Assembly: GCA_019636235.1 (NCBI GenBank)
Contig: JAHBXW010000025.1
Coordinates: 1 to 64,000 of the forward strand
Direction of reading: 5' to 3'
From: Planctomyces sp.
GTDB taxonomy: Bacteria > Planctomycetota > Planctomycetia > Planctomycetales > Planctomycetaceae
Length of the DNA: 64,000 nucleotides
Shown piece by piece: positions 1 to 64,000 of the stretch. Numbering within the stretch: the stretch's first letter is position 1; each line of letters opens with the position of its first letter. A program made the translations under genes and the position numbers. The notes beneath the pieces are model-generated. The model was not told the DNA's origin. It made no database searches and saw only the letters and a list, made by a program, of their open reading frames with translations.

Positions 1-1
1 G

Positions 2-784
2 AGCGGGACGCCCTACCTGTCCGTCGCCACGGGGCCGGAGAGCGCGGCCATCGTCCGCGTGAAGTCCGATGGCTCGGTGGAGGCGATCGCGCTCCAGGGC
101 GTCGGCATGGCCCGCGCCGAGCTGCCCGATCCTCCGCAGGATGAGCTGCAGGGGCCGGAGGGCCGTCGCCGCAATCCGCGAATGGAATCGGTGACCGACC
201 TGGCCTTCGTGGACGGCCAGCTCCTCGTGTCCGGTCGCTTCGGCGATCAGGGGCGTTCCGGAGTGCAGTCCATCGCCTATCCCTTCGGCGAGAAGGTCAC
301 GCTGACGGGCATTGAGATTTTCCACGCCGCGCATGGCCGCTATGAGGACAACGCCGCCGTGCGGGTCTTCATTCCGTTCAACATCAACGGCGAGCCGCAC
401 GTCCTCGCCGGGTTCACCTGCACGCCGCTGGTGAAGTTTCCGGTCAATCAGCTGGACGGCAGCGACAAGGTCCGGGGGACGACCGTCGCCGAACTCGGCA
501 ACCGCAACCAGCCGCTGGACATGGTCTCCTACGAGAAGGACGGCCGGACCTACCTGCTGATGGCGAACTCGACCCGCGGCATGATGAAGATCAGCACCGA
601 CAACCTCGAGCGGACGGACGGCCTCGAGGATCCGGTGTCGGGCGGCGGCACGGCCGGTCAGGAATTCCAAAAGGTCGAGGGCATGGACAACATCCGTCAG
701 CTCGACAAGCTGGATGACAGCCGCGCGGTCGTCATCGACGAAACCGAAGGCGAGCTGATGCTGATGACGATTCCGCTGCCGTAA
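2..784 (+). CDS. Hypothetical protein, 3' part (start lies before the window)
   Basis: The reading frame is open from base 2 and ends at a TAA at 782-784, so the gene starts outside the window. About 260 residues are visible. The protein alternates short hydrophobic strands with turns and contains phrases such as MESVTDLAFVDGQLLVSG and DMVSYEKDGRTYLLMAN, which resemble the blades of a beta-propeller or an SMP-30-like fold. No heme motif, catalytic motif or membrane segment is visible in this part. A GTG at 59 is in frame, but the frame is clearly coding before it. A stem-loop follows 63 nt downstream. The function is not recognised; propeller-like is an inference from strand pattern only. Confidence 0.75.
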   Translation, partial: SGTPYLSVATGPESAAIVRVKSDGSVEAIALQGVGMARAELPDPPQDELQGPEGRRRNPRMESVTDLAFVDGQLLVSGRFGDQGRSGVQSIAYPFGEKVTLTGIEIFHAAHGRYEDNAAVRVFIPFNINGEPHVLAGFTCTPLVKFPVNQLDGSDKVRGTTVAELGNRNQPLDMVSYEKDGRTYLLMANSTRGMMKISTDNLERTDGLEDPVSGGGTAGQEFQKVEGMDNIRQLDKLDDSRAVVIDETEGELMLMTIPLP

Positions 785-846
785 AGTCGGCGTGGTCCGC
801 CCGTCGGGCTGGCGTCATCGCTTCGCCCGATCAACTGAATGAGACA

Positions 847-887
847 CACGAACGGCGCGGTTCCCCCGGGGGGCCGCGCCGTTCGTG
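847..887 (+). terminator. Stem-loop between converging genes
   Basis: A perfect 14-bp stem (847-860 with 874-887, core AACGGCGCGG) closes a 13-nt loop that is itself C/G rich. It lies between the end of the first gene (+) and the end of the anti-sigma gene (-), so it can serve both. There is only a short T stretch after it (ATTTC), so it is not a textbook intrinsic terminator. Confidence 0.65.
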
Positions 888-969
888 CATTTCGCAGGAC
901 AGCGTTCCACGGACCGGCCCGCCGCCGACCCCGACCGGTTCGGCGCCAGCGCGCCTCGCCGTCCGCCGA

Positions 970-1635
970 TCAGGTGGCGGGATGCATCGCGGCGGGGAGC
1001 TGTTCTTCAAGCAGCAGCAGCGCTTCGCTGATGCCCCGCTGGGCCGGTTCGAGCCGCTGCATCAAGTCGCTGGACCAGGCGCTTCGAGATTCGGACGCGG
1101 CCCGCGACGCGCCGGTCGGCAGAACGACTCCGACCGCGTCTGCGACGAGCGTGCCCGGCCCTTCGACCCAGGCCAGATAGCGGCGTCCGATCTCGTGCGG
1201 GGAGGGCGCAGCTGCCAGCCCAGAGCGATCCGTCACGGCAGAGCCCGCAGCATCTCCCGGGCTCGGAACGGCCGCTGTCGTCGGCTGCGTCCCAGGCCTC
1301 TCTGGCGACAACAGGCCCACGCCCGCCGCGATGATGACTCCGGCCGCCGCCGTCAGCCACAGCTTCTGGCCGGCGCCGGCGACGCCGCGGGCGACGATTG
1401 CCTTTGGCCGGGGGGGCGTCGCCGCCAAATCGGCCAGCACGCGCTCGGTGAGATCGACCGTCGGGACGGCGTTCCGCCAGTCGGGCAGCAGGGCCTCGAG
1501 CAGCGCAGCGTCGGCCAGCGCCTGTCGGCAATGGTCGTCGCCGCAGGTCGCTGCGTGTTCTGCGAATCCCGGGGGCCCCGGGAGCCGCTGTTCAATCCGC
1601 TCCGCGAGTCGTTCGCGCCACTGTATGCAGTTCAT
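970..1635 (-). CDS. Putative membrane anti-sigma factor
   Basis: Predicted partner of the ECF sigma factor just upstream, whose 3' end it overlaps by 44 nt. The N-terminus carries Cys3 and a His27-x3-Cys31-x4-Cys36 cluster that resembles the zinc-binding anti-sigma (ZAS) motif, although the usual spacing is Hx3CxxC. A hydrophobic segment at about residues 91-109 would place the N-terminal sigma-binding part inside and roughly 110 Pro/Ala-rich residues outside. The start is the ATG at 1633-1635. Position, overlap, topology and cysteines support an anti-sigma role; the sequence is otherwise not a close match to a family I can name. 221 residues. Confidence 0.65.
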   Translation of the reverse strand: MNCIQWRERLAERIEQRLPGPPGFAEHAATCGDDHCRQALADAALLEALLPDWRNAVPTVDLTERVLADLAATPPRPKAIVARGVAGAGQKLWLTAAAGVIIAAGVGLLSPERPGTQPTTAAVPSPGDAAGSAVTDRSGLAAAPSPHEIGRRYLAWVEGPGTLVADAVGVVLPTGASRAASESRSAWSSDLMQRLEPAQRGISEALLLLEEQLPAAMHPAT

Positions 1636-2227
1636 CGTTCTGCTCCGGCGTAATCCCGCGTTGACGCAGCAATTCCGCTAGTTCCTTCCGGGCCCGATGC
1701 AGCCAGGTCTTGATCGTGCCGTCCGGCGCGCCGAGCATCTGGCCGATTTCCTCGCAGCTCAGCTCCTGCTGGTAAAACAGGATGAATGTTTCCCGGTAGT
1801 TGGGCCGCAACTGGTCGACGGCCCGCTGCAGTTCCTCGGCCAGTTCCGATCCGGTCCGCGAATCGAGACATGCCGGTTCGGGCAGCGACTCGGCCGTCAC
1901 TGGCCGCCGTGACCGCTTTTCGAGGGCCGTCCGACAACGGTTTGCGGCAATCGCGAGGACCCACGGGTCCAGCGGGCGATCGGATTGCCAGCGACCCAAA
2001 TGCCGAACCGCCCTCGCCAACGATTCCTGCGCCGCATCTTCCGCGTCCTGCCGGTGACCCAGCATCCGATAGCAGAGGGCGAACACCCGCTGCTGAAACT
2101 GGTCAACGAAGTTCCGCTGCGCGTCAGGCTCGCCGGCGAGGCAGCGCTGGACTAGTTCGGACAGGTCGTCCGCCACGCGTTCGGCCTCCGTCGGGACATA
2201 CCCGGACTGCTCGGGTCGGGGTTTCAA
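1592..2227 (-). CDS. ECF-type RNA polymerase sigma factor
   Basis: Extracytoplasmic-function sigma-70 family. Region 2 is recognisable around residues 40-105 (phrases VFALCYRMLGHRQDAEDAAQE and LDPWVLAIAANRCR), and region 4 is a helix-turn-helix around residues 140-190 (LRPNYRETFILFYQQEL, then GTIKTWLHRARKEL). The size is normal for the family. The longest frame starts at a TTG (2225-2227) with no good ribosome-binding site; a GTG at 2174-2176, giving a protein that begins ADDLSELVQR, is an alternative. The downstream anti-sigma gene overlaps its 3' end, so the two are probably translated together. Target promoters are unknown. Confidence 0.88.
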   Translation of the reverse strand: MKPRPEQSGYVPTEAERVADDLSELVQRCLAGEPDAQRNFVDQFQQRVFALCYRMLGHRQDAEDAAQESLARAVRHLGRWQSDRPLDPWVLAIAANRCRTALEKRSRRPVTAESLPEPACLDSRTGSELAEELQRAVDQLRPNYRETFILFYQQELSCEEIGQMLGAPDGTIKTWLHRARKELAELLRQRGITPEQNDELHTVARTTRGAD

Positions 2228-2278
2228 CCGGGGGTGAAAACGGCCCCCGGGCCAACGCCGCTCGGAGAGACGTGATGT

Positions 2279-2500
2279 CTATTTCGCGACGACTTCGCGG
2301 ACCAGCGTTTTCGCCGCTCGGTACGCGTGTCGCACGGCGAACAGCCGCGTCTCGATCTGCTCCTCGTTGTAGTATCGGCCAGGCTCGCTGTGCGGCAGCC
2401 CGGCGAGCGCCAGAGTCAGGGGCAGCAGATCGAGGAATTCCCGGTAACGGCGCTGCAGGTCGGTGGCCTGCGACGACGAACTCGACTGCGGATCAGACAC
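2279..2500 (-). CDS. Small conserved-looking hypothetical protein
   Basis: A 73-residue soluble, helical protein. It starts with a Ser-rich stretch after SDPQ and continues with DLQRRYREFLDLLPLTLALAG and a Tyr/Glu/Arg-rich helix (PGRYYNEEQIETRLFAVRHAY). I chose the GTG at 2498-2500 because GGAG lies 8 nt before it; the frame can be extended to a GTG at 2548 but without a ribosome-binding site and with a low-complexity N-terminus. It sits upstream of the ECF sigma gene on the same strand with a 51-nt gap. No function is recognised. Confidence 0.6.
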   Translation of the reverse strand: MSDPQSSSSSQATDLQRRYREFLDLLPLTLALAGLPHSEPGRYYNEEQIETRLFAVRHAYRAAKTLVREVVAK

Positions 2501-3012
2501 GGCGACACTCCGCGACGCTGAGGCTCCGGACGGCAGGCGGATGCGCACGATGCGTTCCGCGGCCCGCCCTCACGATCCTGACGATATCCCACTCCCCACG
2601 CCCGTTTCAATCGGGCCTGCCGCAGTCCGGGCCAGTTCGCCGCCTCGCGGGCAGGTTCCGACTGCGGCGCGCGCTATCGCGACCCCCGGGCAATTGCTGC
2701 GCCAGCGGGGGGCACGGTAGCCTATGCTGTCCGGGAGCGAATCCCTCGCCGTCCCGCGGCTCCCTTCGCCCGTCCCGCGGGCGATCCCCACGGAGATTCC
2801 GGTCACCGCGGCGCCCGCCCGCGCCTGAGACGGTCCCCGGGGAGGCGCCGCAATGCGGCCATTCCGGAACCTCCCGCCTAAGATCGATCGGTCAACCGCC
2901 GACAATCTGCCGAAATTACAACTCCTGTCACACGCCCGCCGACGGATGGCAGTCCCCGGCGGCGGCGCGACGTGCCGATGACTGCCGCGGCGTCGAGAAC
3001 TCTGGAGCACCT
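2501..3012. other. Intergenic region between divergent genes
   Basis: About 510 bases between the small hypothetical gene (-) and the cytochrome peroxidase (+). It should hold both promoters. A TATGCT at 2723-2728 resembles a -10 element, but I see no convincing -35 at the right distance. The segment 2860-2960 is less GC-rich than its surroundings. I found no RNA gene or convincing coding frame. Confidence 0.5.
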
Positions 3013-4281
3013 GTGCGACGATTGAACAACTGGATCCTGGGCTGCGTGGCCGGCGCCGCGCTGGCCTCCCTCTATGGGGCCCCTGGGCAACCGGCGGCCG
3101 CGGCCGAACCGCTGCCCACAAAGGTCGTCCTCGGCGATCCGTCGCTGACGATGGGCGTCCCGGGGGATGGCCCGCTGACCGCCGAGCAGATCAAGGCCTG
3201 GCTGGCGACGCCCGGCGTCCACGAGACGCTGGAAGTCTCGCTGCCGTTCGGCCTGTCGCTGGCCGCCGACCAGATCACCGGGCTCGACGAAAACCCGCTG
3301 ACGCGGGCCAAGATCGAACTCGGACGGCAGTTGTATTTCGACCCGCGACTGTCCAGCGATTCGACGATCAGCTGCGCAAGCTGCCACAGCCATACCCAGG
3401 GCTTTACAGCACAGACGCAGTTCGGCGTCGGCGTCCGCGGCCAGACCGGCAACCGCAACTCGCCGGTCAGCTACAACCGGATCCTCAGCGGCGCGCAGTT
3501 CTGGGATGGCCGCGCCGCGTCCCTCGAAGACCAGGCCGTCGGACCGATCGCCAATCCGATCGAGATGGCCAACACGCACGAGGAATGCGTGGCCTGCATC
3601 GCGGGGATCGACGGCTACAAGCTGCAGTTCACGGCGGTGTTCGGCCCGGATTCGATCAACATTGACAACGTCGGCAAGGCGATCGCCTCGTTCGAGCGGG
3701 CCATCGTCACCGGCCCGGCCCCGTACGATTACTTCAACGCCCTCAAGCCGTTCCTGGACCAGTTCCCCGAGCCCGAGGACCTGGAAAATCTCAAGGAAGA
3801 CGATCCGGAAACCTATGCCCGGTTCCTCGAGATCAAGGCCGAGAGCGACGCCCATCCGATGACCGACAGCGCGAAACGCGGCCTGGAGCTGTTCTTCAGC
3901 GAAAAGTCGAACTGCACCGCCTGCCACGCCGGGGCGAACTTCACCGATGAGAAGTATCACAACCTGGGCGTCGGCATGGACGCGGAGAATCCGGACCTGG
4001 GACGCTTCGAAGTGACGGGAGACGAAAAGGACAAAGGCGCCTTCAAGACGCCGACCATCCGCAACGTCGAATTCACCGCCCCCTACATGCACGACGGCAG
4101 CCAGAAGACGCTGGAGGAAGTCGTCGAGTGGTACGCCAAGGGGGGGCATCCCAACCCGTGGCTCAGCGACAAGATCAAGAAGCTGGACCTGACCGCGCAG
4201 GACAAGGCCGACCTGGTCGAGTTCATGCGGGCCTGCACCGGCGACTTCCCGAAGGTGAACAGCGACCGCCTGCCGGAATGA
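3013..4281 (+). CDS. Di-heme cytochrome c peroxidase family protein
   Basis: Periplasmic di-heme protein of the cytochrome c peroxidase / MauG superfamily, which uses two covalently bound c-type hemes to reduce peroxide or oxidise a partner. Two CxxCH sites are visible: CASCH at residues 121-125 and CTACH at 301-305. The typical PVSYNR, FWDGRA and IANPIEM phrases follow the first heme, and TPTIRNVEFTAPYMHDG follows the second. A signal peptide (about residues 1-32, ending near AAAAEP) is present. I chose the GTG at 3013 because GGAG lies 5 nt upstream and the signal peptide begins there; the frame is open far upstream but reads as low-complexity. 422 residues, normal for the family. A terminator hairpin follows. 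Peroxidase versus MauG-like oxidase cannot be decided. Confidence 0.9.
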   Translation: MRRLNNWILGCVAGAALASLYGAPGQPAAAAEPLPTKVVLGDPSLTMGVPGDGPLTAEQIKAWLATPGVHETLEVSLPFGLSLAADQITGLDENPLTRAKIELGRQLYFDPRLSSDSTISCASCHSHTQGFTAQTQFGVGVRGQTGNRNSPVSYNRILSGAQFWDGRAASLEDQAVGPIANPIEMANTHEECVACIAGIDGYKLQFTAVFGPDSINIDNVGKAIASFERAIVTGPAPYDYFNALKPFLDQFPEPEDLENLKEDDPETYARFLEIKAESDAHPMTDSAKRGLELFFSEKSNCTACHAGANFTDEKYHNLGVGMDAENPDLGRFEVTGDEKDKGAFKTPTIRNVEFTAPYMHDGSQKTLEEVVEWYAKGGHPNPWLSDKIKKLDLTAQDKADLVEFMRACTGDFPKVNSDRLPE

Positions 4282-4339
4282 TCGGACGGCCGCCCTCCAG
4301 CAGCGGCCCGCGCCGCATTGACGCCGGATGAAGTTGACC

Positions 4340-4368
4340 AAGCCCCAGGGTCTCCGGCCCTGGGGCTT
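4340..4368 (+). terminator. Terminator hairpin after the cytochrome peroxidase
   Basis: A perfect 11-bp stem (4340-4350 with 4358-4368, AAGCCCCAGGG) with a 7-nt loop lies 58 nt after the cytochrome stop codon. The 3' arm ends in TT followed by CTC, so the U tract is short. Confidence 0.7.
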
Positions 4369-4449
4369 CTCAACTCCCGGATTCGCCAGACGTTGAACCT
4401 GGAATCTGGGCTGGATTTTCGTCTCTCCGCCGATAACATTCGCGTTCCC

Positions 4450-4522
4450 GCCACCGTAGCTCAGTTGGCAGAGCAGCGCTTTCGTAAAGCGCAGGTCGTC
4501 GGTCCGAGTCCGACCGGTGGCT
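4450..4522 (+). tRNA. tRNA-Thr (anticodon CGT)
   Basis: Full cloverleaf of 73 nt. The acceptor arms GCCACCG and CGGTGGC pair over 7 bp, the D stem is GCTC/GAGC, the anticodon stem is GCGCT/AGCGC with loop TTCGTAA (anticodon CGT, reading ACG), and the T arm is GTCGG/CCGAC with loop TCCGAGT. The discriminator base is T and CCA is not encoded. A TAACAT at 4434-4439 is correctly placed for a -10 element, though the -35 is weak. A T-rich run (4524-4533) just after the gene could end transcription. Confidence 0.95.
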
Positions 4523-4636
4523 CTTTTGTTTTTCCCGCGCAAGTTCTGAATCGCCAGTGCGTTCCAGCGCTGGCGATGTCAAACTCGCGGCCCGCGCCTG
4601 GCATCCTCTGACCGCAGGATTGCTCCTCTGGCTCTG

Positions 4637-5848
4637 ATGCAACGGCTTCGCGCCCGCTGGGTGTTCCCCGTCGCCCGGCCGCCTCTCTCCGGCGGTGAAG
4701 TCGAAATCGCCGACGGCCGCGTGCTGTCCGTGTCCGAGCCCACCGGCCGTCCGGCCGTCGATCTCGGCGATGTCGCCATTCTTCCCGGGCTGGTCAACGC
4801 GCACACCCATCTGGAATTCAGCGGCCTCGCGCAGCCGCTGGCCCCCGGACGGTCGTTTTCAGAATGGATCGCGGCCATCGTCGCCGAACGTCGTGCTCGA
4901 CAAGCGGCCGGTCCCAACTCGAACGTCCGTCAGCGGGGGCTGGAGGAAGCGCTCCATTCCGGCGCGGTGGTGATCGGCGACATTGAAACCTCTTCGGACA
5001 AGCCGCCGGTTCCTCCCCCCGGCGCCCGCCTCGTCCGCTTTCGAGAACTCCTGTCGCTGGACCCCGACGCGCTCGATGAGCGGCTGGCGACGGCCGCTCA
5101 GCACCTCGATTCCTCGACGACCGCTCCGCACGTCGTCCGCGGCCTCAGCCCGCACGCCCCCTACAGCGTGCATCCCCGGCTGCTGGAGAAGGCCATTGGA
5201 CTGGCAAGCGTGCACGGCGCGCCGGTCGCGATGCACGTCGCCGAGACGCGCGAGGAGCTGGAGCTGTTGCGTTCCGGGACGGGTCCGCTGGTCGACCTGT
5301 TCCGAACCTGGGGCGTGTGGCGTGAGGATGCGATCCCCCGGGGAATCCGGCCGCACGACATCCTGCAGGTTCTCGCCCACGCCCCGCGATCACTGGTCGT
5401 ACACGGCAATTTCCTGACGGACGACGAGCTGGACGTCATCGCCGCATCCCCCGGGATGAGCGTCGTGTATTGCCCGCGGACACACGCGTATTTCGGACAT
5501 CCGGACTATCCGCTGGCGGGGATGCTCGCGCGGGGCATCAACGTCGCGCTGGGAACGGACAGCCGCGCATCGAATCCCGACTTGAGTCTGTGGCGCGACG
5601 TTCAGACCGCGGCGCGACTGCATCCCGACATCCCGGGGGAACAACTGCTGCGCATGGCGACGATCAACGGCGCGCGGGCGCTCGGACTCGAAGCGGAATT
5701 CGGCGTCCTCGCTCCGGGGCGGACGGCGTCGCTCGCCGTGATCCGCTTGCCGAGGGCGCCGGAGTCCGATTTCCATGGCCTGCTGCGGGCCGAAGATTCC
5801 GAGGTGGTCAGGGTCATGGCGGCCGGCGAGTGGCTGCGTGTCCCCTGA
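4637..5848 (+). CDS. Amidohydrolase-superfamily deaminase/chlorohydrolase
   Basis: Cytosolic metal-dependent hydrolase of the TrzN/AtzA/guanine-deaminase/SAH-deaminase branch. The metal ligands are visible in order: His56 and His58 in NAHTHLEFSG, His200 in MHVAET, His256 in VVHGNF, and Asp308 in GTDSRASN. N- and C-terminal strands form the usual composite beta-sandwich, and AEFGVLAPGRTASLAVI is the typical end. 403 residues. The motif set fits deamination of a purine-like or triazine-like substrate; some relatives act on aminofutalosine in menaquinone synthesis, but no menaquinone gene is next to it, so the substrate is open. It stands alone between tRNA-Thr and a transporter. Confidence 0.85.
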   Translation: MQRLRARWVFPVARPPLSGGEVEIADGRVLSVSEPTGRPAVDLGDVAILPGLVNAHTHLEFSGLAQPLAPGRSFSEWIAAIVAERRARQAAGPNSNVRQRGLEEALHSGAVVIGDIETSSDKPPVPPPGARLVRFRELLSLDPDALDERLATAAQHLDSSTTAPHVVRGLSPHAPYSVHPRLLEKAIGLASVHGAPVAMHVAETREELELLRSGTGPLVDLFRTWGVWREDAIPRGIRPHDILQVLAHAPRSLVVHGNFLTDDELDVIAASPGMSVVYCPRTHAYFGHPDYPLAGMLARGINVALGTDSRASNPDLSLWRDVQTAARLHPDIPGEQLLRMATINGARALGLEAEFGVLAPGRTASLAVIRLPRAPESDFHGLLRAEDSEVVRVMAAGEWLRVP

Positions 5849-6067
5849 TCGGAACGCAAGGTCCCGGAACCGCGATTCGTCGCGGGGGCCAATCCGCGCC
5901 GATTCCGGTCCCGTATCCGCTGTCACGCCGGGGGAATGAATTATCATCCTTCGCGACCGTGATGGCCGTGAGGGATCAAGTCGATCCGCGCCATCCGCGG
6001 GACGCCGGACCCCGGGGGAGCAACCCTGAGCGACAGCGCCCGTCCGGTCGCCTCCAGACCAACCCGC

Positions 6068-8074
6068 ATGTCTTCATCGCCGTTGCCCCCCGCGGGCGCT
6101 CCCGGGCCCCACACTCCTCCCTCCGTCGCGAAGCACCACCAGGCCTTCTGGCTGGCCGTGCTGTGCCTGACGGGCGTCGATTACTTCAGCACGCTGGGCT
6201 ACCAGCCGACGATCGCGTTTGAGAACACCGGCGTCCTGACGCCGCTGGCGACCGGCCTGCTGGTCCTGGTGACGCTGTTCGGCGCCTTGCCGATCTACAG
6301 CTACGTGGCCGGCAAGTCGTTCGACGGGCAGGGCTCGATTTCGATGCTCGAGCGGCTGATGCGCGGCTGGGGGGGCAAGCTCGTCGTCCTGGCCCTGCTG
6401 GGCTTCGCCGCGACGGATTTCGTGATCACGATGACGCTGTCGGCCGCGGACGCCGCCGTGCACCTGATCGAGAATCCCATGTGGCATGAGCACATGCCCG
6501 ACTCGATGAAGAACCAGGTGACCGTCACCAGCCTGCTGCTGCTGGCCCTGTGCGGCATGTTCATGCGCGGGTTCCGGGAAGTGATCGGGTTGGCGGTGAT
6601 CCTGGTCATCGTGTACCTGACGCTGAACGCCGTCATCATCGGCTCGGGAGTCTGGCATCTGGCGTCGCACCCCGAGGTCCTGGGGGAATGGAGACATCAG
6701 CTCGCGACAGGGGAATGGTCGCTGACCCGCGAGCCGCCAGTCAGCGGCGTCAGCTGGACGACGATCGCACTGTTGTGCGTGCTGTTCTTTCCCAAACTGG
6801 CGCTGGGGCTCAGCGGGTTCGAGACAGGCGTGGCCGTGATGCCGCTGATCAAAGGGGATCCGGACGACGATCCGGCGTTGCCCCGCGGCCGCATCCGCAA
6901 CGCGCGCAAGCTGCTGGTGACGGCGGCCGTGATCATGTCGTTCATGCTGATGGGCTCGGCGTTCGTGACGACGACGCTGATCCCGCACGACCAGATGCAC
7001 CAGGGGGGCGCGGCCTACGAACGCGCGCTGGCGTATCTCGCGCATGGGGAAAGCCCGCGCTCGCTCAATCCGTTGTTCGGCGAAGTGTTCGGCACGATGT
7101 ATGACGTGAGCACGGTCAGCATCCTGTGGTTTGCGGGGGCCAGCGCCATGTCGGGTTTGCTGAACCTGGTGCCGCGCTACCTGCCGCGGTACGGGATGGC
7201 GCCCCGCTGGGCTGAGGCGGTCCGCCCGCTGGTGCTGCTCCTGACGGGCGTCAATCTGCTGGTGACGTGGCTGTTCCAGGCCAGCGTGAAGGCGCAGGGG
7301 GGCGCGTACGCGACCGGCGTGATGGTGCTGATGACGAGCGCCTGCCTGGCGGTGATCATCGACCAGTGGCGGCTGCGGGCCGGGTCGTGGCTGGTCCGGA
7401 TGCCCTGGCGTTACGTCGTGATCTGCCTGTTGTTCACCTACACGACAACAATGATCGTCCGGCACGTGGAAGTCGATCCCGCGACCGGCGGGACATACCC
7501 CCGGGGCATCACCATCGCCGCGGCGTTCATCGGCGCGATCATCATCCTGTCGATCATTTCGCGAACCGTCCGCAGCACCGAGATGCGTTTCGCCGGGTTC
7601 GAGTTCGCCACCCCTGAATCGCGGTTTCTGTGGGACAGCATGAAGCACATCGAGTTTCCAGTGCTGGTCCCGCACCGTCCCGGCGGCCCCGGGCTGATCG
7701 ACAAAGAGGCCACGATCCGGATGCGTCACCGGCTGACGGCGGAAACGCCGATCGTGTTCATCGAAGCCCAACTGGGGGACGCCAGTGAATTCGTTCAGAA
7801 GCCCGTGATGGAGATTCTGGAGCAGGAGGGACGGTTCATCATCCGCGTGGCGCGATGCGCTTCAGTGTCGCACACGATCGCCGCGATCGCGCTGGAGCTG
7901 TCGCGTTCGGGCGAGCCGCCGGAGGTGCATTTCGGCTGGTCGGACGAAAGCCCGCTGCGCACGAATCTGGACTTCCTGCTGTTCGGGCAGGGGAACGTGC
8001 CCTGGATGGTCCGCGAGCTGATCAAGGCCAGCGAACCGGACGCGGCCCGTCAGCCGCGTATCGTCATCGGATAA
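6068..8074 (+). CDS. APC-superfamily amino-acid permease-like transporter with C-terminal cytosolic domain
   Basis: Integral membrane protein with about 12 hydrophobic helices between residues 27 and 505, of the amino acid-polyamine-cation (APC) type. The first helix has the unwound-helix phrase [20 protein letters not shown], and a [11 protein letters not shown] stretch lies later. Residues ~510-668 are soluble and may be regulatory (phrases [19 protein letters not shown] and [10 protein letters not shown]). 668 residues is long for the family because of this tail. Substrate is unknown; the N-terminus resembles large APC-type permeases found in Planctomycetota and Actinobacteria. It ends 101 nt before the converging ybeY. 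Confidence 0.8.
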
Positions 8075-8096
8075 GCGCTCGAGCCCGATGCGCCGC

Positions 8097-8141
8097 CGCA
8101 GCGGGAGCAGACGCGGTGCGCGCAGCGGGAGCGGATGCGGT
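8097..8141. repeat. Two-copy 21-bp imperfect direct repeat
   Basis: CGCAGCGGGAGC followed by AGACGCGGT (8097-8117) is repeated as CGCAGCGGGAGC followed by GGATGCGGT (8121-8141), two mismatches in 21 with a 24-bp period. It lies in the short gap between the converging transporter and ybeY genes. No function is evident. Confidence 0.65.
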
Positions 8142-8175
8142 TGGCCGGCGGCGGGGACACGGGCGGCCCGCGCGC

Positions 8176-8697
8176 CTATTTGCACTCGATCCCCGCCAGT
8201 CCGAGCGCCCATCGTTCCCGCGCCCGCATGATCCGCTTCTCGCCGGGAGACAGATCGTCGTAGCCGCACAGGTGCAGCAGGCCATGCACGATGTACAGCA
8301 GCAGTTCCGAGGAGGCGTCCCAGCCGTGCCTTGGCGCCTCGCGGAGCGCGGTCTCGCCGCTGACGAGAACCTCCCCCTCGATCGCCAGGCCCCGGCCACG
8401 CAGCGCGTTGCGGGATCGGGCCGGCGCGTCCGCTTCGAGCTCCGAATGCTCGGCGGCGTACAGAAAACTGATCGCATCGGTCGCGTAATCGTGATTCAGA
8501 TGCGAGCGGTTCACCTCGCGGATCGCCGCATCGCTGAGAACTGAGACCGCGATCTCGGCGCCCGCCACGCCCTCAGCGGCCAGTACGGTTCGCAGCGCGC
8601 GACGGATTTGCGGGGCCGTCAATGCGACGCCGCGGTGCGCGCGGACGATCGAGATCTCGTAGACGGGGCGGGTGGTGGGACGGCGGGGTGTGCGCAT
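8176..8697 (-). CDS. ybeY: Endoribonuclease YbeY (rRNA maturation factor)
   Basis: Zinc-dependent single-strand endoribonuclease acting in 16S rRNA 3'-end maturation and ribosome quality control. The family signature is present as HGLLHLCGYDD at residues 138-148, preceded by EGEVLVSGETA. The usual signature is HGxLHLxGYDH; here the third metal-ligand position is Asp148 rather than His. Also visible is the conserved NRSHLNHDYATDAISFLY block. 173 residues, slightly longer than E. coli YbeY. The start is the ATG at 8695-8697. It is a single gene divergent from a methyltransferase 83 nt away, and no phoH or corC neighbour is present. Confidence 0.9.
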   Translation of the reverse strand: MRTPRRPTTRPVYEISIVRAHRGVALTAPQIRRALRTVLAAEGVAGAEIAVSVLSDAAIREVNRSHLNHDYATDAISFLYAAEHSELEADAPARSRNALRGRGLAIEGEVLVSGETALREAPRHGWDASSELLLYIVHGLLHLCGYDDLSPGEKRIMRARERWALGLAGIECK

Positions 8698-8780
8698 GGC
8701 GCCCGGGTGATATTCTCCGGACCGTCCGGGGGCCAGCGTCCGCCCACGGTTTCGAGAAGTTTCCCGGGGATTCGAGGGCC

Positions 8781-9566
8781 ATGGCCTCCGACATTTACGG
8801 CAACCTGTACGACTATCCGCAGTACTACGACATCCTGTTCGGCGCCGACTGGAAGGAAGAGTTCCGGTTTCTGATCGGCTGTTTCGAGCGGTTCGCCGAA
8901 CAGCGGGTGCGCCGCGTGTTCGAACCGGCCTGCGGGACGGGTCGGCTGCTCGTGAAGCTGGCCCAGGCGGGCTACCGGGTGTCGGGCAACGACCTCAACG
9001 AGAAGGCCGTGGCGTACTGCAACGCGCGGCTCCGCCGGAAGGGATTTCCCGCTTCGGTCCGCGTCGGAGACATGTCCGATTTCCAGGTCGCCCGGCCGGT
9101 CGACGCCGCGTTCAACCTGATCAACACGGTCCGCCACCTGCCGACGGAGAGGGCCATGGAATCGCACCTGCGGTGCGTGCACGACGCGCTGCGTCCCGGC
9201 GGCATCTATCTCCTCGGACTGCACCTGACGCCCACGCAGGGCACGCCGATCGAGGACGAGGCCTGGACAGGCCGCCGCGGCCGCGTCGAGGTCAGCTCGT
9301 ACATGTGGTCCAAGGAGCTCGATCGGCGAAAGCGGAATGAACGGCTGGGCATCCGCTTCGAAATCCGCACGCCCACGCGGACGTTCAGCATCGAAGACGA
9401 GATGAATTACCGGACCTACACCGCGGCTCAGATGGACCAGCTTCTGGACCGCGTGCCGGGGTTCGAGGTCATCGAGACGTACGACTTTCTGTACCGGTTC
9501 GACGAGCCGATCGTCGTTGGTCCGCGAACGGAAGACGTCGTGTACGTCCTTCGCCGCCAAGGCTGA
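8781..9566 (+). CDS. Class I SAM-dependent methyltransferase
   Basis: Rossmann-fold methyltransferase. Motif I is VFEPACGTGRLLVKLAQAG (about residues 46-64), the acidic post-I position is NDLNEKA, motif II is VGDMSDFQV, and motif IV/V covers NLINTVRHL and ALRPGGIYLLGLHL. I chose the ATG at 8781 because the protein begins ASDIYGNLYDYPQYYDILFG, a common start for this group; the longer frame upstream overlaps the ybeY promoter region. 261 residues, soluble. The substrate cannot be told from sequence. Downstream is spoVR, 182 nt away. Confidence 0.85.
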   Translation: MASDIYGNLYDYPQYYDILFGADWKEEFRFLIGCFERFAEQRVRRVFEPACGTGRLLVKLAQAGYRVSGNDLNEKAVAYCNARLRRKGFPASVRVGDMSDFQVARPVDAAFNLINTVRHLPTERAMESHLRCVHDALRPGGIYLLGLHLTPTQGTPIEDEAWTGRRGRVEVSSYMWSKELDRRKRNERLGIRFEIRTPTRTFSIEDEMNYRTYTAAQMDQLLDRVPGFEVIETYDFLYRFDEPIVVGPRTEDVVYVLRRQG

Positions 9567-9748
9567 AACGCGGTGAAATCGTGATCGTCGCCGGGTTTCC
9601 TGCGGTGCGCCGCGGCCTGCGCAGACAAGTGCGGAAGCCCGACTGCGCCGATCTGATCTACACCGCTCGCGGGGGCGCTCCGTAGAATTCTGCAGCCGGA
9701 TCGGCGGCGAACGACCGATCCGCACGACCTTCCGCCCCCGGCGCGTTT

Positions 9749-11290
9749 ATGCCCCTCTCGATCCAGCGACCGCTGCCCCCTCAGATCAAAGCCGCTCAGG
9801 ACGAGCTGGCCGACATTGCGCGCGGCTACGGACTCGACTTCTTCGAGACCATTTTCGAAATGCTGGACTACGAGGAGATCAGCATGTTTGCGGCGTACGG
9901 GGGGTTCCCCGTGCGCTACCCGCACTGGCGGTTCGGGGCCGAGTACGACGAACTCACCAAGAGCTATTCGTACGGCCTGTCGAAGATCTACGAAATGGTG
10001 ATCAACACCGATCCCTGCTACGCGTACCTGCTGGACGTCAACGCGTTCACCGATCAGAAGCTGGTCATCGCGCATGTGTACGGGCACGGGGACTTCTTCA
10101 AGAACAATGCCTGGTTTGCGCACACCAACCGCAAGATGCTGGACCAGATGGCGAATCACGCGTCGCGCGTGAACCGCTACGTGGACCGGCACGGGTACGA
10201 AGCTGTGGAGCAGTTCATCGACAGTTGCCTGTCGCTGGAAGACCTGATCGACCCGCATTCGCCCTTCATCCGCCGCACTCCGGACCCCCGCCGCGTGGAA
10301 GAGGAAGCGGAGCAGCGCCGCCGCGACCGCGAGCAGGAGGACCGCGGACTCCCCGAAGCTCGCGGCAAGTTCAACGCCAAGGACTACATGGACCCGTTCA
10401 TCAACCCGCCGCAGGTCCTCCAGGACGAGCTGGACGAACAGCGGCGCGCCGATGAACAGCGAGAATCCTCGCGCTCCTTCCCCCACGAACCGCAGCGCGA
10501 CGTGCTGCTGTTCCTGCTCCAGCACGCCCCGCTCCGCGACTGGCAGCACGACATCCTGTCGATCATCCGCGACGAAGCCTATTACTTCGCCCCCCAGGGC
10601 ATGACCAAGATCATGAACGAGGGCTGGGCCAGTTACTGGCACTCGAAGATCATGACGCGGCATGGCCTGACCGACGCCGAGGTCATCGATTACGCCGACC
10701 ACCACTCCGGCACGATGGCGATGTCGCCCCGCCGGTTGAACCCGTACAAGATCGGGATTGAGTTGTTCAAGGACATCGAGGAACGCTGGAACCGCGGGCA
10801 ATTCGGCGCCGAGTGGGAGGACTGCGACGATTTCGAGACGCGGCAGCGCTGGAACCGGGACATCGGCCAGGGGCGGGACAAGATCTTCGAGGTCCGCCGC
10901 GTGCACAATGACGTGACATTCATCGACACGTTCCTCACCGAGGACTTCTGCCGCAAGCACCGCCTGTTCTCCTTCGCCTTCAACGAGAACAGCGGCGACT
11001 ACGAGATTGCCTCCCGCGAGTTTCAGGACATCAAGCAGCAGTTGCTGTTCAACCTCACGAACCACGGCAGACCGTTCATCGCAGTGGAGAATGGCAACTA
11101 TCGGAATCGCGGCGAGCTGTACCTGAGGCACGGTTTTCAGGGCATCGAGCTCAAGCAGGACTATGCCCGCGACACGCTGATCAACCTGCAGCGGCTGTGG
11201 TCGCGTCCGGTCCACATTGAAACCGTGGTCGACGAGAAGACGGCCGTGTTGAGCTACGACGGCAAAAGCCACGAGATCCGGGCGGCCTGA
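9749..11290 (+). CDS. spoVR: SpoVR family protein
   Basis: Member of the SpoVR/YcgB family, first named from Bacillus spore cortex formation but widespread in non-sporulating bacteria; biochemical role unknown. The 513-residue length is normal. Recognisable blocks are FETIFEMLDYEEISMFAAYGGFP, the His-rich VYGHGDFFKNNAWFAHTNRKM, the central ILSIIRDEAYYFAPQGMTKIMNEGWASYW, and PRRLNPYKIGIELFKDIEERW. In many genomes spoVR sits behind prkA and yeaH; neither is here, so the gene is an orphan. A TAGAAT hexamer at 9683-9688 is a possible -10 element. Confidence 0.93.
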   Translation: MPLSIQRPLPPQIKAAQDELADIARGYGLDFFETIFEMLDYEEISMFAAYGGFPVRYPHWRFGAEYDELTKSYSYGLSKIYEMVINTDPCYAYLLDVNAFTDQKLVIAHVYGHGDFFKNNAWFAHTNRKMLDQMANHASRVNRYVDRHGYEAVEQFIDSCLSLEDLIDPHSPFIRRTPDPRRVEEEAEQRRRDREQEDRGLPEARGKFNAKDYMDPFINPPQVLQDELDEQRRADEQRESSRSFPHEPQRDVLLFLLQHAPLRDWQHDILSIIRDEAYYFAPQGMTKIMNEGWASYWHSKIMTRHGLTDAEVIDYADHHSGTMAMSPRRLNPYKIGIELFKDIEERWNRGQFGAEWEDCDDFETRQRWNRDIGQGRDKIFEVRRVHNDVTFIDTFLTEDFCRKHRLFSFAFNENSGDYEIASREFQDIKQQLLFNLTNHGRPFIAVENGNYRNRGELYLRHGFQGIELKQDYARDTLINLQRLWSRPVHIETVVDEKTAVLSYDGKSHEIRAA

Positions 11291-11384
11291 GGGCGGACAA
11301 GCCGGCGCCCGCGGGACCTGGCGGACCGGGATTTGGCTGGCTTTCAGTCGCTGCAGCCCGCCTTGTAGAATCGCTGGCCGATCA

Positions 11385-11457
11385 GGGATCGTAGCTCAAC
11401 GGTCAGAGCAGGGGACTCATAATCCCTTGGTTCCGGGTTCGAATCCCGGCGATCCCA
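11385..11457 (+). tRNA. tRNA with anticodon CAT (Met elongator or Ile2)
   Basis: 73-nt cloverleaf: acceptor GGGATCG/CGATCCC, D stem GCTC/GAGC, anticodon stem GGGGA/TCCCT (one G-T pair) with loop CTCATAA, T stem CCGGG/CCCGG with loop TTCGAAT, discriminator A, no encoded CCA. The G1-C72 pair excludes the initiator tRNA. The CTCATAA loop occurs both in elongator tRNA-Met and in tRNA-Ile2 whose C34 becomes lysidine, so I leave the identity open. A TAGAAT at 11366-11371 is well placed as a -10 element. Confidence 0.93.
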
Positions 11458-11478
11458 CTCCCGGCGCCGCGCGGCCCA

Positions 11479-12888
11479 TCACGAGAACAGCGCCTCGACC
11501 GGGCGCCCGCTGTACAGCGGCATCGGTCGACCGAATGGATCGGGCAGCGTCTGCTCCGCCGGAACGCCCAGGGCGTGCAGCATCGTCGCCGCCAGGTCGT
11601 GCGGGCTGACGGGGTCGGACGCCGGCCGCGAGCCGATGCGATCGCTGGTCCCGTACGCCGCGCCGCCTCGAATCCCCGCTCCCGCCAGCAGGCCGGAATA
11701 ACAGTACGGGTGATGATCCCGCCCCGCATCGCTGCCATTGATCCGCGGCGCCCGCCCGAACTCTCCCACCCACACGACCAGCGTGTCGTCGAGCAGGCCG
11801 CGCTCTTCGAGATCGGTCAGCAGGGCCGACAGCGCCGCGTCCGCCGGAGGAATCAGATCGTTCTGCAACCGCCGGAAGTTGCTGCCGTGCGTGTCCCAGA
11901 AGTTCTGCCCGTCGTTGTGCCAGTTGACGGAGACAAACGGCACGTCCCGTTCCGCCATCCGGCGGGCCAGCAGGACGCACTGGCCGTGAACGTGCCGGCC
12001 ATACCGGTCCCGCACGGCGTCCGGTTCCTGCGTCAGATCGAACGCTTCGCGGACTGCCGGGGCCGTCAGCAGATTCAGCGCCTGCTGCTGCTGGCCGCCG
12101 AGCGCCAGCGCGGCGCCCGACTCGAGCGCCCGCCGCTGGTCATCGAAGCCGCGCAGCAACTCGAACCGCCGGTCCAGCCGCGCCGCGCTGACCGAATCCA
12201 GCAGCGACAGCGCGGGCACGGTCCAGCCGGACGCATTGGGGTCGCCTTCGATCAACAGCGGATCGAACGTCCTGCCCAGCCATCCGCCGTGCTGACCGGG
12301 CGCCTTGCCGCCGGGCGCGGCCGGGTGAAAGGCCAGCCAGGGCATGGTCACAAAGCCGGGGAGCCCGAGCGGGCTGCCGCCGCGGAGGCGGGCGATCATC
12401 GACCCGATATGCGGGGTGTCGCGCTGGCTGGGGGGCTCGGCGTCGCTCTTGTTGACGGGGGGGAGATGCCCGGTGAGGACGGTGTGCGCGCTCGACAGGT
12501 GGGCGGGGTCGTCATGACCGAGCGAGCGCACGATGGCGACCCGGTCCATCAGGCCGGCGAGCCGGGTGAAGTGCTCGCAGATCTGCACGCCGGGGGCGGA
12601 TGTCGAGATCGGCCGAAACGGCCCGCGGACCTCGTCCGGAGCTTCGGGTTTCAGGTCGAATGTGTCGAGGTGGCTGGGCCCGCCCCACATGAACAACAGG
12701 ATGCAGCGTCTGGCCCGGCCAAACCCGGCGGCGCTCGAGGCGTCGCTGCCCGCGGCCAGCGGCGTCCGCCCCAGCAGCGATCCGAGCACCGTCGAGGCTC
12801 CGAGGGCCAGGACCGGTCGCCGGGACAGCCTCGCCAGCTCGACGAAAGAGCGGCAGCCGAGGGGACCATCGAGTCGGTTGCGGGGCAT
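11479..12888 (-). CDS. DUF1501 domain protein (secreted, sulfatase/phosphatase-like fold)
   Basis: Planctomycete-typical DUF1501 protein, distantly related to alkaline-phosphatase/sulfatase folds. The N-terminus has SRRPVLALGASTVLG, a Tat-like signal. Family marks are FMWGGPSHLDTFDLKPEAP, VRSLGHDDPAHLSSAHTVLTG, WHNDGQNFWDTHGSNF, LVVWVGEFGRAPRINGSDAGRDH and the HPYCYSGLLAGAGI region near the end. 469 residues, normal length. DUF1501 genes usually follow a PSD1 (DUF1549/DUF1553) gene; this one has none, unlike the pair at 53.5-58.1 kb. It converges on the CAT-anticodon tRNA. Function is unknown; a role in handling sulfated or phosphorylated polysaccharide is only an inference. Confidence 0.88.
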   Translation of the reverse strand: MPRNRLDGPLGCRSFVELARLSRRPVLALGASTVLGSLLGRTPLAAGSDASSAAGFGRARRCILLFMWGGPSHLDTFDLKPEAPDEVRGPFRPISTSAPGVQICEHFTRLAGLMDRVAIVRSLGHDDPAHLSSAHTVLTGHLPPVNKSDAEPPSQRDTPHIGSMIARLRGGSPLGLPGFVTMPWLAFHPAAPGGKAPGQHGGWLGRTFDPLLIEGDPNASGWTVPALSLLDSVSAARLDRRFELLRGFDDQRRALESGAALALGGQQQQALNLLTAPAVREAFDLTQEPDAVRDRYGRHVHGQCVLLARRMAERDVPFVSVNWHNDGQNFWDTHGSNFRRLQNDLIPPADAALSALLTDLEERGLLDDTLVVWVGEFGRAPRINGSDAGRDHHPYCYSGLLAGAGIRGGAAYGTSDRIGSRPASDPVSPHDLAATMLHALGVPAEQTLPDPFGRPMPLYSGRPVEALFS

Positions 12889-13208
12889 GTGTGCGGGGCG
12901 GGCGTCCAGGGCGGGAAACAGGCGGGGGGAAGATCAGTGTCGGCTGATGCGTTGGTCTGACGCAAGAGAGACTGCCAAAACCGAAACACGTGTTCAGATC
13001 GATGAGACCGGACGAATGGCTCGCGACGGACGCGACGGTCGTGCGTTCCCGACGCGAACCCGCGCCCGCGGAGTCCCGGCGGATCGCCGCTCAGTCTGGC
13101 ATCCGCTTCCCCGAGCGCCTTAGAATCAACAGTCCGTAGCGGCGCCGGCGACCGGACGAGCGGCGCGACGAGCCTTGACCGACACCTCAGCACGACCGCC
13201 GACAGCCC
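12889..13208. other. Intergenic region between divergent genes
   Basis: About 320 bases between a DUF1501 gene (-) and a small membrane-protein gene (+). TAGAAT at 13121-13126 is a candidate -10 element for the + gene, with TGGCAT (13097-13102) as a poor -35 at 18-bp spacing. The stretch 12962-13005 is less GC-rich and may hold the - strand promoter. I see no RNA gene or further coding frame. Confidence 0.45.
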
Positions 13209-13406
13209 ATGTCCGACGCTCCCAAGAAGATGGTCATCGGGTCCATGGCCGTGGCCGCGGTCGTGGGCCTGCTTGCGATCCTCGATTTGATCATCGGATT
13301 TCCGTTCTCGGGATCCGAGCATGTGCGAATGATGGACATTCTGTTCATCATCTGCGCCGCGATCGTCGGCTATCTCGCTTACGACGCGTACAAAGATCTC
13401 CGCTGA
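13209..13406 (+). CDS. Small two-helix membrane protein
   Basis: 65 residues with a charged N-terminus (SDAPKKM), two hydrophobic helices at about 9-29 and 42-59, and a charged C-terminus (YKDLR). The composition and topology suggest an inner-membrane miniprotein with both ends inside. A TAGAAT -10-like element lies about 80 nt upstream. No function recognised; similar short membrane proteins are common orphans in Planctomycetota. Confidence 0.65.
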   Translation: MSDAPKKMVIGSMAVAAVVGLLAILDLIIGFPFSGSEHVRMMDILFIICAAIVGYLAYDAYKDLR

Positions 13407-13498
13407 CGGCGCACGGTCCGCCGCGCCGCGTCGAGCGATTGCTGCGCACGTTTCCGTTGATTGGCCGCCGGCGCTTCCACTCTGCGACTCCGGGACGT

Positions 13499-14047
13499 TC
13501 AGCTCTGGGCGGCGTTCAGCCGGAGATCTTCCCGCCGCGTCAGACGCAGTCGAGCGGCATCCCGCGCCCGAAGACGGGCCGCCGCCTCGCAGAGCCGTTC
13601 GCCGTCCGGCAACCTTAGATCGGGCGCGAGTTCCGCGGCCGAAGCGGCTGCGAACACCCGCTCCCGCAGCTCCGGATCGTAGACGAGGCATTGGCCGTCG
13701 TCGACGCGCCGCAGGTGCGCGATGTCGAGATCGATCGTCCGCGCCGCGTTCTTGTTGGACGGATCGCGGACCCGGCCGAGTCGATCCTCAATTCCCCGCA
13801 GCTTGACGCGCAGCGCCTGCGGATCGAGATCGGTGCGCAGCCGGACCGCCGCATTGCAGAAGTCGGCCTGGTGCGGATCGCCGACCGGCGCCGTCTGCCA
13901 GACGCTGGATGCGGCCAGCACCTGCGCCACGCGGCGCAGTTCCGCGATGGCCCGAGGCAGGTTCCGCTCCGGATCGATGTTCGACCCCAGCAACAGGATC
14001 GCTTCGTACGCGCCGCCGCCCGAGGTCGCGGCCCCCGGGTCAGTCAT
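13499..14047 (-). CDS. folK: 2-amino-4-hydroxy-6-hydroxymethyldihydropteridine diphosphokinase (HPPK)
   Basis: Transfers pyrophosphate from ATP to 6-hydroxymethyl-dihydropterin in folate synthesis. Family marks are ILLLGSNIDPERNLPRAI near the N-terminus, SSVWQTAPVGDPHQADFCNAA, and the ATP/Mg-binding stretch NKNAARTIDLDI, which corresponds to the canonical RWGPRTLDLD with some loss of the first residues. I chose the ATG at 14045-14047, which overlaps the folB stop codon by 8 nt (ATGACTGA), a layout typical of translational coupling; a start 12 nt upstream is possible. About 182 residues. Last gene of the folate cluster. Confidence 0.9.
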   Translation of the reverse strand: MTDPGAATSGGGAYEAILLLGSNIDPERNLPRAIAELRRVAQVLAASSVWQTAPVGDPHQADFCNAAVRLRTDLDPQALRVKLRGIEDRLGRVRDPSNKNAARTIDLDIAHLRRVDDGQCLVYDPELRERVFAAASAAELAPDLRLPDGERLCEAAARLRARDAARLRLTRREDLRLNAAQS

Positions 14048-14402
14048 CGGTCCGGCCACGTTCGAGCACCACGCCCACCGTTCGGGCGAACCGCACGGCG
14101 CCCGGCTTCTGCAGCCGCACCCGCACCCGCAGCACGCGGGGGTCCGACAGGCACAACCTCGCGATTTCGTCCGCCAGCTTCTCGATGAGCTGGAATTGCG
14201 ACGCCTCCACGAACGCGATGACGGCCTTCGTCAATGTGCGGTAGTTCACCGCATCCTCAATCGAATCCGACTTCGCCGCCTGGCGCAGATCGACCGACAA
14301 TCGCAGATCGATCACGACGTCCTGCCGGTTCACGCGCTCCTCGGGGTTGATCCCCACGATCGCCCGCACGAGCAGTCCCTCGATGTCAATGTAGTCGCTC
14401 AT
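14040..14402 (-). CDS. folB: Dihydroneopterin aldolase
   Basis: Converts 7,8-dihydroneopterin to 6-hydroxymethyl-dihydropterin and glycolaldehyde, the step before FolK. Recognisable are YIDIEGLLVRAIVGINPEER, the QDVVIDLRLSVDL strand, the VNYRTL substrate-pocket block, the helix with FQLIEKLADEIARLCL (catalytic Glu in the LIEKLA part), and the final VRVRLQKPGAVRFA in which Lys is the conserved catalytic residue. I chose the ATG at 14400-14402, giving a protein starting SDYIDIEG; a start 12 nt upstream also exists. 120 residues, normal. Middle gene of the SDR-folB-folK cluster, 39 nt after the SDR gene. Confidence 0.92.
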   Translation of the reverse strand: MSDYIDIEGLLVRAIVGINPEERVNRQDVVIDLRLSVDLRQAAKSDSIEDAVNYRTLTKAVIAFVEASQFQLIEKLADEIARLCLSDPRVLRVRVRLQKPGAVRFARTVGVVLERGRTDD

Positions 14403-14441
14403 GATCTCATCCAACGGGCACGGTCGCAGGGCCGGCGGCCT

Positions 14442-15212
14442 TCACAGTTGCTCGCCGCCCGTCACGTGCAGCATTTCTCCGGTCACGAATCCGGCGCCCG
14501 CGAGATACAGCACCGCCTCGGCGATGTCCCGCGGTTCGCCCGTCCTCTGCAATGGGTTGTGCCGGCCGAGTCGCTCGAACTCCCCGGCGGATTGGCCGGG
14601 ACCCGGCAGGATCGCGCCGGGCGCGATCGCATTGACCCGAATCCGCGGACCGAGTTCCTGCGCGAGGAGCTTCGTCATGGCGACCAGTCCGGACTTCGCG
14701 GCGGTGTAGGCCAGATGTCCCGGCTCGGGCCGCGAACCTCGCCAGTCGACGATGTTCACGATCACAGCCGATTCATCCCGGGGAACCTGCGCAGCGAAGG
14801 CCTGGCTGAGGAACACGGGGGCTGCGAGGTTGATGGCCAGATGCCGTTGCCAGTGGTCGTGCGTCAGATCCGCCAGCGTCGCGGGTTCGAAGATCGCCGC
14901 ACTGTTGATCAGGATCGTCGCAGGTCCGAGCTCGCGACGGCATTCGGCCGTCAGAAACTTTGCCGCCGGAGCGGGTTCCAGGAAATCGGCGGCGACGACC
15001 GCGGCCTGCCCCCCCGCGGCGCGAAGCCCAGCGGCGAACGCCTCCGCCTCGTCCTGATGCCGGTGGCAGTGCACGCAGACATTCGCCCCCGCGGACGCCA
15101 GCCGCTCGGCGATCTCCCGGCCGATGCGGACGGCGCCTCCGGTCACAATCGCGGTCCGGCCTGAGAGGTTCATCGGAGCTGGGGCTGCGCTGGCTGAATT
15201 CATCCGCGGCAC
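14442..15212 (-). CDS. SDR-family pteridine reductase-like protein (FolM/PTR1 type)
   Basis: Short-chain dehydrogenase with an NADPH-type nucleotide motif TGGAVRIG at residues 24-31, which fits the TGx3RxG signature of pteridine reductases. The catalytic set is Asp156-Tyr169-Lys173: the usual SDR serine position is Asp in NIVDW, and the Asp-to-Tyr spacing of 13 and Tyr-to-Lys spacing of 4 equal those of Leishmania PTR1 (Asp181, Tyr194, Lys198). As first gene of a cluster with folB and folK, it is well placed to reduce dihydromonapterin, dihydrobiopterin or dihydrofolate. 256 residues if translation begins at the GTG 15212; ATG codons at 15203 and 15173 are alternatives, and none has a clear ribosome-binding site. 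The function is inferred from motif and context. Confidence 0.82.
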   Translation of the reverse strand: MPRMNSASAAPAPMNLSGRTAIVTGGAVRIGREIAERLASAGANVCVHCHRHQDEAEAFAAGLRAAGGQAAVVAADFLEPAPAAKFLTAECRRELGPATILINSAAIFEPATLADLTHDHWQRHLAINLAAPVFLSQAFAAQVPRDESAVIVNIVDWRGSRPEPGHLAYTAAKSGLVAMTKLLAQELGPRIRVNAIAPGAILPGPGQSAGEFERLGRHNPLQRTGEPRDIAEAVLYLAGAGFVTGEMLHVTGGEQL

Positions 15213-15337
15213 GAAACCGCATCGACGGGACGTTCCGGATTCTAGACCGATTCACTGAAACAACCAGCGGCATCCCCAGCGATCGGTCAGCGGGGCCGCC
15301 TGCGCGCGTCGAGGCATCGCACCCCGGCGTGCGCCAC

Positions 15338-15374
15338 AAAAAAACGGCCCGGGACGGCGCACGCCCCGGACCGT
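15338..15374 (-). terminator. Intrinsic terminator of sat
   Basis: On the minus strand, ACGGTCCGGG (15374-15365) pairs with CCCGGGCCGT (15353-15344; one G-T pair) and is followed directly by seven T. It starts 30 nt after the sat stop codon and has all parts of a Rho-independent terminator. Confidence 0.88.
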
Positions 15375-15403
15375 ATGGAACCAAACCGCATCGGCGGCTG
15401 AGA

Positions 15404-16660
15404 TCACTTCTTCATCGCGGCCGCCAGAATCTGCGACGTGCTGGGCCGCATGATCCGCGGATCGACCATCTCGCCGCGCTGCAGCGTGGCGCGGATGTCC
15501 TTGCCGCTGATCGACCAGGGCTTCTCGCCCTGGTGGTTCTCCATCAGGTCGACGCGGTTGGCCGATTCGTAGTAGGCGGCGAAGCCGACCTTCACGGGTT
15601 GGATCTTCAGATCGCCGTTCAGCTTGCCGAAGATTTCCTGAGCGTCGAAGTCGCCCCAGATCGGCGCGCCGTCGAAGTATGGGGCGTCGGCGTGTTTGCG
15701 CCCGATGACGATGTTCGTGTAGCCCATGTTCTGCCGGTAGATGCCGTGCATCACGGCTTCCTTCGGGCCGCCGTAGAACATCTTGATGTCCAGCCCCAGC
15801 AACTTGACGCGGTCGGGCACGGTTTCGCCGCGGGACTTCCACAGGGCCGCGTCGCTGTCGCCGTCGCCGAGTTCCCGCTTGGTGATCAGGTTCTCGTAGG
15901 TCTCCATCCGGATCTCGGCGTTGACGTCGTCCCCCTTCGTCTCTCCGATCAGCGGGTTCAACACCGCGCCGGCGTTCTTCCCCTGCCGCAGCAGCGTCTC
16001 CAGTCCATACACCAGCGCGTACTCGTGCGCCCGGTGCAGCGGATTCCGAGTCTGGAACGCAACGACCGCCTCCCAGCCGGTCTCGGCCAGCAGCTTGCGG
16101 ACCTCGCGCGGCGTCAGCACGTACTTGCCGAACTTCGAGTTCTTCGGCTGCGGCAGCGCCTTGATCGTGCCGCCGACGAGATGCGTCTTGCCTTCATCTC
16201 CCTTGAGCACCATGTCCGCGCCGGGGTGATCGACGCGCCCCGTGCCGTAAACGCTCTTCAGGTAGCCGCACTTGTCCCACGGATAGACGTCCGAAACATC
16301 CAGCGTCGCCACGACATCCCCGGCCGGGCTGACGATCGCCACCGACTGTCCCGCGCCCAGCGACTTGGCGAGTTCCGACGTCACCGGGAAGGCCAGCGGG
16401 ATCGTCCAGGCGTACTTCTTGCCGTTGCTGAGAACGACCGATTCCTCGAGCACCCGCTCGTAGGCCTCGCGCCCCATCGGCCCGGTCAGCGGGCTCAGCG
16501 TGCCGTCCGCAAGCCGGTACACGGTCGACAGGTCCGCCTGAGAGACCGGCACCTGCGGCAGCCGGGCCGCTTCGGTCTTAAACGTCTCCACTTCGCCCGC
16601 GGACACTGTGCAGCAGACAGGTTCCGCGAGGCCGCCATGCGGCGCAATCAGATCAGCCAT
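15404..16660 (-). CDS. sat: Sulfate adenylyltransferase (ATP sulfurylase)
   Basis: Homo-oligomeric single-chain ATP sulfurylase, making adenylyl sulfate from ATP and sulfate, the first step of sulfate activation. The catalytic block is [18 protein letters not shown] (QxRN and HxxH-type HRAH), followed by [28 protein letters not shown] and the phosphate-binding [10 protein letters not shown] chose the ATG at 16658-16660 because GGAAG stands 6 nt before it and the protein then begins with the family-typical ADLIAPHGG; a start 24 nt upstream exists. About 418 residues, normal. It is a single gene with its own terminator. cysQ, which removes the PAP made later in this pathway, lies 44 kb away in the same window. 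Confidence 0.95.
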
Positions 16661-16866
16661 GTTGGACTTCCCAAAGAGCGTCAATTTCTGGATCGAAGCG
16701 ACGAAACTAGGGGACGGCAGGGAGAAGCGTCAAGCTGCCGGGCGGCGTTGTGGCCGAGCGGCGGAGCGTCGCAGACGCGAAACGCATCGACGCACGCAAA
16801 AATCCAAAGAAAAACCCGCGTCAAGGGTGCCCGCCGCCGTATCCTGCGACGACGAAAGGACAATTC

Positions 16867-17766
16867 ATGCATCCCGCTCTGCTGATCGGATGTCTGGGCG
16901 TCATGGCTGCGACGACTGTGGCCGCGGCCGATGACGACGAACACGGGCCGCGGCTGAACGATCGGTCGATCGTCCGCGAGCCCGTTTACGAGTCCGCGCC
17001 GAAGTACGCGCTCCTCGTCTTCGGCCCGCGCGGCGAGGACCGGATCTGGATCGTCGAGGACGGCAGGACCCTGTATATCGATCGCGACGGCAACGGCGAT
17101 CTGACGGACGATGGCCCGCCGATCCGACCGGAGGACGAGCGTCGAATCGGGATCGGCGGATCGGCTGCGTCGTTCGACTTTCACTACCCGGCGGAGCACA
17201 TTCGTTCGCACGGCGGCAGTCCGCATGGCGACTTCAAACTGCGGCGCTGGAACTACGATGGGGGCGAGGATCAGTACGGGCTGTCGCTGACGGTGAACGG
17301 GACGACCCCCTTCTACGCCGGCTGGAACGCCTTCTTCGCCACAGACCGCGAATCGGCTCCGGTCATCCATTTCGCGCTGCCGCTGCATCCCCGGCCCCTG
17401 CGGAACAAGGAACTGATCATCGGCTCCAACCCGGGGCGGTTCAGCGTTGCGTTCTGCCGGAATGGGGAAGGGGAGGGCGCCGTCTCCCGGCTGAGCATCG
17501 AGGCCCTCGATCCCTCCGTGACGCCGACGGCGACAATCGAATGGCCGGTTCCGCCCGGCGCGGGTCCGTTGACGACCACGCATTCGCTCAACGAACGCTG
17601 CTGCTACTGGGAGTTCTACACAACGACGTTCAAAGTCCCCGCGCAGGCCGCGGAGGGGATGGCCACCGTGACGGTCAGCCTGCCGCTCGGGACGAACGTC
17701 GAACTCTCGCCCGACACGTTCCAAATGCCCGTCCGCTTGAAGGCGTCCGCCGCCCCCGCCCAATGA
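16867..17766 (+). CDS. Secreted hypothetical protein
   Basis: 299 residues beginning with a signal peptide (HPALLIGCLGVMAATTVAAA) and then a mature, probably beta-rich region. An EF-hand/dockerin-like calcium loop, DRDGNGDLTDDG, occurs at about residues 73-84, preceded by IWIVEDGRTLYI. I chose the ATG at 16867 because AAAGGA sits 6 nt upstream; the frame is open further upstream without support. The stop lies 12 nt before the converging DUF1570 gene. The 'DxDGNGDL' type of loop with an adjacent strand is frequent in planctomycete exported proteins. No function recognised. Confidence 0.75.
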   Translation: MHPALLIGCLGVMAATTVAAADDDEHGPRLNDRSIVREPVYESAPKYALLVFGPRGEDRIWIVEDGRTLYIDRDGNGDLTDDGPPIRPEDERRIGIGGSAASFDFHYPAEHIRSHGGSPHGDFKLRRWNYDGGEDQYGLSLTVNGTTPFYAGWNAFFATDRESAPVIHFALPLHPRPLRNKELIIGSNPGRFSVAFCRNGEGEGAVSRLSIEALDPSVTPTATIEWPVPPGAGPLTTTHSLNERCCYWEFYTTTFKVPAQAAEGMATVTVSLPLGTNVELSPDTFQMPVRLKASAAPAQ

Positions 17767-17778
17767 ATGGCACGCCGA

Positions 17779-18975
17779 TCAGCGGTCGGGGCGCAGCCGC
17801 ATCGCGTGCCGCTCGACTTCGGTCTGCAGGCTGTCGAGATCGTCGCCAAACGCAGCCCGAAACTCCGCCAGCCGCTCCTCGGGGGAGTCGAACGCCAGCC
17901 GCGGCTTCTGGCCGATCGCCCGCAGGTACTCCACATACGCCTCACGGCGGCGCTCGATCAGGAAGTGCGTCAGCACCCAGCTTTCCGCGTAGGCCGCCAG
18001 CGCTTCGTCCGGGTCGCGGAACCGATCCTCGGACTGCACGAGGCTCGTCAGCCAGGTCTTCGACGTCGCGCGGCGCTGCCGCGCCGGATCGCGAAATTGC
18101 CGCAGCCGGTAGGCGCTGACGGCGCCAATGCCGGTCCAGCCCCGGCCGCCGCGCGGCCCAAGATCGGGCGTCTCGCAGTGCATCGCCAGCCCCTCGCTGA
18201 GCCACATGGGGTTGTCGGCGTAACGCGTCTGCAGGCCGGAATTGAACGCGAGCTGGTGGACCGCCTCGTGGACGACTGTTGCGATGAGGGCCGTCGCCCC
18301 CGCCAGCCGGCGGGTGATCTGCAGCCGGGAGCTCCCGCCCTGTCCTCCGCCGGAACCGGCTTCCGTCGTCAGGTCGAACAGAACGACGCGGTTCGTTCGG
18401 GCGGAATAGTACCCCGCCGCTTCGGAGATCACCGCGGCCGCATCCTGCCGTGCGTAATCGATGAACCGCGCCCGGTTCGAGAAAATGATGACCGCCAGCG
18501 GCGCATCCCCGGCCGCCGGCGCCAGACCCGCGTCGCTCCAGTACTTCAGAAACGCCGCGTGCAGCCGTTCGAACAGGTCTCCCGTCCACTCGGCGAAGGG
18601 CCGGCTGGTCTGCGCGGCGATGACGTAATGCGGCGTCGTGACGATCTGGAACCCGGCGCCGAACTCGGCGCGGAGCGCGTCCGCGAGTTGCCTGGCGTCC
18701 AGCCGCTGAAACTCCTGCGCGACGGGAGTCTGTTCGACGATCCGGTCGGCGGTCAGGCTCCACAGGACGCCCACGGCATCCTCCAGCAGGACCCCGCCCT
18801 GCTGATCGCGGACGAGCACCTGACCGGCGACGGAGGCGGAGGCTTCGTTGGGGCCGTTGTAGACGATGCGGATGTGATCCAGCGGCTCGGCCGCACACAG
18901 TGCCGGGACCGCCAGAGCCTGCAGGCAAACCGCCAGCGAGAGGGCGGCGGTCGCGAATCGTCCGAGAGTTCGCAC
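17779..18975 (-). CDS. DUF1570-type putative exported zinc peptidase
   Basis: 398 residues with a signal peptide (hydrophobic residues 9-27, ending near CAAEPL). The core carries a gluzincin-like site: TVVHEAVHQLAFNSG, where HExxH gives two metal-ligand His and the catalytic Glu, followed by NPMWLSEGLAMHCE whose Glu would be the third ligand. A Tyr-rich YYSARTNRVVLFDL precedes it. The C-terminal part is helical. The start is a GTG at 18973-18975, 17 nt after the stop of the upstream ECF sigma gene, so both probably share a transcript. Peptidase activity is inferred from the motif; the substrate is unknown. Confidence 0.8.
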   Translation of the reverse strand: MRTLGRFATAALSLAVCLQALAVPALCAAEPLDHIRIVYNGPNEASASVAGQVLVRDQQGGVLLEDAVGVLWSLTADRIVEQTPVAQEFQRLDARQLADALRAEFGAGFQIVTTPHYVIAAQTSRPFAEWTGDLFERLHAAFLKYWSDAGLAPAAGDAPLAVIIFSNRARFIDYARQDAAAVISEAAGYYSARTNRVVLFDLTTEAGSGGGQGGSSRLQITRRLAGATALIATVVHEAVHQLAFNSGLQTRYADNPMWLSEGLAMHCETPDLGPRGGRGWTGIGAVSAYRLRQFRDPARQRRATSKTWLTSLVQSEDRFRDPDEALAAYAESWVLTHFLIERRREAYVEYLRAIGQKPRLAFDSPEERLAEFRAAFGDDLDSLQTEVERHAMRLRPDR

Positions 18976-18992
18976 GCCGCGTCCGTTCGAGT

Positions 18993-19565
18993 TCAGGCGC
19001 TGGCGACCCAGCGCAAACGGCGAAGGGCGGCCCGGGCCCGGGTCAGCATCGGACCGACGGAGTTCTCCTCGATCCCCAGTTCGCGGCCGATCTGCTGGTA
19101 CGTCTTGCCTTCCACGTGGTACTTGCGAATGACGTCCGCTTCGCGGTCCGGCAACTGGCTGATCAGGTGCGTCAGCTCTTCAATTTCCTCGGTGTTGGGC
19201 GAGGCGGCGGCGGAATCGACGGCGGCCTGATGGGCGTTGACGTGCCCCATCGCCTCCGCCTTGCGGCGTTTGATCAGCTCCCGGACGGTGATTCGTCGGG
19301 CGACGACCGTCAGATAGGTCGCCAGCGAACTCTTGCCCCGGAACCGCCGCAGGATGGCGAAGTCGTCGGCCAGAATCGCGCAAAAGATTTCGCTGCAGAG
19401 GTCGTCGACGTCGTCGTTGGTGAGGCGGATGCTTCGGGCGTGGGCCGTGTGCTGAATGACGTGCACAAACAGGCCGATGAACCGGTCGACGAAGTCCTGC
19501 CAGGCCCGCGGCGCGTGGCTGAGGCACTGTTTCAGAAGTTGGGAGTCAATTTCGGTGAGTGCCAC
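18993..19565 (-). CDS. ECF-type RNA polymerase sigma factor
   Basis: 190-residue sigma-70 family protein. Region 2 includes VDRFIGLFVHVIQHTAHAR, NDDVDDLCSEIFCAIL and LRRFRGKSSLATYLTVVARR; region 4 has LPDREADVIRKYHVEGKTYQQIGRELGI and MLTRARAALRRL. Starting codon is GTG at 19563-19565 with GAGAGG 5 nt upstream. No anti-sigma gene lies beside it; instead the next gene in the operon is the DUF1570 putative peptidase. A TTGCCC-17-TAAAGT promoter lies 75 nt upstream of the start. The group resembles the many planctomycete ECFs without a recognised membrane partner. Confidence 0.88.
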   Translation of the reverse strand: MALTEIDSQLLKQCLSHAPRAWQDFVDRFIGLFVHVIQHTAHARSIRLTNDDVDDLCSEIFCAILADDFAILRRFRGKSSLATYLTVVARRITVRELIKRRKAEAMGHVNAHQAAVDSAAASPNTEEIEELTHLISQLPDREADVIRKYHVEGKTYQQIGRELGIEENSVGPMLTRARAALRRLRWVASA

Positions 19566-19872
19566 GGCGGCCTCTCGCTTCGGCCCGTCGAAGGGTGGGT
19601 CACGCTTCGCGCTCCGTCTGTGAACTTTGCCGTCTCTTCACTTTACGCCCGCCTTCCAACCCGGGCAATACCGATCTTCCCCGGTTGCATGCTTCAACCC
19701 TCAGCGACGCAAGACGTTCCGAGAATTCGGCGCAGCCCGTGTGGATTGGCCGCGCTGGACTCTTCGGCCTGCGCAGTCCGGGCGATCCGCGCAGAGCCGG
19801 TCCGGCGCGGTGCCGCATGGCCCGCGGCGAGCGATGTTTTCCCGGCGCTGGGGCCGGCGGCCTGACGACGGA
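19566..19872. other. Intergenic region between two minus-strand genes
   Basis: About 300 bases between the LRR gene stop region and the start of the ECF sigma gene; transcription runs leftwards. It holds the likely sigma promoter (19640-19668). I see no RNA gene or convincing coding frame in the rest. Confidence 0.5.
19640..19668 (-). promoter_or_regulatory. Possible promoter of the ECF sigma operon
   Basis: On the minus strand TTGCCC (19668-19663) and TAAAGT (19645-19640) are separated by 17 nt, four of six consensus bases in each box. The expected transcript start near 19633 would leave a leader of about 68 nt before the GTG at 19565. Confidence 0.45.
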
Positions 19873-20718
19873 TCAGGTGCGTTCCGGGTTCACCCGCACG
19901 CCCAGCGCCGTCAGTTCCTCGACCTGGGCCCGGGCCCCGTCGGACAGCCCGTCCACCTCGACGAACACATTCCAGTAGGGGGCGAATCGCTGCTCCCCTT
20001 CAATGTCCTTCCGGGCCATCTCAACCAGCGGTCCCAGGTCCGTCAGCGGGTTCCCGTTCAGGAATGTGAACTTCAGATCGCGCAGCCCGGCCAGCGGCGA
20101 CAGCTCCGAGACCTTGTTGTTCCGCAGCCGCAACGACGACAGCCACCGCAGCTCGGCCAGCGGGCTCAGGTTCTCCACCTGGTTGCCGTCCAGATCCAGC
20201 GACTGCAGCTTCGACAGCTTCGCCAGCGGCTCCAGGGACGCGATCTTGTTGCCGGACGCCCAGAACGTCCTCAGATTCGCGAAGTTCGCGACGGCGTCGA
20301 TCGCCTCAACCTGATTGCCGGCGATGTCCAGCAGTTGCAGGTTCGCCAGCGCTTCGAGCGGCGCCAGATCGGCGATCTTGTTCCCGGACAGCGTCAGCGT
20401 CTGGATGTTCTTGAGGCCGGCCAACGGCTGCACTGATTCGATCTCGTTGCCGGGCAGGCTCAGCGAGACGAGATTCGTGCACTTTTCCAGGCCGGTCAGA
20501 TCCTTGATGCCCCGCTGCGGAGCTTCTAGGAAATAGATCGTCTTGAGGTCGGCTTCTTCGATTTCCGGCTTGTCGATCTGCTTCCGTTTGAGGACTTCGC
20601 GGACAACCGTTTCGAGGTTCTTGTCGGGGAACACGTCGGCGGCGCGGACGGACCCCGCCGCCAGAGTGCAGACAACCGCAACAATCGTCAGAATCCACAT
20701 CCGCCGCACGTCAGACAT
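19873..20718 (-). CDS. Exported leucine-rich-repeat protein (internalin/SDS22 type)
   Basis: 281 residues with a signal peptide (IVAVVCTLAAGSVRA) and at least seven 22-residue leucine-rich repeats of the short SDS22/internalin kind, each with a pattern like LxxLxSLxLxGNxI followed by xxLxPLAxL. Examples are NLVSLSLPGNEIESVQPLAGL and KLQSLDLDGNQVENLSPLAEL. The N-terminal cap is PDKNLETVVREVL, common before these repeats. The ATG at 20716-20718 is preferred to a TTG 6 nt upstream because GGGGAG stands 7 nt before it. Such proteins bind other proteins or surfaces; the partner is unknown. It is a single gene on the minus strand. Confidence 0.85.
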   Translation of the reverse strand: MSDVRRMWILTIVAVVCTLAAGSVRAADVFPDKNLETVVREVLKRKQIDKPEIEEADLKTIYFLEAPQRGIKDLTGLEKCTNLVSLSLPGNEIESVQPLAGLKNIQTLTLSGNKIADLAPLEALANLQLLDIAGNQVEAIDAVANFANLRTFWASGNKIASLEPLAKLSKLQSLDLDGNQVENLSPLAELRWLSSLRLRNNKVSELSPLAGLRDLKFTFLNGNPLTDLGPLVEMARKDIEGEQRFAPYWNVFVEVDGLSDGARAQVEELTALGVRVNPERT

Positions 20719-20949
20719 CGGCAACTCCCCTCGTCGGTCAGGACTCGTTGGAAATCGAGTCTAAACGACGGGCGAACCAGCGAAAAGCGGTGCAATTCGT
20801 GGCCGCCGCGCCGATGATTAGACTGGCGTCGGACGCCCGCCGACGGATCGCCGTGTGCGCCCGCTCTCCGGAACGGCCGCGCATCGCGGCCCCGATCGGC
20901 GTCCAAACGCCCCGTGCCAGCATTCCTTCTTGATCTCGCGGAGTCGGCT

Positions 20950-21807
20950 GTGTTCGCGAACCGATCCACTCGCCGCAACTTCCTGACGCTCCTCGCCGGC
21001 GCCGCCGGCGGCAGCCTGCTGTGCGGCCCCCTGGCGGCCCAGCCTCCGGCGCTCACCCGCGGCTTCGACCAGACCTCGCCCGCCTACGCCAGCGGCGAGG
21101 AGTTGAACCGCCAGAGAAACATCTGGGTGATGGAGGTCCAGTACAAGCCCATGCGGATGGTGTTCCTCCCCCGGACGAACGCCGACGGCAGCGCGGCGGC
21201 GCCCGACCAGGTGTGGTACCTCGCCTGGCGCGCCATCAACCGCCCGCTGACGAACCGCAAAGTCGACGACGAGACCGTGCCGGTGAACGACGTCGAGCCC
21301 CGGCCGGGCCCCGACATCTTCATCCCGGACTTCACCCTCGTCTCGTTTGCCGATCGCACCACTGAAATCCCCGTCGACGTCTACCACGACGTCGTCATCC
21401 CCGCCGCCGTCCGACGCGTCAACGTCCTCGAACGCCGCAGCACCAGCGACCCGCTGTTCCTCGACAGCGTCTCGCTGATCCGCGACCTGCCGCCGGAAGT
21501 CAGTTCCGACGAGGCGGACCAGCCCTGGGTCTACGGCGTCGCCATGTGGCGGAATCCGAACCCGGACATCGACTTCTTCAAAGTCATCATGCGGGGCTTC
21601 TCGAACGGTTATGAAATCGACGACGGCCCCGACGGCCAGCCGCTGAAGTCCCGCAAGGTGCTGGTGCAGAAGTTCACGCGGCTGGGGGATCGCTTCGATC
21701 CCGATCAGAAGGAATTTGCGTTCGACGGCAATCCGACCTGGGAATACCAGCCGATGTCGGGGCCCCTGAGCCGCGAGAGCGGCGATCGGCCGGTGGGCCG
21801 GCGGTGA
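20950..21807 (+). CDS. Exported hypothetical protein with Tat-like signal
   Basis: About 285 residues. The N-terminus FANRSTRRNFLTLLAGAAGG carries a twin-arginine-like signal followed by an Ala/Gly hydrophobic run ending near LAAQPP. The mature part is beta-rich and has VWYLAWRAINRPLTNRK and PWVYGVAMWRNPNPDIDFFKV; it has no heme or catalytic motif. I chose the GTG at 20950 because GGAG lies 6 nt upstream, although a GTG 36 nt earlier is in frame. It is divergent from the LRR gene. The function is not recognised; such proteins recur in Planctomycetota without assigned role. Confidence 0.72.
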   Translation: MFANRSTRRNFLTLLAGAAGGSLLCGPLAAQPPALTRGFDQTSPAYASGEELNRQRNIWVMEVQYKPMRMVFLPRTNADGSAAAPDQVWYLAWRAINRPLTNRKVDDETVPVNDVEPRPGPDIFIPDFTLVSFADRTTEIPVDVYHDVVIPAAVRRVNVLERRSTSDPLFLDSVSLIRDLPPEVSSDEADQPWVYGVAMWRNPNPDIDFFKVIMRGFSNGYEIDDGPDGQPLKSRKVLVQKFTRLGDRFDPDQKEFAFDGNPTWEYQPMSGPLSRESGDRPVGRR

Positions 21808-21833
21808 GCGTCGAAACACGCCGCTGAACGAGG

Positions 21834-22238
21834 CTACACGGCGGAGCGCGAGGCGTCCGAGGGCGGATCGCTGGCGGTTCCCGCGTCGCGGTCGGGCGGC
21901 GGCCCGTTCGCGGATGCCGCAGCGGCGCGAGACGACTCGCGTTCAATCGCCCGGCAGAGGAATTCCATCGAGCCGCGGTGTTCCAGAAACGCCGCGAACG
22001 ATTCCTGAGTCCGCGCGTCGAAAACCGCCGACGCCAGCGGCGCGAAGAAGCGGATCGCCTGCGCCGACACGTAGTTCAGCGGCTGCGTCATCTCCAGGAA
22101 GGCCAGCGCCGGCACGGTCATGCCCCGCCGGACGACCTCCCGCGCCAGGTAATCGACGATCGCGACCTGCTCCGGCGTCGGGTCCAGCGGTCCCTCGTCG
22201 ACCGCAAACGCCCGTTTCAGCCAGGCCGGCCAGGGCAT
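21834..22238 (-). CDS. Hypothetical protein coupled to ftsY
   Basis: 134-residue soluble protein. The N-terminal half is ordered (PWPAWLKRAFAVDEG, EQVAIVDYLAREVVRRGMTVPALAF and TQPLNYVSAQAIRFFAPL), while the end is Ala/Ser/Pro/Asp-rich low complexity. It starts at an ATG 2 nt after the ftsY stop codon, so translation is probably coupled with ftsY. The text 'VPALAFLEMTQPLNYVSAQAI' pattern suggests a helical interaction domain. Context hints at a membrane- or SRP-linked role, but nothing in the sequence proves it. Confidence 0.65.
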   Translation of the reverse strand: MPWPAWLKRAFAVDEGPLDPTPEQVAIVDYLAREVVRRGMTVPALAFLEMTQPLNYVSAQAIRFFAPLASAVFDARTQESFAAFLEHRGSMEFLCRAIERESSRAAAASANGPPPDRDAGTASDPPSDASRSAV

Positions 22239-22240
22239 GC

Positions 22241-23185
22241 TCAGCTCTCCGAAAACAGCGCGTCGACGAACGCGTCCGGCGAGAACAGTTCCAGGTCGTC
22301 GATCTGCTCGCCGACCCCCACGTACTTCACCGGAATGCCCATCTGCTGACGGATGGCGACCACGATGCCGCCCTTCGCCGTGCCGTCCAGCTTGGCCAGC
22401 ACCAGGCCCGTGCAGCCCGCCGCCTCGCTGAACTTCGACGCCTGGCTGAGCCCGTTCTGGCCCGTCGTCGCGTCCAGCACCAGCAGTGATTCGTGCGGCG
22501 CGCCGGGAATCCGCTTGCCGATGACGCGGTGGATCTTCCCCAGCTCCTGCATCAGATTCTGATGCGTCTGCAGGCGCCCCGCGGTGTCGATGATCGCCAC
22601 GTCCGCGCCGGTCGTCACCGCCCGGTCGCAGCCCTCAAACGCCACGCTGGCCGGGTCGCTGCCCGAGGGCTTGGTGACGATCTCGCAGCCCAGCCGGCGA
22701 GACCACATCGTCAACTGTTCGACGGCCGCCGCGCGGAACGTGTCTCCCGCCGCCAGCACGACCTTCTTTCCCGACTTCTGCAGGAAGTGAGCCAGCTTGG
22801 CGATCGACGTCGTTTTGCCGACGCCGTTCACCCCGCACACGAGGATCACCGTCGGTCCCGACTCCGCCAGCTTCAGCGGCGACAGCGGATTCCGCACATC
22901 CCAGTTGATGTCGCCGGCGCCGCGCAGAATCGCTTTCAGGCGCTCCCGCACCAGATTCCAGACGTCATCCGGCTGCACGGTCCGGCCCAGGAACTGGGTT
23001 CGCAGCTCGTCGACGATCTCCGTCGCGGCCGTGACGCCCATGTCGGTGGAGATCAGCCCCTTCTGGAACTCCTCCAGGCGGCCTTCATCGAGGATCACGC
23101 CCGCCTTGAACAGGTCGCGGACATCGGTCCGCAACACGTCCTTGGTTTTCTGGAGGGCGCCCTTCAGCTTGTCAAACAGACCCAT
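22241..23185 (-). CDS. ftsY: Signal recognition particle receptor FtsY
   Basis: SRP-family GTPase that docks ribosome-nascent-chain-SRP complexes at the membrane and passes them to SecYEG. The NG domain is complete: an N-domain helix bundle, then GVNGVGKTT (P loop, residues 118-126), LAAGDTFRAAAVEQL, DTAGRLQTHQNLMQEL, TKPSGSDPA, and the closing LAKLDGTAKGGI with VGVGEQIDDLE. There is no acidic A domain: the protein begins directly with GLFDKLKGALQKT, as in many compact FtsY proteins. 314 residues. The ATG at 23183-23185 is the natural start; the frame extends upstream without coding character. Followed by a coupled small gene. Confidence 0.95.
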   Translation of the reverse strand: MGLFDKLKGALQKTKDVLRTDVRDLFKAGVILDEGRLEEFQKGLISTDMGVTAATEIVDELRTQFLGRTVQPDDVWNLVRERLKAILRGAGDINWDVRNPLSPLKLAESGPTVILVCGVNGVGKTTSIAKLAHFLQKSGKKVVLAAGDTFRAAAVEQLTMWSRRLGCEIVTKPSGSDPASVAFEGCDRAVTTGADVAIIDTAGRLQTHQNLMQELGKIHRVIGKRIPGAPHESLLVLDATTGQNGLSQASKFSEAAGCTGLVLAKLDGTAKGGIVVAIRQQMGIPVKYVGVGEQIDDLELFSPDAFVDALFSES

Positions 23186-23353
23186 TGTCGCTTCGGCGGG
23201 GTGATGCGGTCGCGCTGCGGAGAATGAACGGCGACGCCCCGCGGACCGGTCGAGGCGGCGGTGAACTGTATTCCCCGGGCCGGCTGACGCAAAGCACTCT
23301 GTGTTTGATCCGGGCGGAATGCGACTCAATGCGTCGCTGCGGCCCGTCGTCCG

Positions 23354-25270
23354 TCAGTCGACCGTCGCCGGCTCGGCGGTCGTCGCGGGTTCCGCATCGG
23401 CCGGAGGCTCGGACTCGTCGGAGGGCGTGGCAGGTTCCGCAGGCGTTTCGTCCGCCGCTGGCGAAGCCTCCGACTCCGCCGGAGCGGGCGTCTCGCCATT
23501 GTCGACGGGAGCTTCCGATGCGATCGGGGCTTCGTCCGGCATCGAGGCGGGGTCCGCCCCGGTCGTCGAAGGAGCATCGACGCTCTCGGAAGGGGGAGCG
23601 CCGGCGACCTGCGATTTCAACAGCTTTCGCAGATACGCGGCCCGCTGGCTGCGGGTCCTGGGAGGAATCTGTTCGAGAATCGGCAGCGCCTCCGCCATGC
23701 GATCCGTCTTCACGAGCGCGAAAGCCAGCAGTTCCGGAACCGCGTCGCGGCAGTTGCCAATCGGAAAGTCTCGGACGTACTGCCGCAGCATCTGCAGCGT
23801 CAGGTCGCTCCGCCCCTGCTCGTACTGGCACAGCGCGGTCCAGTAGCAGGCGAAGTCCGCGACGAGATTGTTCCCCGGCATCGCCTGCTGCAACCGCTGC
23901 ATGAGCGCGGGATCGGTCGGCAGGACGGCCGGCACGCGAGCCGCCGTGCGAATCCGCAAGTACAGCGGGAGCGCATCCGCGTAGCGGCCCGAGAGGTGAA
24001 CCAGCCGCACGCGGCGCAGCGGATCGCGCGTCCGCTCGACGACGGGAATCGACTGGTCGTCCTGCCCTTTGACGGTCGAGAAGATCGTCGGCCCCAGGAA
24101 CGCTTCGGTGATTGTCTGCCATGCCGGCGATGACTCGGCGCCGGTCTCAATGAATGCCGCCTGCTGCTGCTCCGGATATTCCCAGACGCTGACGTCTTCA
24201 CGCGTCCAGCCGCCCCCCGAGCCGGCCGCGACGATGCGGTCCCCGAGTCCCGGCTCGCGCAGCGAACTGGCGCCCAGGCCGTCAAAGACTTCGATCAGTC
24301 CGCCCGAAAGACTGTTCTGCAGCCGGGCCATCCGTTCGGAGAAGATTGTGCTGTCGCCAATGATCCGGATGGCGACGCGTTCGAATTCCGGTCCCTGGAG
24401 CGGGTAGGGATGCTCCTCCGTATCGAGCTGTCGCAGGAGTTCCGGCTGCGCGCGGACCTCCGCCAGCGTCGCCGGCAGGGGGATGTCGAGTCCAGCCGGC
24501 TTGAAGCCCGGAGCCGGAATCGGCACGCCGATCCGCGGCTCGAACAGCCACAGCCCGCCTTCCGGCCGGACGACTCCGATCAGCCACACATTCCGCACGG
24601 CGTTTCCGGACGGCTGCACGATGACCGCGTCCAACCGCAGCTGCCGCAGAAGTTCGGCGAACGTCCAGGCGCGATCGGCGGCTGTCGCCCGCCCGACCAG
24701 CAGCGCCTCCAGCGGCGTCCGAGGACGCGTGACGGCCGAGTCGTCCGGCTCCAGCAGCGTCTGGCGGACGACGTAGTCCCACAGGTCGAGGGCCTGCTCG
24801 AGCGGATCGGACTCCCGCTGCAGCACTCCGGACGCGACCTGCCCCAGCAGCCGCGCCGTCGTCAGATGGTGCATGTCGCGCTGCGAGTAACTCGCCGACC
24901 CGGCGCGGGCCAGCGTTTCCCCTGTCAGCCAGGCCTCATTGGCTTTCAAATCGACGGTGACGTCCGACAGCAGCCTGGATGAGCCGCAGTCGCTGGCCCA
25001 TTGCGACAGCTCGCCCAGCCGGTCGACGCGGCTGCTGCTGATCACGACCCGCTCCGGATCCAGGCCCGCCAGAATGCCCTCCAGCCGCAGTTCGCAGTCC
25101 CGATCCGTGCCGGACTTCGTCGCCTGTGAGCCGTTGTCGGATGTCCGCGGACTCTCCGCCTTGCGGGCGGGGAGCAACAGGAACAACAGGAGTCCTGCCA
25201 GGACAGCCGCAACGCCGATCATCACGCGGCGCGGCAGTCCGCGTTCCGCCGGTTCGAAAGGTGCATTCAT
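23354..25270 (-). CDS. Large membrane-anchored protein with a transglutaminase-like stretch
   Basis: About 638 residues. A basic N-terminus (ERGLPRRV) is followed by one hydrophobic helix, so the rest is probably periplasmic. The middle has RATAADRAWTFAELLRQLRLDA, which matches the shape of a transglutaminase core, but the position where an active-site Cys is expected is Ala/Asp, so it is probably not catalytic. Tetratricopeptide-like helices follow (RYADALPLYLRI, NCRDAVPELLAFALVKTDRMAE). The last ~90 residues are Ala/Pro/Glu/Ser-rich low complexity. I chose the ATG at 25270 because the protein then begins at NAPFEPAERG; a longer frame has a poorer N-terminus. It stands alone between ftsY and the topoisomerase gene. 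Confidence 0.7.
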   Translation of the reverse strand: MNAPFEPAERGLPRRVMIGVAAVLAGLLLFLLLPARKAESPRTSDNGSQATKSGTDRDCELRLEGILAGLDPERVVISSSRVDRLGELSQWASDCGSSRLLSDVTVDLKANEAWLTGETLARAGSASYSQRDMHHLTTARLLGQVASGVLQRESDPLEQALDLWDYVVRQTLLEPDDSAVTRPRTPLEALLVGRATAADRAWTFAELLRQLRLDAVIVQPSGNAVRNVWLIGVVRPEGGLWLFEPRIGVPIPAPGFKPAGLDIPLPATLAEVRAQPELLRQLDTEEHPYPLQGPEFERVAIRIIGDSTIFSERMARLQNSLSGGLIEVFDGLGASSLREPGLGDRIVAAGSGGGWTREDVSVWEYPEQQQAAFIETGAESSPAWQTITEAFLGPTIFSTVKGQDDQSIPVVERTRDPLRRVRLVHLSGRYADALPLYLRIRTAARVPAVLPTDPALMQRLQQAMPGNNLVADFACYWTALCQYEQGRSDLTLQMLRQYVRDFPIGNCRDAVPELLAFALVKTDRMAEALPILEQIPPRTRSQRAAYLRKLLKSQVAGAPPSESVDAPSTTGADPASMPDEAPIASEAPVDNGETPAPAESEASPAADETPAEPATPSDESEPPADAEPATTAEPATVD

Positions 25271-25453
25271 GGGAGACGTCGGAAGAACGGCGGCGCAGGA
25301 CAACGCAGAGATGGAGAACAACAGCAAAGCAAGGGATTCTATCCGTTTCCCGGAGGAACATCCGCTGTGAAGTCCCGGATTCAGCGAGGTCCGCGTCCGC
25401 CATCCGCAGCCCCTGGGCGGGATCGCTCCGAATCGGCCCGGCCTCGCCGCATC

Positions 25454-27382
25454 TCACAGATCGAGATCGTCCGCTTCGCCGGCCTCCGCCATGATGATCC
25501 GGTAGCGCTCGGACGCGTCCTTGCCCAACAGTTGCGAGAACACCGCGTCCGCCTCCAGCTGGCTGTCGATGTCCACGCGCAACAGCGTCCGGTGCTTCGG
25601 GTTCAGCGTCGTGTCCTTGAGCTGATCGGCGTTCATTTCCCCCAGCCCCTTGAACCGCTGGACATCGATGTTCCGACGTTCGCCCAGGGACGCCAGGATC
25701 TCCTCCTTGGCGGCCTCGTCCTTCGCGTAGTGCCGCTGCTTGCCGACTTCAATCTTGTACAGCGGCGGCTGGGCCAGAAACACCTTGCCCAGTTGAATCA
25801 GCTCCCGCATGTGCCGGAAGAAGAACGTGAGCAACAGCGTGCTGATGTGGTAGCCATCGCTGTCGGCGTCCATCAGCAGGATGACCTTGCCGTAGCGCAG
25901 CTTGTGCGCGTCGAAGTGCGGTCCGATCCCCGTGCCGAGAGTGTCGACGAGGTCCTTGATCTCCTGGCTCTGCAGGATCTTGCCCGTCGCCAGGCCTTCG
26001 GTATTGAGAATCTTGCCCTTCAGCGGCAGCACGGCCTGAATCCGGGAATCCCGCCCGCTGGCCGCCGTCCCGCCGGCGGACTGCCCCTCGACGATGAACA
26101 GCTCGGTCTCGCCGGGGTCGTTTTCGCGACAGTCCAGCAGCTTGCCGGGAAGATTGCTGCGTTTCGATCCCGGAGACTTGCGGCGGACCTCGGTTTGCGC
26201 ATCCCGGCTGGCCTGCCGGGCGCGCGCCGCCAGCACGATCCGGCCGATGACGCCGTCCGCGATCGTCCGGTTGTTGTTGAGGAACGTCTCCAGGGCCGGA
26301 CGCACCAGCCCCTCGACCCAGCCCGACATCTCCGGATTGTTGAGCCGGTCCTTGGTCTGCCCCTGGAACATCGGCTCCGGGTGGAACGCTGAGACGATCG
26401 CGACGATCCCCTCGCGAATGTCGTCCGGCGTGATGTCCAGCCCCTTCTGGCGGATCTCGTGCACGTCCATGTAGTTTTTCACGGCCTTGGCGACGGCCGA
26501 CCGCAGCCCCGATTCGTGCGTGCCCCCCGCGCGGGTGCGGATGCCGTTCACATAGCTGCGAATGTGCTCGTCGGTCGATTCCGTCCACTTCAGGGCGACC
26601 TCGACGCGGATTTTGTCCTCCTCCTTCTCGGCGAAGAACTGCAGCTCATGCACGGCTTTCCGCTTGTCGTCGGCGATGATCCGCTCGAGGTAGGCGCGAA
26701 TGCCGTCCGGATGGTGCAGCTCGGTCCGTTCGCCCCTGGACTCATCGTTGAACAGGATCGTCAGCCCGCCGTGGACGTAGGAGATGTCCTCGAGATGCTG
26801 GCGGATCGTGTCGGCATGGAACTGGACGCGGCGGAAGATGTCGGCGTCGGGGCGGAAGAAAATGGATGTGCCGTGGCCGCGGAAGGGCCGCAGCTGTTTG
26901 AGCGGCGTGGTCGGCTTGCCGCGTTTGTAGCGCTGCTGCCATTCGGCGCCGTCGCGATGGATCGTCGCCACGAGTTCCTCGGACAGCGCGGTGACGACGG
27001 ACGAGCCGACGCCATGCAGGCCGCCGCTGCGGGCGTAGTTCTTGTTCGAGAACTTTCCGCCGGCGTGCAGGGTCGTGAGGATTGTCTCCAGGGCGGATTT
27101 TTTGGTCCGCGGATGGAGGTCGACCGGGATGCCGCGGCCGTTGTCGTCGACGGTGATCGACGCCAGGTCCTTGTGCAGCGAGACTGAGATGCGGTCGCAT
27201 TCGCCGGCGAGATATTCATCGACGGAGTTGTCGACGATTTCCCAGACCAGGTGATGCAGTCCGCGGGCATCAGTGCCGCCGATGTACATCGAGGGCCGCT
27301 TGCGGACGGGGTCGAGCCCCTCCAGGACCTCGATGTCGGCGGCGGTGTAGGCGCCGCGGGTGGATTCAGTCGCTGAAGCCAT
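25454..27382 (-). CDS. parE: Type IIA DNA topoisomerase subunit B (ParE/GyrB family)
   Basis: ATP-driven subunit of a type IIA topoisomerase. The GHKL ATPase domain is complete: VDNSVDEYLAGE, DNGRGIPVDLH and SGGLHGVGSSVV. The transducer domain follows, then TOPRIM with LFIVEGQSAGGTA and LLMDADSDGYHISTLLLTFFF. The last block reads DADSDG as in ParE, whereas GyrB usually has DADVDG; the earlier EGQSAGG has Gln where EGDSAGG is usual. The C-terminal FKGLGEMNADQL block is intact. 642 residues. It lies alone; no parC or gyrA is adjacent in this window. I prefer ParE, but gyrase B is possible because planctomycetes often have mixed assignments. Confidence 0.85.
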   Translation of the reverse strand: MASATESTRGAYTAADIEVLEGLDPVRKRPSMYIGGTDARGLHHLVWEIVDNSVDEYLAGECDRISVSLHKDLASITVDDNGRGIPVDLHPRTKKSALETILTTLHAGGKFSNKNYARSGGLHGVGSSVVTALSEELVATIHRDGAEWQQRYKRGKPTTPLKQLRPFRGHGTSIFFRPDADIFRRVQFHADTIRQHLEDISYVHGGLTILFNDESRGERTELHHPDGIRAYLERIIADDKRKAVHELQFFAEKEEDKIRVEVALKWTESTDEHIRSYVNGIRTRAGGTHESGLRSAVAKAVKNYMDVHEIRQKGLDITPDDIREGIVAIVSAFHPEPMFQGQTKDRLNNPEMSGWVEGLVRPALETFLNNNRTIADGVIGRIVLAARARQASRDAQTEVRRKSPGSKRSNLPGKLLDCRENDPGETELFIVEGQSAGGTAASGRDSRIQAVLPLKGKILNTEGLATGKILQSQEIKDLVDTLGTGIGPHFDAHKLRYGKVILLMDADSDGYHISTLLLTFFFRHMRELIQLGKVFLAQPPLYKIEVGKQRHYAKDEAAKEEILASLGERRNIDVQRFKGLGEMNADQLKDTTLNPKHRTLLRVDIDSQLEADAVFSQLLGKDASERYRIIMAEAGEADDLDL

Positions 27383-27494
27383 GTCGTCCCTGATCGAACA
27401 ATCTGCCGAACGCGGCCGCGCGGGGGCGGCAGGCGGGACAAATTAGAGCAATCGGGGCGCGGAATCGAGACCTCGCGAACCGTCGCCGCGCATG

Positions 27495-27523
27495 AAAAAT
27501 GCCGCAGCGCGAGGCTGCGGCAT
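27495..27523 (-). terminator. Intrinsic terminator of csrA
   Basis: On the minus strand ATGCCGCAGC (27523-27514) pairs perfectly with GCTGCGGCAT (27508-27499) over a 5-nt loop, followed by TTTTT-like ATTTTTC. It starts 42 nt after the csrA stop and fits a Rho-independent terminator. Confidence 0.85.
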
Positions 27524-27564
27524 CGGTTCAGTTCACGGATCACGTCCGGCTGGGAGCCGGAGTT

Positions 27565-27789
27565 TCAGGAGGAAGGCTGCGATTCGACGGGGTTGTCCAC
27601 CGCCGCGCGGGCCTCATCCTCCGCCTTCATGCGTTGCAGTTGCTCGTAAACTTCCGTGCGATGCACGGGCACATCCCGCGGGGCCTCGATGCCCAGGCGC
27701 ACCTTGTCCCCCCGGATCTCGACAACCGTGATCCGCACGGAGTCGGCGATGATGATGCTTTCGTTCTTCTTCCTCGACAAGACCAGCAT
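27565..27789 (-). CDS. csrA: Carbon storage regulator CsrA
   Basis: Small dimeric RNA-binding protein that sits on GGA motifs of mRNA leaders and controls translation or stability. The family core is unmistakable: LVLSRKKNESIIIADSVRITVVEIRGDKVRLGIEAPRDVPVHRTEVYEQL, here written in parts: it begins LVLSRKKNE, has GDKVRLGIEAP and VHRTEVY, with the RNA-contacting Leu4/Arg44-like residues kept. 74 residues including a short Ser/Pro tail. Start ATG at 27787-27789 with AGGAG 6 nt upstream. Its own promoter, a leader with a GGA hairpin and an intrinsic terminator make it a one-gene unit. The GGA sites near the start suggest it represses itself. Confidence 0.95.
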   Translation of the reverse strand: MLVLSRKKNESIIIADSVRITVVEIRGDKVRLGIEAPRDVPVHRTEVYEQLQRMKAEDEARAAVDNPVESQPSS

Positions 27790-27817
27790 GGTCTGCTCCT
27801 CGCCGCGGGCTTGCTGT

Positions 27818-27832
27818 CGGTGATCCTCACCG
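27818..27832 (-). promoter_or_regulatory. Leader hairpin with AGGAT loop, probable CsrA binding site
   Basis: In the csrA leader the minus strand reads CGGTG-AGGAT-CACCG, a 5-bp stem with AGGAT in the loop. A GGA exposed in a hairpin loop is the high-affinity CsrA site. The ribosome-binding site AGGAG at 27800-27796 supplies a second GGA about 25 nt further on, and AGGGA near 27875 a third. Two GGA sites at this distance, one covering the ribosome-binding site, is the classic layout for csrA autoregulation. Binding itself is inferred. Confidence 0.6.
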
Positions 27833-27907
27833 CGGGATGCCCGCGGCCGCATCGGCACGCCTGAATGTTGCTCCCTCGAACGTCCCGACAGACAATTTCC
27901 CTTGACG

Positions 27908-27935
27908 ATTTTACGGGAGGCGTTCTCACCGTCAA
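27908..27935 (-). promoter_or_regulatory. Sigma-70-type promoter of csrA
   Basis: On the minus strand TTGACG (27935-27930) and TAAAAT (27913-27908) are separated by 16 nt, five of six consensus bases each. A transcript would start near 27901, leaving a leader of about 110 nt before the csrA ATG at 27789. This is the best -35/-10 pair in the 370-base gap (27790-28159) between csrA and the divergent zinc-ribbon gene; nothing else in the gap looks coding. Confidence 0.7.
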
Positions 27936-28096
27936 TTGGCGTTCTTTCTCGAAACCTGACGAAATCTCCGAGAATTCCGGCCCCCGCCCGAGGGAATCCG
28001 GCCACTTCGGCCGTCTCCTTCCGCCGTTCCCATGGGGCCGCAACACGCCGCTGCGGAAATCTTGGCCACAATGAATAAACCAATTCGGATCAATGG

Positions 28097-28125
28097 TTTA
28101 CAACGAGAAAACCCGAGGGTAGGCT
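28097..28125 (+). promoter_or_regulatory. Possible promoter of the zinc-ribbon repeat gene
   Basis: TTTACA (28097-28102) and TAGGCT (28120-28125) are 17 nt apart. The -35 matches consensus in five of six bases, the -10 in three. The start near 28132 would give a leader of under 30 nt before the ATG at 28160. Confidence 0.4.
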
Positions 28126-28159
28126 GGAACTCGTCCATTCCGTCTGTCGGAGGCCCCTG

Positions 28160-29785
28160 ATGCCCGGCCCCATCACCGTTCAGTGTCCGCATTGCAGCTC
28201 GCAGATGCGGATCAAAAACACAGGCCTCCTGGGCAAGAAGGCCCCCTGCCCGAAGTGCAGCAAACCCTTCGTGCTCAAGAATCAGGTCGACGACGAGGAC
28301 GACTTCAGCTTCGACGACGACTACGAGGAGCAGGCCGAGACCGCGCAGACGCGCTCCGGCAAACGCGCGGCCGGAACGAAGACCGCCAAGGCTTCCGGGA
28401 AGTCAGGGGGCGGGAAATCGAAGGGGAAATCCCGCAAGAAGAGTTCGTCCGGCGGATGGCAGTTGCCCGTGCTGATCGGCGGGGGCGCGGTCGTCGTCGC
28501 CGGCCTCGTGATTGGCGGCATCCAGCTGTTTGGAGGCTCGTCGGAGACCGTCGCCGCGTCGAATTCCACGTCGCCGTCGCCCGACCCGGCCGCGATGGCA
28601 TCCGCCGCGCCGACGTCCACGCCCGTGACGCCGGCCGCTGAGCAGACCACGCCGTCCGCGGAATCGGAAACCGCTGAAGACACATCGCTGGCCGAAACTC
28701 AGGACACCGGGACGGAATCGGGCGAAGGCACGACCCCGGAGGCCCAGGCGTCGTCCGGAATGCCAGCCGGCTATCCAACGGCGAACAACGGCCCGGGCAG
28801 TTCGACGCCCAATGTCGGCGCGCCTGGCGGCATGCCGGCGGGCTACCCGACCGCCAACAACGGCCCCGGCAGTTCGACGCCCAGCGTCGGAGCGCCTGGC
28901 GGCATGCCGGCGGGCTACCCGACCGCCAACAACGGCCCAGGCAGTTCGACGCCCAATGTTGGCGCGCCTGGCGGGATGCCGGCGGGCTACCCGACCGCCA
29001 ACAACGGCCCAGGCAGTTCGACGCCCAGCGTTGGCGCGCCTGGCGGGATGCCGGCCGGATATCCGACAGCCAGCAACTCCGGCTCGACGCCGACGCCCTC
29101 GACAACGGGCTACACGTCTCCCCAGTCCGGTCAAGCTCAGCAGTCCGGCCAGTACGCACAGCCTGGTCAGTACACACAGCCGGGTCAGTACCCGCAGGCG
29201 AACTCCGGCAACGGCCAGCAGCAGAACGGCGGTTGGTTCTCGCGGTTGATGAACGCCGCCGCTGATGCCCAGGCCGCGACCGAAGAAGCTGAGGCTCAGG
29301 CGGAGGAAGAGAAGGCGACCAGTCGCTCCCGTCGTCGCCGCGCAACGGCTCAGGGGGGGACGCAGCAGCGCGGTTCCGCGGGAGGCGCCAACCGCAGCGG
29401 ACCGCAGGGCTCGCAGCCGCCGGGATCTTCTCCGCAAGGGTCGTTCGACTCCCAGCAGGGGCGATCCAGTCAAGGCTACACCCAGCCGCCGACCGCCCAG
29501 CAGAACTCCAGCCAGGGTTCGCAGCGGTCCAGCCAGGGGTACGGTCCGCCCCCAACAACGAACCAGAATTCGAGCCAGGGCTCGATGCGGTCCAGTCAGG
29601 GCTTTACTCCACCCCAGACGAACCAGAACTCGAGCCTCGGCTCGCAGCGGAGCTCCATGCCTCCGACATCCTCCGGCCAGGACCAGTCCAGTCAGGGGTC
29701 CCAGCGATCGCAGCCGCCAACCAACTCCGGCCAGGACCAGTCCAGCCAGGGATCTCAGCGGTCACAGCCGCCGAGTTCCAATTGA
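28160..29785 (+). CDS. Zinc-ribbon, single-helix membrane protein with 24-residue repeats
   Basis: 541 residues. The N-terminus has a zinc ribbon of two CxxC knuckles (CPHC at 9-12, CPKC at 30-33), a Lys/Gly/Ser-rich stretch, one hydrophobic helix (about 97-118), then a long Ser/Thr/Gly/Pro/Gln-rich region that would lie outside. The region includes four exact-length 24-residue repeats starting MPAGYPTANNGPGSS plus a partial fifth, and a C-terminal part of NQNSSQGSQRSSQG-like repeats. Topology (ribbon in, repeats out) resembles planctomycete proteins where an MJ0042-type zinc ribbon precedes a helix. The following ECF sigma gene is 84 nt downstream. Function unknown; an envelope or surface role is inferred. 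Confidence 0.8.
   Translation: MPGPITVQCPHCSSQMRIKNTGLLGKKAPCPKCSKPFVLKNQVDDEDDFSFDDDYEEQAETAQTRSGKRAAGTKTAKASGKSGGGKSKGKSRKKSSSGGWQLPVLIGGGAVVVAGLVIGGIQLFGGSSETVAASNSTSPSPDPAAMASAAPTSTPVTPAAEQTTPSAESETAEDTSLAETQDTGTESGEGTTPEAQASSGMPAGYPTANNGPGSSTPNVGAPGGMPAGYPTANNGPGSSTPSVGAPGGMPAGYPTANNGPGSSTPNVGAPGGMPAGYPTANNGPGSSTPSVGAPGGMPAGYPTASNSGSTPTPSTTGYTSPQSGQAQQSGQYAQPGQYTQPGQYPQANSGNGQQQNGGWFSRLMNAAADAQAATEEAEAQAEEEKATSRSRRRRATAQGGTQQRGSAGGANRSGPQGSQPPGSSPQGSFDSQQGRSSQGYTQPPTAQQNSSQGSQRSSQGYGPPPTTNQNSSQGSMRSSQGFTPPQTNQNSSLGSQRSSMPPTSSGQDQSSQGSQRSQPPTNSGQDQSSQGSQRSQPPSSN
28760..29075 (+). repeat. 72-bp tandem repeats inside the zinc-ribbon gene
   Basis: Four units of exactly 72 bp start at 28760, 28832, 28904 and 28976, and a truncated fifth at 29048. 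Each encodes MPAGYPTANNGPGSSTP followed by N/SVGAPGG. Units differ by synonymous changes (GTC/GTT, GGC/GGG), so they are being kept at protein level and were probably made by slipped copying. Confidence 0.92.
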
Positions 29786-29869
29786 AACCCGGGCGGCGAG
29801 ATCGGCCAACGCTCGCCGCACGATCGCATTCCACACGGAATGTTGACCGGCCGAAGGAGTTGCCTGCCA

Positions 29870-30490
29870 GTGAACGCTGAGTCGGCGGATTCCGGCGACG
29901 ATCAGATCTTCAATCGCGTCGCGTCCGGCGACCGGCGCGCATTCCACGTGATCGTGTCGCGCTACCGTCCCCGGCTGCTCCGATTCACCCAGCGCAGCTT
30001 CGGCGATCCCGGGCTGGCCGACGACCTCGTTCAGGAAACGTTCATCGCGATCTATGCCGCCCGCGGCACGTACGATCCGCGGTTCGCATTCAGCACGTGG
30101 ATCTGGACCGTCCATTTCAATGTCTGCCGTCGCGAACGACGGCGCAGGATGAGCCTGGCCCGCACGATGGCCGGGGCGATCGACCTGTTCCGCAGCCGCG
30201 TGACGGCGGCCCCCTCTCCCTCGGAGGAACTGGAACAGCGGGAGCGCGCCGCGGAACTGCGCGAACTGCTGGACCGCTTGCCCGCCGCCCAGGCGGACGC
30301 GATCCGACTGCGGTTTTTCGCGGAGCTGCCGTTTGACCAGGTGGCGGCCGCGATGAATTCCAGCGTCAGCGGGGCGAAGGTCCGCGTGCGGAAGGGGCTG
30401 CAGGCGTTGTCCGGCTGGATCAGCCGGAGTGAGTCACTGGATCTGCTGGAGGCGATGCTGCCGGAATCCGGCGAGGGGCGTACGACATGA
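29870..30490 (+). CDS. ECF-type RNA polymerase sigma factor
   Basis: About 206 residues. Region 2 is seen in FHVIVSRYRPRLLRFTQRSFG, DLVQETFIAIYAARGTYD and STWIWTVHFNVCRRERR; region 4 in LDRLPAAQADAIRLRFFAEL with FDQVAAAMNSSVSGAKVRVRKGL. I chose the GTG at 29870 because AAGGAG lies 10 nt upstream, whereas the ATG at 29840 has no ribosome-binding site. The stop codon overlaps the start of the next gene by 4 nt (ATGA), so sigma and anti-sigma are co-translated. Upstream is the zinc-ribbon repeat gene on the same strand. Confidence 0.88.
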   Translation: MNAESADSGDDQIFNRVASGDRRAFHVIVSRYRPRLLRFTQRSFGDPGLADDLVQETFIAIYAARGTYDPRFAFSTWIWTVHFNVCRRERRRRMSLARTMAGAIDLFRSRVTAAPSPSEELEQRERAAELRELLDRLPAAQADAIRLRFFAELPFDQVAAAMNSSVSGAKVRVRKGLQALSGWISRSESLDLLEAMLPESGEGRTT

Positions 30491-30960
30491 CCTGCGATGA
30501 CGCATTCGATGCCATGACGGATCCCCGGCGGGGCGGCGATCCGGATCTGTCGCTGCACCTGTCGGGCTGCCCGCGGTGCCGCGCGATGTCGGAGACGCTG
30601 GCCCCCGCGCTGGAATTGATTCACGCCGGCGTCCGCTCGCACGTCGAGGAGCGCGGCGCTGGCGCCACGGCGGATTCGGCGGAGCTGGCCGTCGCCGCGG
30701 CGGATCGGCTGTCTGGGGCCTGGGGGGGGCGGCCCGCTGGCGGCTCGCTTCGAAACCGCACTCGGATTGGCGTTGGGGCGGCGCTCGCCGTGGGATTCGC
30801 GGCGGCCGCGGTGGCGCTCAACTCCAGCGCGCCGACAGCCCGCAAGGCGTCCCGGGCTCCCGTCGTCTGCCTCTGGCAGGACCGCGACGCGGCGGACCGG
30901 TTGCCGGTCGAGTACATCACGGCCGCCTGCGCGTCGTGCCACCATCTCAGCGGGCCATGA
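30487..30960 (+). CDS. Membrane anti-sigma factor with ZAS motif and C-terminal CxxCH
   Basis: 157 residues. The N-terminus has Cys3 and HLSGCPRC, that is His24-x3-Cys28-x2-Cys31, the canonical zinc anti-sigma motif. One hydrophobic helix (about 93-111) puts the remaining ~45 residues in the periplasm. This tail ends TAACASCHHLSGP, with CASCH at residues 148-152, a c-type heme-binding motif, plus Cys128 earlier. It overlaps the ECF sigma gene by 4 nt. Regulation of that sigma factor by zinc-domain binding is expected from the family; a heme or redox input through the tail is my inference. The protein is otherwise unlike known anti-sigma factors at the C-terminus. Confidence 0.78.
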   Translation: MTCDDAFDAMTDPRRGGDPDLSLHLSGCPRCRAMSETLAPALELIHAGVRSHVEERGAGATADSAELAVAAADRLSGAWGGRPAGGSLRNRTRIGVGAALAVGFAAAAVALNSSAPTARKASRAPVVCLWQDRDAADRLPVEYITAACASCHHLSGP

Positions 30961-31017
30961 GCCGCGGCGTCGGGCCGCAGCGATGGTCCTCGTGGTCCGC
31001 AGATTCGACGCGCCGCT

Positions 31018-31038
31018 GTCCGCGAAGTCTCCGCGGAC
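31018..31038. terminator. Short stem-loop between converging genes
   Basis: GTCCGCG (31018-31024) pairs with CGCGGAC (31032-31038) over a 7-nt loop, between the anti-sigma gene (+) and glpF (-). No T tract follows on either side, so it is only a possible terminator. Confidence 0.4.
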
Positions 31039-31045
31039 GGCCATC

Positions 31046-31768
31046 TCACAGCACCAGGGACAAGGACGCGCCCAGGACGCCGCCGATCAGCGGACCGATC
31101 ACCGGCACCCACGCGTAGCCCCAGTCGGAGGGCCCCTTCCCGGGTATCGGCAACAGGGCATGTGCGATGCGCGGCCCCAGGTCCCGCGCGGGATTGATCG
31201 CGTAGCCCGTCGGACCGCCCAGCGACAGTCCGATGCTGAACACGACCAGCCCCACCAGCAGGCCTCGGAAGCTGCTGTCGAGCCCACTGTCCAGTTTGAA
31301 GTTGTCGGGAGTCAGAATCAGCGCCGTGCCCAGCGTCAGCACGCACGTTCCGATGATCTCGGTCAGCAGGTTGGCGGCTGGGCTGCGGATCGCGGGGGCC
31401 GTGCAGAATACGGCCCGCTTCGCGTCCGGGTCGTCCGTCGCGGCCCAATGATTCAGGTAGGCCAGCCACACGATCACGCCTCCCAGGATGCCCCCGAGCA
31501 GTTGCGCGGCGAGATATGTCGGCACAAGCGGCCAGTCGAATTGCCCCGTCGCGGCCAAACCGATCGTGACGGCCGGGTTCAGATGCCCACCGCTGGCCGC
31601 ATGCGCCGCGTACACCGCGATGGCCACCGCGAATCCCCACCCGGCCGTGACGACGATCCAGCCCCCCTGGTGGCCTTTCGTGCGGGCCAGTGCGACGTTC
31701 GCCACCACGCCGTCGCCCAGCGTGACAAGCAGCGTGGTCCCCAGAAGTTCTCCGATGAACGGCGTCAT
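31046..31768 (-). CDS. glpF: MIP-family aquaglyceroporin (GlpF type)
   Basis: Inner-membrane channel with six transmembrane helices and two half-helices. Both NPA boxes are present: [12 protein letters not shown] (first) and [12 protein letters not shown] (second). The Asp after NPAR is the mark of glycerol-conducting members, where water-only channels have other residues. 240 residues, slightly short. The gene is single, divergent from rfbA, and converges on the anti-sigma gene. No glpK is nearby. Glycerol as substrate is inferred from the NPARD signature. Confidence 0.9.
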
Positions 31769-31965
31769 GCAGTCGCTCCGCCTTTGGTCACAGGGTGCGT
31801 CGCGGGTCGCACGGGCCCCGGCCGCGGCGCAACGACCCGACCAGAGTACCGCGACGGGAAACGCATGTCGCGGCGACCGGATGCCTGAGATATCGTGTCC
31901 TTTGCGGCCCCCGCACGGCCGCCGCCGCGTCCCATACTGGCCCGCCGAATGTCGAGAACCGCCCG

Positions 31966-32859
31966 ATGACTGAATCCACCACCGCCATGCGACGGGGCAT
32001 CATCCTCGCGGGGGGCAGCGGCACGCGGCTGTATCCCGCGACGCGGGTCGTCAGCAAACAACTGCTGCCGATCTACGACAAGCCAATGATCTATTACCCG
32101 CTGTCGACTTTGATGCTGGCCGGCATCCGGGACATTCTGGTGATCAGCACTCCGCACGATCTGCCGCTGTTCGAGCGTCTCCTGGGGGATGGCGGCCAGT
32201 GGGGGCTGCGGATCGAATACGCGGGACAGCCGACGCCCGGGGGGCTGGCCCAGGCCTTTGTGATCGGCGAAGACTTCGTCGCCGGCCACCTCTCCTGCCT
32301 GATTCTCGGAGACAACATCTTCTACGGGCATCAGCTCTCGAAATCGCTGCAGACGGCCAGCGCGAACATCGCGGGCGCGACGGTCTTCGCCTATCACGTG
32401 CGGGATCCCGAGCGATACGGCGTCGTGGAACTCGACGACCGTGGCCTGGCCGTGAGCATTGAGGAGAAGCCGGTCCGGCCGCGCTCCAGCCTCGCTGTCA
32501 CCGGGCTGTACTTCTACGACGAATCGGTCGTCGAGATTGCCAAGTCGATCCGTCCGTCCAGACGCGGCGAACTGGAAATCACCGACGTCAACCGCGTGTA
32601 CATGGAGCATGGCCAGTTGCAGGTCGAGGTGCTGGGCCGCGGCTCGGCCTGGCTGGACACGGGCACGCACGATTCGCTGCAGGAGGCGTCGCAGTTCGTG
32701 GGCGTGCTGGAACAGCGGCAGGGGCTGAAGATCGCCTGCCCCGAGGAGATCGCGTGGCGGATGGACTACATCACCGACGCGGAACTCCGCGCGCTGGGGG
32801 AGGAAATGCGGAGCAGCAGCTACGGACAGTACCTGTTGAGCCTGCAGCGTTCGCTGTGA
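31966..32859 (+). CDS. rfbA: Glucose-1-phosphate thymidylyltransferase
   Basis: Makes dTDP-glucose from glucose-1-phosphate and dTTP, the entry step to dTDP-sugars for surface glycans. Recognisable are [40 protein letters not shown] (in parts: [20 protein letters not shown]), [44 protein letters not shown] and [17 protein letters not shown]. 297 residues, normal. I chose the ATG at 31966; [10 protein letters not shown] 21 nt downstream is an alternative. rfbB, rfbC and rfbD are not beside it, so other sugar-nucleotide steps are encoded elsewhere or replaced by the genes downstream. Confidence 0.95.
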
Positions 32860-32925
32860 GTTCGCCGCTCTCGATCAGGGGAACGGGCCGGAGTTGCGCG
32901 CTGATGCCGAGCCGGATTGCCGCCA

Positions 32926-33423
32926 CTACGCCGTGCGCACGAACGCCATGTAATAGAACGCGAGTCCCGTCACTGAAGTCGCCACGAGGTCGGCGACGGA
33001 AATCCAGCCCAGGCGGACGTGCAGCCGGCTGTGCGGCCCCGGCGCCGGCGGATCGCGGAACCGCCTCAGCGCCAGGGCGATTGTCGCGGCCCACAAGAAG
33101 GGCGTCGAAATCGCAAACGCAAGGTGCACGTACAGCAGCTGCCGCACCGCATCGAGCGCCGCGCCCGTCAGCCGCGGCTGATCCGGATCCCGGTTGACGA
33201 TCCGCTCCCAGCCCCCCTGCAGCCGCATGTCGAGTTCGAACAATCCCACGGCCGCCAGCAGCACGACCGCCAGCACGAGCTGACCGATTTTATGCAGCCG
33301 GTAGTTCTTCTTCGATCGGGCCAGCCACACGGTCCAGATCAGCGCCGGCACGACCAGCACGAGGGCGCACACGACGACGTCCAGCATCGGCGAGGCGTTG
33401 TATCCGAGAAACCCGCGTTGCAT
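32926..33423 (-). CDS. DUF420-family membrane protein (CtaM-like)
   Basis: 165 residues with four hydrophobic helices (about 13-31, 47-62, 92-112, 135-157). It has the DUF420 marks WLARSKKNYRLHKIGQLVLAVVLL, FELDMRLQGGW, LLYVHLAFAISTPFLWA and RLHVRLGWISVADLVATSVTGL with conserved His residues near helix ends. DUF420 includes CtaM, which takes part in heme-copper oxidase assembly in Firmicutes. I chose the ATG at 33421-33423; an open frame continues upstream but is antisense to the next gene. It stands between rfbA and a divergent oxidoreductase, with no oxidase gene near. The role here is inferred. Confidence 0.82.
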   Translation of the reverse strand: MQRGFLGYNASPMLDVVVCALVLVVPALIWTVWLARSKKNYRLHKIGQLVLAVVLLAAVGLFELDMRLQGGWERIVNRDPDQPRLTGAALDAVRQLLYVHLAFAISTPFLWAATIALALRRFRDPPAPGPHSRLHVRLGWISVADLVATSVTGLAFYYMAFVRTA

Positions 33424-33515
33424 GGCGCGCCTGTGTCCGGCCGGAAAACGGCGGATTATAGACCCCCGGCCGCGTGCCACAACGCAGGCGCGTCGCCGCA
33501 GGCGGCGCAGCAGGC

Positions 33516-33543
33516 TTGCGGCCCCCTTCGGCCCGGCTATTCT
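33516..33543 (+). promoter_or_regulatory. Possible promoter of the Gfo/Idh/MocA gene
   Basis: TTGCGG (33516-33521) and TATTCT (33538-33543) are 16 nt apart. The predicted start near 33550 gives a leader of about 60 nt before the ATG at 33613. Confidence 0.45.
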
Positions 33544-33612
33544 CAGAAACTCCGGCAGCCGCGGCTGTCCGCGACGTCCGCACCGCTTCGCCCAACTCGA
33601 GGGATCAGATTC

Positions 33613-34809
33613 ATGGACACCACCAACGGCGCTCTCAACCGCAAGCTTCGCATGGCCCTGGTCGGGGGCGGCCAGGGGGCGTTCATCGGTCGCGTGCACG
33701 CCACCGCCGCCGTGCTCGACAACCGCGCCGAACTTGTCGCCGGCGCGCTGTCCTCGAACCCCGAGAAGGCCAAAGCCTCCGCCCCCGCCTACGACATCCC
33801 GCCCGAGCGGGCCTACGGCTCGATCGAGGAACTCGTCGAGAAGGAGGCGAAGCTGCCCGCCGATCAGCGGATCGACTTCGTGAGCGTGGCGACGCCGAAC
33901 CATACGCACTTCGCGATCGCCAAGGCGGCGGCTGAGGCCGGGTTCAATGTCATCTGCGACAAGCCGATGACATTCGACCTCAAGCAGGCCGAGGAACTCC
34001 AGAAGCTGGTCGAGAAGACGGGAGTGGTGTTCGCGGTCTCGCACAACTACACGGGCTACCCGCTGGTTCGGCAGGCGCGGGCCATGATTCTCAACGGGGA
34101 GCTGGGAGAGATTCAGGCCGTCCGCTCGAATTACATTCAGGGCTGGCTGCGTTCGCGGCTCGAGGAATCGGATCAGAAGCAGGCCAAGTGGCGGACCGAT
34201 CCGTCGAAGTCGGGCGCCGCCGGCTGTTTCGGCGACATCGCGACGCACGCCTACAACCTGGCGAGGTACATGACGGGCCTGCTGCCGGATCAGGTGTCCT
34301 GCCATCTGAAGATCTTCGAGCCGGGACGTTCGCTGGACGACTACGGCTGCGCGATCATGTCGTTCGAGAACGGCGCGCTGGGCACGGTCACCGCCAGCCA
34401 GATTTCGCACGGCCGCGAGAACGACCTGTTCATCGAGATCGACGGCACGAAAGGGGCGCTGGAGTGGCATCAGGAGGAGCCGAACAAGCTGATCCTCCGT
34501 CGCAACGGCGATCCGCTGAAGGTGTACACCCGCAACGGCGGGCCGTATCTGTCGGAGATCGCGGGGGCGTCGTCGCGCCTGCCGGCGGGGCATCCCGAGG
34601 CGTTCTTTGAAGCGTTCGCGAACATTTACCGGTCGGCCTACGACGCGATGGTCGAGCGCGCCACGGGCAGCAAGTTCGAGACGAAAAACACCGTCTATCC
34701 GAACGTCTACGACGGCGTCGAAGGCATGTACTTCATTCAGCAATGCGTCGAATCGAGCCGTCAGCAGGGGTCGTGGCTGCCGTTGAAGCACGCCTCCGCA
34801 CGGCGCTGA
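33613..34809 (+). CDS. Gfo/Idh/MocA family oxidoreductase
   Basis: NAD(P)-dependent sugar or inositol oxidoreductase. The Rossmann domain starts with RMALVGGGQGAFIGRVHA, followed by FVSVATPNHTHFAIAKAAAEAGFNVICDKPM (in parts: ATPNHTHF and CDKPM, where Lys in the DKP box is catalytic). The C-terminal domain has GDIATHAYNLARYMTG and ETKNTVYPNVYDGVEGMYFI. 398 residues, normal. The ATG at 33613 has GGGAT before it but no strong ribosome-binding site. It lies between rfbA and a DegT aminotransferase, a common neighbourhood for making unusual sugars; a terminator ends the transcript before the aminotransferase. Substrate unknown. Confidence 0.9.
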   Translation: MDTTNGALNRKLRMALVGGGQGAFIGRVHATAAVLDNRAELVAGALSSNPEKAKASAPAYDIPPERAYGSIEELVEKEAKLPADQRIDFVSVATPNHTHFAIAKAAAEAGFNVICDKPMTFDLKQAEELQKLVEKTGVVFAVSHNYTGYPLVRQARAMILNGELGEIQAVRSNYIQGWLRSRLEESDQKQAKWRTDPSKSGAAGCFGDIATHAYNLARYMTGLLPDQVSCHLKIFEPGRSLDDYGCAIMSFENGALGTVTASQISHGRENDLFIEIDGTKGALEWHQEEPNKLILRRNGDPLKVYTRNGGPYLSEIAGASSRLPAGHPEAFFEAFANIYRSAYDAMVERATGSKFETKNTVYPNVYDGVEGMYFIQQCVESSRQQGSWLPLKHASARR

Positions 34810-34833
34810 ATCGCATTTCGATCGGGAAAATCG

Positions 34834-34861
34834 AGGCCCGGGGCGGAATCGCTCCGGGCCT
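34834..34861 (+). terminator. Terminator hairpin after the Gfo/Idh/MocA gene
   Basis: AGGCCCGG (34834-34841) pairs with CCGGGCCT (34854-34861); an inner GGCGG.. pairing can extend it. TTTC follows. It lies 25 nt after the stop codon. Confidence 0.7.
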
Positions 34862-35077
34862 TTCGCATTCAAGCGGACCCAGGGGGGCGAAGCGTCCTGC
34901 ATCAGTCCCGCCAACGGCTGATCGAAACCGCGGCGCACCCCGTCTTGACTCATTTTCGCGTGTCGCCGTAAAGTTCCGCCCCGCTGAAGACTTCGCGGTC
35001 CGCGGGTGTGCCGGACCGCGGCAGAACGATCATCCAGGGACGGTTGATCGCCGTGCTTTTCGAAAGAGTGCGACAGG

Positions 35078-36286
35078 ATGTCCGCCACGATCCCTGCGGT
35101 GGTCGGGGAACTCCCCGGCTGGCCGGAATTCGACGATGAACAGCGCGAAGCCGTGGACCGGGTCCTGCGCTCCGGCCGCGTGAATTACTGGACGGGCGAG
35201 GAGACTCGGCTGTTCGAGCGCGAGTACGCGGCGGCGCTGGATGTGCCGCACGCCGTCGCCGTCTCCAATGGAACTGTGGCGCTCGAATGCGCATTGGCGG
35301 CGCTCGAAGTTGGGCCGGGCGATGAAGTCGTCGTGCCCAGCCGCACGTTTCTGGCGACTGCCAGCAGCGTGGCGATGCGCGGCGCGCGGCCGGTGTTCGC
35401 CGACGTCGACGCCAACAGCGGGAACATGACCGCGGGGACGGTGGAGGCCGTGCTGACGCCCCGGACGAAGGCGGTGATTGCCGTGCATCTGGCCGGCTGG
35501 CCCTGCGAGATGGACGAGCTGTGCCATCTCGCGCGGTCGCGGGGCCTGGCGATGATCGAAGACTGCGCACAGGCGCACGGCGCGACGTACCGCGGCCGAC
35601 CGGTCGGGACCTGGGGCGACATCGGCTGCTTCTCGTTCTGCCAGGACAAGATTCTGACGACGGGGGGCGAGGGGGGACTGGTCGTGACGAGCGATCCGCA
35701 GCTGTGGCAGCGGATGTGGAGCTTCAAGGATCACGGCAAGAGCTGGGACGCCGTCTACAACCGGACGCACAGCGGGCTGTTCAAATGGCTGCATGAATCG
35801 CTGGGGACCAATGGCCGGATGGCGGAAATGCAGGCTGCGATCGGTCGGATTCAGCTGCGTCGGCTGGGGGAGTGGTCGTCGCGGAGGCGCCGGAACGCGG
35901 CGGCCTTCGATGTGGCGCTGGCGGGCGTGCCGGGGCTGCATATCGTGACGCCGCCCGCGCACGTCGAGCATGCGTACTACAAATACTACGCGTTCGTGGA
36001 AGAGCGCGAACTGACCCCCGGCTGGACGCGCGATCGGCTGGCGCTGACGCTGCAGCAGGCCGGCGTGCCCTGCGGTTCGGGGAGCTGCTCGGAGATCTAC
36101 CGCGAGGGGGCGCTGGCCCCGTTCGCGCCGGAGACTGCGCGGACGACGGCGCGGCGGCTGGGCGAAACCAGTCTGATGCTGCTCGTCCACCCCACGCTGA
36201 CCGAAGCCCACATCCGCGCGATGGGGGACGCCGTGCGAGCGGCGTTCTTCCTGGCGGCTGATGAACGTCCGCGGCTGGCCGCCTGA
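35078..36286 (+). CDS. DegT/DnrJ/EryC1/StrS family sugar aminotransferase
   Basis: PLP-dependent aminotransferase for nucleotide-linked keto-sugars. Marks are SNGTVALECALAALEVGPGDEVVVPSRTFLATAS (start: SNGTVALECAL), IAVHLAGWPCEMD, IEDCAQAHGATYRGRPVGTWGDIGCFSFCQDKILTTGGEGG in parts, with Lys191 in DKILTTGGEGG as the PLP lysine, and MAEMQAAIGRIQL. The C-terminal half has GVPCGSGSCSEIY. 402 residues, normal. ATG at 35078 with GACAGGA just upstream. The next gene, a CapD-like dehydratase, lies 48 nt downstream, which fits an operon that makes an amino-sugar from a 4-keto intermediate. Confidence 0.92.
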   Translation: MSATIPAVVGELPGWPEFDDEQREAVDRVLRSGRVNYWTGEETRLFEREYAAALDVPHAVAVSNGTVALECALAALEVGPGDEVVVPSRTFLATASSVAMRGARPVFADVDANSGNMTAGTVEAVLTPRTKAVIAVHLAGWPCEMDELCHLARSRGLAMIEDCAQAHGATYRGRPVGTWGDIGCFSFCQDKILTTGGEGGLVVTSDPQLWQRMWSFKDHGKSWDAVYNRTHSGLFKWLHESLGTNGRMAEMQAAIGRIQLRRLGEWSSRRRRNAAAFDVALAGVPGLHIVTPPAHVEHAYYKYYAFVEERELTPGWTRDRLALTLQQAGVPCGSGSCSEIYREGALAPFAPETARTTARRLGETSLMLLVHPTLTEAHIRAMGDAVRAAFFLAADERPRLAA

Positions 36287-36334
36287 CAATCCACCGACTC
36301 CCGAGACACCCGCACACCGAGGACACCTGGACGG

Positions 36335-38194
36335 ATGCGAAACCGCCTGGCTGCGATCCTGCCGGCCTACCTCGCGCTGTACGCGGCCTGTTACGGGCTC
36401 GCGTTCGGCATTCGGTTCGATTTCGCGACTCCCGACGAGTACGAGGGGGTCGCCTGGACGACGCTGCCGTTTGTGCTGGCGGTGAAATTTCTGTGGTGCG
36501 CGGCGACGCGCGAGTGGCAGCGGACGTATCGCTACGTGACGGTTGTGGACCTCGCGGCGGTGGCGGGCAGCAGCCTGGGCGCGGCTGCGACGCTGTTGGC
36601 GCTGAACTCGACGATCCTGCATGGCTGCCCGATTCCGCGATCGGTGATCTGCGTCGACTTCGCGCTGACGCTGCTGGCCGTCGGCGCGCTGCGGACGGGC
36701 TATCGCGCGCATCATGAGCTGCTGCGCCCCCGATTGGTGAAACGGAAGAAGCAACGGGCTTTGATTTACGGCGTGCGGCGTTCCTCGCTGGCGATCCTGC
36801 GAATGCTGCAGGCGACGCAGTCGCTGGAGCAGACGTATCGGCTGAAGGGTTTCGTCGATCCGTCGGAGCAGGCTCAGCAGTCTCGCATCGGGGGCCTGCC
36901 GGTGTTTCCGATTCGCGAGGGCTGGGCGGCGCTCAAAGCTCAGACCAAGGCCCGGCACCTGCTGATTCCGGGGGGCACGCCGGGGCGCATCGTCCGCGAG
37001 CTGCTGCACGTGTGCAGCGAACTGCAGATCCGCGTGCACGTGATTCCGATGGTCGACGATCTGGTCGATGGCCGGTTCACGCTGAGCGTCCGCGACGTCA
37101 CTGTCAGCGATCTGCTGCGGCGCGAGCCGAACCAGCTCGACCTGGAGGCGATCCAGCACTGCGTGACGGATCGGCGGGTGCTGGTGACGGGGGGCGCGGG
37201 GAGCATCGGCAGCGAACTGTGCCGGCAGTTGTGGGAACTGCAGCCCGAGTCGCTGACGGTCTTTGATCAGTCGGAATACGGAGTGTTCTGCCTGGAGCGG
37301 GAGTTTTACGGGCAATATGGCCCGCAGCCCAACCTGCGATTCGTCGTGGGAGACGTCCTGGACGCGCAGGCGCTCGATCGCGTGTTCAGCGAACAGCGGC
37401 CGCAGGTCGTGTATCATGCGGCGGCGTACAAGCACGTGCCGCTGATGGAAGAGAACCCGCAGGCCGCGATCGTGAACAACGTGTTCGGGACCCGGGCGGT
37501 GGCGGACGCGGCGGATCGCTGGGGGGCCGAGCGGTTTGTTCAGATTTCGACGGACAAGGCGGTTCGGCCCTCGAGCGTGATGGGAGCCACGAAGCTGGTC
37601 GCCGAGCGCTACGTGCAGGCGCTGTCGCAGACCTCGGACACGTCGTTCATGATCGTGCGGTTCGGCAACGTTCTGAATTCGATGGGCAGCGTCGTGCCGA
37701 CGTTCCGCCGGCAGATCGAGGCCGGGGGGCCGATCACCGTCACCGATCCGGAGATGAAGCGATTCTTCATGACGATCCCGGAGGCGGTGCAACTGGTGAT
37801 CCAGGCGGGCGCCATCGGCCCGTCGGGACACGTGATGATCCTGGACATGGGCGAGCCGGTGCGGATCGTCGACCTCGCCCGCGACCTGATCCTGTTGTCC
37901 GGGCTGCGCTATCCGGACGACATCGACATTGTGTTCAGCGGCGTGCGTCCCGGAGAGAAACTCGAGGAAGAGTTGTTCTATCCGCAGGAATCGGGAGCGC
38001 GTCCGATCCACGACAAGATCTTCTGCAGCGCGGCGCCGACGGGCCTGTCGGCGATGGGCGTGCTGTCGGACCTGTCGATGCTGGAGGAAGCCTGCGGCCG
38101 CTCCGCTGCCGCGGCCCGATCGGCGCTGACGGAAGTCGTTGAGAAGCACGCCGACCGCACGTGGCTGAAGACGCCGGCGCGTCGCGCCGCCTGA
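36335..38194 (+). CDS. Membrane-bound nucleotide-sugar 4,6-dehydratase/epimerase (CapD/PglF type)
   Basis: Converts UDP-GlcNAc-like sugars to 4-keto-6-deoxy intermediates. The N-terminal ~120 residues have four hydrophobic helices, followed by a linker Rossmann region (RALIYGVRRSS). The SDR domain starts at TGGAGSIGSEL (residues 285-295), with HAAAYKHVPLMEENPQ, catalytic STDKAVRPSSVMGATK and RFGNVLNSMGSVVP. 619 residues, normal for the polytopic group. Membrane attachment agrees with surface-glycan synthesis. Follows the DegT aminotransferase; a further membrane protein starts 14 nt after its stop. UDP-GlcNAc as substrate is inferred from family. Confidence 0.93.
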   Translation: MRNRLAAILPAYLALYAACYGLAFGIRFDFATPDEYEGVAWTTLPFVLAVKFLWCAATREWQRTYRYVTVVDLAAVAGSSLGAAATLLALNSTILHGCPIPRSVICVDFALTLLAVGALRTGYRAHHELLRPRLVKRKKQRALIYGVRRSSLAILRMLQATQSLEQTYRLKGFVDPSEQAQQSRIGGLPVFPIREGWAALKAQTKARHLLIPGGTPGRIVRELLHVCSELQIRVHVIPMVDDLVDGRFTLSVRDVTVSDLLRREPNQLDLEAIQHCVTDRRVLVTGGAGSIGSELCRQLWELQPESLTVFDQSEYGVFCLEREFYGQYGPQPNLRFVVGDVLDAQALDRVFSEQRPQVVYHAAAYKHVPLMEENPQAAIVNNVFGTRAVADAADRWGAERFVQISTDKAVRPSSVMGATKLVAERYVQALSQTSDTSFMIVRFGNVLNSMGSVVPTFRRQIEAGGPITVTDPEMKRFFMTIPEAVQLVIQAGAIGPSGHVMILDMGEPVRIVDLARDLILLSGLRYPDDIDIVFSGVRPGEKLEEELFYPQESGARPIHDKIFCSAAPTGLSAMGVLSDLSMLEEACGRSAAAARSALTEVVEKHADRTWLKTPARRAA

Positions 38195-38208
38195 GAGCGG
38201 AACGTCGC

Positions 38209-39798
38209 ATGCCGCGCGATCTCCAGTTCGACGAACCGCCGCCGCCCAGCCGGTTGCGGCCGATCGTCGCGGCGACGATCGCCTGTCTGCCGTTTCTGCT
38301 GTTTCCCGCGATCCATTATCGCATCTGCGGCGACGAGGCGACGGGGCTGACGACGTACGACATGCCGTATTACACGGCGAACGCGCGGGCCGTGCTGGAT
38401 CGCGGCTCGCTGGGGACGTACCCCAACCCTTTCGACGCCGATCCCGCGGCCCCGTCGATCTACTTTCACTGGTTGATCGGACTGCTGGCGATCCTGACCG
38501 GGCCGCTGGGGATCGACCCGGGGCTGGCGCTCCTGGCGATCGGGATCGCTGGCGGCTGGTGGGCGGCGCGGCTGATGTACTCGCTGGTCGTCGAACTGCG
38601 CGGGGACGACGCGTTCACGCTGCCGCTGTACTTTTCGACGATGTGGGGAGGCGGGCTTCTGGCGCTGGGGCGGATCGTCGCCAACCTGGCGTCCGAGCGG
38701 GCGTGGAACGATTCCCTGCTGGCGTTCGATCCGGGTCAGGGGCTGTGGTGCCTGAACTTCGGCCGCAATCTGATTCTGCCGATGGAGGCCGTTTATCACG
38801 CGCTGATGATCGGCTTGTGGCTGGCGATTCTGCGCCGCCGCTGGCGATCCGCGGCGACGTGCCTGGCGCTGCTCGCGTCGACGCATCCCTTCTCGGGCGC
38901 GCAGGCGCTGGCGATCGTCGGCGCCTGGCTGGGCGTGAGCTGGCGGAACCGCGAGCAGCGGCCGCCGATGTCGTTCTACGCCATCTGGCTGGGCGTCGCG
39001 ATCGCGTTCGCGGCGTACTACTTTCTGTACCTGCCGTCGTATCCGCAGCACGCCGCGCTGCAGCAGACTTGGACGCTGGAGTGGACGCTGAACGGCCTTC
39101 AGATGGCGCTGGCCTGGGGGCCCGCAGCCGTGCTGGCGGTTCTGTCGCTGTTGAGCAGCACCGCGTGGCAGCGACGATGCCGGTTCCTGATGACGGCCGC
39201 CGTCGTGTCGTTCCTGCTGGCGAACCATCACTGGTTCATGACGCCCCGGCAGCCAATTCATTTCTCTCGGGGTTACATCTGGACGCCGTTGTGGCTGATG
39301 GGGCTGCCGGCATTCTCGGTGCTGCTGCGGCGACCGCTGGCGAATCCGCTGCAGATGCTGGGCGTCGCGCTGGTGCTGGGGCTGACTGTGCTGGACAACG
39401 CCGCGTTCCTGGCGGTTTCGTCGCAGCGGATGCGGGATCTGGGCTTCGCGCTCTCGACCGATGAGCGGCGGATGTTCGAGTCGATGCGGCAGTCCGGCCT
39501 CACACAGGTGCTGCTCGCCGACGATCCCCGGCTGGGCTATCTCGCGGCGGCTTACACCTCGGTCCGGCCCTACCTGGGACATAAATACAACACGCCGAGC
39601 TACGACCGCCGACTGGAGAGCCTGCAGCAATGGATGAATGACGAGGAGCCGGGGGACCTGCTGATCGGGTGCGACCTGTTTCTGTCGACGACGCCGGAAT
39701 CGGCGGCGCGGATCGAGGCCTCTGGATGGGAGCCGATGCTGGAACACGGGGGGCTGAGCCTGTGGCGCAAGGTCGCTTTCCGCGTTCCGGCTGAATAG
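38209..39798 (+). CDS. Polytopic membrane protein of the polysaccharide cluster
   Basis: 529 residues with about ten hydrophobic helices and a C-terminal globular part (from about residue 405, RMRDLGFALSTDERRMFESM). The first loop has CGDEATGLTTYDMPYY, an acidic stretch at the place where GT-C-fold glycosyltransferases carry their catalytic acid. That makes it a candidate lipid-linked glycosyltransferase, but I see no strong family signature. ATG at 38209, 14 nt after the preceding stop, so it is in the same operon; an earlier GTG at 38161 would overlap the previous gene. Downstream is a HAD hydrolase. Role is inferred from context. Confidence 0.65.
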   Translation: MPRDLQFDEPPPPSRLRPIVAATIACLPFLLFPAIHYRICGDEATGLTTYDMPYYTANARAVLDRGSLGTYPNPFDADPAAPSIYFHWLIGLLAILTGPLGIDPGLALLAIGIAGGWWAARLMYSLVVELRGDDAFTLPLYFSTMWGGGLLALGRIVANLASERAWNDSLLAFDPGQGLWCLNFGRNLILPMEAVYHALMIGLWLAILRRRWRSAATCLALLASTHPFSGAQALAIVGAWLGVSWRNREQRPPMSFYAIWLGVAIAFAAYYFLYLPSYPQHAALQQTWTLEWTLNGLQMALAWGPAAVLAVLSLLSSTAWQRRCRFLMTAAVVSFLLANHHWFMTPRQPIHFSRGYIWTPLWLMGLPAFSVLLRRPLANPLQMLGVALVLGLTVLDNAAFLAVSSQRMRDLGFALSTDERRMFESMRQSGLTQVLLADDPRLGYLAAAYTSVRPYLGHKYNTPSYDRRLESLQQWMNDEEPGDLLIGCDLFLSTTPESAARIEASGWEPMLEHGGLSLWRKVAFRVPAE

Positions 39799-39850
39799 GT
39801 ATGTTCGCGGACTCGCGCCAGTTTCCCTGTTCTTCGCCGACGAGTCCGCC

Positions 39851-40732
39851 GTGTCCGAACCTCTCGCCAATTTCCAGCGCAAGCACGACTACCTGGTCGC
39901 CATCGACTCCGACGGCTGCGCCTTCGATACCATGGAGATCAAGCACAAGGAGTGCTTCATCCCCAATTTCATTCAGCACATGGGGCTGCAGCCGGTTTCG
40001 AAGTACGCCCGCGAGACCTGCGAGTTCGTGAACCTGTACTCGAAGGATCGCGGGGCGAACCGCTTCCCGGCCTATCTCAAGGCGCTCGATCTGCTGGCGC
40101 TGCGGCCCGAGGTGCAGGCCCGGGGTTTCCAGCCGCCGAAGCTGGCCGGCGTGCGGGACTGGACGAAGCGCGAATCGAAGATGTCCAGCGGCAGCGTGAA
40201 ATCGGAAGCCGAACGGACGGGCGATGCGGACCTGGCGCGGGCTTCCGCCTGGTCGGCCGCCGTCGATGCGACGGTCAAGGCGATGGTCCACGGCGTGCCG
40301 CCGTTCCCCGGAGTGAAGGACAGCCTCGAACGGATGTTCCCCCGCGCCGACCTGATCGTCTGCTCGGCGACGCCGACCCCCGCCCTGCAGAAGGAATGGT
40401 CGGAGCACGGCATCGACCGGCACGTGGCGGACATCTGCGGCCAGGAAGTCGGCAGCAAGTCGGAAATTCTCGCCGCGGCGAAGAAGTTCGGCTACGAGCC
40501 CGACAAGATGCTGATGATGGGGGACGCGCCCGGCGACATGAAGGCGGCCATCGCCGTCGGCGCCCGCTACTTCCCGATCAATCCCGGCCACGAAGAAGCC
40601 AGTTGGGCGAAGTTTCTCGACGAGGCGATGGAGCGGTTCTTCAGCGGCTCGTATGCCGGAGACTACGAGAAGACGCTGATCGCCGAGTTCAACGGTTACC
40701 TGCCCGAGTTCCCGTCCTGGAACGTCGCCTGA
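39851..40732 (+). CDS. HAD-superfamily hydrolase
   Basis: 293-residue haloacid-dehalogenase-like phosphatase. Motif I is AIDSDGCAFDTM, where the first Asp is the nucleophile and the second the acid/base; motif II is LIVCSATPTPA with Ser/Thr; motif III Lys lies in GSKSEIL; motif IV is MMGDAPGDMKAA. There is a long insert between motif I and motif II (about residues 40-150), so the cap is of the large helical type. GTG at 39851 is the start. It converges with the next gene 13 nt away. The substrate is unknown; the position after glycan genes suggests a sugar phosphate. Confidence 0.85.
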   Translation: MSEPLANFQRKHDYLVAIDSDGCAFDTMEIKHKECFIPNFIQHMGLQPVSKYARETCEFVNLYSKDRGANRFPAYLKALDLLALRPEVQARGFQPPKLAGVRDWTKRESKMSSGSVKSEAERTGDADLARASAWSAAVDATVKAMVHGVPPFPGVKDSLERMFPRADLIVCSATPTPALQKEWSEHGIDRHVADICGQEVGSKSEILAAAKKFGYEPDKMLMMGDAPGDMKAAIAVGARYFPINPGHEEASWAKFLDEAMERFFSGSYAGDYEKTLIAEFNGYLPEFPSWNVA

Positions 40733-40745
40733 CATCCCGGCGGGT

Positions 40746-42128
40746 TCACCTGGCGGCGCCGTCGGCCGTCAGTTGGGCGTCGAAGCCGATTGCCTGTCCC
40801 GGCGACAACCGGTCGCACTCGATCGTGAGGCGCGGCGCCGCGCCTCCCGAGGCGGTTCGAAATTCGCGGCGTTCGCCGGGGAGCAATCCCCGCAGGGATG
40901 TCTCCGACCGGACTCCGTCGACCGCCGGCCAGGCGTCGTAGTAGATCGGCGCGACGCCCGAATTCGCCACGACGACCAGCGACCGCCCGTCCGCCGACTC
41001 GAACCGCTCGACCCGGATCCGGTAACCGCAGGCCAGGCCGGCCTCGCGGATTCGCTTCCAGCCCGCGTGCTGCGGCTGGTCGGAGCCGATGACGAACGAG
41101 ATGTGGAATTTCGCGGCGGCGCGTTCGAACGGAACGCCGTGCGGGCCGCGCGGGGCGAGGGCCTGCTGTTGGTCGTGTTCGGTGTAATAGCTGAACTCGC
41201 CGCCGGCCGGCGCGCGTCGCCAGCGGTCGCGTCCGAACACGTTCCAGTTGGGCTCGTTTTCCCGCGCGTGCTCGCGGCACAGCAGGGAATCATCGAACAG
41301 TCCGAAGGGCAGCGACCGCAGCGCGGCGGTGTTTGCGAGCGGCGTTCGATCCGCATCCGCGGCGTCGATCGAGATCATCCAAGCCGTCTGCGGAAAGCGC
41401 TCCGCCATGCGCTTCAGGAACTCCGCCTGGAACTCCTTCGAGGGAAACGTGCGGCCGAGAATCTCCGGGCCATCGTAGATGTGGTACTCGGACCACAGCC
41501 CGAATCCGACCTGCAGGAAGGCCAGCCTGGGGTCGTCGTCGTAGCGTTCGGCGAAGCGGTCGTAGAACTCGAGCACGAACTGCTGGTAGCCGGCATGCGA
41601 CCAGTCGGGGAAGCCGGTGGGCTGGCCTTCGCTGGGAGCGTTGGTTTCGCGGTAGTCGGGCAGGGCTTTGATGTGCCTCGGCGCGCTGGATTCGCGACCG
41701 GGATAGGTGTCGTAGAACCGGAAGATGGCCTGATGTCCGCGGCCGGCGATGGCTTCGAGTTTGCGGTCGACGACGGACCAGTCGTACTCCTCCGCGCCCC
41801 GCACGATCTCATCGTATCGCAAGTAGGAGAATTCGAGCTGAATGGCATCCGTCTCAACGCCATCCGCGTCGTCCCACAGGACGATGCCCGTCATGGGCTG
41901 CACGCGATCAACGGCCGCGACGAGGCGAACTGGTCGCAGCGGCTCCTCCGCGGCGGCGATCGCGCCGGTCAACAGGCATGTTGCCAGCGTCGCGGCGACC
42001 GCATCGAATTCGAACGGCCATTTCCACAAAGTGAATCGCTGTGGTTTCCGGAGCGACGCGAAAGCGGCCGTCAACCGCGGGAGACGTGGAGATCGGCCGC
42101 GCTTTGTTGCGATTCGCCGCGTTGGCAT
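40746..42128 (-). CDS. Exported hypothetical protein, glycosidase-like fold
   Basis: About 460 residues. An N-terminal basic stretch is followed by WKWPFEFDAVAATLATCLLTG, a likely signal peptide ending before AEEPLRPV. The mature part begins as a TIM-barrel-like series (QPMTGIVLWDDADG, IQLEFSYLRYDEIV, ELDWSVVDRKLEAIAGRGHQ in spirit) with RFYDTYPGR and QVGFGLWSEYHIYDG; the C-terminal ~90 residues form beta strands (RSLVVVANSGVAPIYYDAWP). It looks like a DUF4832 or glycoside-hydrolase-like exported protein. I chose ATG at 42126-42128, but start is uncertain. The function is not established. Confidence 0.65.
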   Translation of the reverse strand: MPTRRIATKRGRSPRLPRLTAAFASLRKPQRFTLWKWPFEFDAVAATLATCLLTGAIAAAEEPLRPVRLVAAVDRVQPMTGIVLWDDADGVETDAIQLEFSYLRYDEIVRGAEEYDWSVVDRKLEAIAGRGHQAIFRFYDTYPGRESSAPRHIKALPDYRETNAPSEGQPTGFPDWSHAGYQQFVLEFYDRFAERYDDDPRLAFLQVGFGLWSEYHIYDGPEILGRTFPSKEFQAEFLKRMAERFPQTAWMISIDAADADRTPLANTAALRSLPFGLFDDSLLCREHARENEPNWNVFGRDRWRRAPAGGEFSYYTEHDQQQALAPRGPHGVPFERAAAKFHISFVIGSDQPQHAGWKRIREAGLACGYRIRVERFESADGRSLVVVANSGVAPIYYDAWPAVDGVRSETSLRGLLPGERREFRTASGGAAPRLTIECDRLSPGQAIGFDAQLTADGAAR

Positions 42129-42374
42129 TCCAGAACCTCGATGCGAGAGAAAATGGGCGGCGCACTGCGCGCTATTCGATGCAAAATCCACGGCGCGCAT
42201 CACCTCACGGGGAAAACCCGAAAAATCATAGACGCAGTCAGAATCCGAACGCACGCTGCAGTCGTCAGAACTAGGGTTCCCGTGCTGGCCAGGGCGTGAG
42301 GCCCCCGGTTCATTCCGACCGCCGGACCAACGCTCCGCATTGATTTCCCTGCACTCTGGAAACCGGAATTTCTA

Positions 42375-44273
42375 ATGGGAACGTTGATCACTTGCGCGGC
42401 CATGGTCCTGCTGGGCAGCGCCGCACAACCGGCCTGTCCTGTCACCGGGCTACCGGCCTGCCCCTGCAACAGCGATCCGCTCGTCACGGTTGTCCGCGAC
42501 GGGCAGGTTCAAACGATCGACAAGCCGGTTCGCCTGCGGACGCTGGTCGTGCAGAAGGGGGGCAAGCTGATCCTGCGGCCGGGCGCCGAGATCATCATCG
42601 CCGACCTGCCAATCGACACGAACATGGATCCCGAGCAGTTCGGGCACGGGATTCTGGTTCACGGATCGTTCCACGCCACGGGCACGGCGAAGACCCCCTG
42701 GCTGCGGGCGACCGCCGGAATTCCCAAGGGCGCGACGGCCTGCACCCTGGACCAGGCGCCGCAGGGCTGGAAAGTCGGCGACCTGCTGGCGCTGCCCGAC
42801 ACGCGCCAGAAGGTGCATACGAAGAAGGTCGCGGCCGACTCGCAGAGCGAGGTGGTGAAGCTCACCAAGATCAATGGCCGGGTGATCGAGTTCACGGCGG
42901 CGCAGTTCGCGCATGCGGCCGGCCCGCGCACGCACCTGACCCCGCATGTCGCCAATTTGACGCGGGACATCGTCATTCGCAGCGAGAATCCCGCCGGCGT
43001 GCGGGGCCACATGATGTGCATGCAAGGCGCCTACCTGGAGGTCCAGAACGTCGAGTTCCGCGACATGGGCCGCACGGACAAGGCCCGCCAGATCGACAGC
43101 GCCGTGGGCAGCACGCCCGGGACGAATCAGCTGGGCCGTTACCCGCTGCACCTGCATCTCATGGGGCCGACGGACGCGCTGATCCGGGGCAACTCGGTGG
43201 TGCGGTCGCCGGGCTGGGCGATCGCCGTGCACGGGACGCAGGGGCCGAGGGTGACGGACAACGTGGCGTACGACATCCGCGGCAGCGCGTTCGTTTGCGA
43301 GGACGGCAGCGAGACGGCGACGTTCGAGCGGAACATCGCCATCAAGTGCCGCAATGGTTGGCACACGGGCGTGTTCCGCAAGGGATCGCCGAAGCAGGTG
43401 CATGAGTTCGGCGGCGACGGCAGCGGCTTCTGGTTCCGCGGCATGGGCGCCTCGGTGAAGAACAACGTCGCCGCGGACTGCGAATTCGCCGGATACAACT
43501 GGCAGGGATATTACAACGTCGTCAAAGCGCCCTACGTGAAGCCCGGCACGTTCGAATCCAACGAAGCCTACGCCGGCCGCATGCATTCCTGGGCGACCTG
43601 GCCGCAGGGGACGATCAACGTCATCAAGAACTACCAGCCGACGGAGTTCCGCAACTTCACGGGCTGGCATTTCTGGGAAAGCGGCATGGAGTCGTACCAC
43701 TCCGGCCGGCATCGCTTCGTCGGCTGGCGGCTGTACAACGACCCGAAGATCAGCGATCAGAATTCGGGCGGCGGCAGCATGGCTCGAACGAACATCGGCT
43801 TCCGGTGCGGCAATTCCTCGTACGAGAACGTCGGTTACCACTTCGAAGACTGCGTCGTCCAGGGGTTCAACGTGGGCCTGCATCTGCCGACGCGCGTCGC
43901 CGAAGGCGAACTGCTGACGGTGCGGAAGTTGTGGCTGAGCAACTACGTGAACATCGTCGCGCATACGACGCTCGTCAGCCGTCCTGCGCGCTTCAGCGAC
44001 ATCACGTTCATCCCGGCCGGGATGGTGAAGCCGCGGGGGTCGACGGTGTTCCCGGTTCGCGAGACGGACATCTGGATGTACCAGATTCCCGGCTCGAAGG
44101 CGGCGCCGCTCGTGACCGGCCGTTCGGAACTTGTGTTCGAGGACACGCAGGAAGTGATTTTCTTCCCGGACGACCCGAATGCGCCGGCCAACGCGTCCAC
44201 GCATCCGCGAGTCGTGGGGAAGATCGGCTCGGCGTCGACGTACGGCGGCGCGATTGCCGGAACCGCGCGCTGA
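42375..44273 (+). CDS. Exported G8/parallel-beta-helix protein (CEMIP/TMEM2-like)
   Basis: 632 residues with a signal peptide (GTLITCAAMVLLGSAAQPA). Residues about 35-130 resemble a G8 domain (VRLRTLVVQKGGKLILRPGAEIII, GHGILVHGSFHATG, APQGWKVGDLLALP). A right-handed beta-helix follows, with the diagnostic GRYPLHLHLMG, which matches the GRYPIHFHLxG motif of animal CEMIP and TMEM2 hyaluronan-degrading proteins, then GNSVVRSPGWAIAVHGTQG. Several Asn/Gly-rich coils complete it. The homology suggests a polysaccharide-binding or degrading role outside the cell, which is an inference. It is a single gene with a terminator. Confidence 0.78.
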   Translation: MGTLITCAAMVLLGSAAQPACPVTGLPACPCNSDPLVTVVRDGQVQTIDKPVRLRTLVVQKGGKLILRPGAEIIIADLPIDTNMDPEQFGHGILVHGSFHATGTAKTPWLRATAGIPKGATACTLDQAPQGWKVGDLLALPDTRQKVHTKKVAADSQSEVVKLTKINGRVIEFTAAQFAHAAGPRTHLTPHVANLTRDIVIRSENPAGVRGHMMCMQGAYLEVQNVEFRDMGRTDKARQIDSAVGSTPGTNQLGRYPLHLHLMGPTDALIRGNSVVRSPGWAIAVHGTQGPRVTDNVAYDIRGSAFVCEDGSETATFERNIAIKCRNGWHTGVFRKGSPKQVHEFGGDGSGFWFRGMGASVKNNVAADCEFAGYNWQGYYNVVKAPYVKPGTFESNEAYAGRMHSWATWPQGTINVIKNYQPTEFRNFTGWHFWESGMESYHSGRHRFVGWRLYNDPKISDQNSGGGSMARTNIGFRCGNSSYENVGYHFEDCVVQGFNVGLHLPTRVAEGELLTVRKLWLSNYVNIVAHTTLVSRPARFSDITFIPAGMVKPRGSTVFPVRETDIWMYQIPGSKAAPLVTGRSELVFEDTQEVIFFPDDPNAPANASTHPRVVGKIGSASTYGGAIAGTAR

Positions 44274-44288
44274 ACCGGGAAGCGGAAC

Positions 44289-44331
44289 GACCTGCCGGCG
44301 CTGGGCGACTGGCCCCGGCACGCGGCAGGTC
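44289..44331 (+). terminator. Terminator hairpin after the G8 protein gene
   Basis: GACCTGCCG (44289-44297) pairs with CGGCAGGTC (44323-44331) over a 25-nt loop, followed by TGCTTTTA. It lies 15 nt after the stop and before the converging EF-G-like gene. Confidence 0.7.
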
Positions 44332-44380
44332 TGCTTTTATGAAATGGCATTCCGCGTGGCGGACGATCGTTCCGGATCGT

Positions 44381-46489
44381 TCAGACCTCTTCCTCAACCA
44401 GTTTCGCGCCGGCGACCACCTTCTGTTGCTCGTGCGCCGGCACCGGCTCGTAGTGGCTGAACTCCATCGTGAATGACCCCTGGCCCCCCGTCATGCTGGA
44501 CAGCGACCGCGCATAGGTCATGACCTCCGCCAGCGGAGCCCGGGCTTTCACGGTGGTCAGTCCGCCCGGCGCGGCGTCCATCCCCTCCATCCGGCCCCGC
44601 CGACCGTTCAGGTCGCTCGTCACATCCCCCAGCTTGTCCTGCGGAATCGTGATCTCCATGTGCACGATCGGCTCCAACAGCGCGGGCTTGGCCTTCAGAA
44701 AGACTTCCTTGAAGCACATTCGCGACGCGGTCTTGAACGCGTTTTCGTTGGAATCGACCGGGTGATCCTTGCCGAAGAACAGCTCGACGACGACGTCCTG
44801 CACCTGAAAACCGGCCAGCACGCCCCGCTCCAGCCGTTCCTTCAGCCCTTTTTCGACCGCCGGGATGTACTGGTTCGGGACCGACCCGCCGGTCACGCGG
44901 TCGATGAAACAGAAGTTGTGCGCGGCGTCGTAATGGTAGTGCCTGAGGCTGGGGAAGCGCTCTGACGTAAAGAACTCCTCGGGCTTGATCCCCTGCGGGC
45001 AGGGGGAGATGCGGAAGTGGACTTCGGCGAACTGCCCCGCGCCGCCGGACTGCTTCTTGTGGCGATAGCTGCCTTCCGCGTCGGTGGTGACGGTTTCGTG
45101 ATACGGCACTTTCGGCGGATGCACGACCACGTCCACCTTCTCGCGGCTATGCAGCCGGTTCTGGACAAGCTGCAGGTGCAGTTCGCTCATGCCGTGCATG
45201 ACCATTTCATGGGTCTGGGCTTCGCGGGTGACGGTGAAGGTGGGGTCTTCGTCCTCGATCTTGTGCAGGGCGCCGGAGATCTTCTGCTGGTCGGCCTGGC
45301 TTTTGGGTTCCACGGCCAGCGCGATCATGGGGATCGGGAACTTCAGGTCGGGCAGGGAGACGCCCTCGATGCCGGACGTCAGGACGTCGCCGGTGCGGAG
45401 GTCGTCGATCTTCACGACGACGACGATCTCGCCCGGTCCGGCCTCGTTGAGGTTTTCGTGCTGGGCCCCCTGCATCTCGAGAATCTGGTGGGCCTTGAAG
45501 GACTTGCCGGTCCGCTCGTTGCGGAGCAGGGCGTCTTTTTTCAGCGTGCCGGAGAAGATGCGGAGAAAGCTCATCCGGGCGACGAAGGGGTCGATGCGGG
45601 TCTTGAACACGCGGGCGACCACGGGCCCGTCCGGCAGCGGGTTGAGGGTGATGTCGTCCCCGTTGTGCCGCGCTTTTATGGGCAGCGCGGCGGGCGAAGG
45701 GGCATACTCGGCCAGCGCGTCCATCAGTTCCCGCACGCCGACGTCCTTTTTCGCGCACGTGCAGAAGATGGGGACCAGGTCGCCGGCGGCGATCGCCTGC
45801 GACACCGCGCTGCGCAGCTCCTCGGGAGAGAGCGTCTCCCCGCCCAGGTATTTCTCCATCAGCGCCTCGTCGGCCTCGACGGCGGCGTCGATGAGTTCCT
45901 GTCCCGCCTGCCGGGGATCGATCGCGCAGCCCTCGGGAGGCGCGTCCGGCGGGTTCAGCGTGCTGACGATCTGCGCGAACCCGTTGCCCGTTCCGCAGGG
46001 GACGTTCATCAGGACGCAGTGGTTGCCGAACTGTTCGCGGATGTGGGCGATGAGTTCCGGGAGATTGACGTTTTCGGCGTCGCATTTGTTGATGACGAGC
46101 ATCCGGGCGCGGCCGGCCTCTCCGGCGAGCCGGAACGTGCGGCGGGTGTTGACCTCGATCCCGCTGGAGGCGCTGAGCACGATGACGGCCGTCTCGACGG
46201 CGGCGAGCGCGGCGATGGTGTGGGCGATGAAGTCCGGGTAGCCGGGAGCGTCGAGGAGCTGGATGCGGCGGCCGGCGTGGTCGAAGTGGACGAACTTGCT
46301 GCTGATGGAGTGTTTGCGGGCGTGTTCGTCGGGATCGGTGTCGAGCAGGCTGGTGTGGTCGTCGACGGATCCGGCGCGGGTGTTTTTTCCGGCGGCGAAG
46401 AGCATGTGGTCGGCCAGCGTTGTTTTGCCGACCGCTCCATGCCCCACCAGCACAATGTTGCGAATGGACTCGACTGCGGTACGGGTCAT
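44381..46489 (-). CDS. Elongation factor G-like translational GTPase
   Basis: 702 residues with the five-domain EF-G plan. The G1 loop is VGHGAVGKTT (canonical EF-G has AHIDAGKTT), switch 2 is DAPGYPDF at residues 80-87 where the catalytic His of the usual DTPGHVDF is Tyr84, and NKCD gives G4. Domain IV/V stretches are GGSVPNQYIPAVEKGLKERL, HPVDSNENAFKTASRMCFKE and NGRRGRMEGMDAAPGG. These changes mark the EF-G-like branch (sometimes called EF-G2) rather than the main FusA. Start at ATG 46487-46489. It is a lone gene. The role in translation is likely auxiliary, not shown. Confidence 0.9.
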   Translation of the reverse strand: MTRTAVESIRNIVLVGHGAVGKTTLADHMLFAAGKNTRAGSVDDHTSLLDTDPDEHARKHSISSKFVHFDHAGRRIQLLDAPGYPDFIAHTIAALAAVETAVIVLSASSGIEVNTRRTFRLAGEAGRARMLVINKCDAENVNLPELIAHIREQFGNHCVLMNVPCGTGNGFAQIVSTLNPPDAPPEGCAIDPRQAGQELIDAAVEADEALMEKYLGGETLSPEELRSAVSQAIAAGDLVPIFCTCAKKDVGVRELMDALAEYAPSPAALPIKARHNGDDITLNPLPDGPVVARVFKTRIDPFVARMSFLRIFSGTLKKDALLRNERTGKSFKAHQILEMQGAQHENLNEAGPGEIVVVVKIDDLRTGDVLTSGIEGVSLPDLKFPIPMIALAVEPKSQADQQKISGALHKIEDEDPTFTVTREAQTHEMVMHGMSELHLQLVQNRLHSREKVDVVVHPPKVPYHETVTTDAEGSYRHKKQSGGAGQFAEVHFRISPCPQGIKPEEFFTSERFPSLRHYHYDAAHNFCFIDRVTGGSVPNQYIPAVEKGLKERLERGVLAGFQVQDVVVELFFGKDHPVDSNENAFKTASRMCFKEVFLKAKPALLEPIVHMEITIPQDKLGDVTSDLNGRRGRMEGMDAAPGGLTTVKARAPLAEVMTYARSLSSMTGGQGSFTMEFSHYEPVPAHEQQKVVAGAKLVEEEV

Positions 46490-47048
46490 GGCGGAGCGCT
46501 CCCCCGAGTGGACTGGGATCGGATTGGACGATGCGTCCCGCCGTGGACAGCGTGCGACCTCCTGTCATCGCCGCGCCTGCTTCCGCCCGCCGGACGGCCC
46601 CGCAAGGCCGATGGCGCGCAGAAGAGGGGGCTGAGGCGAGAGCGGCCCAAGGGGAGTCCTCGCCCCGGCCCTCTCCTCTGAAAAGGCGGACCGGGAGCCG
46701 AAGAATTCAGCCGGGAGGATCGGGAATGCATTCCCGCAGGGAGCAACCACAGCGCCTGGCCAACAAGTAAGCGATGTCGCGCATACGCCCCTCCGCTGAC
46801 TGGTGCCGGCGATGTCGCCATCGTGGGCGCCGGAAGCGCCCGGCCGACACAGAGTGGTCGGTTCAGGATGCGTGCACAATAACCGAACCGTTCGGGCTTC
46901 GCCACAGGTTGAATCCGGAACCTGTGCCTGTGATCGGCGGGCCGCCGTGAAGCTGGCGCGCGCGGGGCCATCTTGCTGAAATCGCCGTTTTCCCCTGTAA
47001 TCGAGCGTGGACGGTCCCCATCAGTCAGCACTTACAGGAGCGGGTGCG
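46490..47048. other. Long intergenic region between divergent genes
   Basis: About 560 bases between the EF-G-like gene (-) and the SH3-like gene (+). It includes a perfect 16-bp palindrome CGGGAATGCATTCCCG (46721-46736), A-rich patches near 46680, and GC-rich inverted repeats around 46804-46833 (GCCGGCGATG..CATCGTGGGCGCCGG). The right end holds the SH3 gene promoter. I find no coding frame with ribosome-binding site and codon use like the neighbours. A degraded interspersed repeat is possible. Confidence 0.45.
46973..47001 (+). promoter_or_regulatory. Probable promoter of the SH3-like gene
   Basis: TTGCTG (46973-46978) and TGTAAT (46996-47001) are 17 nt apart, and the predicted start near 47008 leaves a 40-nt leader before the ATG at 47049. 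Confidence 0.55.
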
Positions 47049-47795
47049 ATGAGTCGCAGCATCGAACGGGCATGGGTTTGGTCAGCGCTGGCGGCGCTGG
47101 GACTGGGCGGCGCCGCGCTGGCGCAGGAGCCGGGCGACCGGGTCACCCCCAACCAGACGGTGGAGCTCAAGGTCAAGGACCGCGTGACCGGCCGGGCCAC
47201 CAAACGCGACGTGCTGACGGTCGAAAAGACGAATGAGGACTGGCTGTGGGTCCGCACGCCCGGCGGCGTGCATGGCTGGGTTCAGAAGACCGATGTGACG
47301 CTCGTCGTCGATCCTCCGCCGGCGAGCGCCGCGCCCGCGGCGCCGGATGAGGAGGCGGCGACGGAAGAAGGGGAAGCCGTCGACGAGCGGCTGTATCTGA
47401 TCGGCGCCATGGGGGCGACCCAGGTGTATCTGACTTACGCCTATGTGGGGGCGGTCGGCGACGGCTTCGTCAAGGAGACCTACGATGCGGCCAAGGTCGG
47501 CGAACTGATGGGGGAAGTGACCGGCATGACGGCCAACCTGGTCACGCAGCTGCAGAAGGTTCGGGACGGCGATCTGACCGAGGAAGACCGGAAGGCGCTC
47601 GATCAGATGATTGAAATCAACTCGCTGTTGAAGCGTCAGGCGGAATCGCTGTCGGCGTTCAGCCAAGCCCCCAGCGCGGAAACGGCGCAGGCGTTCGAGG
47701 ACGTGCGGACGCAGGTATGGCCGAAGATCGCGGACCTGCTGGGGATCAGCGAGGGCGAGGCGGAAGCGACGCCGGAACCGGACGACGACGAGTGA
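47049..47795 (+). CDS. Exported SH3-like domain protein
   Basis: 248 residues. A signal peptide (WVWSALAALGLGGAALAQEP) is followed by a bacterial SH3-like fold at about 30-85 (QTVELKVKDRVTGRATKRDVL, WLWVRTPGGVHGWVQKTDV), an Ala/Pro/Glu-rich linker, and a helical C-terminal half (DEKLYLIG-like YLIGAMGATQVYLTYAYVGAV, TEEDRKALDQMIEINSLLKRQ) that may be a coiled coil. ATG at 47049 with AGGAG 8 nt upstream. A hairpin separates it from the protease gene 98 nt downstream. SH3b domains often bind peptidoglycan or peptides; the exact ligand is unknown. Confidence 0.78.
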   Translation: MSRSIERAWVWSALAALGLGGAALAQEPGDRVTPNQTVELKVKDRVTGRATKRDVLTVEKTNEDWLWVRTPGGVHGWVQKTDVTLVVDPPPASAAPAAPDEEAATEEGEAVDERLYLIGAMGATQVYLTYAYVGAVGDGFVKETYDAAKVGELMGEVTGMTANLVTQLQKVRDGDLTEEDRKALDQMIEINSLLKRQAESLSAFSQAPSAETAQAFEDVRTQVWPKIADLLGISEGEAEATPEPDDDE

Positions 47796-47804
47796 CCGGC
47801 TGAC

Positions 47805-47829
47805 GCCGTCCGCGCTCGGCGCGGACGGC
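47805..47829 (+). terminator. Stem-loop after the SH3-like gene
   Basis: An 11-bp perfect stem (47805-47815 with 47819-47829, GCCGTCCGCGC) with a TCG loop, 10 nt after the stop codon. It is GC-rich and lacks a U tract, so it may be an attenuator or an RNA-end stabiliser rather than a full terminator. Confidence 0.5.
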
Positions 47830-47893
47830 TGGGGCTGTCATCGGGAGCTGACCGCCGGACGAAGTTCGGAACGCGATCGTGGAGAGTGCGACA

Positions 47894-49075
47894 ATGCGGA
47901 CAGTGCTCGCTTGCTTCGGGTCGGCCGTGCTGGCCGCCGTGTTCACGACCTGGCTGATGGGGAATCACCGGGAGCCGTTCGGCGAGGCGCTGGGCGGACC
48001 GCCGGGGGCGGCGCAGCCCGCGCTGCCGTCGCCGGGAACTGGCGAGGACGCCGGCGACGCCCAGCGGCTGCTCGAGAACGGCCTGACGCCGGACGAACTC
48101 GCCAACATTCGCGTCTATGAGCGCTGCAACCGCAGCGTGGTCAACATCTCGACGGTCACCGTGGTCGAGGGGGGCCTGTTCTTCGGCGCGCTGCCGGGAG
48201 AAGGGAACGGCTCGGGATCGGTGATCGACCGGCAAGGGCACATCCTGACGAACTTTCACGTCGTGCAGGGCGCGCGGCAGATCCAGGTGACTCTGTACAA
48301 CGAGGAGATGTTCGACGGCGAGATGATCGGCGCGGATCCCATTAACGACATCGCCGTGCTGAAGATCAAGGCCCCCGAAGAGCTGCTGGAACCGATGGCG
48401 TTCGGCAACTCCGATTCGCTGCGCGTGGGCATGCGGGTGTTCGCGCTGGGCAATCCGTTCGGCCTGTTCCGGACGATGAGCACGGGGATCATCTCCAGCC
48501 TGAACCGGTCCCTCGCGATTCAGGAGAACTGGGAGATCAAATCGATCATCCAGATCGATGCCTCGATCAATCCTGGCAACTCCGGCGGGCCGCTGCTCGA
48601 CACCCGCGGCCGGCTGATCGGGATGAACACCGCCATCGCCAGCAAGGTGCAGCAAAGCGCGGGCATCGGCTTCGCGATTCCCGTCAACCTGGTGCGCCGA
48701 GTCGTGCCGGAACTCATCAAACACGGCAAGGTGATCCGCGGCGACATCGGCATTACGCACGTGACGGTGGCGGAAGAGGGGTTGCGGATCGCCCGGATGA
48801 CGCCCGGCGGGCCGGCGGAGCGGGCCGGACTGCAGGGACCCCGCGTCACCCGCCAGCGGATCGGACCCTGGCTGCGACAGACCATCGACAAGTCCGCCGC
48901 CGACGTCATCGTGGCGATCGACGGTCAGCCCGTCAGCACGCCGTCTCAGTTTCTGACGGTCATCGAAGTCAAGAAGCCGGGCGACGTCGTCGAACTGACG
49001 ATTCTCAGGAACCGCCAGAAGATGCAGGTGCGGATCACGCTTGGATCCGACAATCCGAAGGAGATCCGGCTGTAG
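47894..49075 (+). CDS. HtrA/DegP-type serine protease with one PDZ domain
   Basis: 393 residues. One N-terminal hydrophobic segment (CFGSAVLAAVFTTWLMG) acts as signal or anchor, then the trypsin-like domain with catalytic triad His122 (TNFHVV), Asp152 (NDIAVLKI) and Ser230 (GNSGGPLLD). A C-terminal PDZ covers about residues 275-380, with GGPAERAGL and IDGQPVSTPSQF. Only one PDZ is present, as in DegS. I chose the ATG at 47894 (GGAGA 7 nt upstream) rather than the GTG at 47879. It follows the SH3-like gene, and together they look like an envelope-stress pair; that link is inferred. Confidence 0.9.
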   Translation: MRTVLACFGSAVLAAVFTTWLMGNHREPFGEALGGPPGAAQPALPSPGTGEDAGDAQRLLENGLTPDELANIRVYERCNRSVVNISTVTVVEGGLFFGALPGEGNGSGSVIDRQGHILTNFHVVQGARQIQVTLYNEEMFDGEMIGADPINDIAVLKIKAPEELLEPMAFGNSDSLRVGMRVFALGNPFGLFRTMSTGIISSLNRSLAIQENWEIKSIIQIDASINPGNSGGPLLDTRGRLIGMNTAIASKVQQSAGIGFAIPVNLVRRVVPELIKHGKVIRGDIGITHVTVAEEGLRIARMTPGGPAERAGLQGPRVTRQRIGPWLRQTIDKSAADVIVAIDGQPVSTPSQFLTVIEVKKPGDVVELTILRNRQKMQVRITLGSDNPKEIRL

Positions 49076-49227
49076 CGGTTCGGGCCAGGCGGCAGGCCGC
49101 TGGAGTCTGGTGGTTCGCGGCGGGACAGTCGATTTTCGCCGGACGGCGGCTGACGCCGGATTCGCGCCTGTGTTACGTTGCGGCGACTCCCGGAACGCCT
49201 TGAGACGAACCGGTCCGCCCGAACGCC

Positions 49228-50724
49228 ATGTCCATGTCGCACCTGCCCGATTTTTCCACGTTTCGCCAGCTGGCGGAGGGAGCCCGGCTGCTCCCCGTGT
49301 ACCGCGAGATTCTCGGCGACACGCTGACTCCCGTGTCGGCGTTCTGCCGGGCCGGCTGGTCGGAGCGGTCGTTCCTGTTCGAGAGCGTCGTCGGGGGCGA
49401 GCGCGTCGGCCGCTACAGTTTTCTGGGGGGCGATCCGTTCCTCAGTCTCGACGCCTGGGGCGACGAAGTCCGGATTACCCGGGATGGCGCCGCCGAGACG
49501 CGGCGCGAATCCGATCCGCTGCGGCTGCTGCAGGAGCTGATCGACCAGCACCGTTCGGTGCATCTGCCGGGGCTGCCGCGGTTCTGCGGCGGCGCGGTCG
49601 GGTACGCCGGATACGACGTGGTGCGGTACGCGGAGCGGCTGCCGAACCCGCCAGACGACGACCGCCGGCTGCCGGATCTGTCGTTCGCGCTGTACGACCG
49701 GATGGTGATCTTCGACCACATCCGCAAGACGATTCTGGTGGTGGCGCATGTCCCCGCGGAGGGGGATCTCCAGGCCGCCTGGGAGGCCGGCTGCCGGCGG
49801 GTCGATGAACTCTGCACGAAGCTGCAGACGGCGTCCGACGGCCTGCGGGCGTGCGACTTTCACGCCCAGGGAGATCCGCAGCTCGATTGGACGTCGAACT
49901 TCAGAAAGTCGGAGTTCGAAGAGATCGTGGAGCAGGCCAGGGAGTACATCCGCGCGGGGGACATCTTCCAGGTGGTCCTCAGTCAGCGGCTGAAGCTGGA
50001 GACGTCGGCGACGCCGCTGGAGATCTATCGCGCGCTGCGGGTCGTGAATCCGAGTCCGTTCATGTTTCTGCTGAACGGTCCGCAGGCCTCGCTGGTGGGC
50101 GCGTCGCCGGAGATCATGGTGCGGGTGGAGGATCGGAACGTGACGATCCGTCCGCTGGCGGGAACGCGGCCGCGGGGCCGGGATGACGCCGAAGACCGGG
50201 CCCTCGCGGAAGAGTTGCTGGCCGATCCCAAGGAGCGTGCGGAGCACGTGATGCTGGTCGACCTGGCGCGGAATGACGTCGGCCGCGTCGCGGAATATGG
50301 GTCGGTTTCGCTCAGCGACGTGATGTGCGTGGAGCGGTACAGCCACGTGATGCACATCACATCGGACGTGTCGGGGCGGTTGCGCGAAGGGCTGACGGCG
50401 CTCGACGCGCTGCGGGCCGGACTGCCGGCAGGAACGGTCTCCGGCGCGCCGAAGGTGCGGGCGATGGAGATCATCGATGAACTGGAGCGGCATCGTCGCG
50501 GCCCTTATGCGGGCGCGGTCGGATACGTGGACTACACCGGCAACATGGACACCTGCATCGCGCTCAGAACGCTGGTCGTGATGGGGCGGGACGCGTACGT
50601 GCAGGCGGGCGCGGGCATCGTCGCAGACAGCGATCCCGCGGCCGAATACCAGGAAACGCTCAACAAGGCCAAGGGCCTGCTGCGGGCGATTGAAACGGCG
50701 CAGCAGCAGATCGCCGGACGGTGA
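49228..50724 (+). CDS. trpE: Anthranilate synthase component I
   Basis: First committed enzyme of tryptophan synthesis, using chorismate and ammonia from TrpG. The chorismate-binding fold is complete: [108 protein letters not shown], and the closing [21 protein letters not shown] with [17 protein letters not shown]. 498 residues, normal. It has the N-terminal region expected for feedback inhibition by Trp. No trpG or other trp gene is adjacent, so regulation and partner are elsewhere. ATG at 49228. Confidence 0.95.
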
Positions 50725-50778
50725 GAAACCGCGCGCCGCGCAGGAACAGCTGCGGCAGACGCGAGCGCCCGGCGTCCG

Positions 50779-51774
50779 CTATCGCAGTTGCGACAGGGCC
50801 ATCGCCATGATCACGTTGACCCCGTTGAACGCCGCGTGCGCCGCGACGATCCCCACGTAGCTCCGCCGCGCGTCGTACAGCCAGCCCAGCAAAAAGGCCA
50901 GCGGCAACAGCAGCGGCGCGTTGTTCAAGCCGTGCACCAGAGCGAAGCCCGTTGCCACGCAGGGGATCATCCACCGCCCCAGCCGATCGGTCAGCCAGCC
51001 CTGCAGGATGACGCGGAACAACAGCTCCTCCTGCAGCGGCGCGAGCGCGCAGGCCGTCAGCACCGTGCCCGCCACGACCCACCAGTCGGCGCTCTGCTGA
51101 ACCACGTCCAGAAACGGGTGCAACTCGTGTTTGCGCCCCGCGCTCTGCAACGCGGCGGCCATGGCCAGGGTCAACAGCACGCTGGCGAGACCGATCAGCA
51201 CGCCCAGACTGGCCTCGCGCTTCCAGGTGGTCGGCGCGAGCGCAGCGGCGGCGGACCCGCGGTCGCGCTCGACCGGCGGCGACGGCGGGACAGGCGTCCG
51301 GGGGATCACGATCTCCGAATCGCGGTACGCCGCCGCGGGGGCGGCCGCCAGTTCATCGGCAGGCAACCTGTCCGGCCCTTCGGGGGACGTCGGTCGTCGG
51401 GAATCCGGCGGAACCGCCAGCGCGCGCGGGAGGGCCAGCGCCAGCCCCAGCAGCGAGATGACCATCGCCTTTTCCAGCACCACGATGACCAGCACCTGGG
51501 GCGTGATCTCGAATGCCGGGCGGGGCGCCGGCGCCGGGGGAGGCGATTGCCCCAACGCCTGCATGATCGAATCGATCAGCGAGGGGGGCGTCATGACCAT
51601 CAGCACCCAGCTGGCGGCGAGCAGCGTCGCGAGCAGCGACGTCCCATAGGGCGCGCCTACGGGAACCCGCCGCTCGGGCGGCGCCAGCAACAAGCGGGCT
51701 CCGGCGAAACAGCAGGCCGCCAGCACGGCCATCTGCACTGACTCCCCGCGGACTGCGGCGGCCAGACTCAGCAT
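50779..51774 (-). CDS. CPBP-family intramembrane metalloprotease
   Basis: 331 residues with about seven hydrophobic helices. The CAAX-protease-like site is at the C-terminal part: PLQEELLFRV (Glu249, Glu250, Arg254), VHGLNN (His with nearby Asn), and AAHAAFNGVN. A soluble central linker rich in Pro/Ser/Arg (about residues 120-185) divides the first helices from the catalytic domain. In bacteria these act on membrane proteins or bacteriocin signals; the substrate is unknown. Converges with trpE and is divergent from trmB. ATG at 51772-51774. Confidence 0.88.
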   Translation of the reverse strand: MLSLAAAVRGESVQMAVLAACCFAGARLLLAPPERRVPVGAPYGTSLLATLLAASWVLMVMTPPSLIDSIMQALGQSPPPAPAPRPAFEITPQVLVIVVLEKAMVISLLGLALALPRALAVPPDSRRPTSPEGPDRLPADELAAAPAAAYRDSEIVIPRTPVPPSPPVERDRGSAAAALAPTTWKREASLGVLIGLASVLLTLAMAAALQSAGRKHELHPFLDVVQQSADWWVVAGTVLTACALAPLQEELLFRVILQGWLTDRLGRWMIPCVATGFALVHGLNNAPLLLPLAFLLGWLYDARRSYVGIVAAHAAFNGVNVIMAMALSQLR

Positions 51775-51866
51775 CCCAGGGCCTCTCGATACAGCACGGG
51801 GGGACGAGTTCCTAACATTCGCTCCCTCGCAGAATAGTCGTCCGTTCCGTCTTCCGTCAGGCCCGC

Positions 51867-52505
51867 ATGCGCCGCATTCCGCTGAATGATCTCGATCCGT
51901 GGTTTCAGACCGTCGATGGCGTCATCGAGCGCGACGGACGCATCGATGGAGCCCGGTTGTTCGCGAACGACCGGCCGCTGGAGATCGACGTCGGCTGCGG
52001 ACGGGGGCTGTTCGTATTCAGCGCATCGGGAGCGCGGCCGAACACGAATTTTCTGGGCATCGAACTCGATTACAAGGAAGCCCGCCGGGCGGCGAAGCGT
52101 CTGCAGAAGCGCGCTGCCGGGAACGCCCGGATTCTGGGCGGAGACGTGTTCCGCGCGTTCGAGCACATCGCGCCCGGTTCGGTCGAGGCGATCCACGTGT
52201 ATTTCCCTGATCCCTGGTGGAAGCGGCGGCATCGCCGGCGGCGCGTGTTCACCGACCGGTTCGCGGATGCCTGCGCGGAACTGATCCGGCCCGGCGGGAT
52301 GCTGCATTCCTGGACGGACGTCGAGGAGTATTTCGAGGTCATCCGGTCGCTGATGGACCATCATGCCCGGTTCGAAGCGCTGCCGCCTCCGGAGGAACGG
52401 CCCGCCGAGAACGACATGGACTATCACACGAGCTTCGAGCGGAAGAAACGGAAACTCGGGATGCCGATCTATCGAGGGCAGTGGCGGCGGCGGGCCGACG
52501 TCTGA
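51867..52505 (+). CDS. trmB: tRNA (guanine-N7-)-methyltransferase
   Basis: Methylates G46 in the tRNA variable loop with SAM. Marks are EIDVGCGRGLFVFSASGARPNTNFLGIEL (in parts: DVGCGRGLFVF and FLGIEL), ILGGDVFRAF, AIHVYFPDPWWKRRHRRRRVF containing the typical FPDPWxKxRH, and RPGGMLHSWTDVEEYFE. 212 residues, normal. It is a single gene followed by a strong hairpin. Chorismate or folate linkage with neighbours is not implied. Confidence 0.95.
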   Translation: MRRIPLNDLDPWFQTVDGVIERDGRIDGARLFANDRPLEIDVGCGRGLFVFSASGARPNTNFLGIELDYKEARRAAKRLQKRAAGNARILGGDVFRAFEHIAPGSVEAIHVYFPDPWWKRRHRRRRVFTDRFADACAELIRPGGMLHSWTDVEEYFEVIRSLMDHHARFEALPPPEERPAENDMDYHTSFERKKRKLGMPIYRGQWRRRADV

Positions 52506-52552
52506 CGCCGCGCGCGCCCGCGACACGGCGAACCGGCGATTCGAAACGAACA

Positions 52553-52588
52553 GCGGCCGCGCCCCCGGATGTCGGAGAGCGCGGCCGC
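52553..52588. terminator. Bidirectional stem-loop between trmB and the CAP gene
   Basis: GCGGCCGCGC (52553-52562) pairs perfectly with GCGCGGCCGC (52579-52588) over a 16-nt loop. It is in the gap between converging trmB (+) and CAP-domain (-) genes, so it can end both. Confidence 0.65.
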
Positions 52589-52651
52589 GACTGTTGAACC
52601 CGAATCATCGGGCGACCGACGAAGCCATTAGTCGCCGCAAGGCTCCGGAAC

Positions 52652-53356
52652 TCAACGCCGACCGAAGACCTGGGTCCAGTACGGCGTGCCCCAGCTCGAG
52701 CGGGCCATGCCGATCCCGATCTCCGTATAGCTGTAGGACAGGATGTTGTTGCGGTGACCGGAGGAGTTCAGCCAGACGGACATCACCTGGCCGGGGCTGT
52801 GCTGCCCCTGGGCGATGTTCTCTCCGGCGTAGCTGGAACCGTATCCGGCCGCCCACACCCGCTGACCGACGCTGCCCCCCAAAGAGTGGCTCATCTGGTT
52901 CCAGCGGGCCATGTTGGCCGAGTGACTGCGAGCGACCTTCTGCAGCGTGGGGCTGACGACCAGCGGCCGCATGCCGTACCGCGCCCGCTGGGCGTTCACC
53001 TGATCGAGGACCTGCTGCTCCTCTTTGGAGAGCAGCGGGGGCTTCTTTGCCGCTGGCTTTTCGGCCGGCTGGGCGTCGTCAGACTTCTGCTCGTCAACCT
53101 TCGCGTCTGCTTCGGACTTGCTGGCGGCGGTGTCGTCCTTGGGCTGGACGTCAATGGCGCTGGCCGGCGTGACTTCGCCGGGAGTGGGCTCGTCGGCCCG
53201 GACGGTTGCAGAGACGGCGGCGCTCGCCGCCAGCAGGACCCCGGCCGCCCGCCGGGTGATCGGAATTCGCCAGTGGGAACTCTCGATCGAGAACAGAAAC
53301 CCGCAGCACAAGAGTGGTCGGAACAACGTTCGCGTCCTCCATGATGCGACCCGCAT
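52652..53356 (-). CDS. Exported CAP/SCP-domain protein
   Basis: 234 residues. Signal peptide or anchor near residues 11-55 (RRAAGVLLAASAAVSATVRA), then a Lys/Glu/Ala/Pro linker, then a cysteine-rich-secretory/PR-1 (CAP) domain at about 120-234 with LDQVNAQRARYGMRPLVV, KVARSHSANMARWNQMSHSLGG, GENIAQGQ, VWLNSSGHRNNILS and EIGIGMA. The CAP His/Glu pairs are retained. I chose ATG at 53354-53356 because the signal sequence follows it closely; the longer frame upstream has no coding character. CAP proteins in bacteria often bind lipids or metal; role here unknown. Divergent from the PSD1 gene. Confidence 0.85.
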   Translation of the reverse strand: MRVASWRTRTLFRPLLCCGFLFSIESSHWRIPITRRAAGVLLAASAAVSATVRADEPTPGEVTPASAIDVQPKDDTAASKSEADAKVDEQKSDDAQPAEKPAAKKPPLLSKEEQQVLDQVNAQRARYGMRPLVVSPTLQKVARSHSANMARWNQMSHSLGGSVGQRVWAAGYGSSYAGENIAQGQHSPGQVMSVWLNSSGHRNNILSYSYTEIGIGMARSSWGTPYWTQVFGRR

Positions 53357-53551
53357 TGGTGCGCTCGCCGGGCGAGCGACGTTGCCGAATCGTAGTCGCG
53401 CTGGGGGGGCATGTCGTCGCCCGGCTGCCCCGAAAACGATCGCATCAACGAGTTCCGATCCGGGGGCGTTTTCGGGTATGCTGAGTTCATATCCTTCGAC
53501 GTTGATCCGTTTGCGACATCTTCGAACCGCACGGTCAGAGTGACGGAATCC

Positions 53552-56500
53552 ATGCAGCGCCGTGCGCCTCGATCCTGGTCTCGCCAGCTCGCCCTGAACG
53601 CGGGCGTCGCCGTTCTGCTGGGCGTGGCGACGGCATCGCGGCTGATCGCCGCGGAACCCGCGCTGCCGCCGCCGGCCGCGGAACCCGTCGACTTCGCACG
53701 CGATGTGCAGCCGATCTTCGCACGCGCCTGCTTCGAGTGTCATGGGCCTGAAAAGCAGCGCAGCAGTTTTCGACTCGATCGCCGTTCATCGGCGCTGGCC
53801 GGGGGCGACTTCGGGCCGGCGCTGATCTCCGGCGACAGCGCCGGCAGTCCGCTCGTGCAGTATGTCGCAGGACTCGAAGAGGGACTGGAGATGCCCCCCA
53901 AGGGGAAACGACTGTCAGCGGAGGAAATCGGGGTCCTGCGGCGGTGGATTGATGACGGCCTAATCTGGCCGGACGCCGAGGCCGGCGAACGGGACGCAGC
54001 GGAGACCTGGTGGTCGCTGGCGCCGCTGCGGGCGATTGCGCCCCCGGAGCTGACGGACGGCGAGCGCCGCCTTGCACGCAATCCGATCGACGCGTTTCTT
54101 CTTGCACGGCTCCGCAACGAGGGAATCGAGCCCGCTCCGGAAGCGGATCGCCGCACGCTCATCCGGCGGCTGACGTTCAACCTGCATGGCCTGCCGCCGG
54201 AACCCGAAGAGATTGACCGGTTCCTCGCGGACGAATCACCGGATGCTTACGAACAGCTCGTGGAACGACTGCTGGCCAGCGAGCGTTATGGCGAGCGCTG
54301 GGCGCGGCACTGGCTGGATGTGGCGCACTATGCCGATTCGCATGGTCAGGACCAGGACCGGCCTCGGCCGAACGCCTGGCCGTATCGCGATTACGTCATC
54401 CGGGCCTTGAACGACGACGTGCCCTATGTGCGGTTCGTCGCCGAGCAGGTCGCGGGGGACGTGCTGTTTCCGGACGATCCCGGGGCGATCGCGGCGACGG
54501 GTTTCCTGGCGGCGGGGCCATTCGACGAAAGCTCGCTGGTCGACATTCGCGAGGACTCGATCGATCGCCTGATCGGCCAGTATCTCGATCGGGACGACAT
54601 TGTGACGTCGACGATGTCGGCCTTCACAGCGCTGACGGTCGGCTGCGCCCGCTGCCACGACCACAAGTTCGATCCGATTTCGCAGTCGGATTACTACGCG
54701 CTGCAGGCGGTGTTCGCCGGGATCGACAAGGCGGAGCGCGGCTACGACGCCGATCCGGCCGTCGCGCGGCGCCGCACGGAGCTGACGGCGGAGTTGGAGT
54801 TGGTCCGCAGCTGGCGGGGAATCGCCGCCGCGCCGCTGCTGACGGGCGAGCGTCAGCAGCTCGCCGCGGAGTACGAACGGTCGCTGTCCGAATCGCTGGG
54901 AGACTGGCGGACGCTCGAGCCGGCGTCGCTCAGCGCCGCGCAGGGAACGATCCTCAAGACGCTGATCGATCGGTCTGTGCTGGCGATCGGCCCGCGCCCG
55001 GAGAAGGACACTTATACGATTGCCGCGGATCCCGGTCTGCGGAGGGTTGCCGGGGTGCGGCTGGAAGTGCTGCCGGATGAATCGCTGCCGATGCAGGGGC
55101 CAGGGCGGCAGGACAACGGCAATCTGCACCTCTCCGAGGTGCGGGTGTTCATCGATTCGAACGGTGACGGGGCTGCGACTGCGACGCCCGTTCCGATTCG
55201 GTTCGCATCGGCGGACTTCGATCAGGAAGGCTGGGGCATCGATCGGGCGATCGACGGGGACGCCGCCACCGCCTGGGGCATTTATCCTGAAGTCGGGCGG
55301 CCGCATGTGGCGGTGTTCGAGTTCGCCGAACCGGCGCTGCTTCCCGAAGGCGCGCGTCTGCGTGTGGAGCTCGACCAGCAGCACGGCGGCGGGCACAACC
55401 TGGGGCGGTTCCGTCTGGCGGCGATCGATGCCGAACTGCCGCTGGAGGCGCGTCTGGCGCCGGTCGCCGCGCCCGTGGCGGCCATCCTGGCGACGCCCCC
55501 GGGGGAGCGGACGGACGAGCAGCGCGCGGAACTCGCACGAAAATTGTGGGAGCGCTCGCTCGAACGGGAACTGGCGGCGCTGCCTGACGAACACAAGGTC
55601 TATTGCGGGACGAACCGATTCATCGCGAAAGGGACGTTCCGTCCCGCGGCCACGCCGCGGCCGGTGCACGTGCTGACGCGGGGGGATGTCAACCGCCCCG
55701 GTGCGGAGGCCATTCCGGGAACGATTCGGGCGGTGGCGGGGGAGGCCGCGACGTTCGCCCTCCCGCGAGCCGACGACGAGGGGCAGCGCCGGGCGGCGCT
55801 CGCCCGCTGGCTGGTCGAATCCGACAATCCGCTGACGTGGCGGGTGATCGTCAATCGCGTCTGGCATTACCACTTTGGGCGGGGCCTGGTCGACACGCCC
55901 AACGATTTCGGTCGGATGGGCAGCCTTCCCTCGCATCCGGAACTGCTGGACTGGCTGGCGGCGACGTTCCGCGACAACGGCGGGTCGCTGAAGGACCTGC
56001 ACCGGCTGATCGTGTCGAGCGCCGCCTACCGGCGCACGTCGCGGTTCGAGTCTCCCGCGGCCGAGACGGACTCGGACAATCGTTTGCTGTGGCGGATGAA
56101 CCGCGCGCGGCTGGACGGAGAGTCGATTCGTGACGCGGTGCTGGCGGTCAGCGGCCGGCTGGACCTGACAATGTACGGTCCGGCCGTCATGCATTTCGAG
56201 ATGACGCAGGGCATCCATGTGACTCCCGACACCGACTACGACGCGTTCGATGTCGACAGCCCGGCGGCGCGGCGGCGGAGCGTGTACCGGTTTGTGCTGC
56301 GGACGCGTCCCGATCCGCTGATGGAAGTGCTCGATTGCCCGGACGCGTCGCAATCGACGCCCGTTCGGAGCACGTCCGTCAGCGCTTTGCAGGCCCTGGC
56401 CCTGTGGAACGACAAGTTCACGCTGCGGTACGCCGAGCGGCTCGCGGAGCGAGCGGCGTCGGAGTCGGACAGCACGGACGCGCGGCTGAGCTGGTTGGCG

Positions 56501-56629
56501 TTGAGAGTTTTCGGACGGGACCTGGAGCCCGAGGAACGTGCGGCCTGGTCGGCCTACGCCGACGAGCACGGACTGGCGAACCTGTCGCGCGTGCTGCTGA
56601 ACAGCAGCGAGTTCCTGTTCGTGGAATGA
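53552..56629 (+). CDS. PSD1-type planctomycete cytochrome C protein (DUF1549/DUF1553)
   Basis: 1025 residues. A signal peptide (QLALNAGVAVLLGVATASRLIAAEP) is followed by a planctomycete-type cytochrome module: CFECH at residues 60-64 and a MPPKGKRLSAEEI distal-methionine stretch. DUF1549 (RLTFNLHGLPPEPEEIDRFL, RYGERWARHWLDVAHYADSHGQDQDRP) and a second CxxCH, CARCH at 365-369, follow. The end is DUF1553 (WLVESDNPLTWRVIVNRVWHYHFGRGLVDTPNDFG, LHRLIVSSAAYRRTSRF). The ATG at 53552 gives a good signal peptide. Its stop lies 13 nt before the DUF1501 gene. Members are thought to serve in extracellular polysaccharide use, but function is unproved. Confidence 0.93.
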   Translation: MQRRAPRSWSRQLALNAGVAVLLGVATASRLIAAEPALPPPAAEPVDFARDVQPIFARACFECHGPEKQRSSFRLDRRSSALAGGDFGPALISGDSAGSPLVQYVAGLEEGLEMPPKGKRLSAEEIGVLRRWIDDGLIWPDAEAGERDAAETWWSLAPLRAIAPPELTDGERRLARNPIDAFLLARLRNEGIEPAPEADRRTLIRRLTFNLHGLPPEPEEIDRFLADESPDAYEQLVERLLASERYGERWARHWLDVAHYADSHGQDQDRPRPNAWPYRDYVIRALNDDVPYVRFVAEQVAGDVLFPDDPGAIAATGFLAAGPFDESSLVDIREDSIDRLIGQYLDRDDIVTSTMSAFTALTVGCARCHDHKFDPISQSDYYALQAVFAGIDKAERGYDADPAVARRRTELTAELELVRSWRGIAAAPLLTGERQQLAAEYERSLSESLGDWRTLEPASLSAAQGTILKTLIDRSVLAIGPRPEKDTYTIAADPGLRRVAGVRLEVLPDESLPMQGPGRQDNGNLHLSEVRVFIDSNGDGAATATPVPIRFASADFDQEGWGIDRAIDGDAATAWGIYPEVGRPHVAVFEFAEPALLPEGARLRVELDQQHGGGHNLGRFRLAAIDAELPLEARLAPVAAPVAAILATPPGERTDEQRAELARKLWERSLERELAALPDEHKVYCGTNRFIAKGTFRPAATPRPVHVLTRGDVNRPGAEAIPGTIRAVAGEAATFALPRADDEGQRRAALARWLVESDNPLTWRVIVNRVWHYHFGRGLVDTPNDFGRMGSLPSHPELLDWLAATFRDNGGSLKDLHRLIVSSAAYRRTSRFESPAAETDSDNRLLWRMNRARLDGESIRDAVLAVSGRLDLTMYGPAVMHFEMTQGIHVTPDTDYDAFDVDSPAARRRSVYRFVLRTRPDPLMEVLDCPDASQSTPVRSTSVSALQALALWNDKFTLRYAERLAERAASESDSTDARLSWLALRVFGRDLEPEERAAWSAYADEHGLANLSRVLLNSSEFLFVE

Positions 56630-56642
56630 GGGGAGCGGAGCG

Positions 56643-58097
56643 ATGCACGGCGGAAATCCGCTGACGACGGCCGTTTCGCGGCGCTCGCTGCTCGAGTGGG
56701 GCGGCGGGTTCGGCGGGCTGGCGCTGGCCCAGTTGCTGCTTGGGGAGCAGGCGACGGGCGTGGAACCGGCGACTCCGGCAGCGGCGGATTGGAATGGCGG
56801 GCTGCATCATCCCGCGCGCGTGCGCCGCATCATCCAACTGTTCATGAATGGCGGCGTCAGCCAGATGGACACGTTCGATCACAAGCCGGAACTGGAGCGC
56901 CGCCACGGCGAGCAGGTCGACGTCGGTTTGAAGGTCACCGCCACGGGCGTCCCAGGGCCGGTGATGAAGTCGCCGTTCGCCTGGAAACAGCACGGAGAAT
57001 GCGGCCGCTGGGTGACTGACGTGCTGCCGCACATGGCGGGCTGCGTGGACGACATGGCCTTCCTGATGGCGATGACGTCCAAAACCAACGTGCATGGCCC
57101 GGGCAGTTATCTGCAGACGACGGGCTTCCTGTTTCCCGGATTCCCCTGCTTCGGCGCGTGGGTCAGCTACGCGCTGGGCCGGCTGACCGATGACCTGCCG
57201 ACGTTCGTGGTGCTGCCCGATCCGCGCGGGCTGCCGTACAACGGCATGGGCAACTTCACGGCCGGATTCCTGCCGGCGATGCACCAGGGGACGTTGATCA
57301 ACCCCTCCGCGCCAACGCCGATTCCCGATCTGCATCCGGCGCCGACGGGGCGGTATGTGACCCCCGCGTCGACAGCGGCGGGCCTTGACCTGCTGCAGCA
57401 CATGAACCGCCGTTATGCCGCGGAACGCCCGGGCGACTCGCGGCTCGAGGCGCGGGTCGAGTCGTACGAACTCGCGGCGCGGATGCAGCTCGCCGCGCCG
57501 GAGACGTTCGATCTGTCGCGCGAATCGGAAAGCGTGCATCGCGCCTATGGGACGGACGCTCCCGCGCATGAAGGGGGCTTCGCGCGGAACTGTCTGCTCG
57601 CGCGACGGATGCTCGAACGCGGCGTGCGGTTCGTGCAGGTCTGGAGCGGTCCGGGAGGCGCGGCGAACAACTGGGACAACCATGGCGACATCCCCCGCGA
57701 GCTGCCGCCGATCGCGCGGCAGGTCGATCAGCCGATCGCCGCGCTGCTTCGGGATCTGAAGTCCCGGGGCATGTTCGAGGACACGCTGGTCATCTGGACG
57801 ACGGAATTCGGCCGCATGCCCTTCACTCAGGGTTCGACCGGCCGCGACCACAACGGCGGCACGTTCGTCACCTGGCTGGCCGGCGCGGGGATTCGCGGCG
57901 GCGCGGCCATCGGCGAAAGCGACGAATATTCCTGGCAGGCGGCGGTCGACAAAACGACCTGCTACGATCTGCACGCGACGGCGCTGCACCTGCTGGGCAT
58001 CGACCACGAACGCCTGACAGTGCGGCACAACGGCATCGACCGCCGTCTGACGGACGTGCACGGACACGTGATCCGCGGGATCCTGTCCGATCCCTGA
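56643..58097 (+). CDS. DUF1501 domain protein paired with the PSD1 gene
   Basis: 484 residues. N-terminus VSRRSLLEWGGGFGGLALAQLL is a Tat-like signal. Family marks are QLFMNGGVSQMDTFDHKPELERRHG, MTSKTNVHGPGSYLQTTGFLFPGF in parts, WSGPGGAANNWDNHGDI, VIWTTEFGRMPFTQGSTGRDHN and HDYD-like CYDLHATALHLLGIDHERLTVRHNG. The second half is close to that of the lone DUF1501 gene near 12 kb. Its start is 13 nt after the PSD1 stop, so they form a two-gene operon, the usual planctomycete layout. Enzyme activity is not established; the fold is alkaline-phosphatase/sulfatase-like by family knowledge. Confidence 0.93.
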   Translation: MHGGNPLTTAVSRRSLLEWGGGFGGLALAQLLLGEQATGVEPATPAAADWNGGLHHPARVRRIIQLFMNGGVSQMDTFDHKPELERRHGEQVDVGLKVTATGVPGPVMKSPFAWKQHGECGRWVTDVLPHMAGCVDDMAFLMAMTSKTNVHGPGSYLQTTGFLFPGFPCFGAWVSYALGRLTDDLPTFVVLPDPRGLPYNGMGNFTAGFLPAMHQGTLINPSAPTPIPDLHPAPTGRYVTPASTAAGLDLLQHMNRRYAAERPGDSRLEARVESYELAARMQLAAPETFDLSRESESVHRAYGTDAPAHEGGFARNCLLARRMLERGVRFVQVWSGPGGAANNWDNHGDIPRELPPIARQVDQPIAALLRDLKSRGMFEDTLVIWTTEFGRMPFTQGSTGRDHNGGTFVTWLAGAGIRGGAAIGESDEYSWQAAVDKTTCYDLHATALHLLGIDHERLTVRHNGIDRRLTDVHGHVIRGILSDP

Positions 58098-58186
58098 GCC
58101 GCGCCTCGCCGGCGAGTCCCGCTCATTCGACCGGACCGCCTCCGACTTCCGGAGCGGCCAACCCCAGCACCGTACGGAGTCAGCGC

Positions 58187-59533
58187 ATGCGACGCACGGT
58201 TTCCTGCCGCGGAACGCTTCTTTCCCTGGCCCTGTTGAGCGCCGGATTCGCGATGGCCGCGGAGCCCAAAACTCGCGAACAGAAGGTCCGCGAGGACAAG
58301 GCCCGCGTCGAGGCCGAGGGCTTCTGGATGTACAACGACCTGCCGGGCGCGTTCGAGGCGGCGAAGAAGACCGGCAAACCGATTCTTGTCGTCCTCCGCT
58401 GCCTGCCCTGCGAGGAGTGCGTCAAGCTCGACGACGACCTGGTCGACAACGATCCGGCGATCCGCCCATTGCTGGAGAAGTTCGTCTGCGTGCGCGTCGT
58501 GGGCACGAACGGCCTCGACCTGTCGACGTTCCAGTTCGACACGGACCAGTCCTTCGCGGTGTTCATGCTGAACGCGGACGGCGCGATCTACGGCCGCTTC
58601 GGGACGCGGTCGCATCAGACGGAATGGATCGGCGACGTCTCGCTGCCGGGCATGGCCCAGGCCCTGCAGGGAGCGCTGGAACTGCATGCCGACTATCCGA
58701 ACAACCGCGCGGCGCTGGCCGGCAAACGCGGCCCTCAGCCCGAAGCCGCCGCGCCGGAGGAGTATCCCGCGCTGAAAGGGCAATACGGCTCGACACTGGA
58801 CTACAGCGGCAACGTCGTGAAGAGCTGCATTCACTGCCATCAGATCGGGGATGCGCAGCGCGAGCTGTACCGCTCGCGCGGCGAGGCGATACCGGAAACG
58901 GTGCTGTTCCCCGCGCCGCATCCGCGCTCAGTGGGGCTGACGCTCGACCCCAAGCAGCGCGCCACGGTGCTGGACGTTGAAGCGGGATCGCCCGCGGCGT
59001 CATCGGGGTTTCGGCCGGGGGATGCGATTCGCACTCTGGACGGCCAGCCGCTGGTGTCGATCGCCGATCTGCAGTGGGTGCTGCACCGCGCGGCGCCAGA
59101 GGGCGCCGAACTGAAGGCGGTCGTGGAACGGGGCGGCCAATCGACGACGCTGACGCTGGCGCTGCCCGAAGGCTGGCGCCGCCAGGGAGACCTGGCCTGG
59201 CGGGCGAGTTCATGGACGCTGCGCCGGATGACGACCGGCGGGCTGTACCTCGAAGCGCTCTCCGACGAAGAACGCAAGTCGCGTCGAATTCCCGCGGGCA
59301 GCATGGCGCTGCTCGTGAAGCACGCTGGCGAATATGGTCCGCATGCGGCCGCGCTGAACGCGGGCGCCCGCAAGGGGGACGTCCTCGTGGCGTTCGATGG
59401 AAAGTCAAATCTGATGACCGAGTCCGACCTGCTGGCCTATGGCGTGACGGCGCGGCGGCCGGGCGATCAGGTGCCCGTGACGCTGCTCCGTGAGGGACGC
59501 CGCATCAACATCCGGATTCCGATGCAGGAGTAG
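58187..59533 (+). CDS. Exported thioredoxin-like / CxxCH / PDZ fusion protein
   Basis: 448 residues. Signal peptide (LLSLALLSAGFAMAAEP) then a thioredoxin-like domain with CLPC at 72-75 and Cys78 (VVLRCLPCEECVKLDDDLV). A linker leads to CIHCH at residues 214-218, a c-type heme motif within KSCIHCHQIGDAQRELYRS. The C-terminal half has PDZ-like blocks: DVEAGSPAASSGFRPGDAIRTLDGQPLVSIADL and NAGARKGDVLVAFDGKSNLM, each with the GxxPGD-type core. It follows the PSD1-DUF1501 operon after 89 nt. Redox, heme and peptide-binding modules in one chain suggest a periplasmic electron-transfer or quality-control protein; this is inferred. Confidence 0.85.
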   Translation: MRRTVSCRGTLLSLALLSAGFAMAAEPKTREQKVREDKARVEAEGFWMYNDLPGAFEAAKKTGKPILVVLRCLPCEECVKLDDDLVDNDPAIRPLLEKFVCVRVVGTNGLDLSTFQFDTDQSFAVFMLNADGAIYGRFGTRSHQTEWIGDVSLPGMAQALQGALELHADYPNNRAALAGKRGPQPEAAAPEEYPALKGQYGSTLDYSGNVVKSCIHCHQIGDAQRELYRSRGEAIPETVLFPAPHPRSVGLTLDPKQRATVLDVEAGSPAASSGFRPGDAIRTLDGQPLVSIADLQWVLHRAAPEGAELKAVVERGGQSTTLTLALPEGWRRQGDLAWRASSWTLRRMTTGGLYLEALSDEERKSRRIPAGSMALLVKHAGEYGPHAAALNAGARKGDVLVAFDGKSNLMTESDLLAYGVTARRPGDQVPVTLLREGRRINIRIPMQE

Positions 59534-59602
59534 CGGGGACGGCGCCGCGGGGCTGACGGGTTCCCGACGCCGCGACATCCGCGCTGGCTGCGAATCTCAC
59601 CA

Positions 59603-60523
59603 ATGGCCGACGACTCGGAATGGGACTGGATCGATGCGCTCCGGAAACGGACGGCGGCGCATCCGTCCGCGCCGATCGGCATCGGCGATGACGCGGCCCT
59701 GCTGCGTTGCGCCGGACGGGAGACGCTGGTCGCGACCGACATGCTGATGGATGGCGTCGACTTCGTTGTCGGCGAGACCCCACCGGAGCTGATTGGACGC
59801 AAGTGCCTGGCGGTGAATCTCAGCGACATCGCGGCCATGGCGGGGCGGCCACGGGCGATGTTCATCAGCCTGGCGCTGCCGCGGCGCGGCGGGCGCGCGC
59901 TGGTCGAAGGGCTGTACGCCGGCCTCGAACCGCTGGCCCGGGAGTTCGATGTCGCGCTGGCCGGGGGGGACACGAACGCCTGGGACGGTCCGCTGGTCGT
60001 GAACGTGACGGTGGTCGGCGAACCGGTCGCGCCCGGTCCTGTCGCGCGGAGCGGAGCCCGGCCGGGAGATGTCGTGTTCGTCACGGGACCGCTGGGCGGC
60101 AGCCTGCCATCGCTGCGGCACTGCACCTTCACGCCGCGCGTCCGCGAGGCGCTGGCGCTGCTCGCCGCCGCGCCGCTGCACGCGATGATCGACCTCAGCG
60201 ACGGACTGGCGACGGACCTGTCGCACATCGCGCGGGAAAGCGGCTGCGGCATCGTCATCGAGGCAGAGCGCGTTCCGGTGCATGCGGACGTCCCGTCGGG
60301 CGATCATTCCGACCGATTGCGCCGCGCGCTGACAGACGGCGAGGATTTCGAACTCGCCTTCTGCGTCTCCGCAAACGACGCGGCGCGCCTCGAGTCCGAC
60401 CCGCCCGCTGGCGTGGCGCTGCACCGGATCGGCGAAGTCGTCGCCGGTTCCGGCCTGATGCTGCGGCAGGGCGCGGACCAGCGGCCGATCGATCGCACGG
60501 GCTGGCAGCACCGCTTCGCGTGA
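59603..60523 (+). CDS. thiL: Thiamine-monophosphate kinase
   Basis: Phosphorylates thiamine monophosphate to thiamine diphosphate with ATP, the last step of the pathway. Family marks are IGDDAALLRC, TDMLMDGVDFVVGETPPELIGRKCLAVNLSDIAAMAG in parts, VALAGGDTNAWDGPLVVNVTVVGE, VVFVTGPLGGSL, AMIDLSDGLATDLSHIA and DGEDFELAFCVS. 306 residues, normal. ATG at 59603. No other thi gene and no TPP riboswitch-like sequence are visible near it. It lies 69 nt after the thioredoxin-PDZ gene. Confidence 0.95.
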   Translation: MADDSEWDWIDALRKRTAAHPSAPIGIGDDAALLRCAGRETLVATDMLMDGVDFVVGETPPELIGRKCLAVNLSDIAAMAGRPRAMFISLALPRRGGRALVEGLYAGLEPLAREFDVALAGGDTNAWDGPLVVNVTVVGEPVAPGPVARSGARPGDVVFVTGPLGGSLPSLRHCTFTPRVREALALLAAAPLHAMIDLSDGLATDLSHIARESGCGIVIEAERVPVHADVPSGDHSDRLRRALTDGEDFELAFCVSANDAARLESDPPAGVALHRIGEVVAGSGLMLRQGADQRPIDRTGWQHRFA

Positions 60524-60663
60524 CGGCGCGGGCGGACATTCCGGTTCCCATTCCGCCCGGCGCTTGCCAAGGGTTCGACCGCGCCGTCAACTGGCGCAGC
60601 GGCGATGGTCGAGGTCCGTCCGTCCGCCGCCCGAACGCGAGCCCTTGAACCAAGCAGGAACCC

Positions 60664-61650
60664 ATGTCGAGTTATTCGCGAGAACTGGAAGCGGCGCTGG
60701 AAGCGGTCCGTGAAGCAAGTCTGGTTTGCCGGCGCGTGCAGCGCGAGCTGGCCGGGGCCGCGCTTCAGAAAGAAGACAAGAGCCCCGTCACGGTCGCCGA
60801 TTTCGCCAGCCAGGCGATCGTCTGCCGCGTGCTGGCCGAACGCTGCTCCGGCGACCCGATCATTGGCGAAGAGACGGCCAGCGATCTGTTGAGCGAGGAG
60901 CGCCGTCCGTTCCTGGATCAGGTCGTGTCGCAGCTGCAGGAGGTCGCACCGGGGGCGACGCGGGAGGCCGTTTGCGGCTGGATCGACGCTGGCCTGGGGG
61001 AGTCGGCCGGCCGGTTCTGGACGCTCGACCCGATCGACGGAACCAAGGGTTTTCTCAGGGGAGAGCAGTATGCCGTGTCGCTGGCGCTGATCGTCGACGG
61101 ACAAATTCAGGTCAGCGTGCTGGGCTGTCCGAATCTGTCTGTCGAAGCGGGCGGGAGCGCGGCGGGCGCGGTGTTTTCGGCCGTGCGGGGCGAGGGGGCC
61201 TGGGTGCGCGCGTTGGACGACATGTCGGCGCCGGCGCGGGGCGTGAAGGTCAGCGACGTGTCCGAGGCCAGCGCGATCCGGATCTGCGAGAGCGTGGAGT
61301 CGGGGCACAGCGCGCATGGCCGCTCGGCGACGATCGCCTCACTGCTGGGGACGACGGCGCCGGCGGTGCGTCTGGACAGTCAGGCGAAGTACGCGGTCGT
61401 GGCGCGCGGCGAAGCGGACGTGTACCTGCGGCTGCCGACGCGTCCGGGCTATCGCGAGAAGATCTGGGATCACGCGGGGGGCGTGCTGGTCGTCGAGGAA
61501 GCGGGCGGGCGCGTGACGGACATTGAAGGCCGCGCGCTGGAGTTCATTCATGGCCGCGAGCTGACGGCGAATCGCGGCGTGGTGGTGACAAATGGACGTC
61601 TGCACGCGGCGGTGCTGGACGCGGTCGCGCGGACAGCGGAGTCGACGTGA
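60664..61650 (+). CDS. cysQ: 3'(2'),5'-bisphosphate nucleotidase (CysQ/HAL2 type)
   Basis: Magnesium-dependent phosphatase of the inositol-monophosphatase fold that turns PAP into AMP, releasing product inhibition in sulfate assimilation. Visible are KSPVTVADFASQAIVCR, GEETASD (Glu of metal site), WTLDPIDGTKGFLRGEQYAVSLALI in parts with Asp122-x2-Asp125, and WDHAGGVLVVEEAGG with Asp269. 328 residues, a HAL2-like length. The ATG at 60664 follows AGGA. sat, which begins the pathway that ends with PAP, is in the same window but not adjacent. Substrate PAP is inferred from family. Confidence 0.9.
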   Translation: MSSYSRELEAALEAVREASLVCRRVQRELAGAALQKEDKSPVTVADFASQAIVCRVLAERCSGDPIIGEETASDLLSEERRPFLDQVVSQLQEVAPGATREAVCGWIDAGLGESAGRFWTLDPIDGTKGFLRGEQYAVSLALIVDGQIQVSVLGCPNLSVEAGGSAAGAVFSAVRGEGAWVRALDDMSAPARGVKVSDVSEASAIRICESVESGHSAHGRSATIASLLGTTAPAVRLDSQAKYAVVARGEADVYLRLPTRPGYREKIWDHAGGVLVVEEAGGRVTDIEGRALEFIHGRELTANRGVVVTNGRLHAAVLDAVARTAEST

Positions 61651-62042
61651 GCGCGTTAGCGCGCGTGTCGTCAGTCGTCATGAACGATGATGAACGCGCG
61701 CGAGATCGCGCATCGAGCGCGGCGCGGCGCGCGAAGCGCCGTGAAACTCGCGCGCCGTTTCGCGCCGAAATGTTCAAAGGTTGTTCAAAAAAGACTTGCA
61801 CGCCAAAGACGATTTCGTAGGATGACGCCGTTCAATGTGTCCGCGACTGCAGATCAGAGGGTGACAGCACAACGAGAGACATGACTCTTTCCGCGTGCGA
61901 CGTCACAGACCTGCAGACACGAACACGCGGCTTGCCACGGTTGGTGAGCCGAACGCAATTCGAGTTGTGGTGGCTTGACCGATCTCTTGCCCGGTAGCAA
62001 CGGCAGGCACACCACACGGGGCATTGATTAGGAGGAGTTCAC
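61651..62042. other. Intergenic region and leader before the Lys/Ala peptide gene
   Basis: About 390 bases. The left part (61651-61775) is packed with GCGC and CGCG words. The middle (61780-61823) is A/T-richer and carries the promoter. The right part (about 61830-62042) is the probable 5' leader of the 23-residue peptide gene; it is less GC-rich and has GTGACAGCACAACGAG and TTGATTAGGAGGAG. I see no convincing structured RNA family or coding frame. Confidence 0.5.
61796..61823 (+). promoter_or_regulatory. Sigma-70-type promoter for the Lys/Ala peptide gene
   Basis: TTGCAC (61796-61801) and TAGGAT (61818-61823) are 16 nt apart, within an A/T-rich patch (TTGTTCAAAAAAG) that contrasts with the GC-rich surroundings. 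The expected transcript starts near 61830, about 210 nt before the GTG at 62043. Confidence 0.6.
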
Positions 62043-62114
62043 GTGGCTAAGAAGAAGGCAGCCAAGAGTGCAGCGAAGAAGCCCGCCAAGAAGGCTGCGA
62101 AGAAGAAGAAGTAA
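62043..62114 (+). CDS. 23-residue Lys/Ala-rich basic peptide (histone H1-tail-like)
   Basis: The peptide reads MAKKKAAKSAAKKPAKK followed by AAKKKK: twelve Lys, eight Ala, one Ser, one Pro and no acidic or aromatic residue. The start is a GTG at 62043 with a very strong ribosome-binding site (AGGAGGAG, 5 nt spacing), the stop is TAA at 62112, and a perfect terminator follows. Codons are AAG throughout for Lys. Its composition and AAKK-type repeats resemble the C-terminal tails of histone H1 and bacterial HU/Hc1-like proteins. A DNA- or RNA-coating role is inferred from composition only. It is a lone unit between cysQ and nadC. Confidence 0.72.
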   Translation: MAKKKAAKSAAKKPAKKAAKKKK

Positions 62115-62140
62115 TCTTCGAACTTCGCTTCGCACACTCC

Positions 62141-62169
62141 GAAAGCGGTCGACTCAATCGACCGCTTTC
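62141..62169 (+). terminator. Intrinsic terminator of the Lys/Ala peptide gene
   Basis: Perfect 12-bp stem (62141-62152 with 62158-62169, GAAAGCGGTCGA) with a CTCAA loop, then CTTCATTT. It starts 27 nt after the peptide stop codon and isolates the unit from nadC. Confidence 0.88.
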
Positions 62170-62252
62170 CTTCATTTCCGGGCCTGAAAAACACGGGTTT
62201 TTCCAAGGAAAACGGGTACATTCGAGCTGGTCCCCGCTCCGGAACTCCCGCC

Positions 62253-63149
62253 ATGACGCCTGACTTCTCCGACGCCGAACGCCGCTGCGCGGCCACGCTC
62301 ATCGACGCCGCGCTCGACGAGGATCTCGCTGGCCGGGACGATCTCACCACCAGCGCCGTCATCCCCGGCGAAGCCCGCGCCGAGGTCAACATCGTCGTCC
62401 GTCAGCCGGGCGTCGTGGCCGGACTCCCCATCGTGCCGCTGCTGTTCGCACGGCTCGATCGCGCGGTCGAAGTTGAACTGCGATCCGTCGATGGCGAGGC
62501 GCGCCGCGCGGGCGACGTCGTCGCCGCGCTGCGCGGCGGCACGCGATCGCTGCTCATCGGCGAACGCACGGCGCTGAACTTTCTGACGCGCCTCAGCGGC
62601 ATCGCGACGCTGACTCGCGCTTTCGTCGAGCGCATCGCCGGAACGCAGGCCCGCATTCTTGACACGCGCAAGACGCTGCCCGGCTGGCGGGCTCTCGAAA
62701 AGTACGCCGTCCGCTGCGGCGGCGGAGTCAACCATCGCTTCGGCCTCTACGACGGCGTCCTGATCAAGGACAACCACCTCGCCGCCTGGAGCGCGCAGCG
62801 CGAGCGTCCCTCGCTGGACGATGCCGTGCGCCGAGCGCGCGCCGCCGCGCCCCGCGGCGTGCCGATTGAAGTCGAAGTCGACACGCTCGATCAGCTCCGC
62901 GCCGTGCTGCCCGCCGGACCCGACATGGTCCTGCTCGACAACATGTCTCCCGCGCTGCTCGCCGCAGCCGTCGCGATCCGCAATGACGTCGCCCCGGCCG
63001 TGAAGCTCGAAGCGTCCGGCGGCGTGACGCTCGACACGGTTCGCGCGATCGCGGAATCCGGCGTCGACCGGATCAGCGTCGGCGCCCTCACGCATTCGGC
63101 CCCGGCCCTCGACCTCGCGCTCGACTGGGCGTCCGCGCTTCGCGAATGA
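62253..63149 (+). CDS. nadC: Nicotinate-nucleotide pyrophosphorylase (carboxylating)
   Basis: Makes nicotinate mononucleotide from quinolinate and PRPP in NAD synthesis. Marks are DEDLAGRDDLTTSAVIPGEARAE in parts, GERTALNFLTRLSGIATLTRAFVE, ILDTRKTLPGWRALEKYAVRCGGGVNHR (in parts: DTRKTLPGWR, GGGVNHR), DGVLIKDNHL, IEVEVDTLDQL, LDNMSP, LEASGGVTLDTVRAIAESGVDRISVGALTHS. 298 residues, normal. ATG at 62253. nadA or nadB is not adjacent. It is a single gene before an HD-domain gene. Confidence 0.96.
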   Translation: MTPDFSDAERRCAATLIDAALDEDLAGRDDLTTSAVIPGEARAEVNIVVRQPGVVAGLPIVPLLFARLDRAVEVELRSVDGEARRAGDVVAALRGGTRSLLIGERTALNFLTRLSGIATLTRAFVERIAGTQARILDTRKTLPGWRALEKYAVRCGGGVNHRFGLYDGVLIKDNHLAAWSAQRERPSLDDAVRRARAAAPRGVPIEVEVDTLDQLRAVLPAGPDMVLLDNMSPALLAAAVAIRNDVAPAVKLEASGGVTLDTVRAIAESGVDRISVGALTHSAPALDLALDWASALRE

Positions 63150-63179
63150 AGCCCGCCGGGCTCGACCGCGGAACGGGGA

Positions 63180-63208
63180 CTGACCGGCCGACGCACGCTC
63201 GATAGAAT
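63180..63208 (+). promoter_or_regulatory. Possible promoter of the HD-domain gene
   Basis: CTGACC (63180-63185) and TAGAAT (63203-63208) are 17 nt apart. The start near 63215 leaves a short leader before the ATG at 63239. Confidence 0.5.
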
Positions 63209-63238
63209 CGGCTGTCCTCCAGCCCAGCCCGGCCCCGC

Positions 63239-64000
63239 ATGCCACGCGACTTCTCCACGGAAAGCCTGTCCCACGACCCGATCCACGGGTATATCCCCTT
63301 CGTGTCTCGAAGCGGACTTCCCCCCGGCGAGGTGTCCGAACAGGAAATCATCGACCACCCCTGGGTCCAGCGGATGCGGCACATCCATCAGCTGCAGACC
63401 GCCTGGTGGGTGTTCCCCTCCGCCGAACACATGCGGTTTCAGCACGTGATGGGGGTCATGCACCTCGCGTCGCGAGTCATCGACGCCTGGTACGATTCGC
63501 TGTGCGACGCCTGCCCCAACGTCCCCTCCCGGCCCTGCGTCGAGAGCCTCGCGAGGCTGGCGGGACTGCTGCACGACGTCGGCCATGGTCCGTTCGGGCA
63601 TTTCTTCGACGACCACTACCTCGACCAGTTCGGCGTCACCCATGAGGACGTCGGGGCCGCGATCATCGAGCACGAGCTGGGCGACCTGCTGCGGCGGATC
63701 CGCCGCAACCCGAACGGTCGGCTCCAGCCGCTGGAGGAGATCGATCCGCGGCAGGTCTCATTTCTGATCCGCCGCCCGCGTTCCACGGAATCGGCCGAGG
63801 GGCATCCGCTGTGGCTGCAGAAGCTGCGGTCGCTGTTCAGCGGCATCTACACCGTCGACAACATGGACTTCGTGCTGCGCGACGCGTACATGACGGGCAT
63901 CAACACCCGGGCCGTCGATGTCGCGCGGCTGATCCACTACAGCCTGTTCACCCCCAGCGGGCTGACGATCCACGCCCGCGGCCTGCCGACGCTGATCCAC
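63239..64000 (+). CDS. HD-domain phosphohydrolase, 5' part (runs off the window)
   Basis: Open from ATG 63239 to the window end, 254 codons seen. An N-terminal HDPIHGYIPF segment is typical of SAMHD1/dGTPase-like proteins, followed by RMRHIHQLQTAWWVFPSAEHMRFQHVMGVMHLA. The HD pair is His112-Asp113 in GLLHDVGHGPFGHFFDDHYL, and HEDVGAAIIEHEL plus FSGIYTVDNMDFVLRDAYMTG follow, as in HD-domain dNTP triphosphohydrolases. The stop codon is beyond the window. Substrate (dNTP or other nucleotide) is inferred from family likeness. Confidence 0.88.
   Translation, partial: MPRDFSTESLSHDPIHGYIPFVSRSGLPPGEVSEQEIIDHPWVQRMRHIHQLQTAWWVFPSAEHMRFQHVMGVMHLASRVIDAWYDSLCDACPNVPSRPCVESLARLAGLLHDVGHGPFGHFFDDHYLDQFGVTHEDVGAAIIEHELGDLLRRIRRNPNGRLQPLEEIDPRQVSFLIRRPRSTESAEGHPLWLQKLRSLFSGIYTVDNMDFVLRDAYMTGINTRAVDVARLIHYSLFTPSGLTIHARGLPTLIH

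Follow-up and report, generated by a model that had tools for sequence, protein, structure and literature searches.

Whether an open frame of 23 residues that encodes little besides Lys and Ala can be a gene in its own right, and what such a gene would do, is the question raised by one short interval of the window, the 64,000-nt stretch of Planctomyces sp. DNA analysed here. The frame opens with GTG and translates as MAKKKAAKSAAKKPAKKAAKKKK; nearly pure Lys/Ala genes of this kind are often too short for gene callers. A preliminary description had reported the frame together with a Shine-Dalgarno sequence, a TTGCAC-16-TAGGAT promoter and a 12-bp stem, all of which are present where it had placed them (Table 1). 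It had passed over the 213-nt interval that separates promoter and start codon and that contains a conserved structured RNA.

Table 1. Positions of the Lys/Ala gene and its expression signals in the window.
Feature	Position	Strand	Basis and details
Promoter TTGCAC-N16-TAGGAT	61796..61823	+	Direct sequence reading; TTGCAC 61796-61801, TAGGAT 61818-61823
Leader RNA, ~213 nt	61830..62042	+	5' end deduced from the -10 element
Leader hairpin 1: 9-bp stem, hexaloop ACGGUU (commonly ANGGUU)	61928..61951	+	Helices 1 and 2 of alignment A8
Leader hairpin 2, whose loop GCCCGGU (61989-61995) is strongly conserved	61967..62015	+	Helices 3 and 4 of alignment A8
Shine-Dalgarno sequence AGGAGGAG	62030..62037	+	Direct sequence reading; 5 nt 5' of GTG
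Lys/Ala gene, 23 aa, GTG start	62043..62114	+	Direct reading; frame common to leader-bearing family genomes
Intrinsic-terminator-like hairpin, perfect 12-bp stem, weak T-tract	62141..62169	+	Direct sequence reading

The terminator-like stem lies 3' of the stop codon and is formed by the arms GAAAGCGGTCGA (62141-62152) and TCGACCGCTTTC (62158-62169), which enclose the loop CTCAA and are followed by a weak T-tract, CTTCATTT. Folding of the window leader together with gene and terminator gave a z-score of -4.0 against 100 shuffles, a value to which the coding part and the terminator contribute. In a genome of the same genus (G001) the peptide MAKKKAAAKKAPAKKKAAGKKK is found at the same place, and a DNA search of 59 genomes revealed 69% identity to this genome over ~400 bp, leader included. 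Several distant DNA matches fall in short Lys/Ala frames, and the DNA upstream of some distant Lys/Ala matches displays a common hairpin and a CCCGGU motif.

Searches with the peptide by itself are defeated by its low complexity, and the leader serves as the sequence handle by which the gene can be found. A covariance model termed R1, built from five leader sequences containing no coding DNA, matched 71 of the 170 genomes of the family, at a single site in each. Seventy of these loci were fetched and a Lys/Ala frame was located by script at 69; at the seventieth, L069, the contig ends after GTG GCA AAG AAA AAG GCT GCG, read by eye as MAKKKAA, and at L073 the contig end cuts the frame after MAKKSAKKKAAKK. 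The second model, R2, was built from the 70 loci found with R1 and identified a leader site in 117 of the 170 genomes, covering 45 of 58 genera (E up to 0.05), with a match absent in 53. The 32 new places found with R2 included 31 with a Lys/Ala frame, that of L122 being cut by a contig end, and one without (L138), while the last 16 genomes all possessed the frame. A Lys/Ala frame therefore starts within 90 nt of the main leader site in 117 of 117 genomes (70 + 31 + 16), three of these frames being truncated by contig ends (L069, L073 and L122), compared with 0 of 2309 random anchors placed in the same loci. Under a stricter frame criterion the counts were 100 of 104 loci, which comprise the first two rounds plus L141 and L022 (misses L069, L073, L138 and L141), and 0 of 2309 anchors; many loci come from close relatives, and locus counts are thus not independent events. 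L022 represents a genome (G014) among the 53 leader-negative ones, in which the gene is present and the leader has diverged (E 0.017).

Three model matches, L138, L248 and L141, are without a Lys/Ala frame. L138 (G167) and L248 (G075) are second, weaker matches in genomes that already carry a normal site, and L141 (G155) is an R1 match with an E value of 0.074. The L138 copy (G167:C79; R2 match at 1474-1555, minus strand) resembles hairpin 1 and is located behind a TTGACA/TATGAT-like promoter, with an unrelated small frame, MKSELKVELRV..., further downstream; this copy is possibly a paralogous leader or an sRNA.

Application of R2 to 397 class genomes and 294 phylum genomes, samples that contain family genomes and were filtered strictly (E up to 0.01), returned 81 and 15 genomes with matches, respectively. 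All of them belong to the family of the window, and at this threshold neither sample yielded the leader outside the family. A pattern scan of named genome contigs yielded 79 stretches, 20 of which are supported by R2 at E below 1e-4, while for 58 R2 found nothing at E up to 0.1. On the strength of their leader matches and titles, 19 of the 20 supported stretches come from members of the Planctomycetota (labelled Planctomycetaceae, Schlesneria, Planctomyces, Planctomycetota or, as the name of a MAG, Rhodopirellula sp.); the twentieth, L213, is titled plain "bacterium". The R2 match in Tritonibacter (L190; E 0.056) is likely to be due to chance.

The expression signals of the window locus recur in its relatives. 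Of 104 loci, 82 carry the pattern TTGNNN-N16-TANNAT at a distance of 50-122 nt on the 5' side of hairpin 1, in comparison with 2 of 104 shuffled sequences and, for two control regions, 0 of 87 and 0 of 99. The spacer of the matching loci is always 16 nt, spacers of 15 and 17 nt having been permitted in the search and found in none. Ninety-eight relatives could be parsed completely, the remaining 6 of the 104 loci being L069, L073, L097, L122, L138 and L141. All 98 present an SD-like sequence, as defined by a permissive pattern, within 20 nt of the start codon. Conservation of the peptide and its ribosome-binding site in close relatives, which the preliminary description had named as one check on its proposal, is thus observed. 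Downstream of the ORF, a stem of at least 9 bp is present in 96 of the 98, versus 34 of 98 after shuffling, in a search that allowed G-U pairs and one mismatch and did not demand a T-tract. In 77 of 98 relatives a CUCU/AGGAG-type pairing can form before the SD, against an expectation of 7.5 from shuffling the bases that precede it, for a pattern that was picked after inspection of the sequences and counted over related genomes. In 66 full-leader folds the unpaired probability of the SD is 0.33, versus 0.41 with a shuffled upstream leader, and 45 of the 66 leaders lie below their own control, a modest effect; the SD of the window is predicted to be mostly open (0.87 unpaired).

The leader extends over ~171-248 nt with a median of 216 nt, as counted from the inferred start in the 79 loci with a recognisable promoter. 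It comprises two conserved hairpins. In hairpin 1, 96.1% and 97.8% of the cells in helices 1 and 2 of alignment A8 are paired and 9 of 9 pairs have changed on both sides, while in hairpin 2 the corresponding values are 85.8% and 80.1% for helices 3 and 4, with 10 of 10 pairs changed on both sides. Across 65 distinct leaders, 90.3% of the cells of all pairs are paired versus 69.7% when shuffled, 281 cells present double changes versus 81.6 when shuffled, and all 19 pairs display changes on both sides. None of 500 shuffles matched the covariation of the leader, A8 being an alignment fitted to the covariance model and therefore favouring the structure of that model. The covariation score of 0.64 fell to 0.07-0.11 when the partner columns were slid by 1-3 positions. 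De novo prediction on A8 with RNAalifold returned hairpin 1 and, of hairpin 2, the lower but not the upper stem; with the six-sequence MAFFT alignment A4, hairpin 1 was recovered and hairpin 2 was not. Conservation across leaders is high in the loops ANGGUU and GCCCGGU. Compensatory changes within a fold that is conserved in front of a single kind of gene are what is expected of a structured cis-regulatory RNA, and the leader displays them. By sequence comparison, the family has kept gene, promoter, leader structure and terminator stem together as a single unit.

An Rfam scan of window positions 58000-64000 and the loci of 15 relatives (E up to 1) gave five matches, none of them on the leader. 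A CsrC fragment match in L030 was rejected as leader RNA by its position after the stop codon, as were L20_leader matches in L033 (1312-1411) and L053 (1219-1371, minus strand), which span the last part of the ORF and the stretch beyond it. The latter are below threshold (38.2 and 28.5 bits versus 58.7) and are probably chance likenesses of an A-rich stretch plus a hairpin. Full-leader folds of two subsets of 14 and 7 sequences, computed without controls, suggested additional 5' helices. The 5' half of the leader contains blocks common to some genera, for example in L041-L061 (GCTGCCGC; GATGTAAGTCCTT), which suggests a second domain that varies by lineage.

The 98 complete relatives encode proteins of 19-125 aa, placing the 23-residue form of the window at the short end. 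Their composition is dominated by Lys (0.498) and Ala (0.350), followed by Pro (0.053), Val (4%) and Thr (4%); Asp and Glu are present in 0 of the 98, and an aromatic or histidine residue in one. The proteins start with GTG in 70 cases and ATG in 28, and their N-termini read MAKKK (78), MAKKA (18) or MVKKK (2), a uniformity that is partly circular as the parser demanded Met-Ala/Val-Lys, the rule that excluded L097 (MATKKKK). All are Lys/Ala/Pro-rich, free of acidic residues and variable in repeat length, in the manner of histone H1 tails, which describes a likeness and not membership of a family. Four proteins were scanned against profiles of known families. Pfam PF07382 (HC2) gave one match, with 11.1 bits versus a cut-off of 40, for a 74-aa relative and none for the window peptide, while NCBIfam NF038053 gave 22.6 and 11.2 bits for two relatives versus a cut-off of 80, and no match for the window peptide and the fourth protein. 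Coding selection was assessed on the 12 same-length pairs that are at least 85% identical. In seven of them the peptides are identical, and the 9, 6, 5, 5, 2, 2 and 1 nucleotide differences are necessarily synonymous; the five others present synonymous/nonsynonymous changes of 11/8, 4/6, 2/1, 2/2 and 0/1, where ~22-25% synonymous changes would be the neutral expectation and the choice of pairs itself favours synonymous change. These counts point weakly to coding selection on the Lys/Ala peptide.

The genes that flank the unit differ among loci, which indicates that the unit is independent of its neighbours. In the window these are an inositol-monophosphatase-family (cysQ-like) gene and nadC, and the preliminary description had looked to this pair as a guide to the gene in other Planctomycetota. 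That synteny does not extend to the relatives, where 48 of 70 loci have an upstream gene from a single cluster (its L031 member being a xylose-isomerase-like TIM barrel) and 17 of 70 a downstream gene from a single convergent cluster (its L031 member being RNase III). A comparison of the window NadC with viral contigs returned one relative, 44% identical, and was uninformative.

Chlamydia and Planctomycetes are related at the level of the superphylum. The chlamydial protein Hc2 (HctB; PF07382) is lysine-rich and variable in size, as is the Lys/Ala family; it is reported to span 165-237 aa, with lysine-rich repeats whose gain and loss alters its length, in contrast with 19-125 aa here, and a structured leader goes unmentioned for it in the abstract of that report (PMC2848022). 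A second chlamydial histone-like polycation, HctA, is described as lethal in E. coli, and its gene hctA as repressed by the sRNA IhtA (PMC3469542). There a polycation is restrained through RNA at the level of translation, as is proposed for the window unit, IhtA being a trans-acting sRNA while the window unit carries a conserved cis leader. AlgP of Pseudomonas aeruginosa presents H1-tail-like Lys/Ala/Pro repeats, and is reported to locate to polyphosphate granules and to space them (PMC9239181). In AlgP the repeats form a C-terminal domain of 154 residues, whereas in the window gene the tail is the whole protein. The Burkholderia-type histone H1-like family NF038053 is alike in composition, and the longest relative tested matches it with an E value of 1e-4, its 22.6 bits lying below the cut-off of 80. 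Ribosomal-protein genes have structured 5' leaders, and the cis-regulatory leaders of Rfam resemble the present one in preceding a basic-protein gene, the window leader itself having no Rfam match. Planctomycetes are noted for condensed nucleoids, and Gemmata belongs to a different family from that of the window. In Gemmata no histone homologue and only two HU-like sequences are reported (PMC3440768). Histone-fold proteins, likewise chromatin proteins of this phylum, have been reported in Planctomycetota (PMC11390915, PMC10627809), while a Lys/Ala chain of 23 residues would be devoid of a histone fold. The family-wide Lys/Ala gene is a further candidate chromatin component. The excerpt of a 2010 motif survey names one motif with Planctomycetes, Rhodopirellula-1. 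Searches of an open-access library on planctomycete lysine-rich, histone-like and structured-RNA topics brought up no account of the gene or the leader. To judge from these comparisons, the combination of a minimal histone-tail-like gene family with a structured leader RNA of its own is new, and the leader is its most novel part.

The relatives support the earlier proposal of a free-standing Lys/Ala polycation gene with conserved expression signals, and we consider it probable that the unit is a monocistronic gene for a histone-H1-tail-like polycation, with its own promoter and terminator, whose translation is set by a cis-regulatory leader. Transcription would proceed from a promoter of the sigma-70 type, its spacer fixed at 16 nt, and be ended by the terminator of the unit. 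The peptide, lacking acidic residues and any evident fold, would neutralise and condense nucleic acid, namely nucleoid DNA and possibly RNA or polyphosphate, as is suggested by its composition and by the precedents of AlgP, HctA and Hc2; selection would then act on composition and charge and not on the exact sequence. Because of its position and conservation, the ~216-nt leader, a new structured RNA and candidate regulator, is presumed to be a cis-regulator that sets the translated amount of a potentially toxic polycation through hairpins 1 and 2 and, for the majority of relatives, a short base-paired stretch that covers the Shine-Dalgarno sequence. The leading candidates for its partner are the peptide itself, by feedback, and a trans-acting sRNA. 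Counting against this account are the modest SD effect and the open SD of the window, the 53 family genomes with no leader match, the three matches lacking a Lys/Ala frame, the weak sign of coding selection and the failure of RNAalifold to recover hairpin 2 on A4. A bolder version, which we put forward tentatively and consider doubtful, holds that the leader is a new family-specific class of cis-acting RNA that senses the level of free polycation and homeostatically sets the charge balance of chromatin, the peptide binding hairpins 1 and 2 and perhaps stabilising a GGUU-AGCC contact between their loops. This complementarity is our own reading, the window having UGCC at the place concerned, and the loops vary too little for covariation to bear on the contact. 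If true, the unit would be an autoregulated minimal histone tail whose RNA is its best conserved "sequence".

A chance ORF in a GC-rich intergenic region draws on the existence of other Lys/Ala-coding stretches in the genomes of relatives, and is contradicted by the conservation of promoter, SD and terminator stem and by the random-anchor count (0 of 2309 versus 117 of 117 main leader sites); its probability is practically nil. On the basis of sequence comparison, the frame is a real conserved gene, and the preliminary judgement that so complete a unit exceeds chance is borne out by promoter, terminator stem and Lys/Ala frame, which all surpass their shuffled, control-region or random-anchor counts. 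Very improbable, too, is a leader peptide or attenuator that regulates a downstream gene through ribosome stalling on Lys codons, as the short Lys-rich frame, the hairpin after it and nadC downstream might suggest for the window. Genes downstream vary (nadC in the window, members of the convergent rnc-type cluster at 17 of 70 loci, different genes at others), the proteins reach 125 residues and the conserved leader sits upstream of the frame; an attenuator or leader peptide of nadC in particular was rejected, since the neighbours are not conserved.

More weight attaches to a reading in which the RNA is the main product, either a structured small RNA of ~200 nt or a dual-function RNA, and the peptide a secondary product or helper. 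The conserved leader structure beside a peptide length that varies more than six-fold, the high conservation of the loops ANGGUU and GCCCGGU, and the hairpin-1-like copy of G167 behind a promoter-like site without a Lys/Ala frame speak for it. The frame accompanies the main site in 117 of 117 genomes, all 98 parsed frames have an SD-like sequence in front of them and the terminator-like stem is positioned 3' of the ORF, which all argue against it, and we regard it as unlikely. Somewhat less unlikely is a factor of polyphosphate granules or RNA condensates in place of a DNA-compacting one, as pure Lys/Ala chains lack a DNA-specific fold and the H1-tail-like AlgP is reported at polyphosphate granules (PMC9239181).

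Lys/Ala starts were also searched for in 22 non-family genomes, where three matches were found. Two loci of another family of the same class, f4 (L006 in G044 and L009 in G048), contain a 24-aa gene, MAAKKKAAKKAVKKATKKAAKKKK, with a different upstream region. These two genomes represent two genera and share 92% identity over ~103 nt around the 24-aa gene, which may have a leader of its own. Small proteins with a common head (I.R.G...YSDG...FGK) and a Lys/Ala tail are encoded at L014 (1387-1551) and L020 (1357-1551), in two other families of the class.
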